DNA of 64,000 nucleotides from Leuconostoc suionicum. GTDB lineage: Bacteria > Bacillota > Bacilli > Lactobacillales > Lactobacillaceae. A program made the translations under genes and the position numbers. The stretch covers positions 1,777,501 through 1,841,500 of the forward strand of contig NZ_CP015247.1 of assembly GCF_001891125.1 (NCBI RefSeq), read 5' to 3'. The notes beneath the pieces are model-generated. The model made no database searches. It worked only from the letters and a program-made list of their open reading frames with translations, and was not told where the DNA came from. Within the stretch, counting starts at the first letter, position 1. Every line of letters begins with the position of its first letter. This document shows positions 1 to 64,000 of this stretch, in pieces.

Positions 1-1654
<1,654 letters not shown>

Positions 1655-1845
1655 ATTTGAAGATTGCTCTTCGATTAAACTGACTATCTTTCGCTATATC
1701 TCTATAACGTAATCCGTTTATTGTTTGTTACGAATTGACTTCGCAAATTTGTTTTTGTTACTTTACGTAACAGCTACAGATTCGTTTGTTCAAAGTTTTG
1801 TTCAGTTTTCAATGTGCTACTCGTTGTCGCTGAGACAACTATATT
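1655..1845 (-). other. 16S rRNA leader (pre-rRNA 5' spacer)
   Basis: Transcribed spacer between promoter P2 and mature 16S. The arm at 1781-1816 is complementary to the spacer arm at 25-62 downstream of 16S, giving the pre-16S processing stem. No open reading frame here looks real. Confidence 0.75.
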
Positions 1846-1874
1846 ATCTTACCACGCTCATTTCGCTTTGTCAA
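1846..1874 (-). promoter_or_regulatory. rRNA operon promoter P2
   Basis: Minus strand: -35 TTGACA (1869-1874), 17-bp spacer, -10 TAAGAT (1846-1851), proximal to the 16S gene. Spacing is ideal for the main sigma factor. Confidence 0.8.
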
Positions 1875-1977
1875 CTACTTCTTTTAAGAAGTTTTTCTCG
1901 ACTTCACTACTTTCGCGCTCCCGTTCCCCCTTGCCTCGCAACGCTTTGCGTCGCTTCGCTCCGTTGGAACATATACT

Positions 1978-2006
1978 AATATACCAACTTTAACCCCGCT
2001 CGTCAA
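1978..2006 (-). promoter_or_regulatory. rRNA operon promoter P1
   Basis: Minus strand: -35 TTGACG (2001-2006), 17-bp spacer, -10 TATATT (1978-1983), about 130 bp upstream of P2. Tandem P1/P2 promoters are usual for Gram-positive rRNA operons. Confidence 0.75.
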
Positions 2007-2155
2007 CTACTTTTTTACTTGTTTTTTACTTTCCTTTACTCGTTCGCTTTTTATCCCTTTTTAACCCTTTACTCCCTCTCCTCATTCGCTTTATCCGCCC
2101 CTTTTTTATCCCTTTCCTCTCTTTCGTTCTTCTCCCTTTACCTTTACTTAAGTAA
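2007..2155. other. Strongly strand-asymmetric purine-rich tract upstream of rrn
   Basis: About 150 bp that is almost entirely pyrimidine on the plus strand (purine on the transcribed strand), with runs such as AAAGGGA and GGAAAG. It separates the PTS-like gene from rRNA promoter P1. No convincing terminator or gene is visible in it. It may act as an UP-like or curved upstream element, or simply be a low-complexity spacer. Confidence 0.5.
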
Positions 2156-3214
2156 TTACTGCAATGTTAGCTTAAGATCTTCTGCTTTAATCATTTTCAA
2201 CTTAGTCATGAATAACCATTTTAAAACTGTAGCGATAATAATAGGAAGTATGACAAATACCAGCAAAACACTAAATATAGATACAACGCTTTTGTCTGAT
2301 TCCGACCAAGCCGTCAACGGACCGACTAATCCAGAGAATCCAAACCCTGCGGAAAATGGCGTTCCTTTGATATTCAACATAGTTGCTACCGCACCCATTA
2401 TTGCCGCACCAATACTTGTTGGTATAAATAGTTTGGGTTTTACTAACATATTTGCCATTTGAATTTTTGGTGAGCCAACAAAATGCGCCAATGTTCCACC
2501 AATGGGATTCACACTAGCGCCCATTAACGCTAATGTAAAACTTGCCACTGTGATTCCTGCATTAGCAGCGCCTGATCCAACTCCTGCCAGGCTAATAGCC
2601 ATCGCAATACCTACCGAAGATAATGGGGAAACAATAAGAAAAGCAAAAATCACCCCTAGGGCCGCGCCCATTACTAGTGGTGTTAATTCAGTAGCATAGG
2701 CGACGCCATCCCCTATCAAAGTTTGCAAGACACTGATTGGCTGTAAGGTCATCAGCCCAATGCCGCCAGCAATAACCGCTACAAATAATGGCTGTAATAA
2801 TATTTTAAAATGTCCAAAAGATTTCTCAGTGATCTTTACCAATATAGATGCCAAAAAGGCTACAAACAAAATATTGAGCATCACACCGCTACCAGAAATA
2901 ATCGTGCCATTGGCTGTGCTTTTCACAACACCAGCAGAAACAAACATCGCAAGCGCGATGGCGCCTGAATCAATTACTGTCAACTTTAAAATTTGACCCA
3001 CAGCAAATCCCGCTACTAATGGCAATGTACTTTGAATCAGTGTTGTCATAAACGCAATCTGGGTAGCAATTTCGTTACCAGAAAACAATAACAGCAATTG
3101 ACTGACCAATGCACTAGGGATCAAAGTCAAAACTATACCCAAGCTCGTACCATTCAATATATCAATAATGAATTTTTTTATTGTTGCCGCGGAACTACGT
3201 TTAACTGATTTCAT
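2156..3214 (-). CDS. Orphan PTS EIIC-like membrane protein (PTS_EIIC_2/PfoR-type)
   Basis: A 352-residue polytopic membrane protein with about nine or ten hydrophobic segments. The composition and Gly-rich motifs (for example VGSGAANAGIT near residue 210 and NPIGGTLAHFVGSP near 235) are of the type annotated as PTS sugar transporter subunit IIC, PTS_EIIC_2/PfoR family. No IIA or IIB domain is fused or adjacent, so phosphotransfer-coupled sugar uptake is doubtful. It is the last gene of the operon with the aminotransferase and hydroxyacid dehydrogenase (34-bp gap holding a GCGC-TTCG-GCGC hairpin), so it might move a substrate or product of those enzymes; that is inference. SD GGAAAG precedes the ATG. 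Confidence 0.75.
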   Translation of the reverse strand: MKSVKRSSAATIKKFIIDILNGTSLGIVLTLIPSALVSQLLLLFSGNEIATQIAFMTTLIQSTLPLVAGFAVGQILKLTVIDSGAIALAMFVSAGVVKSTANGTIISGSGVMLNILFVAFLASILVKITEKSFGHFKILLQPLFVAVIAGGIGLMTLQPISVLQTLIGDGVAYATELTPLVMGAALGVIFAFLIVSPLSSVGIAMAISLAGVGSGAANAGITVASFTLALMGASVNPIGGTLAHFVGSPKIQMANMLVKPKLFIPTSIGAAIMGAVATMLNIKGTPFSAGFGFSGLVGPLTAWSESDKSVVSIFSVLLVFVILPIIIATVLKWLFMTKLKMIKAEDLKLTLQ

Positions 3215-3248
3215 ATTTCTTTCCTATGTATGCGCCGAAGCGCTTAAT

Positions 3249-4238
3249 TTAAACTTCGTGTGGTGAAGATTGACCGTTTAATATCATTAATGTGTCATCT
3301 AACGAAATATCAACCATGTTCTTGACGGCTATGTTAGTAAAGAAGCCAACATGAGGCGTAATAATTACGTTTGACATTGATAATAGTTTTTGGATGCGTG
3401 CATCTTGCACCCTCTGATTATGTAAATCGTGATTGAAAACACCGGACTCGTTTTCCACCGTATCTAACGCCGCGGCACCCACTTGGCCATTTTCTAAAGA
3501 AGTAATTAAATCATTTGTGCTGATAACTGGGCCACGTGAAGCATTTATTAACAACACACCTTTTTTCATTTTTAGGAAATCAGCCTCAGAAAGCAAGTGA
3601 ATTGAGGTTTCATTTAAATCGACATGTATACTAATTACGTCACTTTGTGCCAACAGCTCATCTTTTGTAACGTAGGTAATCACATCACAAAGTGAAGTAT
3701 CAGGGTCCGTATCGTAACCTAAGACGTTGACACCAATACTACTTAGTAGTTTTGCCAATGTACCACCAATTCGCCCTACACCAATAATGCCGATGGTAAC
3801 AGAATGAATTTCTCTTGCTTGCAGGCCGGTCCAGCGAAAATCATTGTTAGCAATCCGTTTTTCAAATTCTGGCGTATGACGCAATAATCTCAGTATCTGC
3901 ATAAGTGCCATTTCGGCAACTGATCTGGGTGAATAGGCTGGTACATTTGTTATTTTTAAACCAGCTTTTTTAGCCAGATCAACTTCAATCATGTCATATC
4001 CAGCGGTCCGTGTCGCTATTTGAGTTATTTGTTTAGCAATATGATCATAAAATTGTTGATTCCCACCAATTTTTGCAGTTTGTTGTATGATTAATCCGTC
4101 AATTTCTGTTAAGTTAGGTAGTGTTTCAGGATGGAAATCATCACGAGAAATCACTATTTCCACATTATTCTTTTCAGCGTAGTGACGAATAGCCTGCTCT
4201 TCGTCACTACGCACACTTGTCATCAATATTCTATTCAT
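3249..4238 (-). CDS. NAD-dependent D-2-hydroxyacid dehydrogenase
   Basis: A 329-residue member of the D-isomer-specific 2-hydroxyacid dehydrogenase (D-lactate dehydrogenase-like) family. Visible motifs are the nucleotide-binding GVGRIGG (153-159) with an acidic residue after the second strand (D176, favouring NAD), and the catalytic set R235 (NASRGP), E262/E264 and H296 (TPHVGFF). The family reduces 2-keto acids to D-2-hydroxy acids. Its start overlaps the aminotransferase stop by 4 nt (ATGA), so the two are translationally coupled. The pair would convert amino acids to keto acids and then to hydroxy acids, for example phenylpyruvate to phenyllactate; substrate choice is inferred from the leader peptide and neighbour. 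Confidence 0.88.
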   Translation of the reverse strand: MNRILMTSVRSDEEQAIRHYAEKNNVEIVISRDDFHPETLPNLTEIDGLIIQQTAKIGGNQQFYDHIAKQITQIATRTAGYDMIEVDLAKKAGLKITNVPAYSPRSVAEMALMQILRLLRHTPEFEKRIANNDFRWTGLQAREIHSVTIGIIGVGRIGGTLAKLLSSIGVNVLGYDTDPDTSLCDVITYVTKDELLAQSDVISIHVDLNETSIHLLSEADFLKMKKGVLLINASRGPVISTNDLITSLENGQVGAAALDTVENESGVFNHDLHNQRVQDARIQKLLSMSNVIITPHVGFFTNIAVKNMVDISLDDTLMILNGQSSPHEV

Positions 4239-5428
4239 TTACCATTTTCTTCCATATAAGCGGTCAAACGGTGCATAGCTTTTTGCAGTGTTTCAATTGA
4301 TGCTGCATAGCTTAGTCGAATATATCCTTCTCCTCCAGGACCAAATGACGAACCTGGAATCAAAGCTAGACCATTCTTTTGAGCTAAATCACGAGCAAAA
4401 GCAAAATCATCCTGAATATAGCCAGCCGGTATTTTAGCAAAAATATAGAATGCCCCATCTGGTTTAGCAACTTTAAAACCAAGTTGTGTCATTGTGTCAT
4501 AAACATAATCACGTCGTTGAAGATACTCAGCCTTCATGACTAACGTATCTTGCCGCCCTGCCTCTGTCCCTAACGCCTCTGCAGCTGCAGCCATAGCCGG
4601 ATTAGAGGCAGTTGTTGTTGCAAATTGGTGAATCATCGCTATTTTTTGAACCAATTGTGCTGGACCAGCCAAAATACCAATGCGATAACCCGTCATTGCA
4701 TGTGATTTTGAAACACCATTCAGCAAAATTGTTTGTTCAGGCAAATATTTAGCCATTGATACATGACTATTTTCATATGATAGCTCAGAGTAAATCTCAT
4801 CGGAAATAACAATAATGTCAGTACCACGCAAAACATCTGCAATCGCTTTTATTTGTTCATCATTGTAAGTAACCCCAGTTGGATTAGATGGGAAGTTTAG
4901 TACAACGGCTTTGATATCATCCCCATGCTTAGCAATTGCATCCTTTAGCATCTCTGGACTTAATACAAAATCATTTGACGAGGTATCGATAAATACTGGT
5001 TCAGCACCATCTACTAACCCCACTGCTATATATAATGGGAAAATCGGTGTGGGGAGTATAATTTTATCCCCTGGATTTAATATAGTTGTGAGCGTATCAT
5101 AAATAGCTTCAGTTGCCCCTATAGTTACAATAATTTCGTTAGTAGGATTGTAATCGATATCATAACGGTCTGCCAAGAATCCAGCCGCAGCCTCACGTAA
5201 ATGAATCGTACCATTTGATGCAGCATAGTGTGAATCATTTGCCTCAATCGACCGAATTGCCGCTTGTTTAATGTGATCGGGTACATTAAAATCTGGTTCC
5301 CCTAACGTCAGCTTAATAATATCTGGAATCTCACTCACCTCAATATCAAATGCTCGAATAGCAGATGGACCAACAAGTTTCAAATGTTGATTGAGATTAT
5401 TCAATAACGAGGGTTTTACTTCTGGCAT
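4235..5428 (-). CDS. PLP-dependent aminotransferase, probably aromatic (AraT/PatA type)
   Basis: A 397-residue fold-type I class I/II aminotransferase. N182 (SNPTG), D210, Y213, the Schiff-base lysine K241 (VSKSHAMTGYRIG) and R249 are all in place. Such enzymes swap amino groups between amino acids and 2-oxoglutarate. Aromatic specificity is inferred from the upstream leader peptide rich in Phe and Tyr codons and from the coupled 2-hydroxyacid dehydrogenase. It is first in a three-gene operon behind a terminator at 5446-5487; SD is AGGGAGAAAATT before ATG. It may serve either the last step of Phe/Tyr synthesis or aromatic catabolism. Confidence 0.88.
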   Translation of the reverse strand: MPEVKPSLLNNLNQHLKLVGPSAIRAFDIEVSEIPDIIKLTLGEPDFNVPDHIKQAAIRSIEANDSHYAASNGTIHLREAAAGFLADRYDIDYNPTNEIIVTIGATEAIYDTLTTILNPGDKIILPTPIFPLYIAVGLVDGAEPVFIDTSSNDFVLSPEMLKDAIAKHGDDIKAVVLNFPSNPTGVTYNDEQIKAIADVLRGTDIIVISDEIYSELSYENSHVSMAKYLPEQTILLNGVSKSHAMTGYRIGILAGPAQLVQKIAMIHQFATTTASNPAMAAAAEALGTEAGRQDTLVMKAEYLQRRDYVYDTMTQLGFKVAKPDGAFYIFAKIPAGYIQDDFAFARDLAQKNGLALIPGSSFGPGGEGYIRLSYAASIETLQKAMHRLTAYMEENGK

Positions 5429-5445
5429 AATTTTCTCCCTAATTT

Positions 5446-5487
5446 AACACAAAACGCACATCCAGAAAAAATTCTGAATGTGCGTTT
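5446..5487 (-). terminator. Attenuator terminator upstream of the aminotransferase
   Basis: On the minus strand AAACGCACATTCAGAA (5487-5472), a TTTT loop and the complementary arm at 5467-5452 form a 16-bp stem with one G-U pair, followed by a short U-rich tail. It lies between the leader peptide and the aminotransferase SD. Its 5' arm contains CATTCAGAA, complementary over 9 bp to TTCTGAATG at 5522-5514, which gives a clear antiterminator alternative. Confidence 0.8.
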
Positions 5488-5567
5488 GCTCAAATATAGA
5501 TGAACTCACTAGGCATTCAGAAGATTAATCCGAATACCTACGCAAAATGCCTTAAGTACTTGGATAG

Positions 5568-5624
5568 TTAGCCAAAATACTTAAAGTAAAAATTTGCTGT
5601 AGTTTTGTTCATTAAATGTGACAT
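5568..5624 (-). CDS. Leader peptide rich in Phe/Tyr (attenuator peptide)
   Basis: An 18-residue ORF, MSHLMNKTTANFYFKYFG, with an AAAGG-type SD about 10 nt upstream. Codons 12-17 read Phe-Tyr-Phe-Lys-Tyr-Phe. The same nucleotides (5586-5576) form the 5' arm of a stem with 5561-5550. It ends about 80 nt before the terminator that guards the aminotransferase gene. This is the layout of a ribosome-stalling leader peptide sensing charged tRNA-Phe/tRNA-Tyr. It is too short to be found by usual ORF calling. Confidence 0.8.
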   Translation of the reverse strand: MSHLMNKTTANFYFKYFG

Positions 5625-5657
5625 TGTGTTAAAACCTTTTTATTTTGTATGAGATTA

Positions 5658-5686
5658 ATTTTAATATTAATTCAATCATTTGTCAA
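5658..5686 (-). promoter_or_regulatory. Promoter of the aminotransferase operon leader
   Basis: Minus strand: -35 TTGACA (5681-5686), 17-bp spacer, -10 TAAAAT (5658-5663). A start near 5650 gives a leader of about 220 nt ahead of the aminotransferase, containing the leader peptide and terminator. Confidence 0.8.
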
Positions 5687-5703
5687 GTTTCTTATTAACA
5701 AAA

Positions 5704-6297
5704 TCACATTTTACCTTTTTTAGGTAGGCTACGGCCGCTCATAATATCATTGACAAGTAGATCAAGACGTACTTTAGTTTTTGCCCAATCATCGTTCGCT
5801 AGTTCATAGGCAACATTTTTCAGTTCTTTTGGCAAGGTTACATCGCGTAAAAATTCCGGCGAAGCTATTCGTTGTTCAACCACTAATGGATCATCTCCCC
5901 GAACCTGCACACGGTCAATTAGCATATCAGGATGCGTGACTGTAACGAAAATAATCACAGCCTGCTCACCTAGTTCCTGAGAATACGTAATAGCCCCCGC
6001 AGTGTCCAAGACAATTGTTGCATACGGACTTTTTCCCCAAGCGCGCTCTAATGCCTCGTATGATGAGCCGTACTTATATCCAGCATACTGCACCCGTTCC
6101 AAATAATGATTCTTTTCAAAACTATTATCAGTTTCAAAATAATAGGCTATGCCGTCTTCTTCCCGCTCCCGCGGGGGGCGCGTTGTATGCGTTAGAACTC
6201 GTGGCATCCGATATGTGTCTTGCAAATAGCGTGCAATTGTTGTCTTACCGACGCCTGTGGCACCAGTAATTACAAAAACTTTGTTATTTTTCATCAT
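5704..6297 (-). CDS. Guanylate kinase-like P-loop protein
   Basis: A 197-residue protein with a P-loop GATGVGKTT (residues 12-20) and the guanylate-kinase signature TTRPPREREEDG with YYF near residues 38-54. These are the residues of the GMP-binding region of Gmk (GMP + ATP to GDP + ADP). The sequence after residue 100 looks divergent from housekeeping Gmk, which in lactobacilli usually lies near rpoZ/priA, so this may be a paralogue. It stands alone, divergent from the APC permease. SD AAGGA precedes two adjacent ATG codons; the first is used here. Confidence 0.75.
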   Translation of the reverse strand: MMKNNKVFVITGATGVGKTTIARYLQDTYRMPRVLTHTTRPPREREEDGIAYYFETDNSFEKNHYLERVQYAGYKYGSSYEALERAWGKSPYATIVLDTAGAITYSQELGEQAVIIFVTVTHPDMLIDRVQVRGDDPLVVEQRIASPEFLRDVTLPKELKNVAYELANDDWAKTKVRLDLLVNDIMSGRSLPKKGKM

Positions 6298-6410
6298 TCA
6301 AATTCCTTAGTTATTATTGTATCGTAAAACTATTTATAAAGTTCGACAAGTATACTTGAAATTGATAGAATAGCTGGTGTACAAAAACTATTAAAAATGG
6401 GAGAACTATT

Positions 6411-7811
6411 ATGTCACTTCTTGCGCGAGCTTTTAAGCGGGAATCTGTTGATAATTACCTAAGTGCAGATTCACATATGTCGCGTGTTTTAACAACGCGC
6501 GACTTAATTAGTCTAGGAGTAGGCACAGTCATTGGTACAGGAATATTTATTTTTCCTGGCCACGAAGCCGCTGATCATGCGGGTCCAGCAGTAGCTATTG
6601 CATTTCTAATTGCTGCAATTTTCTCTGGATTATCAGGAATGGCTTTTGCTGAGTTTTCAGCCGCCATGCCAGTTGCTGGCTCAGCTTACTCATATGGGGG
6701 TGCTATTTACGGAGAAATCATTGGTTGGCTATTAGGTTGGTCATTAATTGTCGAATATTTCTTAGCAGTATCAGCAATTGCAACTGGATTTTCAGCTTAC
6801 CTTGGTAATTTATTAGCTATATTCGGCATTCATATCCCCAAATATTTATCTGCCGGCCCAATGGAAGGCGGAATTGTCAATTTATTTGCAGTATTAATTA
6901 TCTTATTCGTCGCTGCTATACTGTCACGAGGATTAAACACTTCAAAGAAGGTTGAAAATGGCGCAGTAGTTATCAAAATTGCTATTTTAATCTTATTCAT
7001 TGTTGGCGGATCATTTTTTATTAAAACAAGCAATTATGTACCATTTTATCCTAAAGAATTTCACAGTGGATTGGGCGGCTTGAACGGAATTTGGGCCGCA
7101 ACTGCTAGCATTATTTTTGCTTTCCTAGGCTTTGATACCATCGCTGCCCACGCTGCTGAAGTTAAGAACCCACAAAAGACAATGGCCAAAGGTATTGTTG
7201 GTACGGTTATTATTTCAGCCCTATTATACACACTCTTCTCTATAGTGTTAACGGGAATTGTCAATTATAAAAAACTTGGTGTTGATGACCCAGCAGCATT
7301 TGCGCTGCAAGTTGTACATCAAACACAGTTCTCTATCGTCATTACTATTGGTGCGTTAATCGGTATGTTCACAGCTGTATTAGCCCTGATCTATGCCTCA
7401 TCCCGATTAACTTATTCTTTCGGGCGTGACGGTTTACTTCCGCGCAGCCTAGGTAAAATATCACCAGGATCGCATTTACCAGTAAATGCATTAATTTTGG
7501 CAGTTGTCGTTGAAGTTATTTTCGCGGGTCTTATCCCCCTCAGCACATTGGCTAGTTTAATTAACGCGGGTACTTTAACAGCATTCGCCTTTATTAATTT
7601 CGGTATCCTAATTCTTCGTCGTCGTAAAGATTTAGCTCACGATGGTTTCAAAGTGCCTGGCTATCCAATTGTACCTTTTATTGCGGGTATGATAAGTTTG
7701 TTCTTTATTACGCAACTATCTGCCGAGACACTCAAAATGTTTGGCATCTGGTTACTCCTTGGTATTATCTGGTACTTCTCCTATGGTATTAAGCATTCTA
7801 AATTATCATAA
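6411..7811 (+). CDS. APC-family amino acid permease (CAT/YfnA-like)
   Basis: A 466-residue, 12-TM amino acid-polyamine-organocation transporter. The first helix carries GVGTVIGTGIFIFPG (near residues 36-50), the substrate-binding GTGIF motif of the family, and helix 6 has FAFLGFDTIAAHAAE, typical of the cationic amino acid transporter branch. It is preceded by SD GGGAG and stands as a single gene ending at a strong bidirectional terminator. Substrate cannot be told from sequence. Confidence 0.88.
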   Translation: MSLLARAFKRESVDNYLSADSHMSRVLTTRDLISLGVGTVIGTGIFIFPGHEAADHAGPAVAIAFLIAAIFSGLSGMAFAEFSAAMPVAGSAYSYGGAIYGEIIGWLLGWSLIVEYFLAVSAIATGFSAYLGNLLAIFGIHIPKYLSAGPMEGGIVNLFAVLIILFVAAILSRGLNTSKKVENGAVVIKIAILILFIVGGSFFIKTSNYVPFYPKEFHSGLGGLNGIWAATASIIFAFLGFDTIAAHAAEVKNPQKTMAKGIVGTVIISALLYTLFSIVLTGIVNYKKLGVDDPAAFALQVVHQTQFSIVITIGALIGMFTAVLALIYASSRLTYSFGRDGLLPRSLGKISPGSHLPVNALILAVVVEVIFAGLIPLSTLASLINAGTLTAFAFINFGILILRRRKDLAHDGFKVPGYPIVPFIAGMISLFFITQLSAETLKMFGIWLLLGIIWYFSYGIKHSKLS

Positions 7812-7820
7812 TCTAAAATA

Positions 7821-7860
7821 AAAGGAGCCACCGCTCAATAACGGTGGCTCCTTTTATTTT
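7821..7860. terminator. Bidirectional terminator between APC permease and ezrA
   Basis: A 13-bp perfect stem (7821-7833 with 7842-7854, core GGAGCCACCG) with an 8-nt loop and T-rich tails on both strands, placed between two convergent genes. Confidence 0.9.
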
Positions 7861-7862
7861 GA

Positions 7863-9578
7863 CTATACTAACGGCGTTTTTCGGCGCATGTATGAATCAA
7901 CTAATCTTTCATAAACACCTGGTTCAGCACTGTCAAGAGCTGAGCCGAGGATATCCATTGCCTGCTTGAAATTATAGTCCCTCTCGTAAAACATTCGTGC
8001 TTGCTCGCTCGCAGCAGCAACACGTTCATTCGAAGCACGATAACGATTAGCATATTGTAATAGCTGTTCAGTGAGTGCAGCCTGATCAACAATTTCTTCT
8101 GTCTTTTCTTTTAATGTATCAATGTCAGCTGATACAATGTTCAATTGACGTTGTACCTCATCCATGTCAATCAAATTTGTATTTAATGACTTAGCAAGGC
8201 GCTTTAATTCATTTGATACGGCATAAAAATATTCCAGATAAGCGACTGGCAAACCAGGCAAGTTCATCCGTTCAACGGCGTTCTTAATTGCTTCCACTTC
8301 TTTTTGATATTGTCCACCTAGTTGTCTAGCTGATCGATCAGCTTTTTCCAATCCAGAAATTTTATCCCAAATGTCTACCTGTTGCGTCTCAATTTCTTCA
8401 AACTGCTTCAGCAATTTTTCTTGCTGAATTCGCAATTCACTGTATGATATTTCTTTGGCTTCAAGTAAATCATCATTATGATTAATTTGCTCCTCTGCCA
8501 TGTTGATTTGTTCAAGTAAAGTACGTCTTGTTTCCAACTCTTTATGATTAAATTGGAAGCTTTGACCTAATCTATCCAGCTCAATAGATAGTGTCTGATT
8601 TTGCTCACGCAGACGCAATAAATCAGAAGAAAGACGATCGGCATTTTTAGTGACGTGCTTGCGTGCCGTTACTTCCGTTTCCATCGTTTCGTACATTGCA
8701 TCAATACGCTGTTCAATATATCCAGTTTGTTCAGTTACTTCCTTTAGCTTCAAATCTGCTAATAAATTCAAAACTTGCTGGCGTTGTGAGTCAATTGCTT
8801 GAAGTTCTTGCTCCACGCTATCATTTGGAAAAACATAACCGGCTTCTACAAGCTTAGTGTGCCCTTGGGCTAGTTCATTTAATTGATCAACATACTTAAT
8901 GTTTAATTGATCAAACAACTCTGGAATATCAGCCATCATTTTTTCCATTTGAGTTGTTTCCATCGCTAACTGTTCATAGATATCAGAAGCCGTAGCATGA
9001 TCACCATTCTCTGTTAACTCTGTAAACTCGTCGTAGTCTGCTTCTAATTGACTCAAAAACTTATCTAGGGCAGGGTTAGCTGGTCCAAACTTAAAGTTTT
9101 CAGCAAGCAAACGCTTACGCAATCCCTCATACTTCTTCTTGAGATCATTGATTGCCTCGCGATGCTCTTCATCAGTTTTCTTTAAATCAAGCAGACCAGC
9201 CCGCACATCTTTAATGGTAGTTTCCGTGTCATCCACCATTCCTTGCAAACGTTCTAATTCATTACGTGTCTTAATAAAGTTTATGCCTCGAGCCTCAAAA
9301 AGTACTAAATTAGCTTGTTGATCAATTTTCAAAAACTTATTATTTTGAACATCATTAAAAGCACTCTCAAATTTCTGATAGTTCTTTAAAGACTGGCCTG
9401 TTAAAGGTAACTTTCGTCCCTCTACAAGCTCTTCACGAACTTTCAAAGATTCAAGCTGATCTTTTCTTGCCCTGAGGTCACTAACTTTTTTGACCGTAGT
9501 TCTTTGCATCACAAATATTGCTAAATAAGCGATGACAACCAAAAGTAATATAATTGCTAAGACTGTAAAGTTAAACAT
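7863..9578 (-). CDS. ezrA: Septation ring formation regulator EzrA
   Basis: About 571 residues: one N-terminal membrane helix (residues 4-23, MFNFTVLAIILLL...) followed by an almost wholly alpha-helical, coiled-coil cytoplasmic part rich in Glu, Lys, Leu and Gln. This is the architecture and length of EzrA, which binds FtsZ, limits extra Z-rings and links division to wall synthesis in Firmicutes. I chose the ATG at 9578 because EzrA begins directly with its membrane helix; an in-frame start at 9623 would add 15 basic residues. It is convergent with the APC permease. rpsD on the other side of the gap at 9579-9883 is the usual neighbourhood in lactobacilli. Confidence 0.9.
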   Translation of the reverse strand: MFNFTVLAIILLLVVIAYLAIFVMQRTTVKKVSDLRARKDQLESLKVREELVEGRKLPLTGQSLKNYQKFESAFNDVQNNKFLKIDQQANLVLFEARGINFIKTRNELERLQGMVDDTETTIKDVRAGLLDLKKTDEEHREAINDLKKKYEGLRKRLLAENFKFGPANPALDKFLSQLEADYDEFTELTENGDHATASDIYEQLAMETTQMEKMMADIPELFDQLNIKYVDQLNELAQGHTKLVEAGYVFPNDSVEQELQAIDSQRQQVLNLLADLKLKEVTEQTGYIEQRIDAMYETMETEVTARKHVTKNADRLSSDLLRLREQNQTLSIELDRLGQSFQFNHKELETRRTLLEQINMAEEQINHNDDLLEAKEISYSELRIQQEKLLKQFEEIETQQVDIWDKISGLEKADRSARQLGGQYQKEVEAIKNAVERMNLPGLPVAYLEYFYAVSNELKRLAKSLNTNLIDMDEVQRQLNIVSADIDTLKEKTEEIVDQAALTEQLLQYANRYRASNERVAAASEQARMFYERDYNFKQAMDILGSALDSAEPGVYERLVDSYMRRKTPLV

Positions 9579-9740
9579 ATGGATAGTTTCCAACCTTTTA
9601 ATTTTCACTTTCCATCTTAGCACTTATACGGTTCAATTAAAGGAGATTTGCTAAATCTCAAATCGTTTACAATTTTCTTAACAATTTGCTATTCCTTAAT
9701 GGTTCTGATATCATGTAATAAGTTGTTAAATTGAGTAGCA

Positions 9741-9875
9741 GTAAGTAAAGAAGCGCGTCAACAACGCCCCAAATCGTTAGTAAGGCCATAGCTACTGGCT
9801 CTGAGAAACGTCAAGATAGGCGCTGCACGCATCTGGTACTTACCCTCAAATGTACAGCATAATACATTTTGGAGG
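9741..9875 (+). promoter_or_regulatory. Structured leader of rpsD (probable S4 autoregulatory element)
   Basis: GTAAGTA (9741-9747) pairs with TACTTAC (9837-9843), enclosing a structured 90-nt region. A second hairpin AAATGTA/TACATTT (9848-9854 with 9863-9869) abuts the SD GGAGG at 9871-9875. An extended -10 (TGATATCAT) lies just upstream, near 9706-9714. Ribosomal protein S4 represses its own mRNA through a leader in Bacillus; the same role is inferred here, but the fold was not matched to a covariance model. Confidence 0.55.
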
Positions 9876-9883
9876 ACATATAC

Positions 9884-10495
9884 ATGTCACGTTATACAGG
9901 TCCAAAGTGGCGTATCTCACGTCGCTTAGGTGTTTCATTGTCTGGTACTGGTAAAGAATTGTCACGTCGTGCTTACGCACCTGGTGACCATGGTGCCGGC
10001 CGTCGTGCTAAAATTTCTGAATACGGAATGCAATTGCGCGAAAAGCAAAAGTTGCGTTTCACTTATGGTTTGACTGAACGTCAATTCAAAGCTTTGTTTA
10101 ACAAGGCTGGTAAGATTCGTAAGGGTACTCATGGTACTAACTTCATGATCTCATTGGAACAACGTTTAGATTCAGTTGTTTATCGTCTCGGTTTGGCAAC
10201 AACACGCCAACAAGCACGTCAACTTGTTAATCATGGTCACATCTTAGTAGATGGTAAGCGCGTTGATATTCCTTCATACAACGTTCAACCTGGACAAGTT
10301 GTATCAGTTCGCGAAAAGTCAAAGAACATCTTGCCTATTCAAGCTGCTATCGAATCAGTTGTGGCACGCCCACAATTCGTATCATTAGACACTGAAAAGC
10401 TTGAAGGTTCACTCGTTCGTTTGCCAGAACGTGAAGAATTAGATGCTGACATCAACGAAGCATTGATCGTCGAATATTACAACCACTTGGGTTAA
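9884..10495 (+). CDS. rpsD: 30S ribosomal protein S4
   Basis: A 203-residue protein beginning [16 protein letters not shown], the conserved S4 start, with the S4 RNA-binding domain in the second half ([32 protein letters not shown] is the classic region, about residues 93-125). The start at 9884 is supported by GGAGGACATATAC before ATG. Primary 16S-binding protein of the small-subunit body. A single gene, as in other Firmicutes where rpsD is separate from the alpha operon. Confidence 0.98.
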
Positions 10496-10517
10496 TATTT
10501 TAATTCTTAGTTGGTTG

Positions 10518-10553
10518 AAACGTCACCAAAACATGGTGACGTTTTTTATTTTT
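10518..10553 (+). terminator. rpsD terminator
   Basis: AACGTCACC and GGTGACGTT form the stem, followed by TTTTTATTTTT, 23 nt after the rpsD stop. Confidence 0.9.
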
Positions 10554-10566
10554 ATTAGTAACGAGC

Positions 10567-10598
10567 AAAAAGGCAACCTAAAGTTAGGTTGCCTTTTT
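10567..10598 (-). terminator. Terminator of the sgrR-like remnant
   Basis: AAAAAGGCAACCTAA and its complement form a near-perfect stem with T tracts, directly downstream of the minus-strand remnant ending at 10619. It probably terminated the intact ancestral gene. Confidence 0.85.
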
Positions 10599-10618
10599 GT
10601 GCGAACTTTTTTATTCGT

Positions 10619-10850
10619 TTAATTATTTATTTCTGGCATTTTCCAAGCATTTTTATAATCATATCGATCCCCTTCATTTACTAAAAACTGGTGGACATAT
10701 ATTTCTCGAACAGCATGGGCCGTGTAGAACAAGATGTTTTGTTCTATTAGCCAATTATCAATTTTCAAATAAATAAGATATCGATCTTTTTCATTTTCAG
10801 TTTGCTTGAAAAGAAAAATTAAATGCTGGAGTTGCTCTAATAACGTTGGA
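10619..10850 (-). pseudogene. 3' remnant of an SgrR-like peptide-binding regulator
   Basis: The last 75 or so codons of the minus-strand frame (LEQLQHLIFLF ... LKIDNWLIEQN ... then a terminal tail) look like the C-terminal end of SgrR-type regulators, which carry an oligopeptide/solute-binding domain; the IDNWLIEQN...LF segment resembles the family's conserved last helix. The N-terminal wHTH and most of the binding domain are missing. The frame instead runs into antisense of the MFS gene beginning at about 10840. Assignment is from pattern memory only. Confidence 0.55.
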
Positions 10851-11753
10851 AATATTGCTAGTGGCTTGATTAGCCCAGCTAGTGAAGCAATGCTCATCGA
10901 CGTCTCAACTGAAAAAACACGTGCTTTCATGTATGCCATCAATTATTGGGCTAATAACCTGGCATTGATGGTTGGAATGCTCATTGGTGGCTGGTTATTT
11001 GAACGACATTTCTTATTACTTACTACTATTCTAGTTATCATAAATATTAATTCATTACTTTTAACCAAATATTTAATTACTGAAACCCATGAACAAACGA
11101 TTAATAAAAAAAGTCACGTTGGGTTTCAGTCTGTATTTCATAGTTATCAGATCGTATTATGCGATGCTCGTTTTGTTATCTTCACATTAGGTGGCATCTT
11201 ATTACTTAGTGTTGAATTTCAACGTACTAACTTTATTGCCATCCATTTGGCACAAAGTTTTATCCATACGAAATGGTTGGGTATATCATTTGATGGTGTA
11301 AAAATGTTAAGTCTATTGACAAGTATTAATACAGCTATTATCGTTTTGTTTACTGCACCAATATCTCGTTGGATAACTAATCGCAATACGAAAAAAATAT
11401 TTGTAATGGGCACCATGTTATTTACATTAGGCTACGCTCTGCAAGCATACGTCAACACGCTACCCTTATTAATTTTGTCAAGCTTCATATTATCTTTTGG
11501 TGAATTGATGTATGTCCCAACACGTCAATCAAAATTAGCCGATTTAATGCCAGAAAATAAACGTGGCGCCTACCTTGCTTTTAATGGTTCAATTTTTCAA
11601 TTAGGAAAAGTCATTGCAGCATCAATGCTGATTGGCGCACCATTTCTTGGTTCGTTTGGTATAGCTACCACAATTATTTTTCTGGGATTAGGAGCGATTA
11701 TATTAACTCTTTGGGCACTACGTTTAATACCAGATAACCAAAACAACATCTAG
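10840..11753 (+). pseudogene. N-terminally truncated MFS transporter (remnant)
   Basis: From GNIASGLISPASEAMLID onward this reads as a major facilitator protein with about nine to ten TM segments; family proteins have twelve, and the first two or so helices are absent. The nominal start (10806) sits inside the antisense of the sgrR-like remnant, encodes a charged, Cys-containing unrelated stub and has no SD. SgrR-type regulators and MFS genes are commonly divergent neighbours, so one deletion of both 5' ends and the shared promoter explains both remnants. The rest of the frame is intact, so the deletion may be recent. Confidence 0.65.
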
Positions 11754-11847
11754 GTTTATCATTGCGCCCCATTGACTGAGAGTTTAGGTACAAATTAACA
11801 ACTAAGATAACGTATAATAGAAGTATCAAACATTAATGGAGAAAATT

Positions 11848-12222
11848 ATGGACGTCAATGAACGCTTACAACAAGAACAGCTTGGTACTGGCAGCCCAAA
11901 AATTAACCCTGATGAGCAAAACCGTTATCTTGGCACGTTCCGAGAACGTGTCATTGTCGCAATTAAGGTATCTCAATTAGGCAATTCAAACATCCAATCA
12001 CAATTTGCCGCATCACTTAAATCACATAGCATTGGCAAGGTTCTAATTGATCAGCAACTTGCCGGTGACTATTTTTCAACGTATGTCGGTTTAGCAACGC
12101 AGAGCAAACATAGTTTCACCTTGCTTTCCGACTCTACAAAATCCGCACATCAAGAAGATCCAATTGCAGTGGTATTAGCCGCTAGTACTGCTGTCAATGT
12201 AGATAATATTTACTTAGGATAA
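11848..12222 (+). CDS. yueI: YueI family protein (DUF1694)
   Basis: A 124-residue cytoplasmic protein with the family pattern near the N-terminus: ERLQQEQLGTGSPKINPDEQ, then YLGTFRERV. No enzymatic role is known for the family. The ATG at 11848 has SD GGAGA six nt upstream; the earlier ATG at 11836 overlaps that SD and is unlikely. A -10 TATAAT lies at about 11813. It is followed after 6 nt by rarA, so the two form an operon. Confidence 0.85.
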   Translation: MDVNERLQQEQLGTGSPKINPDEQNRYLGTFRERVIVAIKVSQLGNSNIQSQFAASLKSHSIGKVLIDQQLAGDYFSTYVGLATQSKHSFTLLSDSTKSAHQEDPIAVVLAASTAVNVDNIYLG

Positions 12223-12228
12223 TTGTTT

Positions 12229-13515
12229 ATGACACAAGAACCGCTAGCGTACCGTATGCGCCCCACAAAAATTGAAGAGATTGTTGGCCAACAACATTTA
12301 GTTGGTGAAGGCAAAATCATCTGGCGCATGGTCGCTGCTCATCGGCTGAGTTCGATGATTTTGTACGGACCGCCTGGTACTGGTAAAACATCAATAGCTA
12401 GTGCCATCGCCGGTTCATCAAAATATGCGTTTCGCATGCTAAACGCTGCTACCGATAGCCAAAAAGATTTACAAATCGTTGTCGAAGAAGCAAAAATGTC
12501 AGGGACTGTCGTCTTATTACTAGACGAAATTCATCGCTTAAACAAAATCAAACAAGACTTTTTACTACCGCATTTGGAGTCCGGAGCAATTATATTAATT
12601 GGTGCGACGACAGAAAATCCTTATATTAATGTCACACCGGCTATTCGTTCCAGAACGCAAATATTTGAAGTTAATAGTCTAAGTGAAACAGATATTACAA
12701 ACGCCGTTAAACGAGCCATTACTGATAAAGAAAAAGGCCTTGGACAATACAATATCGTGCTCGATGATAACGCTATGTTGCAATTATCACGAGCAACAAA
12801 TGGTGATTTACGTAGTGCTTTAAATGGTTTAGAATTAGCAGTTTTATCAACAAAAGCAGATAAAAAGGGTGTCGTTCATATCAGTTTGCCAATCATTGAA
12901 GAGACTGTGCAACGCAAAGCATTATCAGCAGATAAAGATGGAGATGCGCATTATGATGTGATTTCAGCCCTGCAAAAATCAATTCGCGGTTCCGACACCG
13001 ATGCGGCGTTACACTACGCTGCCCGCATTATCGAATCCGGTGATTTACCGATTTTAGCACGCCGACTTACCGTTATTGCATACGAAGATATCGGGTTGGC
13101 AAATCCACCGGCAGCTCAGCGAGCCGTCACCGCTATTCAAGCCGCACAAACACTAGGATTTCCAGAGGCCAGAATTCCACTTGCCAATGCTATTATTGAG
13201 CTCTCTCTCTCACCTAAATCTAATTCGGCCTATAAAGCGATTGACTCGGCTATTAGTGATGTTCGTCATGGCAAGTCTTACGATATACCAAATCACTTAA
13301 AAGACGCACATTATAAGGGATCTTCGGAGTTGAATCACGGTGTAGATTACACATATCCACACGACTATGATAATGATTGGGTAGCTCAGCAATATTTACC
13401 AGATAAAATGACAAACATTCAGTACTTTCATCCTAAAGGTAATTCGAAAGTTGAACAACAATTATTTGATGTCTATCAAACACTAAAATCGCGACAAGAA
13501 AATGGGCTAAACTAA
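12229..13515 (+). CDS. rarA: Replication-associated recombination protein A (RarA/MgsA)
   Basis: A 428-residue AAA+ ATPase. Walker A GPPGTGKTS near residues 48-56, Walker B LLLDEIHR near 98, sensor GATTENP, arginine finger region AIRSRTQIFE, and the C-terminal part (PILARRLTVIAYEDIGLANP, DYTYPHDY) specific to RarA/WRNIP1. Acts at stalled replication forks. Start ATG at 12229, 6 nt after the yueI stop, with AGGAT upstream. The neighbouring 6S RNA gene fits the conserved rarA neighbourhood in Firmicutes. Confidence 0.96.
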   Translation: MTQEPLAYRMRPTKIEEIVGQQHLVGEGKIIWRMVAAHRLSSMILYGPPGTGKTSIASAIAGSSKYAFRMLNAATDSQKDLQIVVEEAKMSGTVVLLLDEIHRLNKIKQDFLLPHLESGAIILIGATTENPYINVTPAIRSRTQIFEVNSLSETDITNAVKRAITDKEKGLGQYNIVLDDNAMLQLSRATNGDLRSALNGLELAVLSTKADKKGVVHISLPIIEETVQRKALSADKDGDAHYDVISALQKSIRGSDTDAALHYAARIIESGDLPILARRLTVIAYEDIGLANPPAAQRAVTAIQAAQTLGFPEARIPLANAIIELSLSPKSNSAYKAIDSAISDVRHGKSYDIPNHLKDAHYKGSSELNHGVDYTYPHDYDNDWVAQQYLPDKMTNIQYFHPKGNSKVEQQLFDVYQTLKSRQENGLN

Positions 13516-13561
13516 AAAGTCAAGTCTTTCAGTTAACGAGTTTTCGCGTTATAATACTATA

Positions 13562-13788
13562 TGAATTCCTCAGATATACGCATTGCTACATCATCAGCTT
13601 TTTCCTTACAACTTTTATTTTCGGTTGGGAATTCAAGACTTAGAAGATATGCCCTTTCATTCGGTAATCTGACAATCTTGATGAACCATCCACCTCGATA
13701 ATTTCGAGGAAAATCTGCGTAGCGATTAACGGTATCAATTGAGTGTTCCGGGCTAAGCCCGTGCGTCCACATTTGTGGGCGTTTTTTT
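13562..13788 (+). ncRNA. ssrS: Probable 6S RNA
   Basis: A -10 TATAAT at 13550-13555 starts a stretch of about 225 nt without a credible ORF. It ends in hairpins CGGGC-TAA-GCCCG (13750-13762) and CGTCCACA/TGTGGGCG followed by seven T (terminator, to 13788). ACGCAT near the 5' end can pair with GTGCGT at 13761-13766 to close a long rod, and an internal hairpin CCTCGA/TCGAGG is present. 6S RNA genes lie beside rarA in many Firmicutes. The minus-strand ORF of 71 codons across it lacks an SD and is probably a shadow. Identity rests on position and general shape. Confidence 0.62.
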
Positions 13789-13908
13789 GTATAAATTAAA
13801 ACCTGTGTTTAATTAGGTTAAAGAACATACTATTAATTTTATTATGAAAGCGCTATACTAGAGGTGTAGAAGAAGAACGCATTGCACATTGCAAGAAGGG
13901 ATGTTATT

Positions 13909-14352
13909 ATGACAGCAAATTATCATAGGATTTTAGTACCACTGGATGGATCAAAAGAATCTGAAGCTGCATTAACGCGCGCGATTGAACTGGCCTTGGA
14001 TGCTGGTGATGAAGGCATCTTGTCAATTTTAAACGTTATCGATACCCGTGCATTTCAAAATGTAGCTAGTTTTGACGATACAATGGTTGAAGCAGTTTCA
14101 GATGAAACGCGTAAAAGCTTAGAAAAATATAAGGCACAGGCAATTGAAGCTGGCGTTAAAAATGTCGATTATCTAATCGAATACGGTTCGCCCAAGTCGT
14201 TAATCGCTAAAGATGTACCTAACGAAGTCAATGCTGATTTGATTGTTATCGGTGCAACTGGATTAAATGCTGTGGAACGTTTAGTTATTGGTTCTGTTAC
14301 TGAATTCGTAACGCGATCTGCTAAAGTTGATGTCCTAGTAGTTCGCGGTTAA
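13909..14352 (+). CDS. Universal stress protein, UspA family
   Basis: A 147-residue protein with the Usp fold pattern: YHRILVPLDGSKESEAAL at the start and the ATP-binding motif GATGLNAVERLVIGSVTEFVTRSAKVDVLVV at the end (G-2x-G-9x-G-S/T). The C-terminal hydrophobic strand is typical. Start at 13909 is supported by GAAGGGA upstream. A -10 TATACT (13855-13860) overlaps a cre-like sequence (TGAAAGCGCT). Monocistronic, ending at a bidirectional terminator. A role in stress or growth arrest is a family statement only. Confidence 0.92.
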   Translation: MTANYHRILVPLDGSKESEAALTRAIELALDAGDEGILSILNVIDTRAFQNVASFDDTMVEAVSDETRKSLEKYKAQAIEAGVKNVDYLIEYGSPKSLIAKDVPNEVNADLIVIGATGLNAVERLVIGSVTEFVTRSAKVDVLVVRG

Positions 14353-14364
14353 ATTATTGCTCAT

Positions 14365-14401
14365 ATAAAAAGACACTACAATGATGCAGTGTCTTTTTAT
14401 A
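14365..14401. terminator. Bidirectional terminator between usp and lysP
   Basis: AAAAAGACACT and AGTGTCTTTTT form an 11-bp stem between convergent genes, with T tracts both ways. Confidence 0.88.
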
Positions 14402-14406
14402 TGTCT

Positions 14407-15846
14407 TTATTTATATTGTTCTAAATCAACATCTTTTAGAGCAATTAGCTTCGTTTTATGAGAAACCTTGTACCAAAAATATAAGATTACAAACAAAGGA
14501 ACTGATAAGTAGGTCACAAATATTTTTTCCACATTTAGATGGGCAAAACTGTCCGGATCCTGACCAATAATAACACCAATAGAAATTACTAGGGCAAATA
14601 GTGGGCCGAATGGGAACCACTTAGCCTTGTATTTCAAATCAGACAGACTCTTCCCTTGCGCCACATAAGCTCTTCGGAAGCGATAATGAGAGATAGCAAT
14701 GCCGACCCAAGCAATGAATCCAGTTAACCCAGAGGCATTGACCAGCCAAGTATAAGCAACTGATCCTCCTTTGGTGTTAGCAATAAATGCTAATAGCCCA
14801 ATCGCGGTAGTTAATACTAAGGCTGCAACTGGTACCCCTCTAGTTGAAAGCTTGGCAAAAATTTTAGGCGCATCCCCTTTACGCGCCATAGCGTACAACA
14901 TACGTGTAGAAGCATATGAACCTGAATTTGCTGACGAAACAATTGATGTTAAGATAACTGCGTTCATTAAACTAGCCGCAAAAGCAATCCCTGCATTTTT
15001 AAATACAATAGTAAATGGTGAGACAGCAATGTTTTGTGTGGAAGAACTCAATAAGCGCGGATCTTTATAGTAAACCAAAGCGGAAATGACAAAAATTGCC
15101 AGAATATAAAACAATAAGATACGCCAAAATACTTGATTTATCGCCTTAGGAACTGACTTATCAGGATCCTTAGCTTCTCCAGCAGTAATACCAATTAACT
15201 CAGTTCCTTGAAAAGAAAATCCGGCAACAACAAAAACCGAGAGTACTGCTTGTGGTCCACCAACAAACCCGTGATTACCGACCGACAAGTTTTTCATGAC
15301 ATTGATGTCAGAATGAATTACACCGAAAATAGTAGCTAGACCAACAACTAGGAAAGCAATGATAGTTATCACCTTAATCATTGATAACCAAAACTCTGCT
15401 TCACCAAAAGTACCAACCGAAAGGATATTAATCAAAAAGATAAGTAATAACGCAACTGCGGAAAATATCCATCCAGGCGTATGTGGAAACCAGAACTCAG
15501 CTACTAAACCAACAGCAACAATATCAACAGCAAGCGTGATAGCCCAATTAAACCAATAGTTCCAACCCATTGCAAATCCCAATGCGGGATCAACATATTT
15601 TCCAGCATAATCAGAAAATGAGCCTGATGTTGGTGAATATGTAGCCATTTCCCCCAGTGAGGTCATTAAAAAATAAACCATTACACCAATAGCTAAATAA
15701 GCAACAATAGCTCCTAGTGGTCCAGCTTGAGCAACAGTTGCTCCTGACGCCACAAATAATCCCGTTCCTATTGAACCACCTAATGCAATCATTGACACAT
15801 GTCGTGTTTTCAATCTACGCTGTATGTGTCTATTATGTTCAGACAT
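14407..15846 (-). CDS. lysP: Lysine-specific permease
   Basis: A 479-residue APC-family transporter with about 12 TM helices. The N-terminus RRLKTRHVSMIALGGSIGTGLFVASG is the amino acid transporter (AAT) family signature, with helix 1 GGSIGTGLFV. LysP identity is supported mainly by context: a lysine riboswitch with terminator directly upstream. Imports lysine by proton symport. Start ATG preceded by GAAGGAGATATT. Monocistronic, ends at the shared terminator with usp. Confidence 0.92.
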   Translation of the reverse strand: MSEHNRHIQRRLKTRHVSMIALGGSIGTGLFVASGATVAQAGPLGAIVAYLAIGVMVYFLMTSLGEMATYSPTSGSFSDYAGKYVDPALGFAMGWNYWFNWAITLAVDIVAVGLVAEFWFPHTPGWIFSAVALLLIFLINILSVGTFGEAEFWLSMIKVITIIAFLVVGLATIFGVIHSDINVMKNLSVGNHGFVGGPQAVLSVFVVAGFSFQGTELIGITAGEAKDPDKSVPKAINQVFWRILLFYILAIFVISALVYYKDPRLLSSSTQNIAVSPFTIVFKNAGIAFAASLMNAVILTSIVSSANSGSYASTRMLYAMARKGDAPKIFAKLSTRGVPVAALVLTTAIGLLAFIANTKGGSVAYTWLVNASGLTGFIAWVGIAISHYRFRRAYVAQGKSLSDLKYKAKWFPFGPLFALVISIGVIIGQDPDSFAHLNVEKIFVTYLSVPLFVILYFWYKVSHKTKLIALKDVDLEQYK

Positions 15847-15864
15847 AATATCTCCTTCTCAAAA

Positions 15865-15898
15865 TAAAAAACCTCTTCACAACAAACGGAAGAGGTTT
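15865..15898 (-). terminator. Lysine riboswitch terminator
   Basis: AAACCTCTTCC...GGAAGAGG-like stem (minus strand) followed by a T run, just before the lysP SD. Its 5' arm AACCTCTT is also complementary to AAGAGGTT at the start of the aptamer (16076-16069), giving the antiterminator. Confidence 0.85.
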
Positions 15899-15920
15899 AA
15901 AAAGTCATTATTAATCACTT

Positions 15921-16078
15921 TTCAAAGCGCACCGCAATTTTGCGACAGTCTAGCAACTATTAATCACTAGCCCAAGAATTATCTTGCCAGATAATCCTTT
16001 CGGCAACCTTCCCTTTTACATGATTTCAACATCCTGGCGGACTTCATCATGCGACTCATGTCGGTTGCAACCTCTTTG
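15921..16078 (-). promoter_or_regulatory. Lysine riboswitch aptamer (L box)
   Basis: On the minus strand the L-box core is recognisable: CAAAGAGGTTGC at the 5' end, then GACATGAG, then AAGGGAAGGTTGCCGAAAGG, then TTGGGC and CTGTCGC near the 3' end, with CAAAG/CTTTG closing P1. These are the conserved lysine-binding elements. Lysine binding should free the terminator arm and stop transcription of lysP, so uptake is on when lysine is scarce. Confidence 0.92.
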
Positions 16079-16089
16079 ACACAATCAAA

Positions 16090-16118
16090 ATAATAACACA
16101 CTTATACACGACCGTCAA
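16090..16118 (-). promoter_or_regulatory. Promoter of the lysine riboswitch/lysP unit
   Basis: Minus strand -35 TTGACG (16113-16118), 17-bp spacer, -10 TATTAT (16090-16095). The -35 lies inside the last codons of the upstream gene ending at 16102. Confidence 0.75.
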
Positions 16119-16755
16119 TTTTGAGTACCCTTTGCCAGTGACGAGCACGTTTGTAATATTGTTGTGCACTAAACTGCCACCAAAAATAGCCAAAGGTAAT
16201 TGCTCCCAAGCCACTAGTCAATGCCATATGGTGAGATTGAATACGGGCTAACATAATTGATAACCAAAATAAACCAATGACAATATTGATCATCACTTGA
16301 ATTTTTCTCGACTTGACCAAATGTGGCATAATAATGACCAGCAGCAAGAGCAATTGCAACCACCATACCAACAATAAGTTGGGTATCGTTTCACCTATTT
16401 TAGGACCATCCTGCCAATGAATGCGTAAAATAATTGTAATAACCCATGTCAGCAACATCGCAACAAGTTGTGTAATGGCAAACCACCAAGCAGCAATCTT
16501 ATAATTTATTAAATAAAGAAATGCTACCATGACCGCTATCAATGGAATGACGACCCAATAATGGGAAAAAAGATTACCTAACCCTAAGTATAAGGGTATT
16601 TTCAACGATAAAATATTGTTTACTGCAAAATCTGTAGTCGCGTCCAGAACTTGCATAAATATCATATGAAATCTAACTTGAATACCTAAAAAAACAAAAA
16701 TAATGCCAAAAGTAATGATTAAAATTTTTCTTAGTTTATCCGGTGGAATTAACAT
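16102..16755 (-). CDS. Membrane protein, possibly degenerate PAP2-like
   Basis: A 217-residue integral membrane protein with about six TM segments. The spacing of ILRIHWQDGPKI and ARIQSHHMALTSGLGAITFG resembles the second and third phosphatase motifs of PAP2 proteins (SGH and SRxxxxxHxxxD), but the SGH His and the final Asp are not present, so an active phosphatase is unlikely. No operon partner: the next gene on this strand (lysP) has its own promoter. I cannot assign a function. No strong SD is visible before the ATG. Confidence 0.6.
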   Translation of the reverse strand: MLIPPDKLRKILIITFGIIFVFLGIQVRFHMIFMQVLDATTDFAVNNILSLKIPLYLGLGNLFSHYWVVIPLIAVMVAFLYLINYKIAAWWFAITQLVAMLLTWVITIILRIHWQDGPKIGETIPNLLLVWWLQLLLLLVIIMPHLVKSRKIQVMINIVIGLFWLSIMLARIQSHHMALTSGLGAITFGYFWWQFSAQQYYKRARHWQRVLKIDGRV

Positions 16756-17247
16756 TGTTTATAATTGTGATGATACGGATACGCATATTCAAATTATACT
16801 GACACAAACATAATTCTATAAGGACAACAATATGCTCAATTAACACCGCTTGCTCACATTCTCCCAAATATTAAATTTCTACAAACTCATTTGCTTATAG
16901 TTCTTAATAATTGTAGCATTATATGAGATATAATTATTAAAAAAAACTGATATGGTTAAAATTTAATCTTGACTTTAACTTGGTCCGATATCATTACTAC
17001 CAGTTGGTTTTTTGCCGATATTTTTAGTTGTGCTCTTAAGTATTAATACATGGTAAACGAATTATTGCTAGACTAATAATCTCAAAATGTGATGAACATG
17101 AAGGTCAGTGTTTTTTGATTAATAGTTAGTTTCAAGTTTTCTACCTTTGCTATCTAAAAATGACAATGTATCGATAAAATTCGATAATTGTCTTTATTAT
17201 CTTAAAAAATGCCATAATTAATTGGCTAAAACAATCGAGAGACGGTT
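16756..17247. other. AT-rich intergenic region with inverted repeat before the LCP gene
   Basis: About 490 bp with no ORF having an SD. Two items stand out. The first is a small hairpin AACTTGGT/ACCAGTT followed by GGTTTTTTG near 16977-17015. The second is the inverted repeat GACAATGTATCG/CGATAATTGTC (17162-17173 with 17182-17192, one bulged base) about 20 bp upstream of a possible -10 CATAAT (17211-17216) of the LCP gene. The repeat could be an operator. Confidence 0.45.
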
Positions 17248-18429
17248 ATGAAAAAAAACAAAAAAACTGCAGTTAAGTCCAGAATTGCTCGCTATTCAAA
17301 AAGTAGTCACAAACTACGAAATATTATCTTGCTTGTTGTCGGTCTCTTACTTATCGTGTCAGGCACATTTGCTTGGATGGCTATCCATAATACTAAATCA
17401 GCAATTGATAAAACATACAAGAGCAGTGGCGTCACAAAATCCCGAAACGTCTCAAGCGTTGTGCAAAGTGGAAAGCCTTTGTCTATTTTGTTATTTGGAA
17501 CGGATACCGGTGAATTAGGACGTACCTACAAGGGACGTACCGATTCAATGATGTTGCTTCTTGTTAATCCTAAGACAAAAAAAACAACAATGATTTCTAT
17601 TCCTCGTGATGCGATGGTTTCTATTCCGGGGTACGAAAGTACTTTCCCTCAAAAAATAAATGCAGCTTACGCCTATGGTTCAACGGCAACTGCTATTAAA
17701 ACTGTAGAATCTTACTTAAACATTCCTATTGATTTTTATGCCTTAGTTAATATGTCCGGCTTGGAAAAAATGGTCACTCAAGTTGGGGGGATTTCTGTTA
17801 AGTCCCCCATTGACTTCACTTATAGTCAGGACACAGCCCATGCGTATGGTGCAAACCTATACCGTTTCCACAAGGGAAGTACAGGCTATGAACATTCTGA
17901 TGATAATGGGGTCACTTGGTCGGCAACCAAGCACGTCATGACTGGTGATGCAGCCCTTGCATTCTCGCGCATGCGTTACGATGATCCAGATGGTGATTAT
18001 GGGCGCCAAAAACGTCAACGATTGGTGTTAGAAGCGTTAATTAAAAAATCGGCTAATGTTTCTAGTTTATTAAATACCAAGTTTATGAATACAATGAGTT
18101 CAAATGTTCAAACTGATTTATCATTTGGTGACTTAACTACAATTGCTAGCAAATATATTAACGCCGCAAAGAAAATTGTTACAGAGCATATTCAAGGTGT
18201 TAGTACGAGTTATCCTGATTCCGAAGGTAATAATGTTTCATATGAAGTTGTTACTCAAAAAGAAAAACAACGTGTTACTAATTTAGCTCGTAAAGCCCTT
18301 GGCTTGAAGCATGCTTCTACTGGTTCAGCCTACGGCGGTGATATACCAAGTTCTCTACAAACAATAGCTGATTCTCTCCGACCAGAAAATGACGAATCAA
18401 CTGATTCTGAGGATAGTTCTTCAAACTAA
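17248..18429 (+). CDS. LytR-CpsA-Psr (LCP) family wall glycopolymer ligase
   Basis: A 393-residue protein: short basic cytoplasmic N-terminus, one TM helix (about residues 26-48), then an extracellular LCP domain. Conserved catalytic positions are visible: FGTDTGE...GRTDSMMLL, ISIPRDAMVSIPG (active-site Arg and Asp), and FSRMRYDDPDGDYGRQKRQRLVL. LCP enzymes attach teichoic acids or capsular polysaccharides to peptidoglycan. A Ser/Asp-rich tail closes the protein. SD GAGAGACGG precedes ATG. Monocistronic. Confidence 0.93.
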   Translation: MKKNKKTAVKSRIARYSKSSHKLRNIILLVVGLLLIVSGTFAWMAIHNTKSAIDKTYKSSGVTKSRNVSSVVQSGKPLSILLFGTDTGELGRTYKGRTDSMMLLLVNPKTKKTTMISIPRDAMVSIPGYESTFPQKINAAYAYGSTATAIKTVESYLNIPIDFYALVNMSGLEKMVTQVGGISVKSPIDFTYSQDTAHAYGANLYRFHKGSTGYEHSDDNGVTWSATKHVMTGDAALAFSRMRYDDPDGDYGRQKRQRLVLEALIKKSANVSSLLNTKFMNTMSSNVQTDLSFGDLTTIASKYINAAKKIVTEHIQGVSTSYPDSEGNNVSYEVVTQKEKQRVTNLARKALGLKHASTGSAYGGDIPSSLQTIADSLRPENDESTDSEDSSSN

Positions 18430-18444
18430 AAAAATTAACTGAAC

Positions 18445-18475
18445 TAAAAAAGACGTTGTAATAACGTCTTTTTTT
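18445..18475. terminator. Bidirectional terminator, LCP gene/amidohydrolase
   Basis: AAAAAAGACGTT and AACGTCTTTTTTT flank a short loop; it sits between convergent stop codons at 18429 and 18485. Confidence 0.88.
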
Positions 18476-18484
18476 ATTTGTGTT

Positions 18485-19693
18485 TTATCTTATTACAGCA
18501 TGACCATGTTGAAAAATTTGCTTCTGTTCTTGCTGCAAAACTTTCATATTATTAATCGGGTTTTCCCGAATCACAATAAAGTCTGCATATTGACCAACCT
18601 CAATAGCACCGTAGTTATCATTAATTCCCATCATTTTAGCTGCGTTAACAGTTGCTGATTTTAGAACTTGCTGAGGCGTCATATGACCAAATTCAACCAT
18701 CATATCCATTTCGACAGCACTTTCATTTCCAAAACCATTGAACGGTGTACCAGAATCTGTTCCCATTACAATATTCACTCCCGCCGCTGCTGCTTTCTCG
18801 ATACTTTTTTGATGTGCCTCCCAGTGTGTAATGGCTCGCTCAATCATCCATGATGGCACTTCATCCGGTCGATCAATAATCCTCTTCATAGCTATCATTG
18901 TTGGTATGACCGATGTTCCTTTGTTTTTCATCAATTCTATCGATTCGTCATCAATATGAAAAGCATGTTCTACAGAATCAACTCCAGCTCGGACAGCAAT
19001 TTTTATTCCTTCGGCACCTTGAGCATGTGCCGCAACTTTAATTCCTTTTTTATGCGCTTCAATCACACCTGCTCGAACTTCATCTTCATTTAATTGAACC
19101 TGATCTGGGGTCTCAAAATCTCCAGCACTTACACCGCCAGTCACCATAAACTTGATTACTTGGGCGCCGCCTTTCATTGCCTGACGTACTGCCTTACGAA
19201 CCTCATCAACACCATCAACTTCAATACCACCACCATTGCTACCATGTCCACCTGTCATTGAAAAGGCTGCACCACTAGCAACCATCATTGGTCCTTGAAT
19301 CCCACCTTCACGCTGCATACGTGCAATTTCAATATCAGTCATACGTGCTGTGCCAACATTTCGTACAACCATCACACCATGATGAAGCATTTTTTTCATA
19401 TTATGTTCGGCCACAATAGCTGCTCGAACATGCTCTTCATCGCTATCAACACCAAATTTTTCCTTTCCAAATTCATGGTTCACATCAGAGTCAATATGAA
19501 TGTGCGCATTAATTAATCCTGGCATAATGTATTTTCCCGCCATATTAATAGCATTTTCGATATCAGGGCCTTCACCTTTTCCAACATCAATATAGCGTCC
19601 CGATTGTTCATCAACAATAACGTACCTGTTTGGATCAAATTCACCTGTTTGTGCATTAAAGCCATTGAAATTGTAATATTTTGTTTTTGTCAT
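18485..19693 (-). CDS. Metal-dependent amidohydrolase (prolidase/imidazolonepropionase-like)
   Basis: A 402-residue amidohydrolase-superfamily enzyme. Metal ligands are visible: HIH (INAHIHID, near residue 64), a catalytic Lys/His region VIKFMVTGG, H in KVAAHAQG, H in SVEHAFHID, and D in GTDSGTPFNG. The group includes Xaa-Pro dipeptidases and imidazolonepropionase-like enzymes. It lies 26 bp downstream of the OppA-like gene and shares its attenuated leader, so an exo- or dipeptide substrate delivered by peptide uptake is plausible. The exact substrate is unknown. Confidence 0.82.
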   Translation of the reverse strand: MTKTKYYNFNGFNAQTGEFDPNRYVIVDEQSGRYIDVGKGEGPDIENAINMAGKYIMPGLINAHIHIDSDVNHEFGKEKFGVDSDEEHVRAAIVAEHNMKKMLHHGVMVVRNVGTARMTDIEIARMQREGGIQGPMMVASGAAFSMTGGHGSNGGGIEVDGVDEVRKAVRQAMKGGAQVIKFMVTGGVSAGDFETPDQVQLNEDEVRAGVIEAHKKGIKVAAHAQGAEGIKIAVRAGVDSVEHAFHIDDESIELMKNKGTSVIPTMIAMKRIIDRPDEVPSWMIERAITHWEAHQKSIEKAAAAGVNIVMGTDSGTPFNGFGNESAVEMDMMVEFGHMTPQQVLKSATVNAAKMMGINDNYGAIEVGQYADFIVIRENPINNMKVLQQEQKQIFQHGHAVIR

Positions 19694-19719
19694 TTGATAA
19701 TTTCTCCGTACTCATTAAG

Positions 19720-21336
19720 TTATTTCCAGTACATATCTTGATATGCTGGTGAATGAAAGCTATTTCCTTTAAATCCACCAATTTTATCAGTAACAACATT
19801 TGCTGTTACTGGTTGATAAATCGGTACCATATAAGCTTTTATTTTAGTAAAATACTGGTTAGCTTTCTGTAACGTTGCATAACGTGCTTTAGCATCGTTT
19901 GTTTCTTCCGCCGCCTGTGCTAAATAACCATCGTATGTCGCATCACTAACTTTTGAAAAATTCAACCCATAACCGGTCTTGCCAATCGCCAATGGGTAAG
20001 CCGCATCTGGTACAGTAACGCTTAATCCCATATTCACCATGTCAAAATCTTGTTTTAATACTTCTGAAACAGCTTGTGAATGTGGCACGTATTTCGTATT
20101 AATAGTGATGCCCTTGAATGCGTGCTCCACAGTATATTGAATATAAGCACCAACTTTTCTACTTGTAGAATCGTCGTCAAATGTCATTGTAAATGTTGCA
20201 CTAGTTTTTCCCGTATCCTTTAGATAGGCTGCCCATTCAGTTTGTGCTTTTTTCTTATCAACTGTAAACTGTGTGCCAGCATCTTTGGTAAAATCCGCAC
20301 CAGTTTTCGGATTTGTCATAATGCCTTTTGGCACCGCATTTGACTGTGGCATTGAGCCATCATTCATTATGTTAGAAGTAATCTCATTACGGTTTATTAC
20401 ATATCCAAATGCTTGCCTTAGGTGTATATTGTTAGTCTTTTCGCTTGTTTCATTAAAATATATGCCCCTAACCACTGCTTGTGGGGTTGCGTGATAGTAC
20501 TTTGTGTTTTTGTAGGTTTTAATATAGTCATCAGAAAGCTGAGCAATGTCTAAGTGTTTATTCTTAAATTCGTTCGCTGCCGTCATTGGTGTCTTAATAA
20601 CTCGCACTTTAACCTTTTGAATTTGTACCTTCTTCGCTGCCCAATAATTAGAATTTTTAGTGAAAGTAAAGCCAGAGTTAGTTCCAGTCCAACCAATCAT
20701 CTGATAGGCTCCATTCGTCACCATATACTTTGACGACGTACCGTATTTAGTACCCCACTTTTCATAGTCTTTAGTATTAACTGGAATAATAGAGGTTGCT
20801 AATTTGTCAAAAGAAGGTGTTGCTTGTGTTAATGTGATTTGCAACGTATGACTATTAATTGCCTTAACACCAATTTTATCCGGTGACATTTTACCTGAGT
20901 GAACATCTTCATAATTTTTCATGATTGATATGGCATCAGCTGAGTTTTGTGATTTTGTTTTTGGATCTGCTATTGCACGGATTGCTGTCACAAAGTCTTG
21001 GGCAGTAACTTTATCTCCATTTGACCATTTAGCATTGTTCCGAATCTTAAATGTATAAACCGTACCATTTTGAGTTGGCTTCACAACTTTATCTGACATT
21101 CCGGCAACAACTTTATCACCTTTATAACGATAAAGCCCTTCATAAACTTGATCTTGGGCCTGACCTGAATAAATATCAGTTGTCATAATTGGGTTCATAG
21201 TCATGACATCATCTTTCATCATAGTTTGCAAAGTTTTAACCTTGTTCTCTGATCCGTTAATGTGTTTCACAAACCAAGTGCCTGCTATAGCACAGATGAC
21301 GAATGCACCTGCCGCCCAACGTATTTTTTTGTTCAT
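19720..21336 (-). CDS. Oligopeptide ABC transporter substrate-binding protein (OppA-like)
   Basis: A 538-residue family 5 extracellular solute-binding protein with an N-terminal membrane helix (about residues 8-25). Visible family motifs include DVMTMNPIMTTD, GLYRY, YTFKIRNNAKWSNGDKVTAQDFV and FDKLATSIIPV. Its N-terminus has a Cys (FVICAIAG) but not a clean lipobox, so it may be anchored by an uncleaved helix or atypical lipidation. No permease or ATPase genes are adjacent, so it must work with an Opp system elsewhere. Controlled by the Leu-rich leader attenuator upstream. Confidence 0.88.
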   Translation of the reverse strand: MNKKIRWAAGAFVICAIAGTWFVKHINGSENKVKTLQTMMKDDVMTMNPIMTTDIYSGQAQDQVYEGLYRYKGDKVVAGMSDKVVKPTQNGTVYTFKIRNNAKWSNGDKVTAQDFVTAIRAIADPKTKSQNSADAISIMKNYEDVHSGKMSPDKIGVKAINSHTLQITLTQATPSFDKLATSIIPVNTKDYEKWGTKYGTSSKYMVTNGAYQMIGWTGTNSGFTFTKNSNYWAAKKVQIQKVKVRVIKTPMTAANEFKNKHLDIAQLSDDYIKTYKNTKYYHATPQAVVRGIYFNETSEKTNNIHLRQAFGYVINRNEITSNIMNDGSMPQSNAVPKGIMTNPKTGADFTKDAGTQFTVDKKKAQTEWAAYLKDTGKTSATFTMTFDDDSTSRKVGAYIQYTVEHAFKGITINTKYVPHSQAVSEVLKQDFDMVNMGLSVTVPDAAYPLAIGKTGYGLNFSKVSDATYDGYLAQAAEETNDAKARYATLQKANQYFTKIKAYMVPIYQPVTANVVTDKIGGFKGNSFHSPAYQDMYWK

Positions 21337-21380
21337 TTATCTCTTCCTCATATCCTTGACTTAAAACTTGTTTAACAAAT

Positions 21381-21413
21381 AAAATAAAAACCAATCCTAT
21401 ATTGGATTGGTTT
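21381..21413 (-). terminator. Attenuator terminator upstream of oppA-like gene
   Basis: Minus strand AACCAATCC-AATATA-GGATTGGTT followed by TTTATTTTATTT, 45 nt before the start codon. Its 5' arm AATCCA can alternatively pair with TGGATT at 21448-21443. Confidence 0.85.
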
Positions 21414-21486
21414 CGTGATTGTATCATTATTCACGGAGAGCAAATCCAGTCGCATATATTTTAGCGACTGAAAATGCTCAACCGCC

Positions 21487-21561
21487 TTACTCGAGAATGA
21501 GGGCGTTGAGAAGTAGTTGTGATTGTACAGCCTGTGTTTGCATGTTTATTTTAATCATCAT
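21487..21561 (-). CDS. Leu-rich leader peptide (attenuator peptide)
   Basis: A 24-residue ORF with SD GGGAG a few nt upstream and a tandem ATG start. Its C-terminal part reads QLLLNALILE: five Leu and one Ile in eight codons. Those codons (21510-21502) form the 5' arm of a stem with 21486-21477. Downstream come two alternative 7-bp hairpins (GCGGTTG with CAGTCGC, or CAGTCGC with GCGACTG) and then the terminator. It fits a stalling peptide that senses leucyl-tRNA, controlling the oligopeptide-binding protein and amidohydrolase. Confidence 0.78.
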   Translation of the reverse strand: MMIKINMQTQAVQSQLLLNALILE

Positions 21562-21591
21562 GTTGTTCTCCCGACATATTTGATGAAATTA

Positions 21592-21620
21592 ATATTACAT
21601 TATTTTCTTTATATTTTCAA
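21592..21620 (-). promoter_or_regulatory. Promoter of the oppA-like leader
   Basis: Minus strand -35 TTGAAA (21615-21620), 17-bp spacer, -10 TAATAT (21592-21597), leading into the Leu-rich leader peptide. Confidence 0.78.
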
Positions 21621-21651
21621 TACTTTTTCCAAAATCTAATAAATGTGGTTT

Positions 21652-23040
21652 TCAGCTTATATTTTTAGGATATTCAATATGTTGCCAATCCTGATCAAAT
21701 AATATTTCTTGTAATTCATCATCTGTCACATCTTGCCCATCAAGAGACTTTTTATATACTCTTCTTTGATCTTGTAGTGCTCCGTTTTGATACATTTCTG
21801 CTCGTGAAATCGCATATTTTATTAAAGAATTGTCTTCAATTTCATTGCACAATTGCGCTGATAAAGTTATCGAAGGATTAATAACACGTTGGTTTAGTTC
21901 GTTTAGTGTTCGTTGCATATTTACAGAGAGGCCAATCGATTTGACAAAATTTTGAAGGTTATTCATCATATTGATTGCTTCATTTTGGTACCCAGTCATC
22001 GACTGAGCCGGTTCTAAAGCAACTTTTTCATTCATTTTTTCAGCTTTCAATTGATCACTTTCTTGCCAGTCATCTTCATTCATCACAAAATACATTACTA
22101 ATAATCGAATAAAGCGAACAGTAGAACTACGAATACCTATTGATGAAGTTGGATCTAAATCCAACATACGTAATTCCATATAATCAACGCCGTTTTGTGC
22201 CATACCTTTTAGACCTTTTAATGACTTTAATCGAATGGGCCCATGGAATTCTGACTCAGACTGAATCTCTTCTGAATCAATAGCTACTAAAATAGCCTTC
22301 TCATAGTCATGAATACTCGAATAATTTCCTCGAAAATCACTAAACAAGCCATATTCTCGTGATCCTCTTAGTGAACGCACAGGATAATCTGGAACACTGC
22401 CGACATAAAAATTTTGTTCAGAGATAGGCGTAGCACCAAACAAGTAAGTCAACAACCAACTATATTTAATGAAACCATGTGTTACCTTTTCAAATAAAGC
22501 ATTACGTATCGCTGATTTATCCGTATAATCATTTCTAACATAAGCATAGAGTGAATTAATCAGCGCACTGTCAAAGCTTAAATTAACATGTACACCTGTC
22601 GGTAGTGCTCGTCGAATATCATGCTTAGATAACCATTCATGATAGTATTTTTCTTTTTCTGGACTAACATGTGATATTTCTAATGTATTTAAATTCTCAG
22701 GTAATATTGGTGGTAATGAAAGGGGCCAAAGTACTTCATCTTCTTTTAATGCCGACCGTAATGAATAATTTAGTGCGGTTAAATCGCGAATGGCTTCAGC
22801 CGCATTTGCAGCAGTGGGCGTTATAATTTCACTTTGCATATTAAAAAAATCATTTTTGATTCGTCTATTTTTCTCTTGCTCACCAAGTTCTTCTGGAAAT
22901 CCGTGATTAGATAGCTTGCCGTTTTTAAACACTCTATGCATTTCGACTTCTATACCCATTTTGACGTCCATTAAGGCTGTTTCCAAATCTTTCGATAGTA
23001 TCAATTGACCAATTTTGTCTAATTCCATGTTATTTACCAT
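21652..23040 (-). CDS. Stand-alone glutamate-cysteine ligase family enzyme
   Basis: A roughly 462-residue protein with the GshA/GshF N-terminal domain pattern: GIEVEMHRV near residue 30, DFFNMQSEIITP, WPLSLPPILP, LPTGVHVNLSF, KYSWLLTYLFGATP, VRSLRGSREYG, EFHGPIRLKS and YMELRMLDLDP. These form the Glu- and ATP-binding sites of gamma-glutamylcysteine synthetases. The ATP-grasp glutathione synthetase half of bifunctional GshF (about 750 residues) is absent. It sits behind an attenuator whose peptide holds Tyr, Leu, Phe and Ile but no Cys codons, so gamma-glutamylation of other amino acids is possible. The start is uncertain: ATG at 23040 or 23028, neither with a strong SD. Confidence 0.82.
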   Translation of the reverse strand: MVNNMELDKIGQLILSKDLETALMDVKMGIEVEMHRVFKNGKLSNHGFPEELGEQEKNRRIKNDFFNMQSEIITPTAANAAEAIRDLTALNYSLRSALKEDEVLWPLSLPPILPENLNTLEISHVSPEKEKYYHEWLSKHDIRRALPTGVHVNLSFDSALINSLYAYVRNDYTDKSAIRNALFEKVTHGFIKYSWLLTYLFGATPISEQNFYVGSVPDYPVRSLRGSREYGLFSDFRGNYSSIHDYEKAILVAIDSEEIQSESEFHGPIRLKSLKGLKGMAQNGVDYMELRMLDLDPTSSIGIRSSTVRFIRLLVMYFVMNEDDWQESDQLKAEKMNEKVALEPAQSMTGYQNEAINMMNNLQNFVKSIGLSVNMQRTLNELNQRVINPSITLSAQLCNEIEDNSLIKYAISRAEMYQNGALQDQRRVYKKSLDGQDVTDDELQEILFDQDWQHIEYPKNIS

Positions 23041-23130
23041 CAATTCACAATGTTATTTTTAAGATAACAAATAATATCATTATTTTATCATCGCAATAAA
23101 TTGTGTTTCTCCTTTTTTTAATTGCCATTT

Positions 23131-23162
23131 GAACAAAAAAACCTATCCGAAACCGGATAGGT
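23131..23162 (-). terminator. Attenuator terminator upstream of the GCL-family gene
   Basis: Minus strand ACCTATCCGGTTTCGGATAGGT (two 9-bp arms) followed by TTTTTTG. It lies between the leader peptide and the ligase start. Confidence 0.88.
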
Positions 23163-23233
23163 CATGTGAATACGTTCTGTTCAAGACAGCTACCTCCAGT
23201 CGCACTATTAGCAACTGAAAAGACTCAGTCACC

Positions 23234-23302
23234 TTATTTAAAAATAAAGGTACTGAGTAGATATACATACGATGTCTTTATATTCATTGTTTTCTTAATC
23301 AT
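23234..23302 (-). CDS. Tyr/Leu/Phe/Ile leader peptide (attenuator peptide)
   Basis: A 22-residue ORF ending SYVYLLSTFIFK, preceded by a GAGAG-type SD. Its codons at 23257-23249 form a stem with 23233-23224. GTGACTG (23232-23226) can instead pair with CAGTTGC (23217-23211), which can instead pair with GCGACTG (23203-23197). The RNA downstream of the codons closely parallels the leader at 21381-21597, but the amino acid run differs. Likely a stalling peptide reading Tyr, Leu, Phe or Ile-tRNA charging. Confidence 0.75.
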   Translation of the reverse strand: MIKKTMNIKTSYVYLLSTFIFK

Positions 23303-23332
23303 AATGTACTCTCAACTTATTTAATGAACCTA

Positions 23333-23361
23333 ATATTACACTACTGGATGAATGTTTGCAA
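23333..23361 (-). promoter_or_regulatory. Promoter of the GCL-family leader
   Basis: Minus strand -35 TTGCAA (23356-23361), 17-bp spacer, -10 TAATAT (23333-23338), beginning 6 bp after the stop of the upstream permease. The context TGTAATATTA is shared with the promoter at 21592-21620. Confidence 0.75.
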
Positions 23362-23366
23362 ATATT

Positions 23367-24698
23367 TTATTTGTTATTTATACGGCGAGAAAGAACTAGA
23401 TAAACCGGATATCCTAAAGCAACAATTGCAATTGAAATGAGCACACCAGAAAGATCATGCATAATTTCCGAAATTTCGACATACACTGATCCCAAAATTG
23501 CTAGAATTGGTAGCCAAGGATACAATGGCATTGAAAAGTTACGTTGCTCACCCAAAGGATCTCTTCTACGTAACTTAAAAACGCCAACAAATACTAATAT
23601 ATAAAACAAAAATGTTGTAAAAATCGCAATATCACTTAACCTATCAGGATTAGTAAAAACTATCATTAAAATCCCTAGCAAAATCATAAACCAAATCGAT
23701 TTATTAGGTGTACGTGATCGCATATTAATTTTTGAAAACTGCTTAGCAAATGGAAATAAACCGTCATTAGCCATTGCAAAAAGAACACGAGGAAAAGAGA
23801 CTATTTTACCATTGAGGGTTCCAAGTAATGAAATTAATACCGCTACACTTAATAACCTCCCACCAATAACCCCGAAGGCATTAGTAGCCATATATAGTGT
23901 TGTGTTTTGACCTAACTTAACAATGTTATTAGCTGGTAAGCTTTGGTAGACACCAAAACTTACCCCAACGTACGCTACAATGACAATTAAAATCCCAAAA
24001 ATTATCGCTCTAGGCAAGACTTTTTGCGGATTTTTAATTTCTCCACTAATATTGGCTAATGTAACCCAACCATCATATGCAAACAACGTTGCTAAGACAG
24101 CCACACCAAATCCTCCTTGACCGCTTTGTGAAATATGAGCAACGGTTTGTCCAAGTGCATTATGCTGTCCAAAAAAAATTCCAAAAATAATTAGTGCAAC
24201 TATAGGCAACATTTTCACTGTGGTTGTTATGATTTGGAAACCTGCACTGAAACGATTAGGAATCGAATTAATAATACCAACAAATGATAGCGCAAGAATT
24301 GCCGAAGGAATTTCTAAGCTTTTAGATAAACCAAACAAATCAACAAACAGTATTCCAAAATAAGCAGCAATAGATCCCATCATTGCCGGGCCGTAAAATA
24401 TCACTTGCATCCACCCAGCCAAGAACCCCCAAATCTTACCATAAATTTTCTCGATATAAATATAAATGCCACCAGTTTTGTCCATTTGGGAGCCAATTTC
24501 AGCTACACTGATTCCTGACGCTAGCGTTAAAAGACCTCCAGCAATCCAAGCTAACATCGCTGCGTTTGTGCTACCTGCTGATTCTAAAACACTGCCTTGC
24601 TTAAAAAATATACCAGAACCAATGATTGTTCCAACAACTAAAGCTAATGATGCTGTTAATCCAAAACCACGATTTAATTTCTGTTCATTATTTCCCAT
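23367..24698 (-). CDS. APC-family amino acid permease (LAT/SteT-like)
   Basis: A 443-residue, 12-TM permease. Helix 1 reads LALVVGTIIGSGIFFKQGSVL, the GSGIF substrate motif, and GGIYIYIEKIYG matches the L-type/SteT exchanger branch. Substrates of that branch are neutral amino acids (Ser/Thr, aromatic or large neutral). The second of two adjacent ATG codons (24698) has the better SD spacing (GGAG, 5 nt). It precedes the GCL-family leader with no terminator seen between, so read-through into that leader is possible. Confidence 0.85.
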   Translation of the reverse strand: MGNNEQKLNRGFGLTASLALVVGTIIGSGIFFKQGSVLESAGSTNAAMLAWIAGGLLTLASGISVAEIGSQMDKTGGIYIYIEKIYGKIWGFLAGWMQVIFYGPAMMGSIAAYFGILFVDLFGLSKSLEIPSAILALSFVGIINSIPNRFSAGFQIITTTVKMLPIVALIIFGIFFGQHNALGQTVAHISQSGQGGFGVAVLATLFAYDGWVTLANISGEIKNPQKVLPRAIIFGILIVIVAYVGVSFGVYQSLPANNIVKLGQNTTLYMATNAFGVIGGRLLSVAVLISLLGTLNGKIVSFPRVLFAMANDGLFPFAKQFSKINMRSRTPNKSIWFMILLGILMIVFTNPDRLSDIAIFTTFLFYILVFVGVFKLRRRDPLGEQRNFSMPLYPWLPILAILGSVYVEISEIMHDLSGVLISIAIVALGYPVYLVLSRRINNK

Positions 24699-24756
24699 CA
24701 TATCTCCAAGATAAATAAATAATATCTTTATTATTCATCAATACCCATCACATAAA

Positions 24757-24787
24757 ATAAAAAAGTTCGGAAAGAAAGTCCGAGCTT
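24757..24787 (-). terminator. trpS terminator
   Basis: Minus strand AAGCTCGGA/TCCGAACTT stem followed by TTTTTATTTT, immediately after the trpS stop codon. Confidence 0.8.
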
Positions 24788-25819
<1,032 letters not shown>

Positions 25820-25903
25820 CTATTAATTAGTTAACTCATTCTATTATACGTTAAATCTAGGAGCAGCGTTGAAGAAATTATCACAAAATAAAGTACGCTA
25901 TTA

Positions 25904-25932
25904 TTGACATTTTCCTATAAAACTTATACACT
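25904..25932 (+). promoter_or_regulatory. hflX promoter
   Basis: -35 TTGACA (25904-25909), 17-bp spacer, -10 TACACT (25927-25932). It gives a 5' leader of about 160 nt before hflX. Confidence 0.75.
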
Positions 25933-25938
25933 ATCACT

Positions 25939-26100
25939 ATTAAGAAGAAAGAGGTACGAGAACTTGTTGAACAATTTTTAAGATGTGGTGAATAAAAGCA
26001 ATAGATTGTTTTTATGCGCTTTTCTTGAGATTGGTCTGCCTTTTTCGTACTAAACACGTAAACTGCCACCAGTCTCGCAAGTTGATTGGAGGCATTTTTT
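25939..26100 (+). promoter_or_regulatory. Structured hflX leader with possible upstream ORF
   Basis: A 160-nt leader. A GTG-started ORF of 22 codons (25985-26053; contains RLFLCAFLEIGLPFSY) overlaps the 5' arm CTTGAGATTGGT (about 26024-26035). That arm can pair with ACCAGTCTCGCAAG (about 26068-26081) just before the hflX SD, and TGCCT near 26037 can pair with AGGCA overlapping the SD. This resembles translation-dependent attenuation, known for hflX in Listeria. The upstream ORF's own SD is weak, so this is tentative. Confidence 0.4.
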
Positions 26101-27402
26101 ATGCAAGAAAACCCTCGTAAAGTATTTTTAGTTGGCTTAACAACTAATCAAGGAAACCTAGACTACGAATTAGAAGAACTAGCAAATCTAGCAAAAGCAA
26201 ATAATCTTGAACCCGTTGAAACTTTTACTCAAAAGTTAGAACGACCAAATCCTAGTACTTACTTTGGTAAAGGCAAGGTTAAAGAGTTAGGTGAAGCTGT
26301 AAAAACTTATAACGTTGATATGATTGTTGTCAATGATGAATTGACACCTTCTCAAATTCGTAACCTGGAAAAAACAACTGATGCTACTGTTGTTGATCGT
26401 ACTGGCTTAATTCTCGAAATTTTCGCACAACGAGCTAAGACTAAAGTTGCAAAACTCCAAGTCCAGTTAGCGCGTTTGCAATACCAACTACCACGCTTAC
26501 GTACAAGCATGTCGATTTCATTAGATCAACAAACAGGTACAGGTGGCGCTGGTTTCACCTCACGTGGTTCTGGTGAAACAAAACTAGAACAATCCCGCCA
26601 ACGTATTACGTCCCAAATGGTTCATGTTCGTCAAGAACTGGCTGATTTAGACAAAAGTGAAAATACGCGTTCAATGCAACGACATGCTAACAACTTACCC
26701 AACGTAGCACTGGTTGGCTATACAAACGCTGGAAAGTCTACCTTGATGAATCGTTTGTTGATGCGTTTTGGTGTTGGTGCAGACAATGATGATAGTAAGC
26801 AAGTGTTTGAAAAAGATATGCTGTTTGCTACGCTAAATACCACAGTTAGACAACTAACTCTTCCTGATAAAAGACAGTTTTTATTAAGTGATACGGTTGG
26901 TTTCGTGTCAAAGCTACCTCATAACTTAGTTGCTGCTTTCCAATCAACGTTACAAGAAGCGGCAAATGCAGATCTAATACTGCACGTGGTGGATGTTTCA
27001 GACGAACATTATAAATCTATGATGGAAACAACTGAAAAAACATTAACTGAGATTGGTGTTACTGGTAAACCCGTTATTACGGTATATAATAAAGCTGATC
27101 GCACTGAGCTACACTATCCAGACATCTCTGGCGATAACGTAATTACTTTGTCAGCATTAGATACCAATTCTCAAGATGCATTGATTGATCTCATTGTTAA
27201 ACATATTTTTAACGATAGCGAAGTCGTAACTTTGCATATACCATTTGATAAAGGGAATATAGTTGCCCAATTAGCTGCAAAACATAAATTTATAGAAGAA
27301 CAATATGACGAAACTGGTAGTTGGCTAACGGTTGAGTTATCTGAAGTCGAGCGAAACTTATTTCAACAATATATTACGGAAGCAAAAAGCATGAATTCCT
27401 AG
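26101..27402 (+). CDS. hflX: GTPase HflX
   Basis: A 433-residue GTPase. N-terminal HflX domain (NPSTYFGKGKVKEL, ELTPSQIRNLE), a coiled linker with GTGGAGFTSRGSGETKLE, then the G domain: G1 GYTNAGKST (near residue 210), G3 DTVGF and G4 NKAD. HflX splits stalled or antibiotic-bound ribosomes. The ATG at 26101 has SD GGAGG eight nt upstream; an upstream TTG at 26086 overlaps this SD. The last seven codons lie in a perfect 40-bp palindrome that also acts as terminator. Confidence 0.95.
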   Translation: MQENPRKVFLVGLTTNQGNLDYELEELANLAKANNLEPVETFTQKLERPNPSTYFGKGKVKELGEAVKTYNVDMIVVNDELTPSQIRNLEKTTDATVVDRTGLILEIFAQRAKTKVAKLQVQLARLQYQLPRLRTSMSISLDQQTGTGGAGFTSRGSGETKLEQSRQRITSQMVHVRQELADLDKSENTRSMQRHANNLPNVALVGYTNAGKSTLMNRLLMRFGVGADNDDSKQVFEKDMLFATLNTTVRQLTLPDKRQFLLSDTVGFVSKLPHNLVAAFQSTLQEAANADLILHVVDVSDEHYKSMMETTEKTLTEIGVTGKPVITVYNKADRTELHYPDISGDNVITLSALDTNSQDALIDLIVKHIFNDSEVVTLHIPFDKGNIVAQLAAKHKFIEEQYDETGSWLTVELSEVERNLFQQYITEAKSMNS

Positions 27403-27420
27403 GAATTCATGCTTTTTGCT
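27381..27420. terminator. 40-bp perfect palindrome overlapping hflX stop (bidirectional terminator)
   Basis: Positions 27381-27400 and 27401-27420 are exact reverse complements (half-site AGCAAAAAGCATGAATTCCT). The hflX stop codon TAG sits at the centre. T-rich arms on both strands let it terminate hflX and the tRNA-Leu/tRNA-Thr unit coming from the other side. Confidence 0.8.
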
Positions 27421-27432
27421 TGAAAATAATTA

Positions 27433-27505
27433 TGCCGACCGCCGGGCTCAAACCGGCGACCCCCTCATTACTAGTGAGGTGCTCTATCAACTGAGCTAGG
27501 TCGGC
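27433..27505 (-). tRNA. tRNA-Thr (anticodon AGU)
   Basis: Full cloverleaf on the minus strand: acceptor GCCGACC/GGTCGGC with discriminator A, D arm GCTC/GAGC, anticodon stem CCTCA/TGAGG with loop CTAGTAA (anticodon AGT in DNA), T arm GCCGG/CCGGC. No encoded CCA. A34 is unusual for a bacterial tRNA-Thr and would imply inosine at the wobble position. Confidence 0.95.
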
Positions 27506-27580
27506 AAATCAAAGTACTCAGGTACTACAAGAGAATAATACCAGATACCTCAATATATAAATATGGCGGCGACCATATTA

Positions 27581-27662
27581 TACGGGTGACAGGAATCGAA
27601 CCTGCACGGATTACTCCACTGGAACCTAAATCCAGCGCGTCTGCCAGTTCCGCCACACCCGC
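27581..27662 (-). tRNA. tRNA-Leu (anticodon UAG)
   Basis: 82-nt class II tRNA on the minus strand. Anticodon stem CTGGA/TCCAG with loop TTTAGGT, a long variable arm (TGGAGTAATCCG) and T loop GTTCGATTC. Acceptor GCGGGTG/CACCCGT has a G1-U72 wobble pair, discriminator A, no encoded CCA. Cotranscribed with tRNA-Thr. Confidence 0.95.
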
Positions 27663-27682
27663 ATGTATCACACAACCCTTTA

Positions 27683-27711
27683 ATTCTACTGGAAAAATCT
27701 AAATCAGTCAA
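27683..27711 (-). promoter_or_regulatory. Promoter of the tRNA-Leu/tRNA-Thr unit
   Basis: Minus strand -35 TTGACT (27706-27711), 17-bp spacer, -10 TAGAAT (27683-27688), 21 bp before tRNA-Leu. Confidence 0.75.
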
Positions 27712-27751
27712 GAGGGTAATACAACTTAAATCAAAAAATATTAAAAAACTG

Positions 27752-28861
27752 CTATTCTAACGATTCCTTAGTCAATTGACGCATTTCAATGGCGAATTTA
27801 ACAACAGTTCGAGCAACCGCATACATTGGCACAATCAATATCATGCCAAAAATCCCCCAAAGATTACCAGCTACCATCAAAAGAATCATAATTGTTAATG
27901 GGTGAATTTGTAATGATTTTCCAATAACATTTGGATAAATAAAGTTTCCATCCAATTGCTGCACAACCATCATCACAATCATTACTAACAACATTTGTTT
28001 CCATGATTGTGTACTTGCAACAATCAACGCTGGTATAACCCCAATCCAAGGGCCAATATATGGCACTATGTTAGTAATACCAGCAATCACACCCAGTAAC
28101 CATGCGTATGGTTCACCAATAATTAAATAACCCACAGCCATGGTCACCCCGACAAACAGCATTTCAATAGCTTGACCCGATATATATTTTTCAATGGTTT
28201 TATCCATTTTAAGTGTCAATTCTTTGACATTGTCGGCAAAACGAACTGGAAAAAGCTTCTGGATTGCCGGCAACAAGCGATCACCATCACTTAGCATATA
28301 AAATAAGACAACTGGAATAGTCACGACATTAATCGTGACAGATGTAATCATCGAGACAGCACTGCCTAATGTACCTGCCGTAATAGTTAAAAAAGAAGCC
28401 GAGTACTTGCCAACAGCACCCTTTACTTCATCTACATCAATTGACAAATTTAAATTTGATAACCACTTACTTTGCAGTAAATCTGTTACAAAGCGCTGTA
28501 CATTTTGTGCAAATTCAGGCAGTGCAGTAATTAAATTAGTAATTTCCGCCACTAGTGTTGGTATCAACAAAATTAAGGAGCCAGCTATCACGGCTAGGAA
28601 CAACACAAAAGTAATTATCACAGCCAGTTGATGCGGCATTTTATGCCCTTTAACTGTAATTTTCTTTAAAAGTGTCAAAACAGGTTTCAAAACATAGTAC
28701 AAGAATCCGGCTACAATTAATGGTACAAAAACCGTGGAAATAAATACTGAAATTGGTTTCATTAGAAAATCAAATCGGGAAACAATCAAAATTAAGAGCG
28801 ATAGCGCTAATAATTCAATGGTCCAAAAAAATATATTTTTGTATTTAGGATTCGGTATCAT
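27752..28861 (-). CDS. AI-2E family membrane transporter
   Basis: A 369-residue protein with about eight TM helices and a large central loop, of the AI-2E (TqsA/PerM/YdiK) family. Motifs near the C-terminus are typical: ITNIVPYIGPWIGVIPA and DGNFIYPNVIGKSLQIHPLTIMI. Family members are linked to export of AI-2 or ions, with no safe substrate here. Its start overlaps the end of mutY by 17 nt, so the two are cotranscribed. Confidence 0.88.
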   Translation of the reverse strand: MIPNPKYKNIFFWTIELLALSLLILIVSRFDFLMKPISVFISTVFVPLIVAGFLYYVLKPVLTLLKKITVKGHKMPHQLAVIITFVLFLAVIAGSLILLIPTLVAEITNLITALPEFAQNVQRFVTDLLQSKWLSNLNLSIDVDEVKGAVGKYSASFLTITAGTLGSAVSMITSVTINVVTIPVVLFYMLSDGDRLLPAIQKLFPVRFADNVKELTLKMDKTIEKYISGQAIEMLFVGVTMAVGYLIIGEPYAWLLGVIAGITNIVPYIGPWIGVIPALIVASTQSWKQMLLVMIVMMVVQQLDGNFIYPNVIGKSLQIHPLTIMILLMVAGNLWGIFGMILIVPMYAVARTVVKFAIEMRQLTKESLE

Positions 28862-29873
28862 ATAATTTCTCCAATAGTTTATGTTGTACCTTCGGTAAAC
28901 TTAATGCTGACCACTCATCAGAACTAAAATATTGTTGATTATCATTCAGCATAGCTGTTTCTTGCTTCACTAACCAAATTTCCCATCGACGATGTGTAAA
29001 AATATGTGTCACGGGCTTAATATTTAACTGTTGACCCGTAATTGATTCCATACTTTCAATTTGTGTTAGTGGAAATGTCCAAAATCCAGCCAACAAACCA
29101 TTATCCGGTCGTTTTTCAAATAATAATTTACCATCTTTTTCAAAAACTGAAGCCATAAACAACTGTTTTACTGGTCGTTGTTTCTTGGTTTTAACAGGGT
29201 ATTGATCCTCCACACCATCTCGAAAAGCCGCATTAAATTCACGTACCGGTGAATATAAGCTATCGGGATTTTTGGTTGTCATATAACTTGATCCCAGGTC
29301 CATAATTGCTTGATTAAAGTCCCCCGGTCTTTCCGGATCAACAATTGGCGCAATAATATCATAAAATATCTTACGTGATTTTGCATCAGCAATGTCAGCG
29401 TCAATTTTAAGTAATCGACTAAAAACACGATATTGATTGCCATCAACAGCCGGAACTACCTCATTGAAACTTATTGACGCAATAGCTGCCGCTGTATATG
29501 GCCCCACTCCTGGCAAACTTTGCAGATCATCACTACTCTCTGGCCATTGCCCATGCAATTCATTGACAACAAATTGTGCCGCCTTTTGTAAGTTTCGTGC
29601 TCTCGAGTAGTAGCCTAAACCCTCCCATAATTTGAGCACAACATCTTCTGGTGCGATCGCTAAATCACCAACCGTTGGTAACGATGTCATAAAGCGATCA
29701 AAATACGGAATAACTGTATCTACACGTGTCTGTTGCAGCATAATCTCTGAAACTAAAACACGATAGGGATCATGATTAACACGCCATGGCAAGTGCACTC
29801 GCCCTTCTTTATCATACCAATTGAGCAATGTTTTACGAAATTCTTTAATTGTTTGTTCATTCCAAGTTTCCAT
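28845..29873 (-). CDS. mutY: A/G-specific adenine glycosylase, iron-sulfur cluster-less form
   Basis: About 342 residues. Catalytic Glu in SEIMLQQTRVDTV, helix-hairpin-helix LPGVGPYTAAAI, catalytic Asp in VDGNQYRVFSRLL, and a C-terminal NUDIX-like 8-oxoG recognition domain. Removes A opposite 8-oxo-guanine. The four Cys of the usual [4Fe-4S] loop after the catalytic domain are all missing (the segment reads MTTKNPDSLYSPVREFN), and the protein has no Cys at all. Cluster-less MutY forms are known in lactic acid bacteria. ATG at 29873 (METWNEQ) is preferred over the ORF start at 29900. Confidence 0.93.
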   Translation of the reverse strand: METWNEQTIKEFRKTLLNWYDKEGRVHLPWRVNHDPYRVLVSEIMLQQTRVDTVIPYFDRFMTSLPTVGDLAIAPEDVVLKLWEGLGYYSRARNLQKAAQFVVNELHGQWPESSDDLQSLPGVGPYTAAAIASISFNEVVPAVDGNQYRVFSRLLKIDADIADAKSRKIFYDIIAPIVDPERPGDFNQAIMDLGSSYMTTKNPDSLYSPVREFNAAFRDGVEDQYPVKTKKQRPVKQLFMASVFEKDGKLLFEKRPDNGLLAGFWTFPLTQIESMESITGQQLNIKPVTHIFTHRRWEIWLVKQETAMLNDNQQYFSSDEWSALSLPKVQHKLLEKLYDTES

Positions 29874-29890
29874 AATATCTATTGTAACAC

Positions 29891-29919
29891 TTGTATTCAT
29901 ATAGATTTTGCCGTATAAT
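29891..29919 (+). promoter_or_regulatory. Promoter of the small basic protein gene
   Basis: -35 TTGTAT (29891-29896), 17-bp spacer, -10 TATAAT (29914-29919), divergent from mutY. Confidence 0.75.
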
Positions 29920-29961
29920 TATTATTTGTATGAAATCATTGAATAAAAAAGGAGCACAATC

Positions 29962-30105
29962 ATGGTATTAAAGAAGCCACTTAACTCATTTGCACGTGCC
30001 CGCAAAGTTAGTCATAGCGCTGCCAAGAAACAACGTCAAGCTGCTATCGCAAAATTGCAACAATGGGCAAAAGGTAAGTCAGAAGAATTACCTTCTACAA
30101 AGTAA
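29962..30105 (+). CDS. Small basic protein, 47 residues
   Basis: ATG preceded by AAAAAAGGAGCACAATC, a strong SD, with its own promoter and its own terminator. The product is rich in Lys, Arg, Ala and Gln (ARARKVSHSAAKKQRQ, then AIAKLQQWAKGK) and predicted helical and positively charged, like a nucleic acid-binding or ribosome-associated peptide. I do not recognise a family. Its codon use matches highly expressed genes, and the complete expression cassette argues that it is real despite its length. Confidence 0.75.
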   Translation: MVLKKPLNSFARARKVSHSAAKKQRQAAIAKLQQWAKGKSEELPSTK

Positions 30106-30120
30106 TTTTATCGACTACTT

Positions 30121-30147
30121 AAAACCAGTATTTATACTGGTTTTTTG
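30121..30147 (+). terminator. Terminator of the small basic protein gene
   Basis: AAAACCAGTA and TACTGGTTTTTT form a hairpin with a T tail, 16 nt after the stop codon. Confidence 0.88.
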
Positions 30148-30188
30148 TTTGCATTTTTATGACGAAAAAAAAAGAAAGGTGGATACTG

Positions 30189-31586
30189 TTGAATATAACA
30201 CAAAAGCAAAAAACAATCTTAATTATATTAGTTATCGGTACCTTTTTAGGCTTTTTAAATCAAACATTAATGAATGTTGCCTTGCCAGATATCATGCGTG
30301 AATTTCATATTTCCACAGACTTGGGTCAATGGATGACAAATGGCTACATGTTAGTCAATGGTGTGATGGTTCCGTTAACAGCTTTTCTGATTCAACGCCT
30401 AACAACACGTACACTATACTTAACCGCCGCTGGGCTGTTTGCCATAGGAACAGTAACTGCTGGATTTGCGCCAACATTTGATATCCTCATTATCGGGCGT
30501 ATGATTCAAGCGATGGGTGCCGGTGTATTCGGTCCTTTAATGAATGTCGTTGTCATGAATTTGTTTTCACCCAATGAACGTGGATCTGCAATGGGGACAA
30601 TCGGTTTGGCGCTTAATTTTGCCCCTGCTTTGGGTCCCAGCTTGTCGGGATTAGTCGTTACTAATTTAAGTTGGCGCTTCCTATTTTATCTTGTCGCACC
30701 ATTAATTATTGCGAACTTCATCTTGGCTTATTTCTTACTAAAAAATATTGGGCAACAAAAGAGGTTAAAATTCGATTTTATCGGCGTTGTTTTGTCAAGT
30801 ATTGGTCTCGGATCATTACTTTACGGATTTTCTAACGCAGGTGCAACCCCTTGGAACGAGTTTACTGTATGGGGATTTGTATTAATAGGTATTATTGTTA
30901 CAAGTTTATTCATTTGGCACCAATATACAACCAGAACACCATTGTTAAATATGTCCGTATTTAAATATCGACAATTTAACGTTGCTGTTTTAATCAATAT
31001 TGTTTTGATGATTGCTATGTATGGCGGTGCACTGATGTTACCCCTCTATATGCAAAATGTGCGTGGTACAACAGCTTTTCAATCAGGTCTAGTGTTATTT
31101 CCTGGTGCCTTAGTAACCGCATTTTTATCACCGTGGAGTGGTCGTTTATATGATCGCTACGGTGCTAAATATTTAACATTAGTTGGTATTATGATTACAG
31201 CGTTTGGTACTTTTATTTTAGCTTCTCTGACATTAACAACTTCACTTTGGCTCGCTGTTCTCGGACAATTTGTCCGTCAACTTGGACTAGTCTTGGTCCT
31301 GATGCCAATTCAAACAGAGGCCTTCAATGCATTACCTTTAAAACTTATTCCTGATGGGTCTGCCATGTTTACTACAATTAGACAACTTGCAGCATCATTT
31401 GGTACAGCCACTTTGGTAACAATTATGACGAAAAGTGCACTTAACTATGGTCATAAACACACTCACCTCAGTGCTGAAATAGTTGATTTGCATGGGGTAA
31501 AAGTAACCTTTTTAACTGCCGCATTCTTAATGTTGGTTGCAGCAAGTTTAACTAGCCTACTAAAACTTAAAACTCGCGCCACATAA
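30189..31586 (+). CDS. MFS drug:H+ antiporter, DHA2 (EmrB/QacA) family
   Basis: About 465 residues and 14 predicted TM helices. Motif C-like GLALNFAPALGPSLSGLVV after helix 4 and the helix 1 region FLGFLNQTLMNVALPDIM are typical of DHA2 multidrug exporters. I place the start at the TTG at 30189 because AAAGGTGG lies six nt upstream. The ATG at 30159 has no SD and sits just after the terminator hairpin of the preceding gene. It resembles the pump at 50446-51957. Export substrate unknown. Confidence 0.87.
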   Translation: MNITQKQKTILIILVIGTFLGFLNQTLMNVALPDIMREFHISTDLGQWMTNGYMLVNGVMVPLTAFLIQRLTTRTLYLTAAGLFAIGTVTAGFAPTFDILIIGRMIQAMGAGVFGPLMNVVVMNLFSPNERGSAMGTIGLALNFAPALGPSLSGLVVTNLSWRFLFYLVAPLIIANFILAYFLLKNIGQQKRLKFDFIGVVLSSIGLGSLLYGFSNAGATPWNEFTVWGFVLIGIIVTSLFIWHQYTTRTPLLNMSVFKYRQFNVAVLINIVLMIAMYGGALMLPLYMQNVRGTTAFQSGLVLFPGALVTAFLSPWSGRLYDRYGAKYLTLVGIMITAFGTFILASLTLTTSLWLAVLGQFVRQLGLVLVLMPIQTEAFNALPLKLIPDGSAMFTTIRQLAASFGTATLVTIMTKSALNYGHKHTHLSAEIVDLHGVKVTFLTAAFLMLVAASLTSLLKLKTRAT

Positions 31587-31642
31587 AATAAACAGCTATT
31601 GTTTGCTATAATGTAACTATAAAACACAAAGGAGTCTCAACT

Positions 31643-32410
31643 ATGAATTACGGTTTCATTGGTGCTGGTAATATGGCTACTGCGATGATTAAAGGCTTAA
31701 TTCACGCAGGTATTGATAGCAAAAATATTTATGTTTCCTCTCCCCACAGTGCGGCTAAATTAGCAGCAAATTTACATATCCAAGCAGCCGACTCAGAAAC
31801 AATCACAAAAAAGTGTGATATTGTCGTTATCGCTTTCTTGCCTAACCAACTACGTACGCTGGGTACTTCTTTAAATCTAGACGGTAAAATTGTTATTTCA
31901 GTACTTGCGCAAGTAACAATTTCAGATCTTGATGAGGTGTTCCCAACAGCTTTCAATGTTCGTTCGTTACCCAATATTAACTCAGCAATCGGTAAAGGTA
32001 GCACCGCTTTAGCATTTTCAAAGCGTTTAAGTGAGAGCCAAATTGAAATGGTGCAAAATTACTGGCACCTGTTAGGTACTACTAGTGTCCTTGATGAACA
32101 ATATTTCGCTATTTTTTCAGCAATCGCGGGTTCAGGCCCTGCATTTGTCCTTAAATTTATCGATGCATTAACTCAGGCTGGCATCAACAACGGATTAGAT
32201 GGCGAGAGTGCAGCCACCATTGCTGCTTCGACTGTGGCCGGTACAACTGAAACCCTACAAAAATCAAATAGCGATGCAGTAACATTAATGAACAACGTTG
32301 CTTCACCCGGTGGATCCACTCGTGCTGGATTGGATGATTTTGAACAAAATGATTTTGATGCTATTGTAAACTCAGCCATCAATGCTACTGTCAATCATAA
32401 ACATACTTAA
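31643..32410 (+). CDS. proC: Pyrroline-5-carboxylate reductase
   Basis: A 255-residue NAD(P)H-dependent reductase. N-terminal Rossmann motif GFIGAGNMATAM, central segment AGSGPAFVLKFIDAL and the C-terminal signature MNNVASPGGSTRAGLDDFE are diagnostic. Catalyses the last step of proline synthesis. SD AAAGGAG and -10 TATAAT (about 31607) lie upstream. proA/proB are not adjacent. Ends at its own terminator. Confidence 0.95.
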   Translation: MNYGFIGAGNMATAMIKGLIHAGIDSKNIYVSSPHSAAKLAANLHIQAADSETITKKCDIVVIAFLPNQLRTLGTSLNLDGKIVISVLAQVTISDLDEVFPTAFNVRSLPNINSAIGKGSTALAFSKRLSESQIEMVQNYWHLLGTTSVLDEQYFAIFSAIAGSGPAFVLKFIDALTQAGINNGLDGESAATIAASTVAGTTETLQKSNSDAVTLMNNVASPGGSTRAGLDDFEQNDFDAIVNSAINATVNHKHT

Positions 32411-32434
32411 GCGTTCTTAGAACGCTTTTTATTT
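32409..32434 (+). terminator. proC terminator
   Basis: AAGCGTTCT/AGAACGCTT followed by TTTATTT, overlapping the proC stop codon. Confidence 0.85.
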
Positions 32435-32448
32435 GCATTTTTTTGCAC

Positions 32449-32479
32449 AAAAAAAGCCACAACCGAAGTTGTGACTTTT
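32449..32479 (-). terminator. tRNA-Glu terminator
   Basis: Minus strand GTCACAAC-TTCG-GTTGTGGC with a UUCG tetraloop, followed by TTTTTTT, directly after the tRNA gene. Confidence 0.88.
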
Positions 32480-32481
32480 GA

Positions 32482-32553
32482 TAGCTCGTGAGAGAATCGA
32501 ACTCTCGATTCTGCCGTGAAAGGGCGGCGTCTTAACCACTTGACCAACGAGCC
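32482..32553 (-). tRNA. tRNA-Glu (anticodon UUC)
   Basis: 72-nt tRNA on the minus strand: acceptor GGCTCGT/ACGAGCT with a G1-U72 wobble, anticodon stem CCGCC/GGCAG around loop CTTTCAC, T arm GAGAG/CTCTC, discriminator A, no CCA encoded. The anticodon stem carries one C28-A42 mismatch compared with the usual CCGCC/GGCGG. D arm GGTCAAGTGGTTAAGAC is normal. Confidence 0.92.
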
Positions 32554-32608
32554 ATGATCAATATGTCATTTGTTTCAATCAAACAACTATATTAGTATAT
32601 CAAGAATA

Positions 32609-33853
32609 CTAATTACCGTCAACCCTTTTCTTCAAAGTCATCAATTTTGTTGGATCAATCTGTTGTCTGGGCTGAGTTGGCGCACTTTTATAGTATTTCC
32701 AAGGTGTCTTTGGATCGAATTCTATGTCAGTTGTCACTGGGAACCCATTTTTAAAACGAGTTAATAACCACTTTTTTAATGGTTGGGGCACTCCTAATAA
32801 ATCAAAATCAGCTGGAGAAACGGCGTACCTAATAGACTTTTCATCATTTAATTTTACTTTCTGAACCCAATTTGGGTCAGCAATCAGCGCTCTACCCATG
32901 GCTGCAAAGGTCACCCCTTCATCGAGTAATGACTCGACTTGCATAGGTTGCTTAATGAGTCCTGCCACCATTAATGGCACATTATCTGGTAAAACTTCCG
33001 TATAATGAGTCGTTACTTGTTTGATAGCTTTTGCATCACGAAAAGGTTTTTGGAAGGCATCCTTTAGTGATAGATGTAAATAATCTATCGGCAGGGAAAC
33101 CAACCTTTCTACAAAAGCCAATGAGTCTGCCAAAGTAATTCCTGGGGTAGTTGATTCCTCTGGAGACTGCCTATAGCCCAGTAAAAATGGACGCTTTGCA
33201 TACTTATCAATCGTATCAGCGACTTTAGCGGTAACGGCTAACCCAAAACGCATTCTTTTTTCTAAAGTTCCACCCCAAATATCTTGGCGTCGATTACTTT
33301 CTGGTGAAAAAAACTGCTGTAACAAATACAAATTGGCACCATGCAACTCAACGCCATCGAATCCAGCTAAGATGGCTCGTTTTGTTGCCGCCGCAAAATC
33401 CTCGATTGTTTGTGAAATTTCTTCATGTTTAAGCTCACGAGGCGTTTCATGGCTACCGTGAGGGTAAGGCTGAGCAGAAGCTGAAACAATTTGCTCACCT
33501 CGCAAAATTGTTTGGCTTGATTGACGACCAGCTGCAAATAACTGCAAAATAGCCTTAGCACCACCAGAATGAATTGCACTAGCTAACCTTGACAGTCCCA
33601 CAATCTTATCGTCATCAGCAGCTGAAAGACCACCTTCCCAGCCTTTCCCGAGTTCATTAACGTATGCTGCTTCAACAATAATCATTCCTGGACCATTTGA
33701 ACGCATTTGGTAATATTTCAGTTCATTATCTGACACACTGCCATCCTCCAGAGAGCTTTTTAGCGTAGTTGGCGCCATAACTACATGATTTCGAACTGTT
33801 ATTGGTTTATTTTTAAATGTATATGGATCTAAAAAATCGTAATTTATTTGCAT
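32609..33853 (-). CDS. Old Yellow Enzyme family NADH:flavin oxidoreductase
   Basis: A 414-residue FMN-dependent TIM-barrel oxidoreductase. Family motifs: VVMAPTT near the start, LQLFAAGRQ (QLxHxGR-like), and GFDGVELHGANLYLLQQFFSPESNRR with the substrate-binding His-Gly-Ala-Asn. GRALIADPNW marks the phosphate-binding end of the barrel. Reduces activated alkenes or similar substrates; the physiological one is unknown. There is no SD: a TATAAT (33860-33865) lies only six bases before the ATG, so the mRNA may be leaderless. Confidence 0.9.
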   Translation of the reverse strand: MQINYDFLDPYTFKNKPITVRNHVVMAPTTLKSSLEDGSVSDNELKYYQMRSNGPGMIIVEAAYVNELGKGWEGGLSAADDDKIVGLSRLASAIHSGGAKAILQLFAAGRQSSQTILRGEQIVSASAQPYPHGSHETPRELKHEEISQTIEDFAAATKRAILAGFDGVELHGANLYLLQQFFSPESNRRQDIWGGTLEKRMRFGLAVTAKVADTIDKYAKRPFLLGYRQSPEESTTPGITLADSLAFVERLVSLPIDYLHLSLKDAFQKPFRDAKAIKQVTTHYTEVLPDNVPLMVAGLIKQPMQVESLLDEGVTFAAMGRALIADPNWVQKVKLNDEKSIRYAVSPADFDLLGVPQPLKKWLLTRFKNGFPVTTDIEFDPKTPWKYYKSAPTQPRQQIDPTKLMTLKKRVDGN

Positions 33854-33866
33854 AAATTTATTATAA

Positions 33867-33898
33867 CGAAAAAAATCGCCAAATGGCGATTTTATTTT
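33867..33898 (-). terminator. Terminator of the LysM protein gene
   Basis: Minus strand AAATCGCC-ATT-GGCGATTT followed by TTTTCG. It abuts the -10 of the OYE gene downstream. Confidence 0.88.
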
Positions 33899-33913
33899 TT
33901 ATAAAACTAAATT

Positions 33914-34555
33914 TTAATACCAACCAGTAGCATTTGAATGTGCCAAGGCGTTTTCAGCAGTACCATAACGCGCTGCAATATAAGCCTTCATCGCATTCAA
34001 TTGATCATTGTAGTCAGCTGAATTACCGCCATAAATGGCACGTGCTTGTGCTGACAATTGACCCAAACCATAGTATTGACCATTAGTAGCATTAACATTG
34101 CCACCAGATTCGCGAGCAATCAATGTATTCAACGCATCAGAATTTGTTGATGATGTTGTTGAAGTTGATGATGTTGTTGAAGTAGTAGCTGCTGTTGTTG
34201 ATGTTGATGCTTGTGTTGATGTTGTGTCAGTTGCAGCTGCCGTTGTTGATGTTGATGCTTGTGTTGATGTTGTGTCAGTTGTAGCTGATGATGCTTGTGT
34301 TGTAGATGTGCCAGTTGTAGCAAAACTCAAATGTTGACCAACTACAATCCAGTTAACATTAGAAATATTATTTTGAGCAGCAATTGTAGAAACTGAAACA
34401 TTGTACTTTGCTGAAATTTTATTTAATGTATCACCTGATTGTACAACGTAATCTGAAGTTGATGTTGTTGTATCGGCACTTGCATGGGCTCCTCCAAACG
34501 CTAAGGCACCGGCAACACCGGCAGCGATTGTCAAAGTCTTCTTAATATTAAACAT
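33914..34555 (-). CDS. Secreted LysM protein with lysozyme/transglycosylase-like C-terminus
   Basis: About 213 residues: Sec signal peptide (cleavage after GGAHASA, about residue 28), one LysM domain (YVVQSGDTLNKISAKYNVSVSTIAAQNN..., about residues 34-80), a low-complexity Ser/Thr/Ala/Gln linker, and a C-terminal module (IARESGGNVNATNGQYYGLGQLS) with the ESGG/YGLGQ pattern of IsaA-like transglycosylases. It binds and probably trims peptidoglycan. ATG at 34555 begins the signal peptide. Promoter with a WalR-like site upstream. Confidence 0.88.
   Translation of the reverse strand: MFNIKKTLTIAAGVAGALAFGGAHASADTTTSTSDYVVQSGDTLNKISAKYNVSVSTIAAQNNISNVNWIVVGQHLSFATTGTSTTQASSATTDTTSTQASTSTTAAATDTTSTQASTSTTAATTSTTSSTSTTSSTNSDALNTLIARESGGNVNATNGQYYGLGQLSAQARAIYGGNSADYNDQLNAMKAYIAARYGTAENALAHSNATGWY
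34185..34280 (-). repeat. Two tandem 48-bp repeats in the LysM protein linker
   Basis: Units 34185-34232 and 34233-34280 differ at only two positions and encode the repeated linker DTTSTQASTSTTAAA/T; a third, degenerate copy follows. Length variation by slippage or recombination is likely between strains. The opposite-strand V/D-rich ORF here is a by-product of the repeat. Confidence 0.85.
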
Positions 34556-34651
34556 ATGTGATTGTACTCCTAAATTATCTGTTCTGAATGGATAAACCAG
34601 AATTGGCGTATCCATGTAATTAACTTACGAGTATTAGTTTAGTCGCTGAAT

Positions 34652-34690
34652 ATAATAAGCAAACATCTGTTTCATAACAAGAACATTACA
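34652..34690 (-). promoter_or_regulatory. Promoter with WalR-like box for the LysM gene
   Basis: Minus strand: TGTAAT-N5-TGTTAT (34690-34674) matches the WalR/YycF consensus TGTWAH-N5-TGTWAH and overlaps a -35 TTGTTA (34675-34680). A 17-bp spacer and -10 TATTAT (34652-34657) follow. WalRK controls peptidoglycan hydrolases in Firmicutes, which fits the gene product. Confidence 0.6.
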
Positions 34691-34758
34691 TACTATTATT
34701 TACTATACATTTTCCCATCACGTTGTCTTATAACAATCTTAAGATTTACAATAAATAA

Positions 34759-36264
34759 TTAATATAGCACTTTTAACAGTAATTGTGGGGTATTTGGTAA
34801 TTGATCGTGATCTTCAAAATAAGCAACTAACATATCTTGAATAGCCTTATCACCAGTATAAATTATCTCTGAATTCGCATAAGTTTGGTAATCACCGCCA
34901 CCGACAGCACGATAATTATTCATCGCAATGCTAAAGTAATCAGTATCTTGAATATCTTTCCCCTGATACTGTAATTTTGTAATACGGTGTCCGACTTGCC
35001 TACGGACATCAATTTCATAATCAATACCAAACGCTAAGTCATAATTATAATGTTCCACTTTTGGTTTCAACCAATCAGGATTAACAGCTAATTTCTGACC
35101 TTCCATAACAAAATAATTTGCTGTATGCTCCAATCCAACGCGTAAATCAGCACCAGAAATACGTTTTGTGACTAACGTATTATCAAATGGGTAATTTTGC
35201 AGAATCGATCTGAGTGTCAACTGCTTTGGTAAACTTGACGGATTATTATTTAAGCCTTGCAATGTAATTTGCGCACCAGTGGCAGCCATTTGTACCGCCG
35301 CTACCCAGCGCAAAATATCATTACCATATTGTGCCAAAATTAACGGTTCTTCAACTGCAACAGATGATGTCAAATTTGCAATCGGCTGATCCAACCATGC
35401 TTCAACTTTATCGTTAAGTGGTTGTAAGGCTTTAAACATGTCAGGCTGGCTAATCGTACCGGCAGAATTTGTCGATGCGGTGAATAACCATTTTCCGTCT
35501 CTTAACTCGCCATCAATTTGCGCATAAAATTTAGCTTGATTTGGCAATTGTAGCGTTAATGTGTCATTGATTAACTGGGCTGGTACTTGACCATGCTGAT
35601 GTGCAGTCAATAAGATATCCAAATCTAGTTCTGCGGTGAGTTGGCAAGCAATATTCTCAGATGTCATACTGGTTATCTTGCCTGAATCCAAGTCACGCTC
35701 ATATCCCCCGTGATAAATGCCGATCACAACATCGGCTGATTGACGCAGGCGTGCAATAGTTTGACTCGCTTTGATCAAAGGTGATTCAATTTTAATTCCT
35801 GCGAGATGTTCAGGTTTCTCCCAAATATTAATATAATCAGTCACCAAACCAATTAAACCAACTTTTGTGCCATCAGCTAATGTCTTAATTTCTGCTGGAT
35901 ATAATGTTTGACCGTTTTCATCTGTAACATTTTCTGCTAAAACCGTCGCATTTAAATTTGCCAAATCCTTCTTCAGTTCGTCATAACCTGCATTGAAATC
36001 ATGATTACCAAGCGTAACATAGTCATATCCAGCCATGTTCATCATATCTGACACTGCATCAATGTCTTCATACTTCTTGAGGTATTGTAATAGTGGTGAT
36101 CCTTGATACATGTCACCGCCATCAATCACTAGGGTGTTGCTATCCTTTTGATAGTTAGCAGCTACATTTATGAGCCCTTGTGGTTGTAATCCGCTTTGAA
36201 TGTAGTCAGTTGGCCATAAGTAACCATGTACATCCGAAGTGTAATATAACTTGAAATGTTTCAT
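34759..36264 (-). CDS. Cytoplasmic 5'-nucleotidase/2',3'-cyclic phosphodiesterase-type metallophosphatase
   Basis: About 501 residues. Metallophosphoesterase motifs: YYTSDVHGYL (D-x-H), VIDGGDMYQGSP (GD), TLGNHDFNAG (GNHD), GIYHGG and LLTAHQHGQVP, followed by a 5'-nucleotidase C-terminal domain (NYRAVGGGDY). Unlike secreted relatives it has no signal peptide or wall anchor, so it should act inside the cell. The ATG at 36264 is chosen over 36297 because of position and SD (GAAGGAA). It ends the phosphonate-type transporter operon, 36 bp after phnE2. Confidence 0.88.
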   Translation of the reverse strand: MKHFKLYYTSDVHGYLWPTDYIQSGLQPQGLINVAANYQKDSNTLVIDGGDMYQGSPLLQYLKKYEDIDAVSDMMNMAGYDYVTLGNHDFNAGYDELKKDLANLNATVLAENVTDENGQTLYPAEIKTLADGTKVGLIGLVTDYINIWEKPEHLAGIKIESPLIKASQTIARLRQSADVVIGIYHGGYERDLDSGKITSMTSENIACQLTAELDLDILLTAHQHGQVPAQLINDTLTLQLPNQAKFYAQIDGELRDGKWLFTASTNSAGTISQPDMFKALQPLNDKVEAWLDQPIANLTSSVAVEEPLILAQYGNDILRWVAAVQMAATGAQITLQGLNNNPSSLPKQLTLRSILQNYPFDNTLVTKRISGADLRVGLEHTANYFVMEGQKLAVNPDWLKPKVEHYNYDLAFGIDYEIDVRRQVGHRITKLQYQGKDIQDTDYFSIAMNNYRAVGGGDYQTYANSEIIYTGDKAIQDMLVAYFEDHDQLPNTPQLLLKVLY

Positions 36265-36300
36265 TAAATTCCTTCTTTCAAAAAAGAGGCCGCCCATCTT

Positions 36301-37110
36301 TTAACCATGAAGTAAGTGCTGACGTAATTTATCTGATAAGTACTCAATGACAAAAATTAATACAAACAGACCAATTAGAATGGCGCCAACTTTGTGCCAC
36401 TCATACCCACTCATCGCAAAAATCATCGGCGCACCAATGCCACCAGCGCCAACTAATCCCAAAATAGTGGCTTCACGCAGATTCATATCAAATCGATACG
36501 CAAGAATTGAGATAAAATCGGAACTGAGTTGTGGTAAAACACCATAACGGATTTTTTGGAAAAATGTACTACCTGCTGCATCTAAAGATTCCAAGATGCC
36601 CGAATCTAAGTCTTCAATTGTCTCAATAAACAGTTTTGAAATCATACCAATAGAGACAACTGCCAGTGTCATCACACCGGCAAACGGTCCCGGTCCAGTC
36701 ACGCGAATAAACATCAAACCATATACTAATGATGGTACTGTACGAATCGCCATAATCACAAACCGTGTTACTACAACAACTAGCTTCGGCACTATGTTGG
36801 TGGCTGAAATAAATGACAGCGGCACCGCAATAATTGCACCAACTAGTGTACCAAGAAAGGCAATTGCGATTGTTTGCAAAATCAAATAGGCAACTCCACT
36901 ATCACCACCACCAAATAATAGGTTTTTGTCTGGTGTCACAATTCCTTCTAGGATATTCCAACCGATTCGCCAACCTTTGTCAGTTAAAGTCATTTGATTT
37001 AAAGCAGATGATGACCAAACCAAGGCGATCAATACAATGATAGCAGCAGTGATATAATATTTAGCACGTTTAGGTTGTGTCAGCAGAACAGCTTCTAATT
37101 TTTTATTCAT
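36301..37110 (-). CDS. phnE: Phosphonate-type ABC transporter permease (second PhnE)
   Basis: A 269-residue permease with about six TM helices and the PhnE-type EAA loop (FIETIEDLDSGILESLDAAGSTFFQKIRYGVLPQLS, residues about 160-195). Forms the channel with the other PhnE copy. Lies 10 bp downstream of it. Confidence 0.9.
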   Translation of the reverse strand: MNKKLEAVLLTQPKRAKYYITAAIIVLIALVWSSSALNQMTLTDKGWRIGWNILEGIVTPDKNLLFGGGDSGVAYLILQTIAIAFLGTLVGAIIAVPLSFISATNIVPKLVVVVTRFVIMAIRTVPSLVYGLMFIRVTGPGPFAGVMTLAVVSIGMISKLFIETIEDLDSGILESLDAAGSTFFQKIRYGVLPQLSSDFISILAYRFDMNLREATILGLVGAGGIGAPMIFAMSGYEWHKVGAILIGLFVLIFVIEYLSDKLRQHLLHG

Positions 37111-37120
37111 GTTGTTCTCC

Positions 37121-37942
37121 TCAACTCAAGAATTTTCGTAGTTGTTGACTCAATGTTTCAATCAGCACCACCGCAACAAATAATGCTACCAATATCATAC
37201 CGGCACTTTGAAATTCACGCCAACCAATTTTTTGGTTCAAAATCATACCAATACCGCCAGCGCCAACGTAACCTAAAATAGCCGCATAACGAACGTTACC
37301 TTCAAAAGCAAATAACGATGTCGACAAATAAGTCGACAAAATTTGTGGCATAATAGCGGTAACAAAAGCTCGCGGTGCATTTGCACCTGTGGCAATCAAG
37401 GCTTCATACGCACCCATATCCACTGTTTCAATATACTCAAACAGTTGTTTACCAACGAATGATAAACTAAACATAAAGATAGCTACTGTACCTGCAAATG
37501 TGCCTAATCCAAAAATATAAGTCGCAATCAGGGCAACAATTAATGTTGGTAATGTCCGTAACACCGTCAATACAAACCGCACAATTAGGTTGATCAACCG
37601 ATTATTAGTAACATTGTTAGCAGCCAGTATCGCCAATGGTAGAGCCACTACTGCACCAAAGAAAGATCCAAAGAGTGACATTTTAATCGTATCAATTAAA
37701 GGTTGCCAAACTGATGGAAAATAAGACCACTTTGGTGGAAATAAATCGCCAAAGACAACCCAAAACTGCTGAAAATTAGCAAATAAGGTTGGTAAACTAA
37801 AACCAGTCACAACAACTGAAATAATTAAAATAATTAATACAATCAGCAAAATGAGTGGGGTTCTCGTAAACTTCTGGCTGACTGTTTTACCGTTGGCTAA
37901 CGTGTATTTCTTAGCTTTAAATAATTTATCATACCACCACAT
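37121..37942 (-). CDS. phnE: Phosphonate-type ABC transporter permease (first PhnE)
   Basis: A 273-residue permease with about six TM helices, homologous to its neighbour: EYIETVDMGAYEALIATGANAPRAFVTAIMPQI is the EAA loop contacting PhnC, and GYVGAGGIGMILNQ is typical of PhnE. Its start overlaps the phnC stop by 1 nt (TAATG). Confidence 0.9.
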   Translation of the reverse strand: MWWYDKLFKAKKYTLANGKTVSQKFTRTPLILLIVLIILIISVVVTGFSLPTLFANFQQFWVVFGDLFPPKWSYFPSVWQPLIDTIKMSLFGSFFGAVVALPLAILAANNVTNNRLINLIVRFVLTVLRTLPTLIVALIATYIFGLGTFAGTVAIFMFSLSFVGKQLFEYIETVDMGAYEALIATGANAPRAFVTAIMPQILSTYLSTSLFAFEGNVRYAAILGYVGAGGIGMILNQKIGWREFQSAGMILVALFVAVVLIETLSQQLRKFLS

Positions 37943-38688
37943 TATTCGGCCTCATTTTTTGAATAGATATTATCTAAAATTTCTTGTGTCACACCAGAAA
38001 CTGGTCCATCGTATACCACACGACCAGCGCGAATACCAATAATGCGTTTGGCATAGTCAAGTGCCAAGTCCACATGGTGAATGTTGATCAGAACTGTTTG
38101 ACCAAGTTCGTCATTAATGCGCTTAAAATCGTCCATCACTTCATGTGCCGTTACAGGATCAAGTGCCGCCACTGGTTCATCAGCCAAGAGCACTGATGGA
38201 TTTTGTGCCAGAGTTCTCGCTAATGAGACGCGCTGCTGTTGTCCCCCAGACAATTGATCGGTTCTAACAAAAGCCTTATCTAACATTGAAACACGATCTA
38301 AGGCCTTTAGTGCACGTATTTTATCATCCTTGGAAAATAGCCCTAAAATGACCCGCCACAACGACATATCAGGCACCAACGAACTCATGACGTTGCGAAT
38401 AACCGTGATACGTGGCACCAAATTATATGACTGAAAAATCATACCAATCTTTCGACGAAAACGGCGTAATGCTTTGCCTTTTAAGTTAGAAATTTCAACG
38501 CCATCAACCGTCAATTTACCCTCTGTGATATTATTCAATCGATTAATGGTTCGAATAAATGTAGACTTTCCAGCGCCAGACATGCCGATAATGCCCACAA
38601 ATTCACCATCTTCAATTTCTAAATTGATATCTTGCAAGCCCTTCACACCGTTGGGGTAGGTTTTTGAAACATGCTCAAATTTAATCAT
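37942..38688 (-). CDS. phnC: Phosphonate-type ABC transporter ATP-binding protein
   Basis: A 248-residue ABC ATPase. Walker A GMSGAGKST (about 36-44), Q-loop MIFQSYNLV, signature LSGGQQQR, Walker B VLLADEP and switch His in INIHHVDLA. PhnC family by overall pattern (FEHVSKTYPNG start, FRRKIGMIFQ). Drives uptake through the two PhnE permeases. Confidence 0.93.
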   Translation of the reverse strand: MIKFEHVSKTYPNGVKGLQDINLEIEDGEFVGIIGMSGAGKSTFIRTINRLNNITEGKLTVDGVEISNLKGKALRRFRRKIGMIFQSYNLVPRITVIRNVMSSLVPDMSLWRVILGLFSKDDKIRALKALDRVSMLDKAFVRTDQLSGGQQQRVSLARTLAQNPSVLLADEPVAALDPVTAHEVMDDFKRINDELGQTVLINIHHVDLALDYAKRIIGIRAGRVVYDGPVSGVTQEILDNIYSKNEAE

Positions 38689-38741
38689 TTTTTCTTCCTA
38701 AACTATAATATGTATTGGCGCCTTTAGAGGACACCAAACGC

Positions 38742-38767
38742 AATAAAAAGCAGCTCAGGAGCCGCTT
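38742..38767 (-). terminator. Weak intra-operon terminator between phnD and phnC
   Basis: Minus strand AAGCGGCT/GAGCTGCTT hairpin and TTTTTATT between phnD and phnC. It probably lowers transcription of the membrane and ATPase genes relative to the abundant binding protein. Confidence 0.65.
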
Positions 38768-38782
38768 ATTAATGTCGTTAAT

Positions 38783-39826
38783 TTACTTAGTTGACTCTTT
38801 CAACACTTTTTGTGCTGCACGTTCACCGTCATAGTTAGATGACTTTGCTTTAACATAACCTTCGTGTGAATAGATTGCAATCACTTTTTTACCTTCTTTA
38901 GTCTTAGCCAATTTAATAAATGACTTTGACAAAGCTGACTTAAAATCCTTAGTCATAATCTTTGACTTCTTTGAAACTGAAATTGTGTCGTTGTAAATTG
39001 GTTGTGAAACACCAATAACATTTGTTTCATCCCAAATTGACTTTGATTGCTTATAATCTTTGGTCCATGCATCCGCAAAATCACGACGCGCATCTGCATA
39101 AACTGGCAAAATATCAATTTGTCCAGAAGCTAGACGTGCCATACCTGAACCGTATGAATCAACTTGCACAGTATTCGACAAATCAGTTACCGTCTTCTTG
39201 TAGTTTTTGTTCAACCACAATGATGGATAAATATAACCGGCTGAAGAAGTGGTTGATGACAATCCCCACTTAGCAGAGTTCAAATCTTCCCATGTCAACT
39301 TCTTGCCTGAATTGATTTTCTTAGCCAATTCTTGTCCTTTGGCAGAAGGACCAGCGATAAACAGTGAACGGTATGTCGCCGCTTGCTTTTGGGTAGGTTC
39401 AGTTGCCTTACCGTCGTTCCACTTTGCAGCAGAAGTGAAGTCTTTATTTAAACCAGCACGCGTTGCTGTCAACAAAACTTGAACACCGTCTTCATACATC
39501 ACATAGGTACCACCCGGAATGAAACCAACATCAGCAGTTCCTGACGTTAGCGCTTCTCCAGCAGCTTCATAACTTGTACCTACTTTAATATCAACATTTT
39601 TAACATTGTAACCCTGTTTTTTTAATTGTGCTTTCAACAAGCCTTTCAATGGCTTAGTTGCTGTTACAATTTGGTCAGGTTGCTTTGAAGGAACAAAATA
39701 AATTTTCAATTCCTTGATTGTCTTAGTTGCTGCACTTGCGCTCTGCACGCCCAATGTTGCGGAAGCAATCAATGCAACAGCAAAAACCATACTTAAACGG
39801 ATGATCTGTTTAGCGGTCTGTTTCAT
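38783..39826 (-). CDS. phnD: Phosphate/phosphite/phosphonate ABC transporter binding protein
   Basis: A 347-residue PhnD-family solute-binding protein: IYFVPSKQPDQI at the start of the mature part, then TSYEAAGEALTSGTADVGFIPGGTYVMY and SSTTSSAGYIYPSLWL, the region that holds the phosphoryl group in the family. Signal peptide of about 32 residues ends ASA-AT with no lipobox Cys, which is unusual for a Gram-positive binding protein. First gene of the operon, behind Pho-box-like repeats. The true ligand could be phosphonate, phosphite, phosphate or a nucleotide. Confidence 0.9.
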   Translation of the reverse strand: MKQTAKQIIRLSMVFAVALIASATLGVQSASAATKTIKELKIYFVPSKQPDQIVTATKPLKGLLKAQLKKQGYNVKNVDIKVGTSYEAAGEALTSGTADVGFIPGGTYVMYEDGVQVLLTATRAGLNKDFTSAAKWNDGKATEPTQKQAATYRSLFIAGPSAKGQELAKKINSGKKLTWEDLNSAKWGLSSTTSSAGYIYPSLWLNKNYKKTVTDLSNTVQVDSYGSGMARLASGQIDILPVYADARRDFADAWTKDYKQSKSIWDETNVIGVSQPIYNDTISVSKKSKIMTKDFKSALSKSFIKLAKTKEGKKVIAIYSHEGYVKAKSSNYDGERAAQKVLKESTK

Positions 39827-39889
39827 GATTCAGTTCTCCTGTGACCTTAATGGTCTCTCTCGTTTTAGTAACCATTGCGTTACCAGTTT

Positions 39890-39943
39890 ATTCTACACAA
39901 GCATTGTCAAATTTTCGTCAAACTTTTGTCAAGAAAAATTCAA
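39890..39943 (-). promoter_or_regulatory. PhoP-box-like repeats and -10 of the phn operon
   Basis: Minus strand: four TTGAMN repeats at exact 11-bp period: TTGAAT (39943-39938), TTGACA (39932-39927), TTGACG (39921-39916), TTGACA (39910-39905). A -10 TAGAAT (39895-39890) follows 9 bp later. Bacillus PhoP boxes are TT(A/T/C)ACA-like repeats spaced by 5 bp and placed about -20 to -60, so position and period fit a phosphate-starvation-activated promoter. Confidence 0.72.
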
Positions 39944-40105
39944 TGTCTGTCTAGCTGCTACTCTGTCAAACAAACATCAACATAACGAAACAATTATTAA
40001 TCATTTTTAAAATTAAAATACGGTACATTCTGAACATTGTTATGATTTTTAATAAAAAAAAGAACGTTTCTTTTGTAAACGCCTTTCCTAATGAATAATG
40101 CCATC

Positions 40106-40139
40106 ATAAAAACCCTCGAAACAATTGTTTCGAGGGTTT
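40106..40139 (-). terminator. atp operon terminator
   Basis: Minus strand AAACCCTCGAAACAA/TTGTTTCGAGGGTTT, a 15-bp stem with T tail, starting 5 nt after the atpC stop. Confidence 0.92.
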
Positions 40140-40144
40140 AAAAT

Positions 40145-40588
40145 TTAACGGCCTGATTTCAAGGCAGCAACGTGAATACGGTTCACGGCACGCATCAAAG
40201 CGATTCGTGCGCGACGTAATTCAGCATCATTATTATCGTCTTGTGCGTGTGCCAAGCGTGCTTCCGCACGCTCTTTAGCACTTTCAGCACGAGACACATC
40301 AATCACATCTGAAGTTTCAGCACTATCAGCTACGACCGTCAATGTATCATTTGAAAACTCAGCAATGCCACCGTTAACGGCCAAAGATTCCTGATCATTA
40401 CCGCGCTTAACGATTAATTCATCAATTGTCAATGCTGCCAACATAGGCACATGCTTAGCCATGATACCAACTTGACCACCCTGAGTGTTTACAACGGCAA
40501 TATCAATACCGCTTTCGTTATAGACTTCACCAGCGGGCGTCACGATTTGAACAGTAATTCCGTGTGTTGCAGTTGTTTCGTCTGCCAT
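40145..40588 (-). CDS. atpC: ATP synthase F1 subunit epsilon
   Basis: A 147-residue protein: N-terminal beta-sandwich (VQIVTPAGEVYNESGIDIAVVNTQGGQVGIMAKHVPMLAAL) and C-terminal helical hairpin (AESAKERAEARLAHAQ). Couples rotation and can inhibit ATPase. Last gene of the operon, 14 bp after atpD. Confidence 0.96.
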   Translation of the reverse strand: MADETTATHGITVQIVTPAGEVYNESGIDIAVVNTQGGQVGIMAKHVPMLAALTIDELIVKRGNDQESLAVNGGIAEFSNDTLTVVADSAETSDVIDVSRAESAKERAEARLAHAQDDNNDAELRRARIALMRAVNRIHVAALKSGR

Positions 40589-40602
40589 ATGTCAATACCC
40601 CC

Positions 40603-42158
<1,556 letters not shown>

Positions 42159-43067
42159 TTATTCCAAAGCTGCCATACCACCAGTAATTTCAGTAATTTC
42201 AGTCGTAATTGCTGCTTGACGTGCACGGTTAAACTGTAATTCCAAACGACCAATGAGATCTTTGGCATTATCAGTCGCACCCTTCATCGCTGTAGATGAA
42301 GCGGCGTGTTCCGCTGTTTTTGCATCAAGCACTGCTTCATACACTAAACTTTGCGCAAATTGTGGCAAAATAACATTTAATACTGCTGTTGTATCTGGTT
42401 CAATTTCATAAGTAGCTTGAACATCTAATTCAGCTTTTTGTTCTTCCGTTCCGCCCATTGCATTCAATGTGTCACCAGTTAAAGGTAGCAACTGTACATC
42501 TCTGTACTCACTAGTCAAGCGATTCACGAAATGGTTATAAACAACATGAAGTGCGTCGAATACTTCATTTTCATAAAGACTTGTTACCGTTTTAACTACT
42601 GAACGAATTTCATTGAACGTTGGAACATCTGAGACACCGCGGTGTTCTAAAATAACTTCAAAACCACGCTTCTTATAAAAATCTGCACCATTACCACCAA
42701 CAGCTAAAATTGTTGTGTTACTTGTATCCAAATTCAACTTTTCCATCAAAACATTAGTTTGCTTGATGACATTTGCATTGTACGAACCAACCAAACCACG
42801 ATCCGATGTTACCACCAAGATACCTGTTTTTTTGATTGGCCGTTGTGCAATCAATGGAATATGATCAGCATCTGCGTTATCAAAGAGATGTGCTGAAACT
42901 AAATGTTCAACAACAGCCTCTAAACGTGCCGCATAATCACCATACCCTGCACTATACTTCTGAATTTGGCTTAACTTTGCCGTTGAAACCATTTGCATGG
43001 CACTCGTAATTTGACGTGTCTTTTTAGTGGATGAAATACGACGCTGAATATCTTGCAAAGAAGCCAT
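42159..43067 (-). CDS. atpG: ATP synthase F1 subunit gamma
   Basis: About 302 residues with the conserved ends: N-terminal [26 protein letters not shown] and C-terminal [28 protein letters not shown], the coiled-coil central shaft. Start ATG at 43067 after SD GGAGG. Confidence 0.96.
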
Positions 43068-43081
43068 CACAGCGCCTCCTT

Positions 43082-44608
<1,527 letters not shown>

Positions 44609-44611
44609 TCA

Positions 44612-45154
44612 CTAACCTAATAATTGTGCCTTCATTTTGGCAATTTTTGTTTGCAAGCTACCATCAATCAAAGTTGATTGTGATTGCAAGATAACACCAC
44701 CAAGGATGCTTTCATCAACAACGTTCTCAATATTAACTTGTTTTGCACCTGTCTTTGATGCGAAAACAGAAGCCAATTTATTTAAACGTCCATCATCGAG
44801 TGAAACAGCTGTAGTTGCTTTTACATCTACAATACCGTTAGCTTCATTATAATGGTTGATGAACTCATCAACCACAAGTAACAAAACATCTAAACGATTA
44901 TTGGCTTGTAATAACTTGACAAGATTCTTAACAGAATCCGTGCTGTCATTTGTTAAAGTTTTCAACAAGTCATCACGTGACGAAACTGCAACATCTGCTG
45001 ATGATGCAACAGTAACAAAACTTTTATTTTCATTAAGTACTGTTTTAATCGCCCGTAAATCCTCTAAAACTTCGTTAACGTTATCCTGTTCGCCAGCAAG
45101 TTCAAAAATTGCTTTGGCGTATTGGTCAGCAATATCTTTAATATTTTTTGCCAT
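44612..45154 (-). CDS. atpH: ATP synthase F1 subunit delta
   Basis: A 180-residue OSCP-type subunit: YAKAIFELA at the N-terminus and VDESILGGVILQSQSTLIDGSLQTKIAKMKAQL at the C-terminus, which match the family signature. Links the peripheral stalk (b) to F1. Confidence 0.95.
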   Translation of the reverse strand: MAKNIKDIADQYAKAIFELAGEQDNVNEVLEDLRAIKTVLNENKSFVTVASSADVAVSSRDDLLKTLTNDSTDSVKNLVKLLQANNRLDVLLLVVDEFINHYNEANGIVDVKATTAVSLDDGRLNKLASVFASKTGAKQVNIENVVDESILGGVILQSQSTLIDGSLQTKIAKMKAQLLG

Positions 45155-45165
45155 CCCAATACTCC

Positions 45166-45669
45166 TTATTTAGTTTCTAAATCTGAAATGTAAGCATCAA
45201 TTAATGCTTGTTGATCATTTAACGATAGTTCTTTTTGCATTAACTTTGAAGCAATTGCCACTGAAAGGGCTGCAACATCGTTTTTTGCACCAGAAATTGC
45301 GTCTTCCTTAAGCTTTTGTGCATCCGTCTGAGCTTGTTGGCTGACAGAAGCTGCGCGATCGTTAGCTGCAGAGACAATCAAGTCACTTTGCTTCTGAGCA
45401 CTAGCTTTAGCGTCATTAACCACTTTTGTGGCATTCTGACGTGTTTCTGCCAATTCTGCTTGACGCTGTGACGCCAATTTTTCTGCCTCTTGACGAGCTA
45501 CTTCAGCACCATCAATATCAGAAGAAATTTTATCAGCACGTTCATCAAGAACTTTTGTCAATGGTCCGTAGGCCACCTTCTTCAAAATGAGCATCAACAA
45601 GAGGAAGGCAATGATAATAAACAGCATATTTCCAAGTGGAAGTGCTGCTAATGTTGTTGTTCCCAACAT
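45166..45669 (-). CDS. atpF: ATP synthase Fo subunit b
   Basis: A 167-residue protein with one N-terminal TM helix (about residues 10-30) followed by a long charged helix (LDERADKISSDIDGAEVARQEAEKLA...), the peripheral stalk dimer. 11-bp gap to atpH. Confidence 0.95.
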   Translation of the reverse strand: MLGTTTLAALPLGNMLFIIIAFLLLMLILKKVAYGPLTKVLDERADKISSDIDGAEVARQEAEKLASQRQAELAETRQNATKVVNDAKASAQKQSDLIVSAANDRAASVSQQAQTDAQKLKEDAISGAKNDVAALSVAIASKLMQKELSLNDQQALIDAYISDLETK

Positions 45670-45695
45670 AATTTTCCTCCGCTACTATTGTGTGA

Positions 45696-45977
<282 letters not shown>

Positions 45978-46090
45978 TTATACTATTTTAGATGATACGC
46001 TCCCGCGTTTTGTGAGCAAACCAACTCGTGTTATAGAATCATCATTTACACAGTGCTTCTGTAACACAAATCTCATTTGCGAGGACACTC

Positions 46091-46816
46091 TTACTCGTTA
46101 CCAGACAATTGTGAGATGAATACACCTGTCAAAATGACAAACACATATGCCTGAATACCACCGATGAAGAGTGAAAAGCCTTGCCAGACCATTTCAATCG
46201 GCAATGCTAGCACTGACCAGAGCCCATTAAAGTGCCCAGGCCAGGCCAAACTGTTAGCCACGAGCGTTAGTAACATTTCACCAGCGAAGATGTTACCAAA
46301 CAAACGCAGTGACAACGTCAAGAAATTGGCTAATTGTTCAATAATATTCAACGGAAGCATCCATGAATATGGGGTGAAAAACATGTTTTTAATATAACCT
46401 TTAAAACCAAGTTCTTGCACACCCATACCGTGAGCAACCATTAACGACATAATTGCAAGCGTCATTGTTACAATTGGATCGGCAGTTGGTGACTTAATAT
46501 AAGTCACACCATCGCCAAGCTTAAATTGTATTAGCAAGCCCATTTCATTTGAAACAATCACAAAGAAGAACAATGTAAATGCAAACAAACCAAACTGGCG
46601 CGCTTGCTTCTTTGTTAGTTGTCCATTCACGATACCGTTGGTGAAATCTAACAAATATTCAATTGCATTTTGCCGTTTGTTAGGCTTTACACTAAGTTTG
46701 CGAGTCAATACAATTGAAACAATGACAACAATTGCCATAGCCAGCAACGTTGAAATAATCGTTGTCCAATCAAAAGTTAGACCAAGAAACTTAAACGTTG
46801 CCGTTGGGTCATCCAT
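46091..46816 (-). CDS. atpB: ATP synthase Fo subunit a
   Basis: A 241-residue membrane protein with about six TM helices. The essential Arg is in LSLRLFGNIFAGEMLL, the family signature, and IQAYVFVILTGVFISQL closes the protein. First structural gene of the operon; no atpI is seen upstream. Confidence 0.95.
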   Translation of the reverse strand: MDDPTATFKFLGLTFDWTTIISTLLAMAIVVIVSIVLTRKLSVKPNKRQNAIEYLLDFTNGIVNGQLTKKQARQFGLFAFTLFFFVIVSNEMGLLIQFKLGDGVTYIKSPTADPIVTMTLAIMSLMVAHGMGVQELGFKGYIKNMFFTPYSWMLPLNIIEQLANFLTLSLRLFGNIFAGEMLLTLVANSLAWPGHFNGLWSVLALPIEMVWQGFSLFIGGIQAYVFVILTGVFISQLSGNE

Positions 46817-46885
46817 GCGCCTTCTCCTTTCTCATATAATTTGGCGAAATGGTCGAAATCGGCTATTCGTCATAACATAAAATAT

Positions 46886-46913
46886 ATGATACGCCTTTCA
46901 ATTTGAAATTCAA
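46886..46913 (-). promoter_or_regulatory. atp operon promoter
   Basis: Minus strand -35 TTGAAT (46908-46913), 16-bp spacer, -10 TATCAT (46886-46891). The palindrome TTTCAAATTGAAA lies between them. The remaining 46914-47132 is AT-rich with no gene seen. Confidence 0.6.
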
Positions 46914-47132
46914 CCATTTACCGCGATGTTTTTCACAAACTTTTTATTTTCTTTAAGCGAAACGTTGTTAGTTAAGTTATTCCGACCCAAATATAAGAAT
47001 AATAACGTTTATCAGTATTTTCACATAGTCTTAAATGTATACGTTTACAATGTGTATTCGTATCACAAAATTTAAAATCTTTACAAAACAGTAAACTTCA
47101 GACCAATGCGTATTGACTGTCTAATCATTAAT

Positions 47133-47165
47133 AAAAAGAGCCGAATTTTTAACAAATTCCGCTCT
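47133..47165 (-). terminator. uraA terminator
   Basis: Minus strand AGAGCGGAATTT/AAATTCGGCTCT stem followed by TTTTATT, directly after the permease stop codon. Confidence 0.9.
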
Positions 47166-47172
47166 CTATGAT

Positions 47173-48444
47173 TTACTTTTCACTTGCAGCCACTTTTGGC
47201 AAAACTAAATTCAATACAATGCCCAAAATAGTAGCAATGGCAACACCAGAAAAATCAACTTGTGTGCTTAATTGTAAATGAAAGTTTCCGATACCGACAA
47301 CCATAATAGGTGCTGCAATCATTAAATTACGTTTCTTACTATAATCAACCTTATTGTCAACGATAACTTGCAACCCTGCAGCCGCAATGACACCGTACAA
47401 CATAAAGCCAACACCACCCGTAACAGCGCCAGGGATCGTTGAAATCAAAGCCGATAGCTTGCCAACAAAACTAAAGATGACCGCAAAAAAGGCTGCTCCG
47501 CCAATGACCCAAACTGAATAAACACGGCTTAATTGCATGACACCGATGTTTTCACCGTAAGACGTTACCGCTGGTCCGCCAATCAATCCAGCAACAACGG
47601 AAGCCGTACCATCCCCCGTTAAGGTACGCTTCAAACCTGGATTTTCAAAAAAGTCAGTTCCTGTGATTTTTGACAAAACCATCAAATGTCCTAAATGTTC
47701 AGACAGCGTAACTAAAGCTAATGGTGCCATGCTCAATACAGCCGCTGGATAAAAGACGAAACCATCTTTACCAATGAACGTCTCAAAATTAGGTAATTGG
47801 AACCAATGGGCAGAAGCCACTGGGCTCAAATCTACTAGACCCGTAATTAAAGCCACAATATAGCCAAAGATGATGCCTAGTAGCACTGGCAATAGTCCTA
47901 AAAATCCCTTTAAGAACATATTAAAGGCAATCGTTGCCAACAACGTAACCAGTGCGACCGTAAACACACGAATATCATAATGCCCGTTCATGGTAGTTGC
48001 TGAAGAAGCAGCAGAACCAGCTAGACTCAAGCCAATCACCATAATGATTGGCCCCACGACCTCAGCTGGGAAAATATATTCAATCCAAGCAGTGCCAGTA
48101 AAAGTTACAATGAAAGCAACAACCAAATATACTAGACCAACAGAGATAATTCCTTGCGCTACGGCTGGATAACCAACCGTCTTCAGTAAGGAAGTCATGG
48201 GAATAATGAAGGCAAAGCTCGATCCCATATAAGCTGGTACTTTACCATGTGTAATCAGTAAATGAAGTAGCGTACCAACTCCTGACGTAAACAAGGCTAC
48301 TCCAGGATTGAGGCCAACAAGTAATGGCACTAAGATAGTAGCGCCGAACATAGAAAACAGATGTTGCAATGATAAACCTAACCATGTAAAAAAGGGTGGC
48401 TTATCATGTAAATCATAAATCGCATTATTTTGATTTTTTGACAT
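47173..48444 (-). CDS. uraA: Uracil permease (NCS2 family)
   Basis: About 423 residues, NCS2 nucleobase:cation symporter with about 14 membrane segments. Signature regions: FTWLGLSLQHLFSMFGATILVPLL at the start, TLSEHLGHLMVLS with the uracil-binding Glu/His region, and the GGPAVTSYGENIGVMQLSRV loop characteristic of UraA/PyrP. ATG at 48444 has SD GGAG. Monocistronic, with no pyr genes near and no PyrR leader recognised. Confidence 0.93.
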   Translation of the reverse strand: MSKNQNNAIYDLHDKPPFFTWLGLSLQHLFSMFGATILVPLLVGLNPGVALFTSGVGTLLHLLITHGKVPAYMGSSFAFIIPMTSLLKTVGYPAVAQGIISVGLVYLVVAFIVTFTGTAWIEYIFPAEVVGPIIMVIGLSLAGSAASSATTMNGHYDIRVFTVALVTLLATIAFNMFLKGFLGLLPVLLGIIFGYIVALITGLVDLSPVASAHWFQLPNFETFIGKDGFVFYPAAVLSMAPLALVTLSEHLGHLMVLSKITGTDFFENPGLKRTLTGDGTASVVAGLIGGPAVTSYGENIGVMQLSRVYSVWVIGGAAFFAVIFSFVGKLSALISTIPGAVTGGVGFMLYGVIAAAGLQVIVDNKVDYSKKRNLMIAAPIMVVGIGNFHLQLSTQVDFSGVAIATILGIVLNLVLPKVAASEK

Positions 48445-48572
48445 AAGGGGGTCTCTCCTACAGAATATACTCATTTTATTATAAACAAAATTCCAAAATA
48501 ATGTCGAAAGATTGCAGAAAAAAAAGACACACTACTCAATCTTATGAAACAGCATATCTTTTATGAATTAAA

Positions 48573-49286
48573 TTACTTAGTTAATGTTTTCTTTGATACA
48601 ACTGACAGGTCATCAGCCAAATCATATACCAATGGTTGTCCGTTAGCGATTTCAACATTCAAAATGTCATCATCTGAGATGTTTTCCAAGTGCTTAACCA
48701 ATGCACGCAATGAGTTACCGTGAGCGGCAATAACCACGTTTTTACCAGCTTTCAAATCTTTTGAAATATCTGATTCCCAGAAAGGCAACACACGTTCCAA
48801 AGTAATCTTCAAGTTTTCACCCAATGGCAATTCACCCTCAGGTACATCAGCGTAACGACGATCAAATGCTGGGTAAGTGTTACCTTGTACTGTCATTGTC
48901 TCTTCGTATGAGTCCAACAATGGCGGCAAAACGTCATATGAACGACGCCAGATGTGAACTTGTTCATCTCCCCACTTTTCGGCTGCTTCAGCTTTGTTTT
49001 GACCTTGTAGTGCGCCATAATGACGTTCATTCAAACGCCATGACTTTGCTTCTGGAATAAACAATTGTCCGGCTTCTTCCAAAGCAAAGTGCAACGTTTG
49101 GATTGCACGCGTCAAAACTGACGTATACGCTTGGTCAAATTGAATACCTTCAGCAGCCAAAAGATCACCAGCTTCTTTAGCTTGGGCAATACCTTTTTCA
49201 GACAACTTTGTGTCAATCCAACCATTAAACAAGTTCAATGCATTCCATTCACTTTGACCGTGACGGATTAATACTAACTTAGCCAT
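48573..49286 (-). CDS. gpmA: 2,3-bisphosphoglycerate-dependent phosphoglycerate mutase
   Basis: A 237-residue cofactor-dependent mutase. [12 protein letters not shown] holds the phosphorylated His, [12 protein letters not shown] the acid catalyst, and [18 protein letters not shown] the second His. Interconverts 3- and 2-phosphoglycerate in the lower part of the phosphoketolase/glycolytic pathway. Upstream is an extended -10 (TGGTATAAT, near 49333). No clear terminator was found after it. Confidence 0.97.
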
Positions 49287-49349
49287 GTGTGCTAAACTCC
49301 TTAGTTTGTGTTTAATTTAACGACTATATTATACCACGTTTTGGCGACA

Positions 49350-49383
49350 CAAAAAAACACACAACTTATATAAGCTGTGTGTT
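49350..49383 (-). terminator. csp terminator
   Basis: Minus strand AACACACAGCTTATATAAGTTGTGTGTT-type stem followed by TTTTTTG, 11 nt after the csp stop. Confidence 0.88.
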
Positions 49384-49393
49384 CCAAAAGAAA

Positions 49394-49594
49394 TTAACCC
49401 TTTGTGATGTTTGTTGCTTGCAAACCGCGGTCTGAAGTTTCAACGTCAAATGTAACTGCTTGACCTTCGTCAAGAGTCTTGAAGCCGTCACCTTGGATAG
49501 CTGAGAAATGTGCAAATACATCTTCGCCGCTTTCGCGTGTGATGAATCCGTAACCCTTTTCTCCGTTAAACCACTTTACTGTGCCTTTTTCCAT
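49394..49594 (-). CDS. Cold shock protein, CspA family
   Basis: A 66-residue single OB-fold protein. RNP1 KGYGFITRE and RNP2 DVFAHFSAI are both present after [12 protein letters not shown]. Binds single-stranded nucleic acids as an RNA chaperone. Start ATG at 49594 with SD AAAGGAG. The 5' UTR carries a hairpin (49609-49624) directly before the SD, as often seen in cold-regulated mRNAs. Confidence 0.97.
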
Positions 49595-49608
49595 GATATG
49601 TTTCTCCT

Positions 49609-49624
49609 TTGGTGTGCTCACCAA
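49609..49624 (-). promoter_or_regulatory. Hairpin abutting the csp ribosome binding site
   Basis: Minus strand TTGGTG-AGCA-CACCAA immediately followed by AGGAG. It places the SD just outside a stable stem; a thermosensing or stabilising role is conjecture. Confidence 0.5.
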
Positions 49625-49771
49625 GCTGTATTGTTCGTAATTTAAATAATTGGTACTGAGCGCCTTCCGAGAAAAACAAATCAAAATCAAAAACTTTTAT
49701 TACTCTTACAGTGTAACACATCTACAAAAATTAGCAAGCAATTTGATATTTAATAAAATTAGACAGTAACT

Positions 49772-50449
49772 TTACTTAATATTTAAAGCTGTCTTAACCG
49801 CTTTAACTTGCATTTGTGCTGCCTTATCAGGATCGGTTTGAGCAAGTGCTGCTAACTGCTTTTGTTGTTCGGCAGCAGCGACTTTCTCTGCGTCCGTTTT
49901 AGGTGTCATTTTAGCAGACAATGATTTCGCTTGTGCTGTTGTTAATGCGATCCATGTACTTGGTACCTGATACGTAGTGTAGCGATGCTTTAAAGAATTG
50001 TTATTGTCAGCGATACCAAACAATAATTTATAGGTGCTATTTTTATAGACCCAACGCGTTGTTTTAGTAACTTTATATGCTTTATTACCAGAAATACTTT
50101 CCTGATTAGACGTTGTGTTTAAATCTGGCTTTGCTACATGTGTCTTCTTAGCATCAGAACTAGTTTTATAGATGTAAACATTTTCTTTTCCATTAGTGCC
50201 AACAGCTTGATACAATAACATACCAAAACCTTGATTGGCACTTCCGGCTGTATAGATCTGTTCCTTCTTTGTTGTAGTAACCTGTTTCATGCCATAGTGG
50301 TCATGCATATTTGCAACAATGCCAACCACTGAAATAACCAGGCCGAGGAACATAATAGATGTAATAGTTAAACGAATAATACGGTTTTCTAACATCATAT
50401 TTGCTAAAAAGGCTAAGATAGCAAATAGAGCCATAATTAAAATAATCAT
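49772..50449 (-). CDS. DUF4811 membrane protein (partner of MFS pump)
   Basis: A 225-residue protein: two N-terminal TM helices (about residues 2-16 and 24-46), then an extracytoplasmic domain (YTAGSANQGFGMLLYQAVGTNGKENVYIY...) and an Ala/Gln/Lys-rich C-terminal helix. This pattern fits the DUF4811 family, commonly encoded just after DHA2 drug exporters in lactobacilli. Its start overlaps the pump's stop by 4 nt. Function unknown; probably assists or senses export. Confidence 0.8.
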   Translation of the reverse strand: MIILIMALFAILAFLANMMLENRIIRLTITSIMFLGLVISVVGIVANMHDHYGMKQVTTTKKEQIYTAGSANQGFGMLLYQAVGTNGKENVYIYKTSSDAKKTHVAKPDLNTTSNQESISGNKAYKVTKTTRWVYKNSTYKLLFGIADNNNSLKHRYTTYQVPSTWIALTTAQAKSLSAKMTPKTDAEKVAAAEQQKQLAALAQTDPDKAAQMQVKAVKTALNIK

Positions 50450-51957
50450 TTGGAAACCTCCATCTTTGATGGTGTGTTTACTTTACCACTGTGCAAAGTG
50501 AATGCAATAAGGACACCTACAATTGCAAAGCACGATGCCAAAAGGAATGATGCGTGAAAACCGTTTAATGTTGCATCAATTGTTTTTTGGGCCCATGCCA
50601 ATGGATCCTGTCCCTTCAATGCTGAAGATGGTTTATTGCTATCTGTTACTGATTGCATTACTGAAGCCAAGATTGCTGTTCCTAATGATGAAGCAATTTG
50701 ACGCATTGTATTATTAGCAGCTGTTCCTTGTGCTGCAGTATCAGGAGATAAAGCGCCCATGGCCGAAGCTGTTAAAGGCATCATCGTCATTGCGATACCA
50801 AACATACGTAACGTATATAACCCTGTAATATACATAGAAGGTGTATCAGCTGTCATGTAAAATAGTGGAAAGGTACCAATAATTAAGATTGAAAATCCGG
50901 TAATAGCCAAGCGCTTAGCGCCGTGTCTATCATAAAAAGCTCCGGCAATTGGAGAGATTAGCCCCATCATTAGAGCACCAGGCAACAATGTTAATCCTGA
51001 ATGCAAAGGTGTCATTCCACGGATATTTTGTAAGAAGATTGGCAAAATCATTTCAACACCAATCATTGACATCATAACCAAAGAAACCAAGATAGTGGTG
51101 ATAGTAAATTGCTTATTCTTAAATACTGACATATCTAAGAATGGCTTTTCCATTCTAGATTGGTGCCACATAAATTCCGCAATAATTAAAAGACCAACTA
51201 TCAACGGTGCAATAACCCAGCCAAAGTCTCCCCAACCATGAGTGGATACCATTGCAAACCCAAACAAAATTAACCCAAAGCCAAAGGTTGACTCGATCAA
51301 CGAACGAACGTTTAGAGAAATGTTCCTTGTTGGCAATACATCATGAAAGACGAAGAACGATGCAATGATCACAATGATTACCACAGGAAGGTCAATAAGA
51401 AAAATTGAGCGCCATGAGTTTTGCAAAGTAAAACCTAGAACCGTATGATCTTTTTCTAAAATCCAGCCCGACAGAGTAGGACCAATGGCAGGCGCCATAC
51501 CAACAACTAAACCGCCTAATCCCATGGCTTTTCCACGAGATTCTGCATCAAATAACGTTAGTGACACAACCTGCATTAAAGGCATCAAAACACCAACAGC
51601 CATCGCTTGTAGTACACGAGCAACCATTAGCAACCAAAAAGCACTTGTTGGCGTCATAAAGGCCAAAAATGTCCCCGCAGTAAATAAAATTAACGCTGAT
51701 AAATAAAGCGTTTTTGTTGGAATTCTTGTGGTTAAGAAGGCAGAAACTGGCACCATGATACCGTTAGCCATCAAGAAAATTGTTGTAAGCCATTGTACAG
51801 TGGAAGCATTAACATCAAACGCTTTCATTAATGCTGGTTGCGCAGTTCCTAGCGATGTCTGCATCAACATCACAGCAAACACACCAATTAATAAGACAAG
51901 CATCATGGCTAAGCGGTTAACGCTTTTGCCATGTGTATCTGTAATTGTATCTGACAT
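50446..51957 (-). CDS. MFS multidrug exporter, DHA2 (LmrB-like)
   Basis: A 503-residue, 14-TM antiporter. LMQTSLGTAQPALMKAFDVNASTVQWLTTIFLMANGIMVPVSAFL is the DHA2 helix 1-2 region and GLGGLVVGMAPAIGPTLSGWIL is motif C. LmrB-type pumps export lincosamides and other drugs in Bacillus and Lactococcus; here the substrate is unproven. SD GAAAGGA. The promoter overlaps a long palindrome. Confidence 0.9.
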   Translation of the reverse strand: MSDTITDTHGKSVNRLAMMLVLLIGVFAVMLMQTSLGTAQPALMKAFDVNASTVQWLTTIFLMANGIMVPVSAFLTTRIPTKTLYLSALILFTAGTFLAFMTPTSAFWLLMVARVLQAMAVGVLMPLMQVVSLTLFDAESRGKAMGLGGLVVGMAPAIGPTLSGWILEKDHTVLGFTLQNSWRSIFLIDLPVVIIVIIASFFVFHDVLPTRNISLNVRSLIESTFGFGLILFGFAMVSTHGWGDFGWVIAPLIVGLLIIAEFMWHQSRMEKPFLDMSVFKNKQFTITTILVSLVMMSMIGVEMILPIFLQNIRGMTPLHSGLTLLPGALMMGLISPIAGAFYDRHGAKRLAITGFSILIIGTFPLFYMTADTPSMYITGLYTLRMFGIAMTMMPLTASAMGALSPDTAAQGTAANNTMRQIASSLGTAILASVMQSVTDSNKPSSALKGQDPLAWAQKTIDATLNGFHASFLLASCFAIVGVLIAFTLHSGKVNTPSKMEVSK

Positions 51958-52027
51958 GTGTAAATCCTTTCATTAGCTTCCCGTTATTTACAGAAAACAC
52001 TTTGTTACTATTTAACTTCACGTGATT

Positions 52028-52074
52028 ATTTTACGCTTAAAAAAATAATTGTCAACATAGTTGACAATTATTTT
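52028..52074 (-). promoter_or_regulatory. Pump promoter embedded in palindrome (operator and/or kinase terminator)
   Basis: Minus strand: palindrome ATAATTGTCAAC-TAT-GTTGACAATTAT (about 15-bp arms, 52074-52042) followed by TTTTTTT. Its second arm contains the -35 TTGACA (52050-52055) for a -10 TAAAAT (52028-52033; spacer 16). The hairpin can end the coaA-like transcript, and the same DNA is an ideal operator for a dimeric repressor of the pump. Confidence 0.65.
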
Positions 52075-52763
52075 CATTTTAATTCGATATCAAAAATATC
52101 ATGTTGTTGATTAACATAAACAACCACATCAGCAAGTGTTTTTGTCGGCAAAATATAGTCATCCAAATTTTTTTGATTTGTAGTTTGCCACACTTGCATC
52201 GCTAATTTTGTAAATTCATCCAAGGGCATTTTGGCATAATTATAGCGCCAACTTGAAGGATCATCTTTTGCTAAAGCAGTTACTTCAAGTGTTCGAGTTA
52301 AATACCATTTCTTAATGTCTGCCAGATTAGCATCTATAAATATTTTTAAATCCAGTTGCTCAGCTGGCAACTGCAAAGCAGTTACCCCTTCAATTATAAG
52401 AATATTTGGTAGTTCCACAGTCTGCGTTTCATTTGGGTGGATATCGGCAAGCTCCTGTGTATAAATCGGAATATCTACCGACTTTTCCCCCGAATGAAAT
52501 TGTTTGATTACTTGCTCCAATTGATCAATGTGATAGGTTTGTGGAAAACCTTTTTGTTCAAACAAACCTCGCTCATGGAGTTCTTTATTAGACATCAAAA
52601 AATCATCAGTACTAATAACTGTTGATTTCAAGCCGTGCCTACTTAAATTTTCGGCCAAATTACGTGCGAACGTACTTTTCCCAACTGCCACCGAACCAGT
52701 GATACCAATGACCATAAATGGTGCAACATATCTACCTTCAATGAAACTAACCAAATCAATCAT
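52074..52763 (-). CDS. Short CoaA-like P-loop kinase (pantothenate kinase family)
   Basis: A 229-residue protein with the PanK type I core: GITGSVAVGKSTFARNL (P-loop), STDDFLMSN, RGLFEQKGFPQTYHIDQL, PIYTQELADI and IIEGVTALQL. Type I pantothenate kinases have about 310 residues; the N-terminal 70-80 residues are missing here and TTDGF is STDDF. It could be a shortened CoaA or a related kinase. Its ATG overlaps the helD stop by 1 nt, so the two are coupled; a coaA-helD pairing is unexplained. Confidence 0.7.
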   Translation of the reverse strand: MIDLVSFIEGRYVAPFMVIGITGSVAVGKSTFARNLAENLSRHGLKSTVISTDDFLMSNKELHERGLFEQKGFPQTYHIDQLEQVIKQFHSGEKSVDIPIYTQELADIHPNETQTVELPNILIIEGVTALQLPAEQLDLKIFIDANLADIKKWYLTRTLEVTALAKDDPSSWRYNYAKMPLDEFTKLAMQVWQTTNQKNLDDYILPTKTLADVVVYVNQQHDIFDIELK

Positions 52764-55138
52764 TAACGAACCTCGTAAAGATCTTTCGCTACATTATTTA
52801 ATAGCGGTGTCGCATTTTTTTCTGAAAGTAATGTCAAACGGTGCATTGCCCGAGATGCTACAGTGTATAGTAAACGACGTTCACTGTTATCAGTATATCT
52901 CGTTGTATCCGCATGCCATATAATAACTGCATCAAATTCCAAGCCTTTGGCAAGGTAAGATGGCACAATAATGGCACCGGGAGCCAAACGTTGGTTTTCT
53001 GATTGAATCAAAGTAACATTTTTATCATTTAGAGCCTGTGCCAAAGATTTTGCATCGGCCAATGTTTTGGTAATAATTGCTGTAGATTCTTGCTCTTGAG
53101 CATTACCTTGCAATTGTACTTTTAATAACTGTAATAATTCCTTTTCGCTTTGCCCTATATGGACCACTGGCTTTTCGCCATTTCGATTGAAAGCATCAAT
53201 ATTTTGACCATCAATTAGAATTTCTTTTGTGAAGTCTGTTATTTGTTGTGTTGAACGATAAGTTTGCGTTAATTGAATATTTTCCACACGTTCTGGTGCA
53301 AATAGTGTTGCAAAATCTTCTCTTAGATGAGTAGCATTGTCTTTTGTGAAAATGGCTTGATTCAAATCACCTAACACAGTGAATTTGGCCAATGGAAAAC
53401 TAAATTTCAAAAATGCTAACTGGAATGGTGTGTAATCTTGAATTTCATCAATAAACAAGAAACGAATATCACGCTCACCATGTTTACCAGTAATTAAGTC
53501 ATAGAGATAGAGATAAATTGTTGTGTCAGCAAGTGATAATTGATGATTTTTTAAATTATTAATCACTTGTTCAACATGTAACTGCCATCCTTCATCTGAA
53601 ACACCATAAGCTGATAAATCAATATATTTGTGGGCTTCACGCATAAAATCAACGAACTGTGCATTGATATTTAAAAAGCGTCCACGACGAATTTGCTGAG
53701 CTAATGGCTTTAACGCGCGCGTTACAATTTGCTTTGCCAAAAACTTTCGTTCCGCCTTTTCACTAGAGAACTCACGTTCTTGTTCACCCTGACCAAGTTG
53801 CGTACGACGTGTAACAGCTGCGGCATCCGCCTCTTCATTATCGCCCATTCTGACACGACCTGCGCCAACTAATTCATCATATTCTTGCTTAGATAAATTT
53901 TCAATCTCAAGATCAACCCAATCTTTGCGCATTTCTGTTCCTAAACGACTACTTAATATACGCATCAATGTATCACGAGTTGCTTCTAAGCGTTGACTGA
54001 GCTTGTAATTTTCATTATATTGATAATAAATTTCAGCGATGCGTTCCTTCGGTATGAGTGGTTCGTTGCGGAATACAATACTGCGGAGCTTCATTCCGTG
54101 TTTATTTAAGCTATTTGCATATGCCTCAACAGCTTTAAACATCATTAAACTACCTTTAATGAGTGACAATTTACTGTCTGCTTTATCAATCTCGAAACGT
54201 TCCTGCAATGTTTCAACAGCAATTTTAGGCAAGCGACGTGAAGCATACTGATAGAAGGTCATTTGCACCATATTTTGCTCGCCTAACTCTGGCAAAACTT
54301 GATCAATATAATCATTGAACAATTGGTTTGGACTAAACAGAATGACTTGTCCACTAGTCAACTTTCCTCGGTAACGGTAAAGCAAATACGCAATGCGTTG
54401 CAAAACCGCTGCTGTTTTACCCGAACCAGCTGCTCCTTGGACAAATAATAAGTCAGCATTCGTATTACGAATGATTTTATTCTGTTCTTTTTGAATAGTT
54501 GTAACAATTGATTTCATTTTTGTTGATGATTCACCATTTAAAGCATTCATCAACATTGCATCACCAATTGCTTCTTCCGTATCAAAGAGTGTCACGATCA
54601 CACCATCTTCAATCTGCAACTGTCGCTTCAAGGTCACATGAGCTTTTTGTGAACCATCTGGCGTTAAGTACTCGACATCCCCAATACCGCCATCATAATA
54701 AATTGAAGCCACTGGCGCACGCCAATCATATACATAGTAGTTATTGTCATCGTCACTAAAAGATCCAAGCCCAATATAAATTGTCTCGGGTTCACCACTA
54801 TCACTAACTGATTCACTAAAATCTATACGTGCGAAATATGGCTTTTTAATTTGTTTTTTTAATGTTTCAAAACGTACTTCTGCTCGTGTTTTTGAGTTCT
54901 CGCGTTCAGCAAGCATCTGTTGCTGCTGACGCACTGACATAGCTGTTTCAACAATGCCAGAGTACGTGTCTGTCTTTAAGCGCACATCGCCCCAGCTTTT
55001 TGAAACATCACTAATGTTCTTATTGGTACGGTTTATCTCAGCTTCGATGTCAATCAACGATTGATTCATCTTCTTGAGGGTTTTGTTCAAATATTGCGTT
55101 TCAACTTGTTTTATTTTTTCGTTCAAAATGCATCTCAC
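52763..55138 (-). CDS. HelD-like RNA polymerase recycling ATPase (UvrD-type helicase fold)
   Basis: A roughly 790-residue SF1 protein with an N-terminal coiled coil (residues about 10-80), Walker A QGAAGSGKTAAVLQRIAYLLYR (near 240), Walker B FLFIDEIQDYTPFQL, motif with GDLNQAIF, and C-terminal VASRAMHRL (motif VI). HelD removes RNA polymerase from DNA and recycles it. Start could be GTG at 55138 or TTG at 55126; the latter (MNEKIKQVETQYL) gives better similarity to family N-termini. Confidence 0.88.
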   Translation of the reverse strand: MRCILNEKIKQVETQYLNKTLKKMNQSLIDIEAEINRTNKNISDVSKSWGDVRLKTDTYSGIVETAMSVRQQQQMLAERENSKTRAEVRFETLKKQIKKPYFARIDFSESVSDSGEPETIYIGLGSFSDDDNNYYVYDWRAPVASIYYDGGIGDVEYLTPDGSQKAHVTLKRQLQIEDGVIVTLFDTEEAIGDAMLMNALNGESSTKMKSIVTTIQKEQNKIIRNTNADLLFVQGAAGSGKTAAVLQRIAYLLYRYRGKLTSGQVILFSPNQLFNDYIDQVLPELGEQNMVQMTFYQYASRRLPKIAVETLQERFEIDKADSKLSLIKGSLMMFKAVEAYANSLNKHGMKLRSIVFRNEPLIPKERIAEIYYQYNENYKLSQRLEATRDTLMRILSSRLGTEMRKDWVDLEIENLSKQEYDELVGAGRVRMGDNEEADAAAVTRRTQLGQGEQEREFSSEKAERKFLAKQIVTRALKPLAQQIRRGRFLNINAQFVDFMREAHKYIDLSAYGVSDEGWQLHVEQVINNLKNHQLSLADTTIYLYLYDLITGKHGERDIRFLFIDEIQDYTPFQLAFLKFSFPLAKFTVLGDLNQAIFTKDNATHLREDFATLFAPERVENIQLTQTYRSTQQITDFTKEILIDGQNIDAFNRNGEKPVVHIGQSEKELLQLLKVQLQGNAQEQESTAIITKTLADAKSLAQALNDKNVTLIQSENQRLAPGAIIVPSYLAKGLEFDAVIIWHADTTRYTDNSERRLLYTVASRAMHRLTLLSEKNATPLLNNVAKDLYEVR

Positions 55139-55271
55139 TCTCTTGATTTCAATGTAATAATTATACGCTTAGTCGTTTCAAATGAACAGCAAAATGAATG
55201 TGAAGGAATTATAGTCTTCAAATTAAATAAGTCTAAACTAACTTTTCGTAAATAAAATAAAGTATAATCAG

Positions 55272-55332
55272 TTGACAAAACAAATTATTCAATATATGAT
55301 TAGTGAAAGTAGTTAATTAAAGTAATTACTTT
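55272..55332 (+). promoter_or_regulatory. marR promoter and palindromic operator
   Basis: -35 TTGACA (55272-55277), 17-bp spacer, -10 TATGAT (55295-55300), then the perfect palindrome AAAGTAATTACTTT (55319-55332) between start point and SD. Likely the autoregulatory site of the MarR protein. Confidence 0.65.
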
Positions 55333-55358
55333 TGTTAATCATATCTCGGAGGAAGTAT

Positions 55359-55778
55359 ATGAAACCTATTAGTCTCATTTTTTCAGAACTGTATGACAAA
55401 GTACTGCTACAATACCAACAGAAATCTGATAGCAGTGAACATTTTCCGAACATGTCGGCAAATGACGAATATTATATCGACCTCTTATACACCCTAGAGA
55501 ACCCGACTGTAACTAGCTTTGCGGAAAAGGCGAAAATATCTAAACCAGCAGCCACTCGTATTATTCATCGTTTCGTTGCTGAAAAGTACCTAGTCAAAAG
55601 GCCTTCTAAAGTCGATAAACGTACCTCTTACCTGGAGTTAAGCCAAGAAATCAAAGAAAACTGTGAAAAAAACCATCAACTATTTGATCAGGTTTTTCTT
55701 GACTCGATTTCAGTGCTTTCACCTGAAGAACAAAAGGTGCTTCACAAAATAATGTTTAAAATCAATGAAAAAATATGA
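55359..55778 (+). CDS. MarR family transcriptional regulator
   Basis: A 139-residue winged-helix protein: YIDLLYTLENPTVTSFAEKAKISKPAATRIIHRFVAEKYLVKRPSKVDKRTSYLELS is the wHTH with the DKR wing tip typical of MarR proteins. ATG at 55359 has SD GGAGGAA. Its stop overlaps the next start (ATGA), so it is coupled to the cation-efflux-like gene and probably regulates it, in the manner of metal-responsive ZitR/AdcR; the ligand is not evident. Confidence 0.88.
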   Translation: MKPISLIFSELYDKVLLQYQQKSDSSEHFPNMSANDEYYIDLLYTLENPTVTSFAEKAKISKPAATRIIHRFVAEKYLVKRPSKVDKRTSYLELSQEIKENCEKNHQLFDQVFLDSISVLSPEEQKVLHKIMFKINEKI

Positions 55779-56704
55779 ACCAAAAAAATATTGAACAACG
55801 CAGTCTCATAATTGGATGTTTGTGGCTTTTTTTGATGGGCATATCAGCTCTCACCGCTTATTTTGCGACACATTTAGAGGCATTATTTGTTGATGCATAT
55901 TTTACACTGATTACATTAACTACTGCCCTGCTATCAATTGTCATATCAAAAATAAGTACTAAAGTTAGCACGCGCTTTCCAAATGGTCTATTCGTCTTAG
56001 AGCCATTGTATGCATTTTTTCAGTCACTACTTACAATTATATTATTAATGGTTTCATTAATAACTGTTGGTGGAAAAGCTTACCAATATTTTGTATATGG
56101 TCACGGGCATCTCTTAAATATTGCTCCTGTGATACCCTACGAAATTATAATGGTTATTCTATCCTTGACTCTTTCCTATTTTTATAAACATCAAAATAAA
56201 AAAATTCATAATACAAGTACCTTATTGTCAGCAGAAACCAAAAGTGCAATGATAGATGGTATAATGTCAGCCGGAATTGGGGCGGCCGCATTTTTCATAC
56301 TATTCATCTCTAAGAACTCACCATTAAGCTTCCTATTGTATACAGGTGATTCCTTCATTACAGTAATTATTGTTTTGTTCATTATTAGAGTACCATTGCG
56401 TATCATGAAAAATGCCTTGATAGAAATTAGTGGCGGCCTAACACAAGATCAAGGCATTAAATCATTCATTGAGGGATCCATTAGAAGCCACTTATCAAAC
56501 GATTTTGCGATCAATGATTGTAAAGTGTACAAAGTCGGAATGTCATTCAAAGCATGCATAGCAATCAGTAGCAAAACACATATGATTGACACAGAAAAAT
56601 TAGCAATCTATAAAAATAATATTTTAAATGATCTTTCGCAAAAACTCGCTTTTATAAATATTGTTTTTGTTTATTCTAATGTTGGAAAAAATGAAAAAAG
56701 TTAG
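55775..56704 (+). CDS. Cation diffusion facilitator (CDF)-like membrane protein
   Basis: A 309-residue protein with about six TM helices and a C-terminal cytoplasmic domain. The spacing of LFVDAYFTLITLTTALLSIVISKIS, FPNGLFVLEPLYAFFQSLL and TKSAMIDGIMSAG matches CDF helices 2, 3 and 5, including Asp residues of the metal site, though the usual HxxxD pairs are altered. Probably exports a divalent cation; specificity unknown. Second gene of the marR operon. Confidence 0.75.
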   Translation: MNQKNIEQRSLIIGCLWLFLMGISALTAYFATHLEALFVDAYFTLITLTTALLSIVISKISTKVSTRFPNGLFVLEPLYAFFQSLLTIILLMVSLITVGGKAYQYFVYGHGHLLNIAPVIPYEIIMVILSLTLSYFYKHQNKKIHNTSTLLSAETKSAMIDGIMSAGIGAAAFFILFISKNSPLSFLLYTGDSFITVIIVLFIIRVPLRIMKNALIEISGGLTQDQGIKSFIEGSIRSHLSNDFAINDCKVYKVGMSFKACIAISSKTHMIDTEKLAIYKNNILNDLSQKLAFINIVFVYSNVGKNEKS

Positions 56705-56717
56705 TACTGTAGCAGTT

Positions 56718-56747
56718 AAAGGACTTTTTATAAATAGTCCTTTTTTT
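56718..56747 (+). terminator. Terminator after CDF-like gene
   Basis: AAAGGACTTTTTATAAATAGTCCTTT-type stem and seven T, 14 nt after the stop codon. Confidence 0.88.
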
Positions 56748-56869
56748 GTTGCTGATCGATGTTTCTTCACTTCATTATGTTAAAATTTAAATGCCCTTTA
56801 CATAAAATTGACCTTATCGCAACATCCGTCCAATATACTGAAGTTATCAATTGGGAGGAAAAAAACAAT

Positions 56870-57853
56870 ATGCAGTGGACTAGTACAAATTTTAGTGGGC
56901 AATCACAAAATAAAGATGGGAATATATTTAAAACAACAGACGGTGAAAAAAAGACCTTCACTATTCTATTGATTATCGGCTTTGCCAGTTTACTAGTTGC
57001 AACTTTTTTTGATAAAAATGTGACCTCGGCTGTCATGAATCAAAATTCGATATTTGGTAATATTTTCCAGAATTATGCTGATCAAGGCGCGGGTATCGTG
57101 TTGTTCGCTGCCTTCGAGATTATCGCTTGGACAATCTGGCGACGTATTCAAGGGGAAGCATTGAGATATATCATGACTGGTGGTGCATTGGTATTTGCAT
57201 TCAATCAAATGTTAGCAATATTACAGGACATGCTGAGTTACACGTACTCCATGCTCAATAATTTATCAAAAGGCATCCCCATGGGCGTAGCAAATAACAC
57301 CTCATCTGTCGCGAACTATCCGGAACCACTTCGTTGGAGTGCTGCACTTATTTTAACGATATTACTATCATTTGTATTTTTCAACTGGCTTAAAAATAAA
57401 GACGAGGCAGATATTAGTTATCTACTAAATGCTGCTTTAATTGGTATTGCCGTCGTCTTCATCGCACAAACAACAATTGGCGAGATGAAAACACTATGGG
57501 GTCGTTTCCGACCATACGAAATGACAACTGTTTCCGGCAAAGCAATGAGTGAATTTACACCTTGGTATCACTTAAATGGCGTTAATGGGCATAACTCTTT
57601 TCCTTCCGGTCACACAATGTCTGGTTGGTTATTCCTATACTTAACTTTCTTCGTTCCTCGCGGAAATATTAGTTTGCAAAAGAAAATGACAATCTTCGGT
57701 ATTGCGATGGGCATTCTGACTGGACTTAGTCGTGTACGTATCGGTGCACACTGGCTAAGTGATGTGACTGTTTCAAGTCTCATTGTTGGGTCAATTATCT
57801 TCTTAGCAAGTCGCCTACTGGCAGCACATTTTGTTGAATCAAAATTAAACTAG
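56870..57853 (+). CDS. PAP2 family membrane phosphatase
   Basis: About 327 residues with six TM helices. All three PAP2 motifs are present: KTLWGRFRPYE (KxxxxxxRP), FPSGHTMSGW (PSGH) and SRVRIGAHWLSDV (SRxxxxxHxxxD). Family members dephosphorylate phosphatidic acid, PGP or undecaprenyl pyrophosphate. Start at 56870 with SD GGGAGG; upstream in-frame codons look non-coding. Monocistronic. Confidence 0.92.
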   Translation: MQWTSTNFSGQSQNKDGNIFKTTDGEKKTFTILLIIGFASLLVATFFDKNVTSAVMNQNSIFGNIFQNYADQGAGIVLFAAFEIIAWTIWRRIQGEALRYIMTGGALVFAFNQMLAILQDMLSYTYSMLNNLSKGIPMGVANNTSSVANYPEPLRWSAALILTILLSFVFFNWLKNKDEADISYLLNAALIGIAVVFIAQTTIGEMKTLWGRFRPYEMTTVSGKAMSEFTPWYHLNGVNGHNSFPSGHTMSGWLFLYLTFFVPRGNISLQKKMTIFGIAMGILTGLSRVRIGAHWLSDVTVSSLIVGSIIFLASRLLAAHFVESKLN

Positions 57854-57867
57854 AAATAATTTAGCAT

Positions 57868-57897
57868 AAAAAAGCCTATGATATCATAGGCTTTTTT
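57868..57897. terminator. Bidirectional terminator, PAP2 gene/GNAT gene
   Basis: AAAAAAGCCTATGATATCATAGGC-type perfect stem with T runs, between convergent stops at 57853 and 57925. Confidence 0.9.
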
Positions 57898-57924
57898 GTT
57901 CAAACATGAAATACAATCGGGCCT

Positions 57925-58536
57925 TTAAACTTCCTGCTCAAATACCCATGTATCGTTTATTTGTCCAAATGAATTAAATGATTGCTTTGTTACCTTTTTA
58001 AAACCATTTTTTTGGTAAAAAATACTGTTAATTTCTGTATTAGTGATAAGACACAACTTTTTACCACCTTGCTGTAAGACCATTTTCATTACCTCTTGTA
58101 AAGTTTTTGATCCTATTTTTTGACCTTGATAATCTGGTGAAACAACCAAAGTATCCAAGTACCAGTAATTTTTAAATTTTTCAGGCATAATGGCGTCTGA
58201 CCTAGACAAATTATTCATAATGTTACTGGCTAACTTAGGTGAACATTTAAAAGGTAACTGCCAACCGCCAATTTTAATATAGGTTCCAAAACTAATATGA
58301 TGATGTTCAGGTTTTTTTAAAATAAAAGAGGCAACCAGTTCTTTACCATCAACACATACATAACAATCATTAGCATTGATGTTAGCTAGTGTATTTAAAT
58401 ACAGTAAAAAATGTAATGTTTTGTGTAATTTTTCTTTATTTGTAGAAACATTGAATAAAGGATAATTTTGAAAAGCATTATAAGTTAGTTCTGTAATTAA
58501 ATCTAAATCTTTTCGTGTTGCCCTTCTAATAATCAA
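57925..58536 (-). CDS. GNAT family N-acetyltransferase
   Basis: About 203 residues. IIRRATRKDLDLITELTYNAF at the N-terminus and the acetyl-CoA loop DTLVVSPDYQGQKIGSKTLQEVM (Q-x-x-G-x-G/S, about residues 128-150) define the fold. Substrate unknown. I use a TTG start at 58536 because GGAG lies 7 nt upstream; an alternative TTG at 58572 would add 12 Lys-rich residues. Confidence 0.82.
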   Translation of the reverse strand: MIIRRATRKDLDLITELTYNAFQNYPLFNVSTNKEKLHKTLHFLLYLNTLANINANDCYVCVDGKELVASFILKKPEHHHISFGTYIKIGGWQLPFKCSPKLASNIMNNLSRSDAIMPEKFKNYWYLDTLVVSPDYQGQKIGSKTLQEVMKMVLQQGGKKLCLITNTEINSIFYQKNGFKKVTKQSFNSFGQINDTWVFEQEV

Positions 58537-58647
58537 TTTTGTTCTCCAATATTTTTTATTTTTAATACCCAATAATCATACGTTATATTCATTCAATTAT
58601 CTCATAAAACCAACACTATGTCTATTTTAAAAGAACTAGAGAAATTA

Positions 58648-58676
58648 TTGACAGAACATTAGTTTAGCGCAATAAT
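58648..58676 (+). promoter_or_regulatory. Promoter of the flavin reductase gene
   Basis: -35 TTGACA (58648-58653), 17-bp spacer, -10 AATAAT (58671-58676). Confidence 0.7.
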
Positions 58677-58722
58677 GGCTGTTAAGAAAGCTGTGTGTCA
58701 TTACAACAAGGGAGTTCATGGT

Positions 58723-59280
58723 ATGAAGAACATTGGCATCATCATTGGCAGTAATCGACCTAATAGAATTTCATTTGACATTGCCACTTGGGTTCAAAAA
58801 AATTTAATTAGCAGTCAATTCCAAACAAATTTAATCGACCTAGCAAAAGTCAATCTTCCTTGGTTAGCGGAACCTGAAATTCCTGCTAAAGGTCATTACA
58901 CATTAGAAACGACTCAAAAATGGCGTGATTTGATCAATCAATATGATGGTTTTATTATTGTGTATCCTCAATATAATTGGGGTTATCCTGCTATTTTGAA
59001 AAATGCACTGGATTCATTGTATAGTGAATGGCAAGGAAAACCGATTAGTACTGTAGTCTTTGGCTCACACGGTGGATTTCAAGCAGATATTGCCTTATCG
59101 CTTGTTTTACAAGGACTGCATATGAACAAATTGCCGATTAATTTATCAATTAGCATCAATGACGATATGTTTAGCAATCATTCATTTATCAACATTGATG
59201 ATGCACTCGCAAAGTACCGACCTGATGTGCAACAATTAGGCGTATGCTTTGAGAATGTGCTAAATAACGAATTATTATAA
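58723..59280 (+). CDS. NADPH-dependent FMN reductase family protein
   Basis: A 185-residue flavodoxin-like protein: IGIIIGSNRPNRIS (FMN phosphate-binding loop), PQYNWGYPAILKNALDSLYSEWQGKP (family signature) and VVFGSHGG. Reduces flavins, quinones or azo compounds with NAD(P)H. ATG at 58723 with SD AAGGGAG. The bacteriocin-immunity-like gene follows 18 bp later, apparently in the same transcript. Confidence 0.88.
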   Translation: MKNIGIIIGSNRPNRISFDIATWVQKNLISSQFQTNLIDLAKVNLPWLAEPEIPAKGHYTLETTQKWRDLINQYDGFIIVYPQYNWGYPAILKNALDSLYSEWQGKPISTVVFGSHGGFQADIALSLVLQGLHMNKLPINLSISINDDMFSNHSFINIDDALAKYRPDVQQLGVCFENVLNNELL

Positions 59281-59298
59281 ATATTGGAGTGAAAATTA

Positions 59299-59607
59299 GT
59301 GATTATGCAAAAAAATAATCAAGTCGAAACTATGTTAGATCAAATGAGTGTGGCTTTTTCTGATTCAGAAGTAAAACAAGAACCAGTATTAAGAGAATTA
59401 ATTCTTAATCTTGCAAAAGAACTCAATAAAACACAAGACACCCGTTTAATGGCATCGAAGATAGTTAAGTCTCTTGTATCATATTATTGGGAAACGAAAA
59501 AACAATTACCTCAAGCAGCAATTACCTTACATAATCAAGTAAAAAAACAGGCTACTGTCTATGATGGCATTGCCACCTCTGCCGTAATGTTGCCTGTATG
59601 GTTTTAA
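59299..59607 (+). CDS. Bacteriocin immunity-like protein (EntA/PedB type)
   Basis: About 102 residues, predicted four-helix bundle. The Leu-rich helices (LRELILNLAKELNK) and the C-terminal Gly-Ile-Ala...LPVWF tail resemble the EntA_Immun family, small cytoplasmic proteins that protect against class IIa bacteriocins by binding the mannose-PTS receptor. No bacteriocin precursor (GG leader) or export gene is nearby, so it is an orphan. GTG at 59299 fits the SD (GGAGT, 8 nt) better than the ATG at 59305. Confidence 0.68.
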   Translation: MIMQKNNQVETMLDQMSVAFSDSEVKQEPVLRELILNLAKELNKTQDTRLMASKIVKSLVSYYWETKKQLPQAAITLHNQVKKQATVYDGIATSAVMLPVWF

Positions 59608-59633
59608 ATACTAAATAAAATCACAAAGAGTTT

Positions 59634-59691
59634 AAAAGCTCTTATATCAATATGAACTGTTTGAGCAGTTAATGTTGATATAAGAGCTTTT
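59634..59691 (+). terminator. Long hairpin terminator after the immunity-like gene
   Basis: AAAAGCTCTTATATCAA (59634-59650) pairs with 59675-59691, with an inner AACTG/CAGTT stem, and is followed by CGTTTTTTC. It isolates the sigma factor operon from upstream transcription. Confidence 0.8.
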
Positions 59692-59727
59692 ACGTTTTTT
59701 CACAAAAATAGACTAAATGAAACAAAT

Positions 59728-59752
59728 TGAAACATTTTTGTAACCATTTGTC
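59728..59752 (+). promoter_or_regulatory. ECF-type promoter of the sigma/anti-sigma operon
   Basis: TGAAAC (59728-59733), then 15 bp, then TGTC (59749-59752). Extracytoplasmic-function sigma factors of Bacillus (SigM, SigW, SigV) use TGAAAC-N16-CGTC. A second TGAAAC lies 10 bp upstream. The position 35 bp before the gene suggests autoregulation. Confidence 0.55.
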
Positions 59753-59786
59753 TTCTTGTTCGTTATATATATAACAGGAGAAAATA

Positions 59787-60278
59787 ATGGAGATTAATCA
59801 ATATGAAAACATAGTCCTTGATATCGCACAAGAAGTTGTTCGATTTTTAATAAAAAAAGGCGCTAGACGACAAGATGCGGAAGATATTGCTCAAGATGTA
59901 ATGGTTAAGCTAATTGAAGCAAATATTATTTTAGAAGAAGTCAAGTTGCGACCTTGGTTTTACAAAGTTGCCCTGTCAAAATTTTATGACAAGTATAGAC
60001 GAAATAAAAGATATGAAAGTATCTTATATGAACTTTACAATACCTCGGAAACAGCAAACACATTTCATACAAAATTAAACAATTCCAACCTACCTTACGA
60101 AGTGCTTAATCAACTTAGTCATTATCAATTACAGCTCATCTATTTAAAATACGATGAACAACGAACTATTAAATTCATAGCTAACGAACTGCATTTTAGC
60201 CAAGCTAAAATAAAAATAGATTTATTTAGAACGAGAACACATCTCAAAAAATTATTGGAGAAATATAAAAATGAATGA
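59787..60278 (+). CDS. ECF-like sigma-70 family RNA polymerase sigma factor
   Basis: A 163-residue protein with regions 2 and 4 only. Region 2 includes FLIKKGARRQDAEDIAQDVMVKLIEA (2.1-2.2, the DAEDIAQDVM core) and RPWFYKVALSKFYDKYRRNKR (2.3-2.4). Region 4 includes YLKYDEQRTIKFIANELHFSQAKIKIDLFRTRTHLKKLL (helix-turn-helix). Operon with an anti-sigma gene, 8-nt overlap. SD CAGGAGA. Confidence 0.88.
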   Translation: MEINQYENIVLDIAQEVVRFLIKKGARRQDAEDIAQDVMVKLIEANIILEEVKLRPWFYKVALSKFYDKYRRNKRYESILYELYNTSETANTFHTKLNNSNLPYEVLNQLSHYQLQLIYLKYDEQRTIKFIANELHFSQAKIKIDLFRTRTHLKKLLEKYKNE

Positions 60279-61278
60279 TAATCAAGCATTTGAAAAATTA
60301 ATCAAAAAAACCAAAAAAAGAAATACCCTTAAAGGTATACTTACTAGTGCGTTATCTACAATCATCGTGCTTCTTATCATTCTTGTCGGCGCAAATTTAT
60401 TTGTAGCCAATACTATGAATAAACAATTAGAATTACAAGATCAAAAACTAAATATCGAAAATATCGCCTTTTCACCAAATATATTCACAACTGGACAACA
60501 TACTACTTCCACCGCATGGGCAAAATCAACAACAACCGAAACTCGCATTAAAAATATTGATGGTTATCATATCTATTATTCTGAAAAAACTGTACAAATC
60601 GGTCTATCTGGAACACGAAATTTCTCTCACGATAGCATTGATGTTTATAATGCCAAACCCTCAATTATTGCTAAAAACACTAAAACACAAGAAAAAGAAC
60701 CTATATTTTTTAATCGTTCTGCTACATCAATATATAAAAATTCAAAAAAAATCACTTTATATACACCACCCACGCATGAAGCAAAAACATTGTCTACGAT
60801 GAAAAACACATTAGCAGAAGTAGCTTTAACCTTTGACAAACCTTATTCTTATAGTGAAATTAAAAAAATGATTCCAGATAATGTCATGATTAATTACTAT
60901 TGGTTGGGTTTTGGAAATAATAATACTTCAACAATAGAAAGGGTTGGCAATTATATTGGTTTGAATGCTAGCGATGATGGACAAGGTTCTTTGCAGGAAG
61001 GTAACACAAAAAACAATACTTACACTGGCTACAAGGGATTGAAACAAGCGTTGACTGACGCAATATCTTTACCGTTAGAGTCGCATATTTCTGACAAAAG
61101 CTATATATCATCAATTAAATCACAACTGTCTTCAAACTTAAGCACCGCAAAATTCAGTGGTGTTATTGTCACTGGTAAAACTGATAATCTGCAAAGTCTA
61201 GATGATTTGAATTTCGTTTTTGCAAGTAATGTCGGATTAACAACACCAATTGTTCCTTATGAAACACCATTAAAATAG
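60271..61278 (+). CDS. Membrane anti-sigma factor (YhdL-like, sigma factor regulator domains)
   Basis: A 335-residue protein: short cytoplasmic N-terminus rich in Lys (FEKLIKKTKKRNTLKG), one TM helix (about residues 22-46), and a 285-residue extracytoplasmic region. There is no zinc-binding HxxxCxxC motif, so it belongs to the Sigma_reg_N/C type like Bacillus YhdL (anti-SigM), not the ZAS type. The N-terminal tail should hold the sigma factor. Stimulus unknown; wall or membrane stress is the usual one. Confidence 0.78.
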   Translation: MNDNQAFEKLIKKTKKRNTLKGILTSALSTIIVLLIILVGANLFVANTMNKQLELQDQKLNIENIAFSPNIFTTGQHTTSTAWAKSTTTETRIKNIDGYHIYYSEKTVQIGLSGTRNFSHDSIDVYNAKPSIIAKNTKTQEKEPIFFNRSATSIYKNSKKITLYTPPTHEAKTLSTMKNTLAEVALTFDKPYSYSEIKKMIPDNVMINYYWLGFGNNNTSTIERVGNYIGLNASDDGQGSLQEGNTKNNTYTGYKGLKQALTDAISLPLESHISDKSYISSIKSQLSSNLSTAKFSGVIVTGKTDNLQSLDDLNFVFASNVGLTTPIVPYETPLK

Positions 61279-61382
61279 ATTATCTTAAATACTAAAAACC
61301 ATACAGAAATCAAAATTACTAAAACATTGAGTGTTTTTCTAATAATTGATTGTTTTGGTCACATATTAAACTGTTACAAAAT

Positions 61383-61414
61383 AAAAAACATCTTTCACAG
61401 AGAGGATGTTTTTT
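61383..61414. terminator. Bidirectional terminator, anti-sigma/acyl-CoA synthetase
   Basis: AAAAAACATC and GATGTTTTTT flank a 12-nt loop, overlapping the stop codon of the minus-strand gene. Confidence 0.85.
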
Positions 61415-62915
61415 ATGATTGTTGTAATAATTGTTTAACCAATTCAAAACGCTTTACTTTACCAGTAGGATTGCGTGGTACATCATGGACGAAGAATATT
61501 TTTGTTGGCCGCTCCGGTTTAGATAAATTTTGTGTAGCATAGTTTTCAATCTGATTTTTCAGTTTGATATGTGGGGTTTCTTTATCACGACTGATAATTG
61601 CTAAAGCCACTTCTTCTCCGTAAAGATCATGAGGTAACCCGACGGCAATAACCTCCTCGATAAATGGTAACACACTAATTATTGACTCAATGGCATAAGG
61701 TGAAACTTTTTCCCCACCACGATTAATCATTTCTTTAACCCGTCCAATAATATATAAATAGCCCTCCGTATCAAAACGACCGACATCACCTGTTAATAGC
61801 CACTTATCTGCAAATGCATGCGGAGCAGGATCTAAATAACTTGTTATCACGTGATCACCCTTTAAAGCAATCTCACCTGTCATTCCTGATTCGTTTGTTA
61901 ACTTTCCATCAACCATTAGTTGAACTTCGGTCGCTACGGGGATGCCAACAGAACCAATTTTAGGATGATTAAACGGATTCAATGTAATCAAGCTAGCCGC
62001 TTCAGTCATACCATACCCCTCAATTACTGGAATCCCAAACATCTGCTCAAAGGCATGCCAACGTTCTTCAGGTAATGAAAACGAGGCTGAACGGACATAG
62101 CGTAACTGCAGTTTATTTTTTTCTTTACCATATTCATTACGAGCTTGTTCATTTAACAACAGGATACTGATAATGGTTGGCACAAGAGAAATCCAAGTGA
62201 CATGATGCTCTGCTACTTGTGACCAAAACTTACTAGCACTAAATTTGTCTGTGATAACCAAATTACCACCAGAAACAAAAGTTGCTAAAGTTGAAATTAC
62301 CGTAGCATTAATATGAAATAACGGCATCACTACCATTGTGGTCTCTTGGGATGTTAATTTCTGACTCGTCACAATGTGTTGCGCTGATTTTAGTAATTGT
62401 TGGTGACTCAATGCTACTCGTTTTGGCTTGCCAGTTGTTCCTGATGTATTTAAAATTAAAGCAGTATCCAATTCAGTACCTGACATGACCATATTTTTTA
62501 TATGTTTATGATTGATAAATATTGACCATTTTTTGTTTACTATCGTAGTTTCACGCCAACAATTGGTAACGTTTGTTGTAGGACGGTTTACTAAAGTTAT
62601 GGCGCCAAAATATCCATACTCATTTACCTCTCTTTCTATTTCTATTAAAGCAGTCGAGGGAGCAACTAAATGGCCAATTGCACCTAATTCCCATAAAGCC
62701 TGATTAACCAGTGGATAATTAATATCATTGGGTAGGCTTATTGTTACCACTGCACCTGTTGTTATACCAATTGTCTTGAATTCATCTTTAATTTTATCAA
62801 TTCGATGTCTTGCTTGACTTCCCGTTAACCATTCTCGATTTTGCGCATCTTTTAAAATCGGCTGGTTGGCTTTTGCTATCCAATGTTCATTTAACTTATC
62901 GATTAATTTAGTCAA
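61413..62915 (-). CDS. AMP-dependent acyl-CoA synthetase/ligase
   Basis: A roughly 500-residue adenylating enzyme. P-loop-like LNTSGTTGKPKRVALSH (about 160-175), GYGMTEAAS, LTGDVGRFDTEGYLYIIGRVKEMINRGGEKVSPYAIE and the C-terminal catalytic Lys in NPTGKVKR are all present. The overall order resembles the oxalyl-CoA/fatty-acyl-CoA ligase branch (Pcs60, FadD), but substrate is unknown; there are no beta-oxidation genes here. A TTG start at 62915 fits SD GAAGGG; an ATG at 62942 is possible. Confidence 0.88.
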   Translation of the reverse strand: MTKLIDKLNEHWIAKANQPILKDAQNREWLTGSQARHRIDKIKDEFKTIGITTGAVVTISLPNDINYPLVNQALWELGAIGHLVAPSTALIEIEREVNEYGYFGAITLVNRPTTNVTNCWRETTIVNKKWSIFINHKHIKNMVMSGTELDTALILNTSGTTGKPKRVALSHQQLLKSAQHIVTSQKLTSQETTMVVMPLFHINATVISTLATFVSGGNLVITDKFSASKFWSQVAEHHVTWISLVPTIISILLLNEQARNEYGKEKNKLQLRYVRSASFSLPEERWHAFEQMFGIPVIEGYGMTEAASLITLNPFNHPKIGSVGIPVATEVQLMVDGKLTNESGMTGEIALKGDHVITSYLDPAPHAFADKWLLTGDVGRFDTEGYLYIIGRVKEMINRGGEKVSPYAIESIISVLPFIEEVIAVGLPHDLYGEEVALAIISRDKETPHIKLKNQIENYATQNLSKPERPTKIFFVHDVPRNPTGKVKRFELVKQLLQQS

Positions 62916-62962
62916 AATAACACACCCTTCTTTAATTTTCATACGTCCCTAACTTAATCAAA

Positions 62963-63001
62963 ATTATAACAATCTTGTATTATTTTAAGTTTAAAACTTA
63001 A
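62963..63001 (-). promoter_or_regulatory. Promoter of the acyl-CoA synthetase gene with palindromic operator
   Basis: Minus strand -10 TATAAT (62968-62963). A perfect 17-bp palindrome TTAAGTTTTAAACTTAA (63001-62985) covers the expected -35 position. A dimeric repressor such as TetR or MarR type is likely. Confidence 0.55.
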
Positions 63002-63107
63002 AAAAAAGCTTTCTATTACCCATACTATTCTGATTTATTAATAAAACGTGGGTTATTTTCTTGCTAGTAGTGTCGTTATTATACTTAATAAAATTAGCTA
63101 TACTCAT

Positions 63108-63146
63108 AAAAAAGCAAGCACAATTAAGTTACCCTTAATTGTGCTT
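63108..63146 (-). terminator. Terminator of the XRE regulator gene
   Basis: Minus strand AAGCACAATTAAG-GGTAA-CTTAATTGTGCTT stem followed by GCTTTTTTATG. Confidence 0.85.
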
Positions 63147-63201
63147 GGAACTATTTAATAAAATAGCTATGTATGAAGTCATTAATATTTGATTGGCAAA
63201 A

Positions 63202-63600
63202 TTATTTAAAAGCTTGAATAATGTCAGGAATTGTACCGCCAAGAATTGCTACTATTGGTATTGCTGCCCACCAATAAGCCGCTGCAAACTCCCAAAAATT
63301 CATATGCTCACTTCTTCTACGAATGTACTTGCCCTTACGTGGATCAAATACAAACTCATTGTGATCTATTCTATCGTCTATATTATCTTGTTTGGGTTCA
63401 ATTCCCAGTACAAGTGTATCTAGTGAGCAATCAAATATTTCAGCTAATTTAATTAAATTACTCATATCTGGTGTTGCGTCCCCTGACTCCCAACGAGAAA
63501 CAGCTTGACGTGAAATGTACAGCTTGCCAGCAATATCTTCTTGAGACATACTCAAGCCCGTGCGTAATTTTTTTAACTGTATCGGAAACTGTATCTCCAT
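63202..63600 (-). CDS. XRE family regulator with C-terminal membrane helix
   Basis: A 132-residue protein: HTH (residues about 7-61, LKKLRTGLSMSQEDIAGKLYISRQAVSRWESGDATPDMSNLIKLAEIFDCSLDTLVLG) and, after a charged linker, a C-terminal hydrophobic segment (NFWEFAAAYWWAAIPIVAILGG, about 101-122). Membrane-tethered XRE regulators are common in lactobacilli. Target unknown. SD AGGAG. Monocistronic. Confidence 0.88.
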   Translation of the reverse strand: MEIQFPIQLKKLRTGLSMSQEDIAGKLYISRQAVSRWESGDATPDMSNLIKLAEIFDCSLDTLVLGIEPKQDNIDDRIDHNEFVFDPRKGKYIRRRSEHMNFWEFAAAYWWAAIPIVAILGGTIPDIIQAFK

Positions 63601-63765
63601 GATTTATTCTCCTAAGTATATTTTATAACTTAATTATTCAACAAAATCGTGTGAAACGATAGCAATTAAATCAGTGAAAATAGCAATCTGCAACAGAAAA
63701 ATGCGCACATATAGATTGCGAAAGGTGGAATTTTTGCTTTAATATCAGCTTTAGCTATGTTGCGC

Positions 63766-64000
63766 TTATTTTTTCAGGAGTTTTGCCCAAAAACTTTTTG
63801 ATTTCTCTTTTTGTAGTTCTTTTTTTAAATTGTCGATTTCTGACACAAAATCAGACGTGTCTGAAACTTCGAGATACTGTTGTTCTTTTACATCAATCTT
63901 ATGTTGTAAATCAAGGGAGAGCGTTTGTTGCTGGTCGAGTAATTTATGAAGTTGTTTAATTTGTTCATCTTTTGTCTTGAGTTGTTCTGATAAAGTCTTG
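63766..64000 (-). CDS. C-terminal part of a DUF536-like protein (runs off the window)
   Basis: An open frame of 77 codons to the stop TAA at 63766-63768, continuing beyond 64000. It is a Gln/Lys/Leu-rich coiled coil (KDEQIKQLHKLLDQQQTLSL) ending in a Trp-containing basic tail (KSFWAKLLKK). This pattern is typical of DUF536/replication-associated proteins often found on lactobacillus plasmids and in some chromosomes. The start, N-terminal domain and context lie outside the window. Confidence 0.65.
   Translation of the reverse strand, partial: KTLSEQLKTKDEQIKQLHKLLDQQQTLSLDLQHKIDVKEQQYLEVSDTSDFVSEIDNLKKELQKEKSKSFWAKLLKK

Follow-up and report, generated by a model that had tools for sequence, protein, structure and literature searches.

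In the his operon attenuator, segments A and B pair by default, B:C together with D:E is antiterminating, and E:F forms the terminator (PMC4046918). The leucine-codon leaders of Leuconostoc suionicum described here are built like this attenuator of Salmonella and E. coli: there are six segments, with a default 1:2 pairing, a 5:6 terminator, an antiterminating 2:3 pairing and a putative 4:5 antiterminator, and the control codons lie before or within segment 1 (PMC4046918). In contrast to the his attenuator, the codons are for leucine (in further leaders for isoleucine or aromatic amino acids) rather than histidine, and the genes serve uptake and salvage. No sequence relation to the his attenuator was found (no Rfam match).

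Firmicutes are known to have leader-peptide attenuators (PMC2965389, PMC5794164, PMC5864092, PMC9413887). The Listeria Rli60 (PMC5864092) and S. aureus ilvD (PMC5794164) leaders carry a uORF with branched-chain amino acid codons and act by ribosome-mediated attenuation; the leaders described here share both features as proposed. Rli60 is depicted with four segments and precedes the ilv-leu biosynthetic operon, whereas the present leaders have six segments and precede genes for peptide uptake and for a glutamate-cysteine-ligase-family (GCL) protein.

For the control of amino acid genes, Lactobacillaceae are known chiefly for their T-boxes. In this genome too, amino acid genes are under the control of T-boxes, which respond to uncharged tRNA; here, in contrast, the translating ribosome would be the sensor. 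T-boxes (RF00230) have 23 matches in the 2.05 Mb genome, none of them at these leaders. No leader type tested scores above the Rfam gathering cut-off, and no description of these Leuconostoc leaders was found in the open-licence literature.

The window (the whole stretch of DNA analysed) comprises 64,000 nt of the L. suionicum genome and contains three such leaders, all on the minus strand. The first (21381-21620) precedes, and would regulate, a gene for an OppA-like substrate-binding protein (SBP_bac_5; 19720-21336, minus strand) and is referred to as the SBP leader. A gap of 26 nt separates this gene from an amidohydrolase gene (18485-19693, minus strand), for which the nearest NCBIfam is Xaa-Pro dipeptidase with a score below cut-off; the two genes are probably on one transcript. 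The GCL leader (23135-23361) precedes the gene for the GCL protein, its proposed target (PF04262; 21652-23043, minus strand). The third leader (5446-5686) has aromatic codons and precedes, as its probable target, an AraT-like aminotransferase gene (4235-5428, minus strand); the nearest named relative found for this araT is in L. litchii (89%). It is followed on the same strand by genes for a 2-hydroxyacid dehydrogenase (3249-4238) and a PF13303 (PTS_EIIC_2) membrane protein (2156-3214). The window also holds an ordinary lysine riboswitch (15917-16084), which precedes a permease gene (14407-15846).

Local alignment of the SBP and GCL leaders gives a score of 56, compared with 11.3±1.7 in dinucleotide shuffles. 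The parts also align when taken alone: the promoter scores 26 (10.4±1.9 in shuffles), the core 24 (6.6±1.2) and the terminator 16 (7.1±1.2). Because the whole and each of its three parts align significantly, the two leaders are duplicates and not look-alikes; by this sequence measure they are true paralogues from promoter through terminator. The duplicated regulatory cassette suspected in an earlier note on this DNA is thus borne out. The shared features listed there were also confirmed. Firstly, each leader has a sigma-A-type promoter, TTGAAA-17-TAATAT for SBP (21592-21620, minus strand) and TTGCAA-17-TAATAT for GCL (23333-23361, minus strand), both contained in TGTAATATTA. Secondly, both uORFs start ATG-ATT-AAA/AAG. 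Thirdly, the pair shares an 8-nt linker (AGCAUUUU / AGUCUUUU) and the hairpin CAGUYGC/GCGACUG.

In the SBP leader, the uORF MMIKINMQTQAVQSQLLLNALILE (21487-21561, minus strand) has, where stem 1 has its base, the codons CTA CTT CTC (21508-21516). Segment 1 (CUCAACGCC) lies at 21502-21510 and segment 2 (GGCGGUUGAG) at 21477-21486, immediately after the uORF stop; segments 3 (UUCAGUCGC; 21464-21472) and 4 (GCGACUGGAUU; 21443-21453) follow, and segments 5:6 form the intrinsic terminator ACCAAUCC...GGAUUGGU with its U-run (21381-21411), all on the minus strand. The GCL leader has the same layout and strand. Its uORF MIKKTMNIKTSYVYLLSTFIFK (23234-23302) has TAT CTA CTC at the stem 1 base; segment 1 (CUCAGUACCUU) is at 23247-23257, segment 2 (AAGGUGACUGAG), which overlaps the uORF stop, at 23224-23235, segment 3 (UUCAGUUGC) at 23211-23219, segment 4 (GCGACUGGAGG) at 23193-23203 and the 5:6 intrinsic terminator at 23135-23163.

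The pairing statistics rest on four intact Leu leaders (the two in the window, the SBP leader of the relative G208 and the leader of the relative G211), which makes column statistics weak. In stem 1:2, three pairs have changed on both sides (A-U/G-C, C-G/U-A and G-C/A-U), a number reached in 8 of 500 shuffles; in slid registers just 25-35% of cells are paired. The 3:4 pairing is complete in the intact leaders. For the alternative 2:3 pairing, all 28 cells are paired though four of the seven pairs vary; this is modest evidence, and the shuffle test is powerless here because every 2:3 change is one-sided. The changes GUGACUG/CAGUUGC and GCGGUUG/CAGUCGC, taken in the earlier note as compensatory within 3:4, belong in fact to 2:3, where each of the four variable pairs changes on one side; the genuinely compensated pairs are the three in 1:2.

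In the four leaders, a pairing of segment 4 with the terminator's 5' arm is possible at -6.3 to -11.7 kcal/mol. Shuffle p values for this 4:5 pairing are 0.044 (own SBP), 0.003 (G208), 0.026 (G211) and 0.13 (own GCL); they are indicative only, as segment borders were widened after the narrower-border result had been seen, and those of the own and G208 SBP leaders are not independent, these being close orthologues. With the narrower borders, by which loop-side bases of the register are lost, 4:5 is not significant in three of the four leaders. The terminators are the strongest element, and since 5:6 is stronger than 4:5, switching must be kinetic. The leaders combine mutually exclusive structures (1:2 and 3:4 versus 2:3), ending in an intrinsic terminator 5:6, with a uORF stop that abuts segment 2; this supports the description of both as six-segment attenuators.

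In each of the five Leu leaders, one of which is decayed, the start of stem 1 is in frame and lies eight codons from the end of the uORF, with the stop counted. At least two of the three codons at the base of this stem are for leucine in each of the five. The three SBP leaders have L-L-L at this place, written CTA CTT CTC, TTA CTC CTC and CTC CTC CTC; the leucine run is thus kept by synonymous change in the orthologues, and LLLN is retained in G208 and G211. The own SBP peptide also has glutamine codons, most of which are not conserved. At the stem base, the own GCL leader reads Y-L-L, and the decayed GCL copy of G208 reads L-L-F.

The most probable explanation, to which we give a probability of about 80%, is that the SBP and GCL leaders arose as paralogues from one transcription attenuator, which is ribosome-mediated and responds to leucine. 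We infer leucine as the effector, a stalling step, and 4:5 as the antiterminator in this pair. When Leu-tRNA is plentiful, the ribosome would reach the uORF stop and cover segment 2; 3:4 would then form, leaving segment 5 free to form the terminator with segment 6. Under a shortage of Leu-tRNA, the ribosome would stall at the leucine codons at the stem 1 base and mask segment 1, so that 2:3 could form; segment 4 would be released to pair with segment 5, and RNA polymerase would enter the gene. Without translation, 1:2 would form and lead to termination. One copy would control the oppA-like/amidohydrolase transcript and the other the GCL-family gene.

The position of the codons matters for this mechanism. 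By analogy with other attenuators, a ribosome stalled at the stem base would mask segment 1 and free segment 2, while one at the stop would mask segment 2. It was suggested in the earlier note that the two peptides read different amino acids. This is true of the whole peptides but not of the key codons, as Leu-Leu is in register at both stem 1 bases. The Leu-to-Phe differences between the paralogues fall downstream of the stem base, where stalling would not help the switch. For these two reasons both leaders most probably read as leucine sensors, the GCL copy less certainly. The own GCL leader has few leucine codons, with tyrosine and valine beside them, and this counts against a leucine reading.

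A GCL copy retuned to a different or mixed signal through Tyr/Val/Leu or Phe control codons is the strongest alternative, and an unlikely one. Its peptide YVYLLSTFIFK has tyrosine at -4 and -2 from the stem base and phenylalanine where the SBP peptide has a downstream leucine, and Tyr-Val is retained in the G208 remnant. However, Leu-Leu stands in the same register as in the SBP leader, the G208 copy has two leucine codons (L-L-F), a ribosome stalled at the downstream Phe codons would also cover segment 2, and the GCL gene of G211 sits under a Leu leader. With leucine at both stem bases and kept by synonymous change in the SBP orthologues, the proposed change of specificity by codon replacement is not supported, although the cassette is duplicated.

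Short peptides with a stop beside a hairpin would also fit leaders that sense a general slow-down of translation or a ribosome-binding drug instead of one amino acid; ermB leaders are reported to act in this way (PMC8274638). This is improbable for the SBP and GCL leaders, as the genes are for uptake or metabolism rather than resistance, and codons match gene function in the related architectures (Ile-brnQ, Ile-ilvD and aromatic-araT). That only the terminators function, controlling read-through of upstream transcription while the uORFs and alternative pairings are incidental, is the least probable: the terminators are indeed the strongest element and 4:5 is weak in the Leu pair, but the leaders have their own promoters and orthologues in three species, their uORFs are conserved with synonymous change, the stop is fixed beside segment 2, and 1:2 contains compensated pairs.

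Covariance models were used to search for further copies. Across 19 Leuconostoc genomes, the Leu model finds the window pair and one intact leader each in G208 and G211, with no third copy in the own genome. In 201 Lactobacillaceae genomes it gives three weak matches, none with a leader; the Leu leader family is small. Searches with the pattern CAGTYGC/GCRACTG gave two more genomic loci, the terminator behind rpsP and a site at about 52353-52373 of the window inside an annotated ORF, neither of which is a leader.

The weak Leu-model matches brought up an Ile attenuator with the peptide ...QIIISIIII. A dedicated Ile model finds this leader in 18 of 19 Leuconostoc genomes; in the own genome it lies before brnQ (C1:1385353-1385474). 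Among the loci read in the family sample, it is found in about ten further genera before brnQ, ilvD (identified from its sequence and not via a family search) and an MHS-type transporter gene. The OFF-state of the Ile set has 11 both-side-changed pairs compared with 5.5 in shuffles, and the 4:5 pairing is present. Model R3 also matched 7787-7880 in the window, between two convergent genes (taken as their terminator), and two family loci (L150 and L159), judged false because they have no uORF carrying an Ile run. Two other loci were noted. The uORF MNKHMNSQVNSIINNAIII in G183 (C12:12289-12401; L107/L175) has hairpins and a terminator and precedes a FAH/hydratase-like gene, a homologue of which sits between the Ile leader and brnQ in other species. 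The leader-like uORF MNKIISATTKLILSVIVIIT in G208 (C2:1933850; L108 / L176 near 850), also with hairpins and a terminator, has no gene of more than 150 aa downstream on that strand and is a candidate orphan or relict attenuator.

The aromatic leader of the window has a uORF MSHLMNKTTANFYFKYFG (5568-5624, minus strand) for an 18-aa peptide of the FYFWYFG type, which is kept in the Leuconostoc species read and lies ahead of araT. Segments 1 to 6 (5448-5586, minus strand) are at 5572-5586, 5550-5563, 5529-5539, 5511-5522, 5472-5486 and 5448-5467. In 11 sequences both 2:3 and 4:5 are backed by covariation, with five both-side-changed pairs in 4:5, which is much clearer than in the Leu leaders; the view that this leader follows the same six-segment logic with unrelated sequence is thereby upheld. 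It is present in 18 of 19 Leuconostoc genomes; outside the genus it precedes araT-like genes, a PF13303 gene and an APC permease gene. In Lacticaseibacillus hulanensis (L057), an 18-aa uORF MSNQQHTAARKFYAWFFG is found upstream of araT; the hairpins there are arranged differently and give no clear counterpart of 3:4 and 4:5.

PF13303 genes recur behind such leaders. In G137 one has its own aromatic leader, and in G136 one lies ahead of ilvE, with an Ile/Val leader (MHMSSSYNFTNLITISVVIII) in front; the genes concerned are at 2156-3214 of the window, L180:1017-2060 and L177:1176-2309. These proteins are possibly amino, keto or hydroxy acid transporters rather than sugar PTS parts.

Codons match gene function in all of these leaders (Ile/brnQ, Ile/ilvD, Ile-Val/ilvE and aromatic/araT), their anatomy is like that of the Leu pair, and both alternative states are backed by covariation. 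The larger family considered possible within the genome thus exists as a shared architecture before brnQ and araT, but without a further Leu copy or detectable sequence kinship to the Leu pair. The outcome that would have spoken against the earlier note, a search without more hits combined with an absence of covariation, did not occur. Pairwise alignments of the SBP and GCL leaders with the own Ile leader are at chance (p=0.40 and 0.82), and models R2 and R3 give the Leu leaders no score. Model R1 gives Ile leaders 10-22 bits; with no reciprocal score from R3 and alignment at chance, common descent of Leu and Ile leaders is not claimed.

Gene order in relatives suggests why the leader was copied. 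In G211, a single Leu leader heads an operon of oppA (SBP), amidohydrolase and GCL genes with gaps of 28 and 54 nt; in the own genome the GCL gene lies upstream of the SBP gene and has a separate leader. The second copy therefore apparently keeps the GCL gene in the SBP regulon. In G208, the GCL gene is reduced to fragments and the uORF of its leader stops at codon 4, while the leader of the SBP gene has stayed intact. Compared with the own leaders, the GCL copy is 74% identical and the SBP copy 87%. The orthologous GCL leader and gene have decayed together.

In G006 and G046, a GCL-family gene lies about 25 nt after brnQ under the Ile leader, and a second GCL gene adjoins with its own leader (MIKSASIKLTVSVSSVTH in G006). 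These neighbouring leaders (loci L172 and L173), the second with Val/Ser codons, are a better candidate for retuning than the window pair. GCL-family genes have come under amino-acid attenuators repeatedly; this hints at a branched-chain amino acid as substrate. Scanning named genomes for close relatives with the GCL protein gave no match. Tentatively, and with the odds somewhat against it, the enzyme may be a branched-chain amino acid gamma-glutamyl ligase (not a glutathione enzyme) of a leucine-starvation regulon, with leaders copied so that genes stay in the regulon when operons are rearranged.

As judged from sequence, the leaders are real, functional-looking and of a known attenuator kind. 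Leader-peptide attenuators occur in Lactobacillaceae in at least three sets (Leu, Ile and aromatic), and those tested have no match in Rfam. The Ile and aromatic sets are conserved across Leuconostoc and found in several other genera. In each of the three sets, the functions of the downstream genes fit the codons. Such leaders predict the specificity of poorly annotated transporters and orphan GCL-family ligases. The SBP and GCL pair clearly exemplifies the duplication of a leader between two genes of apparently one regulon.
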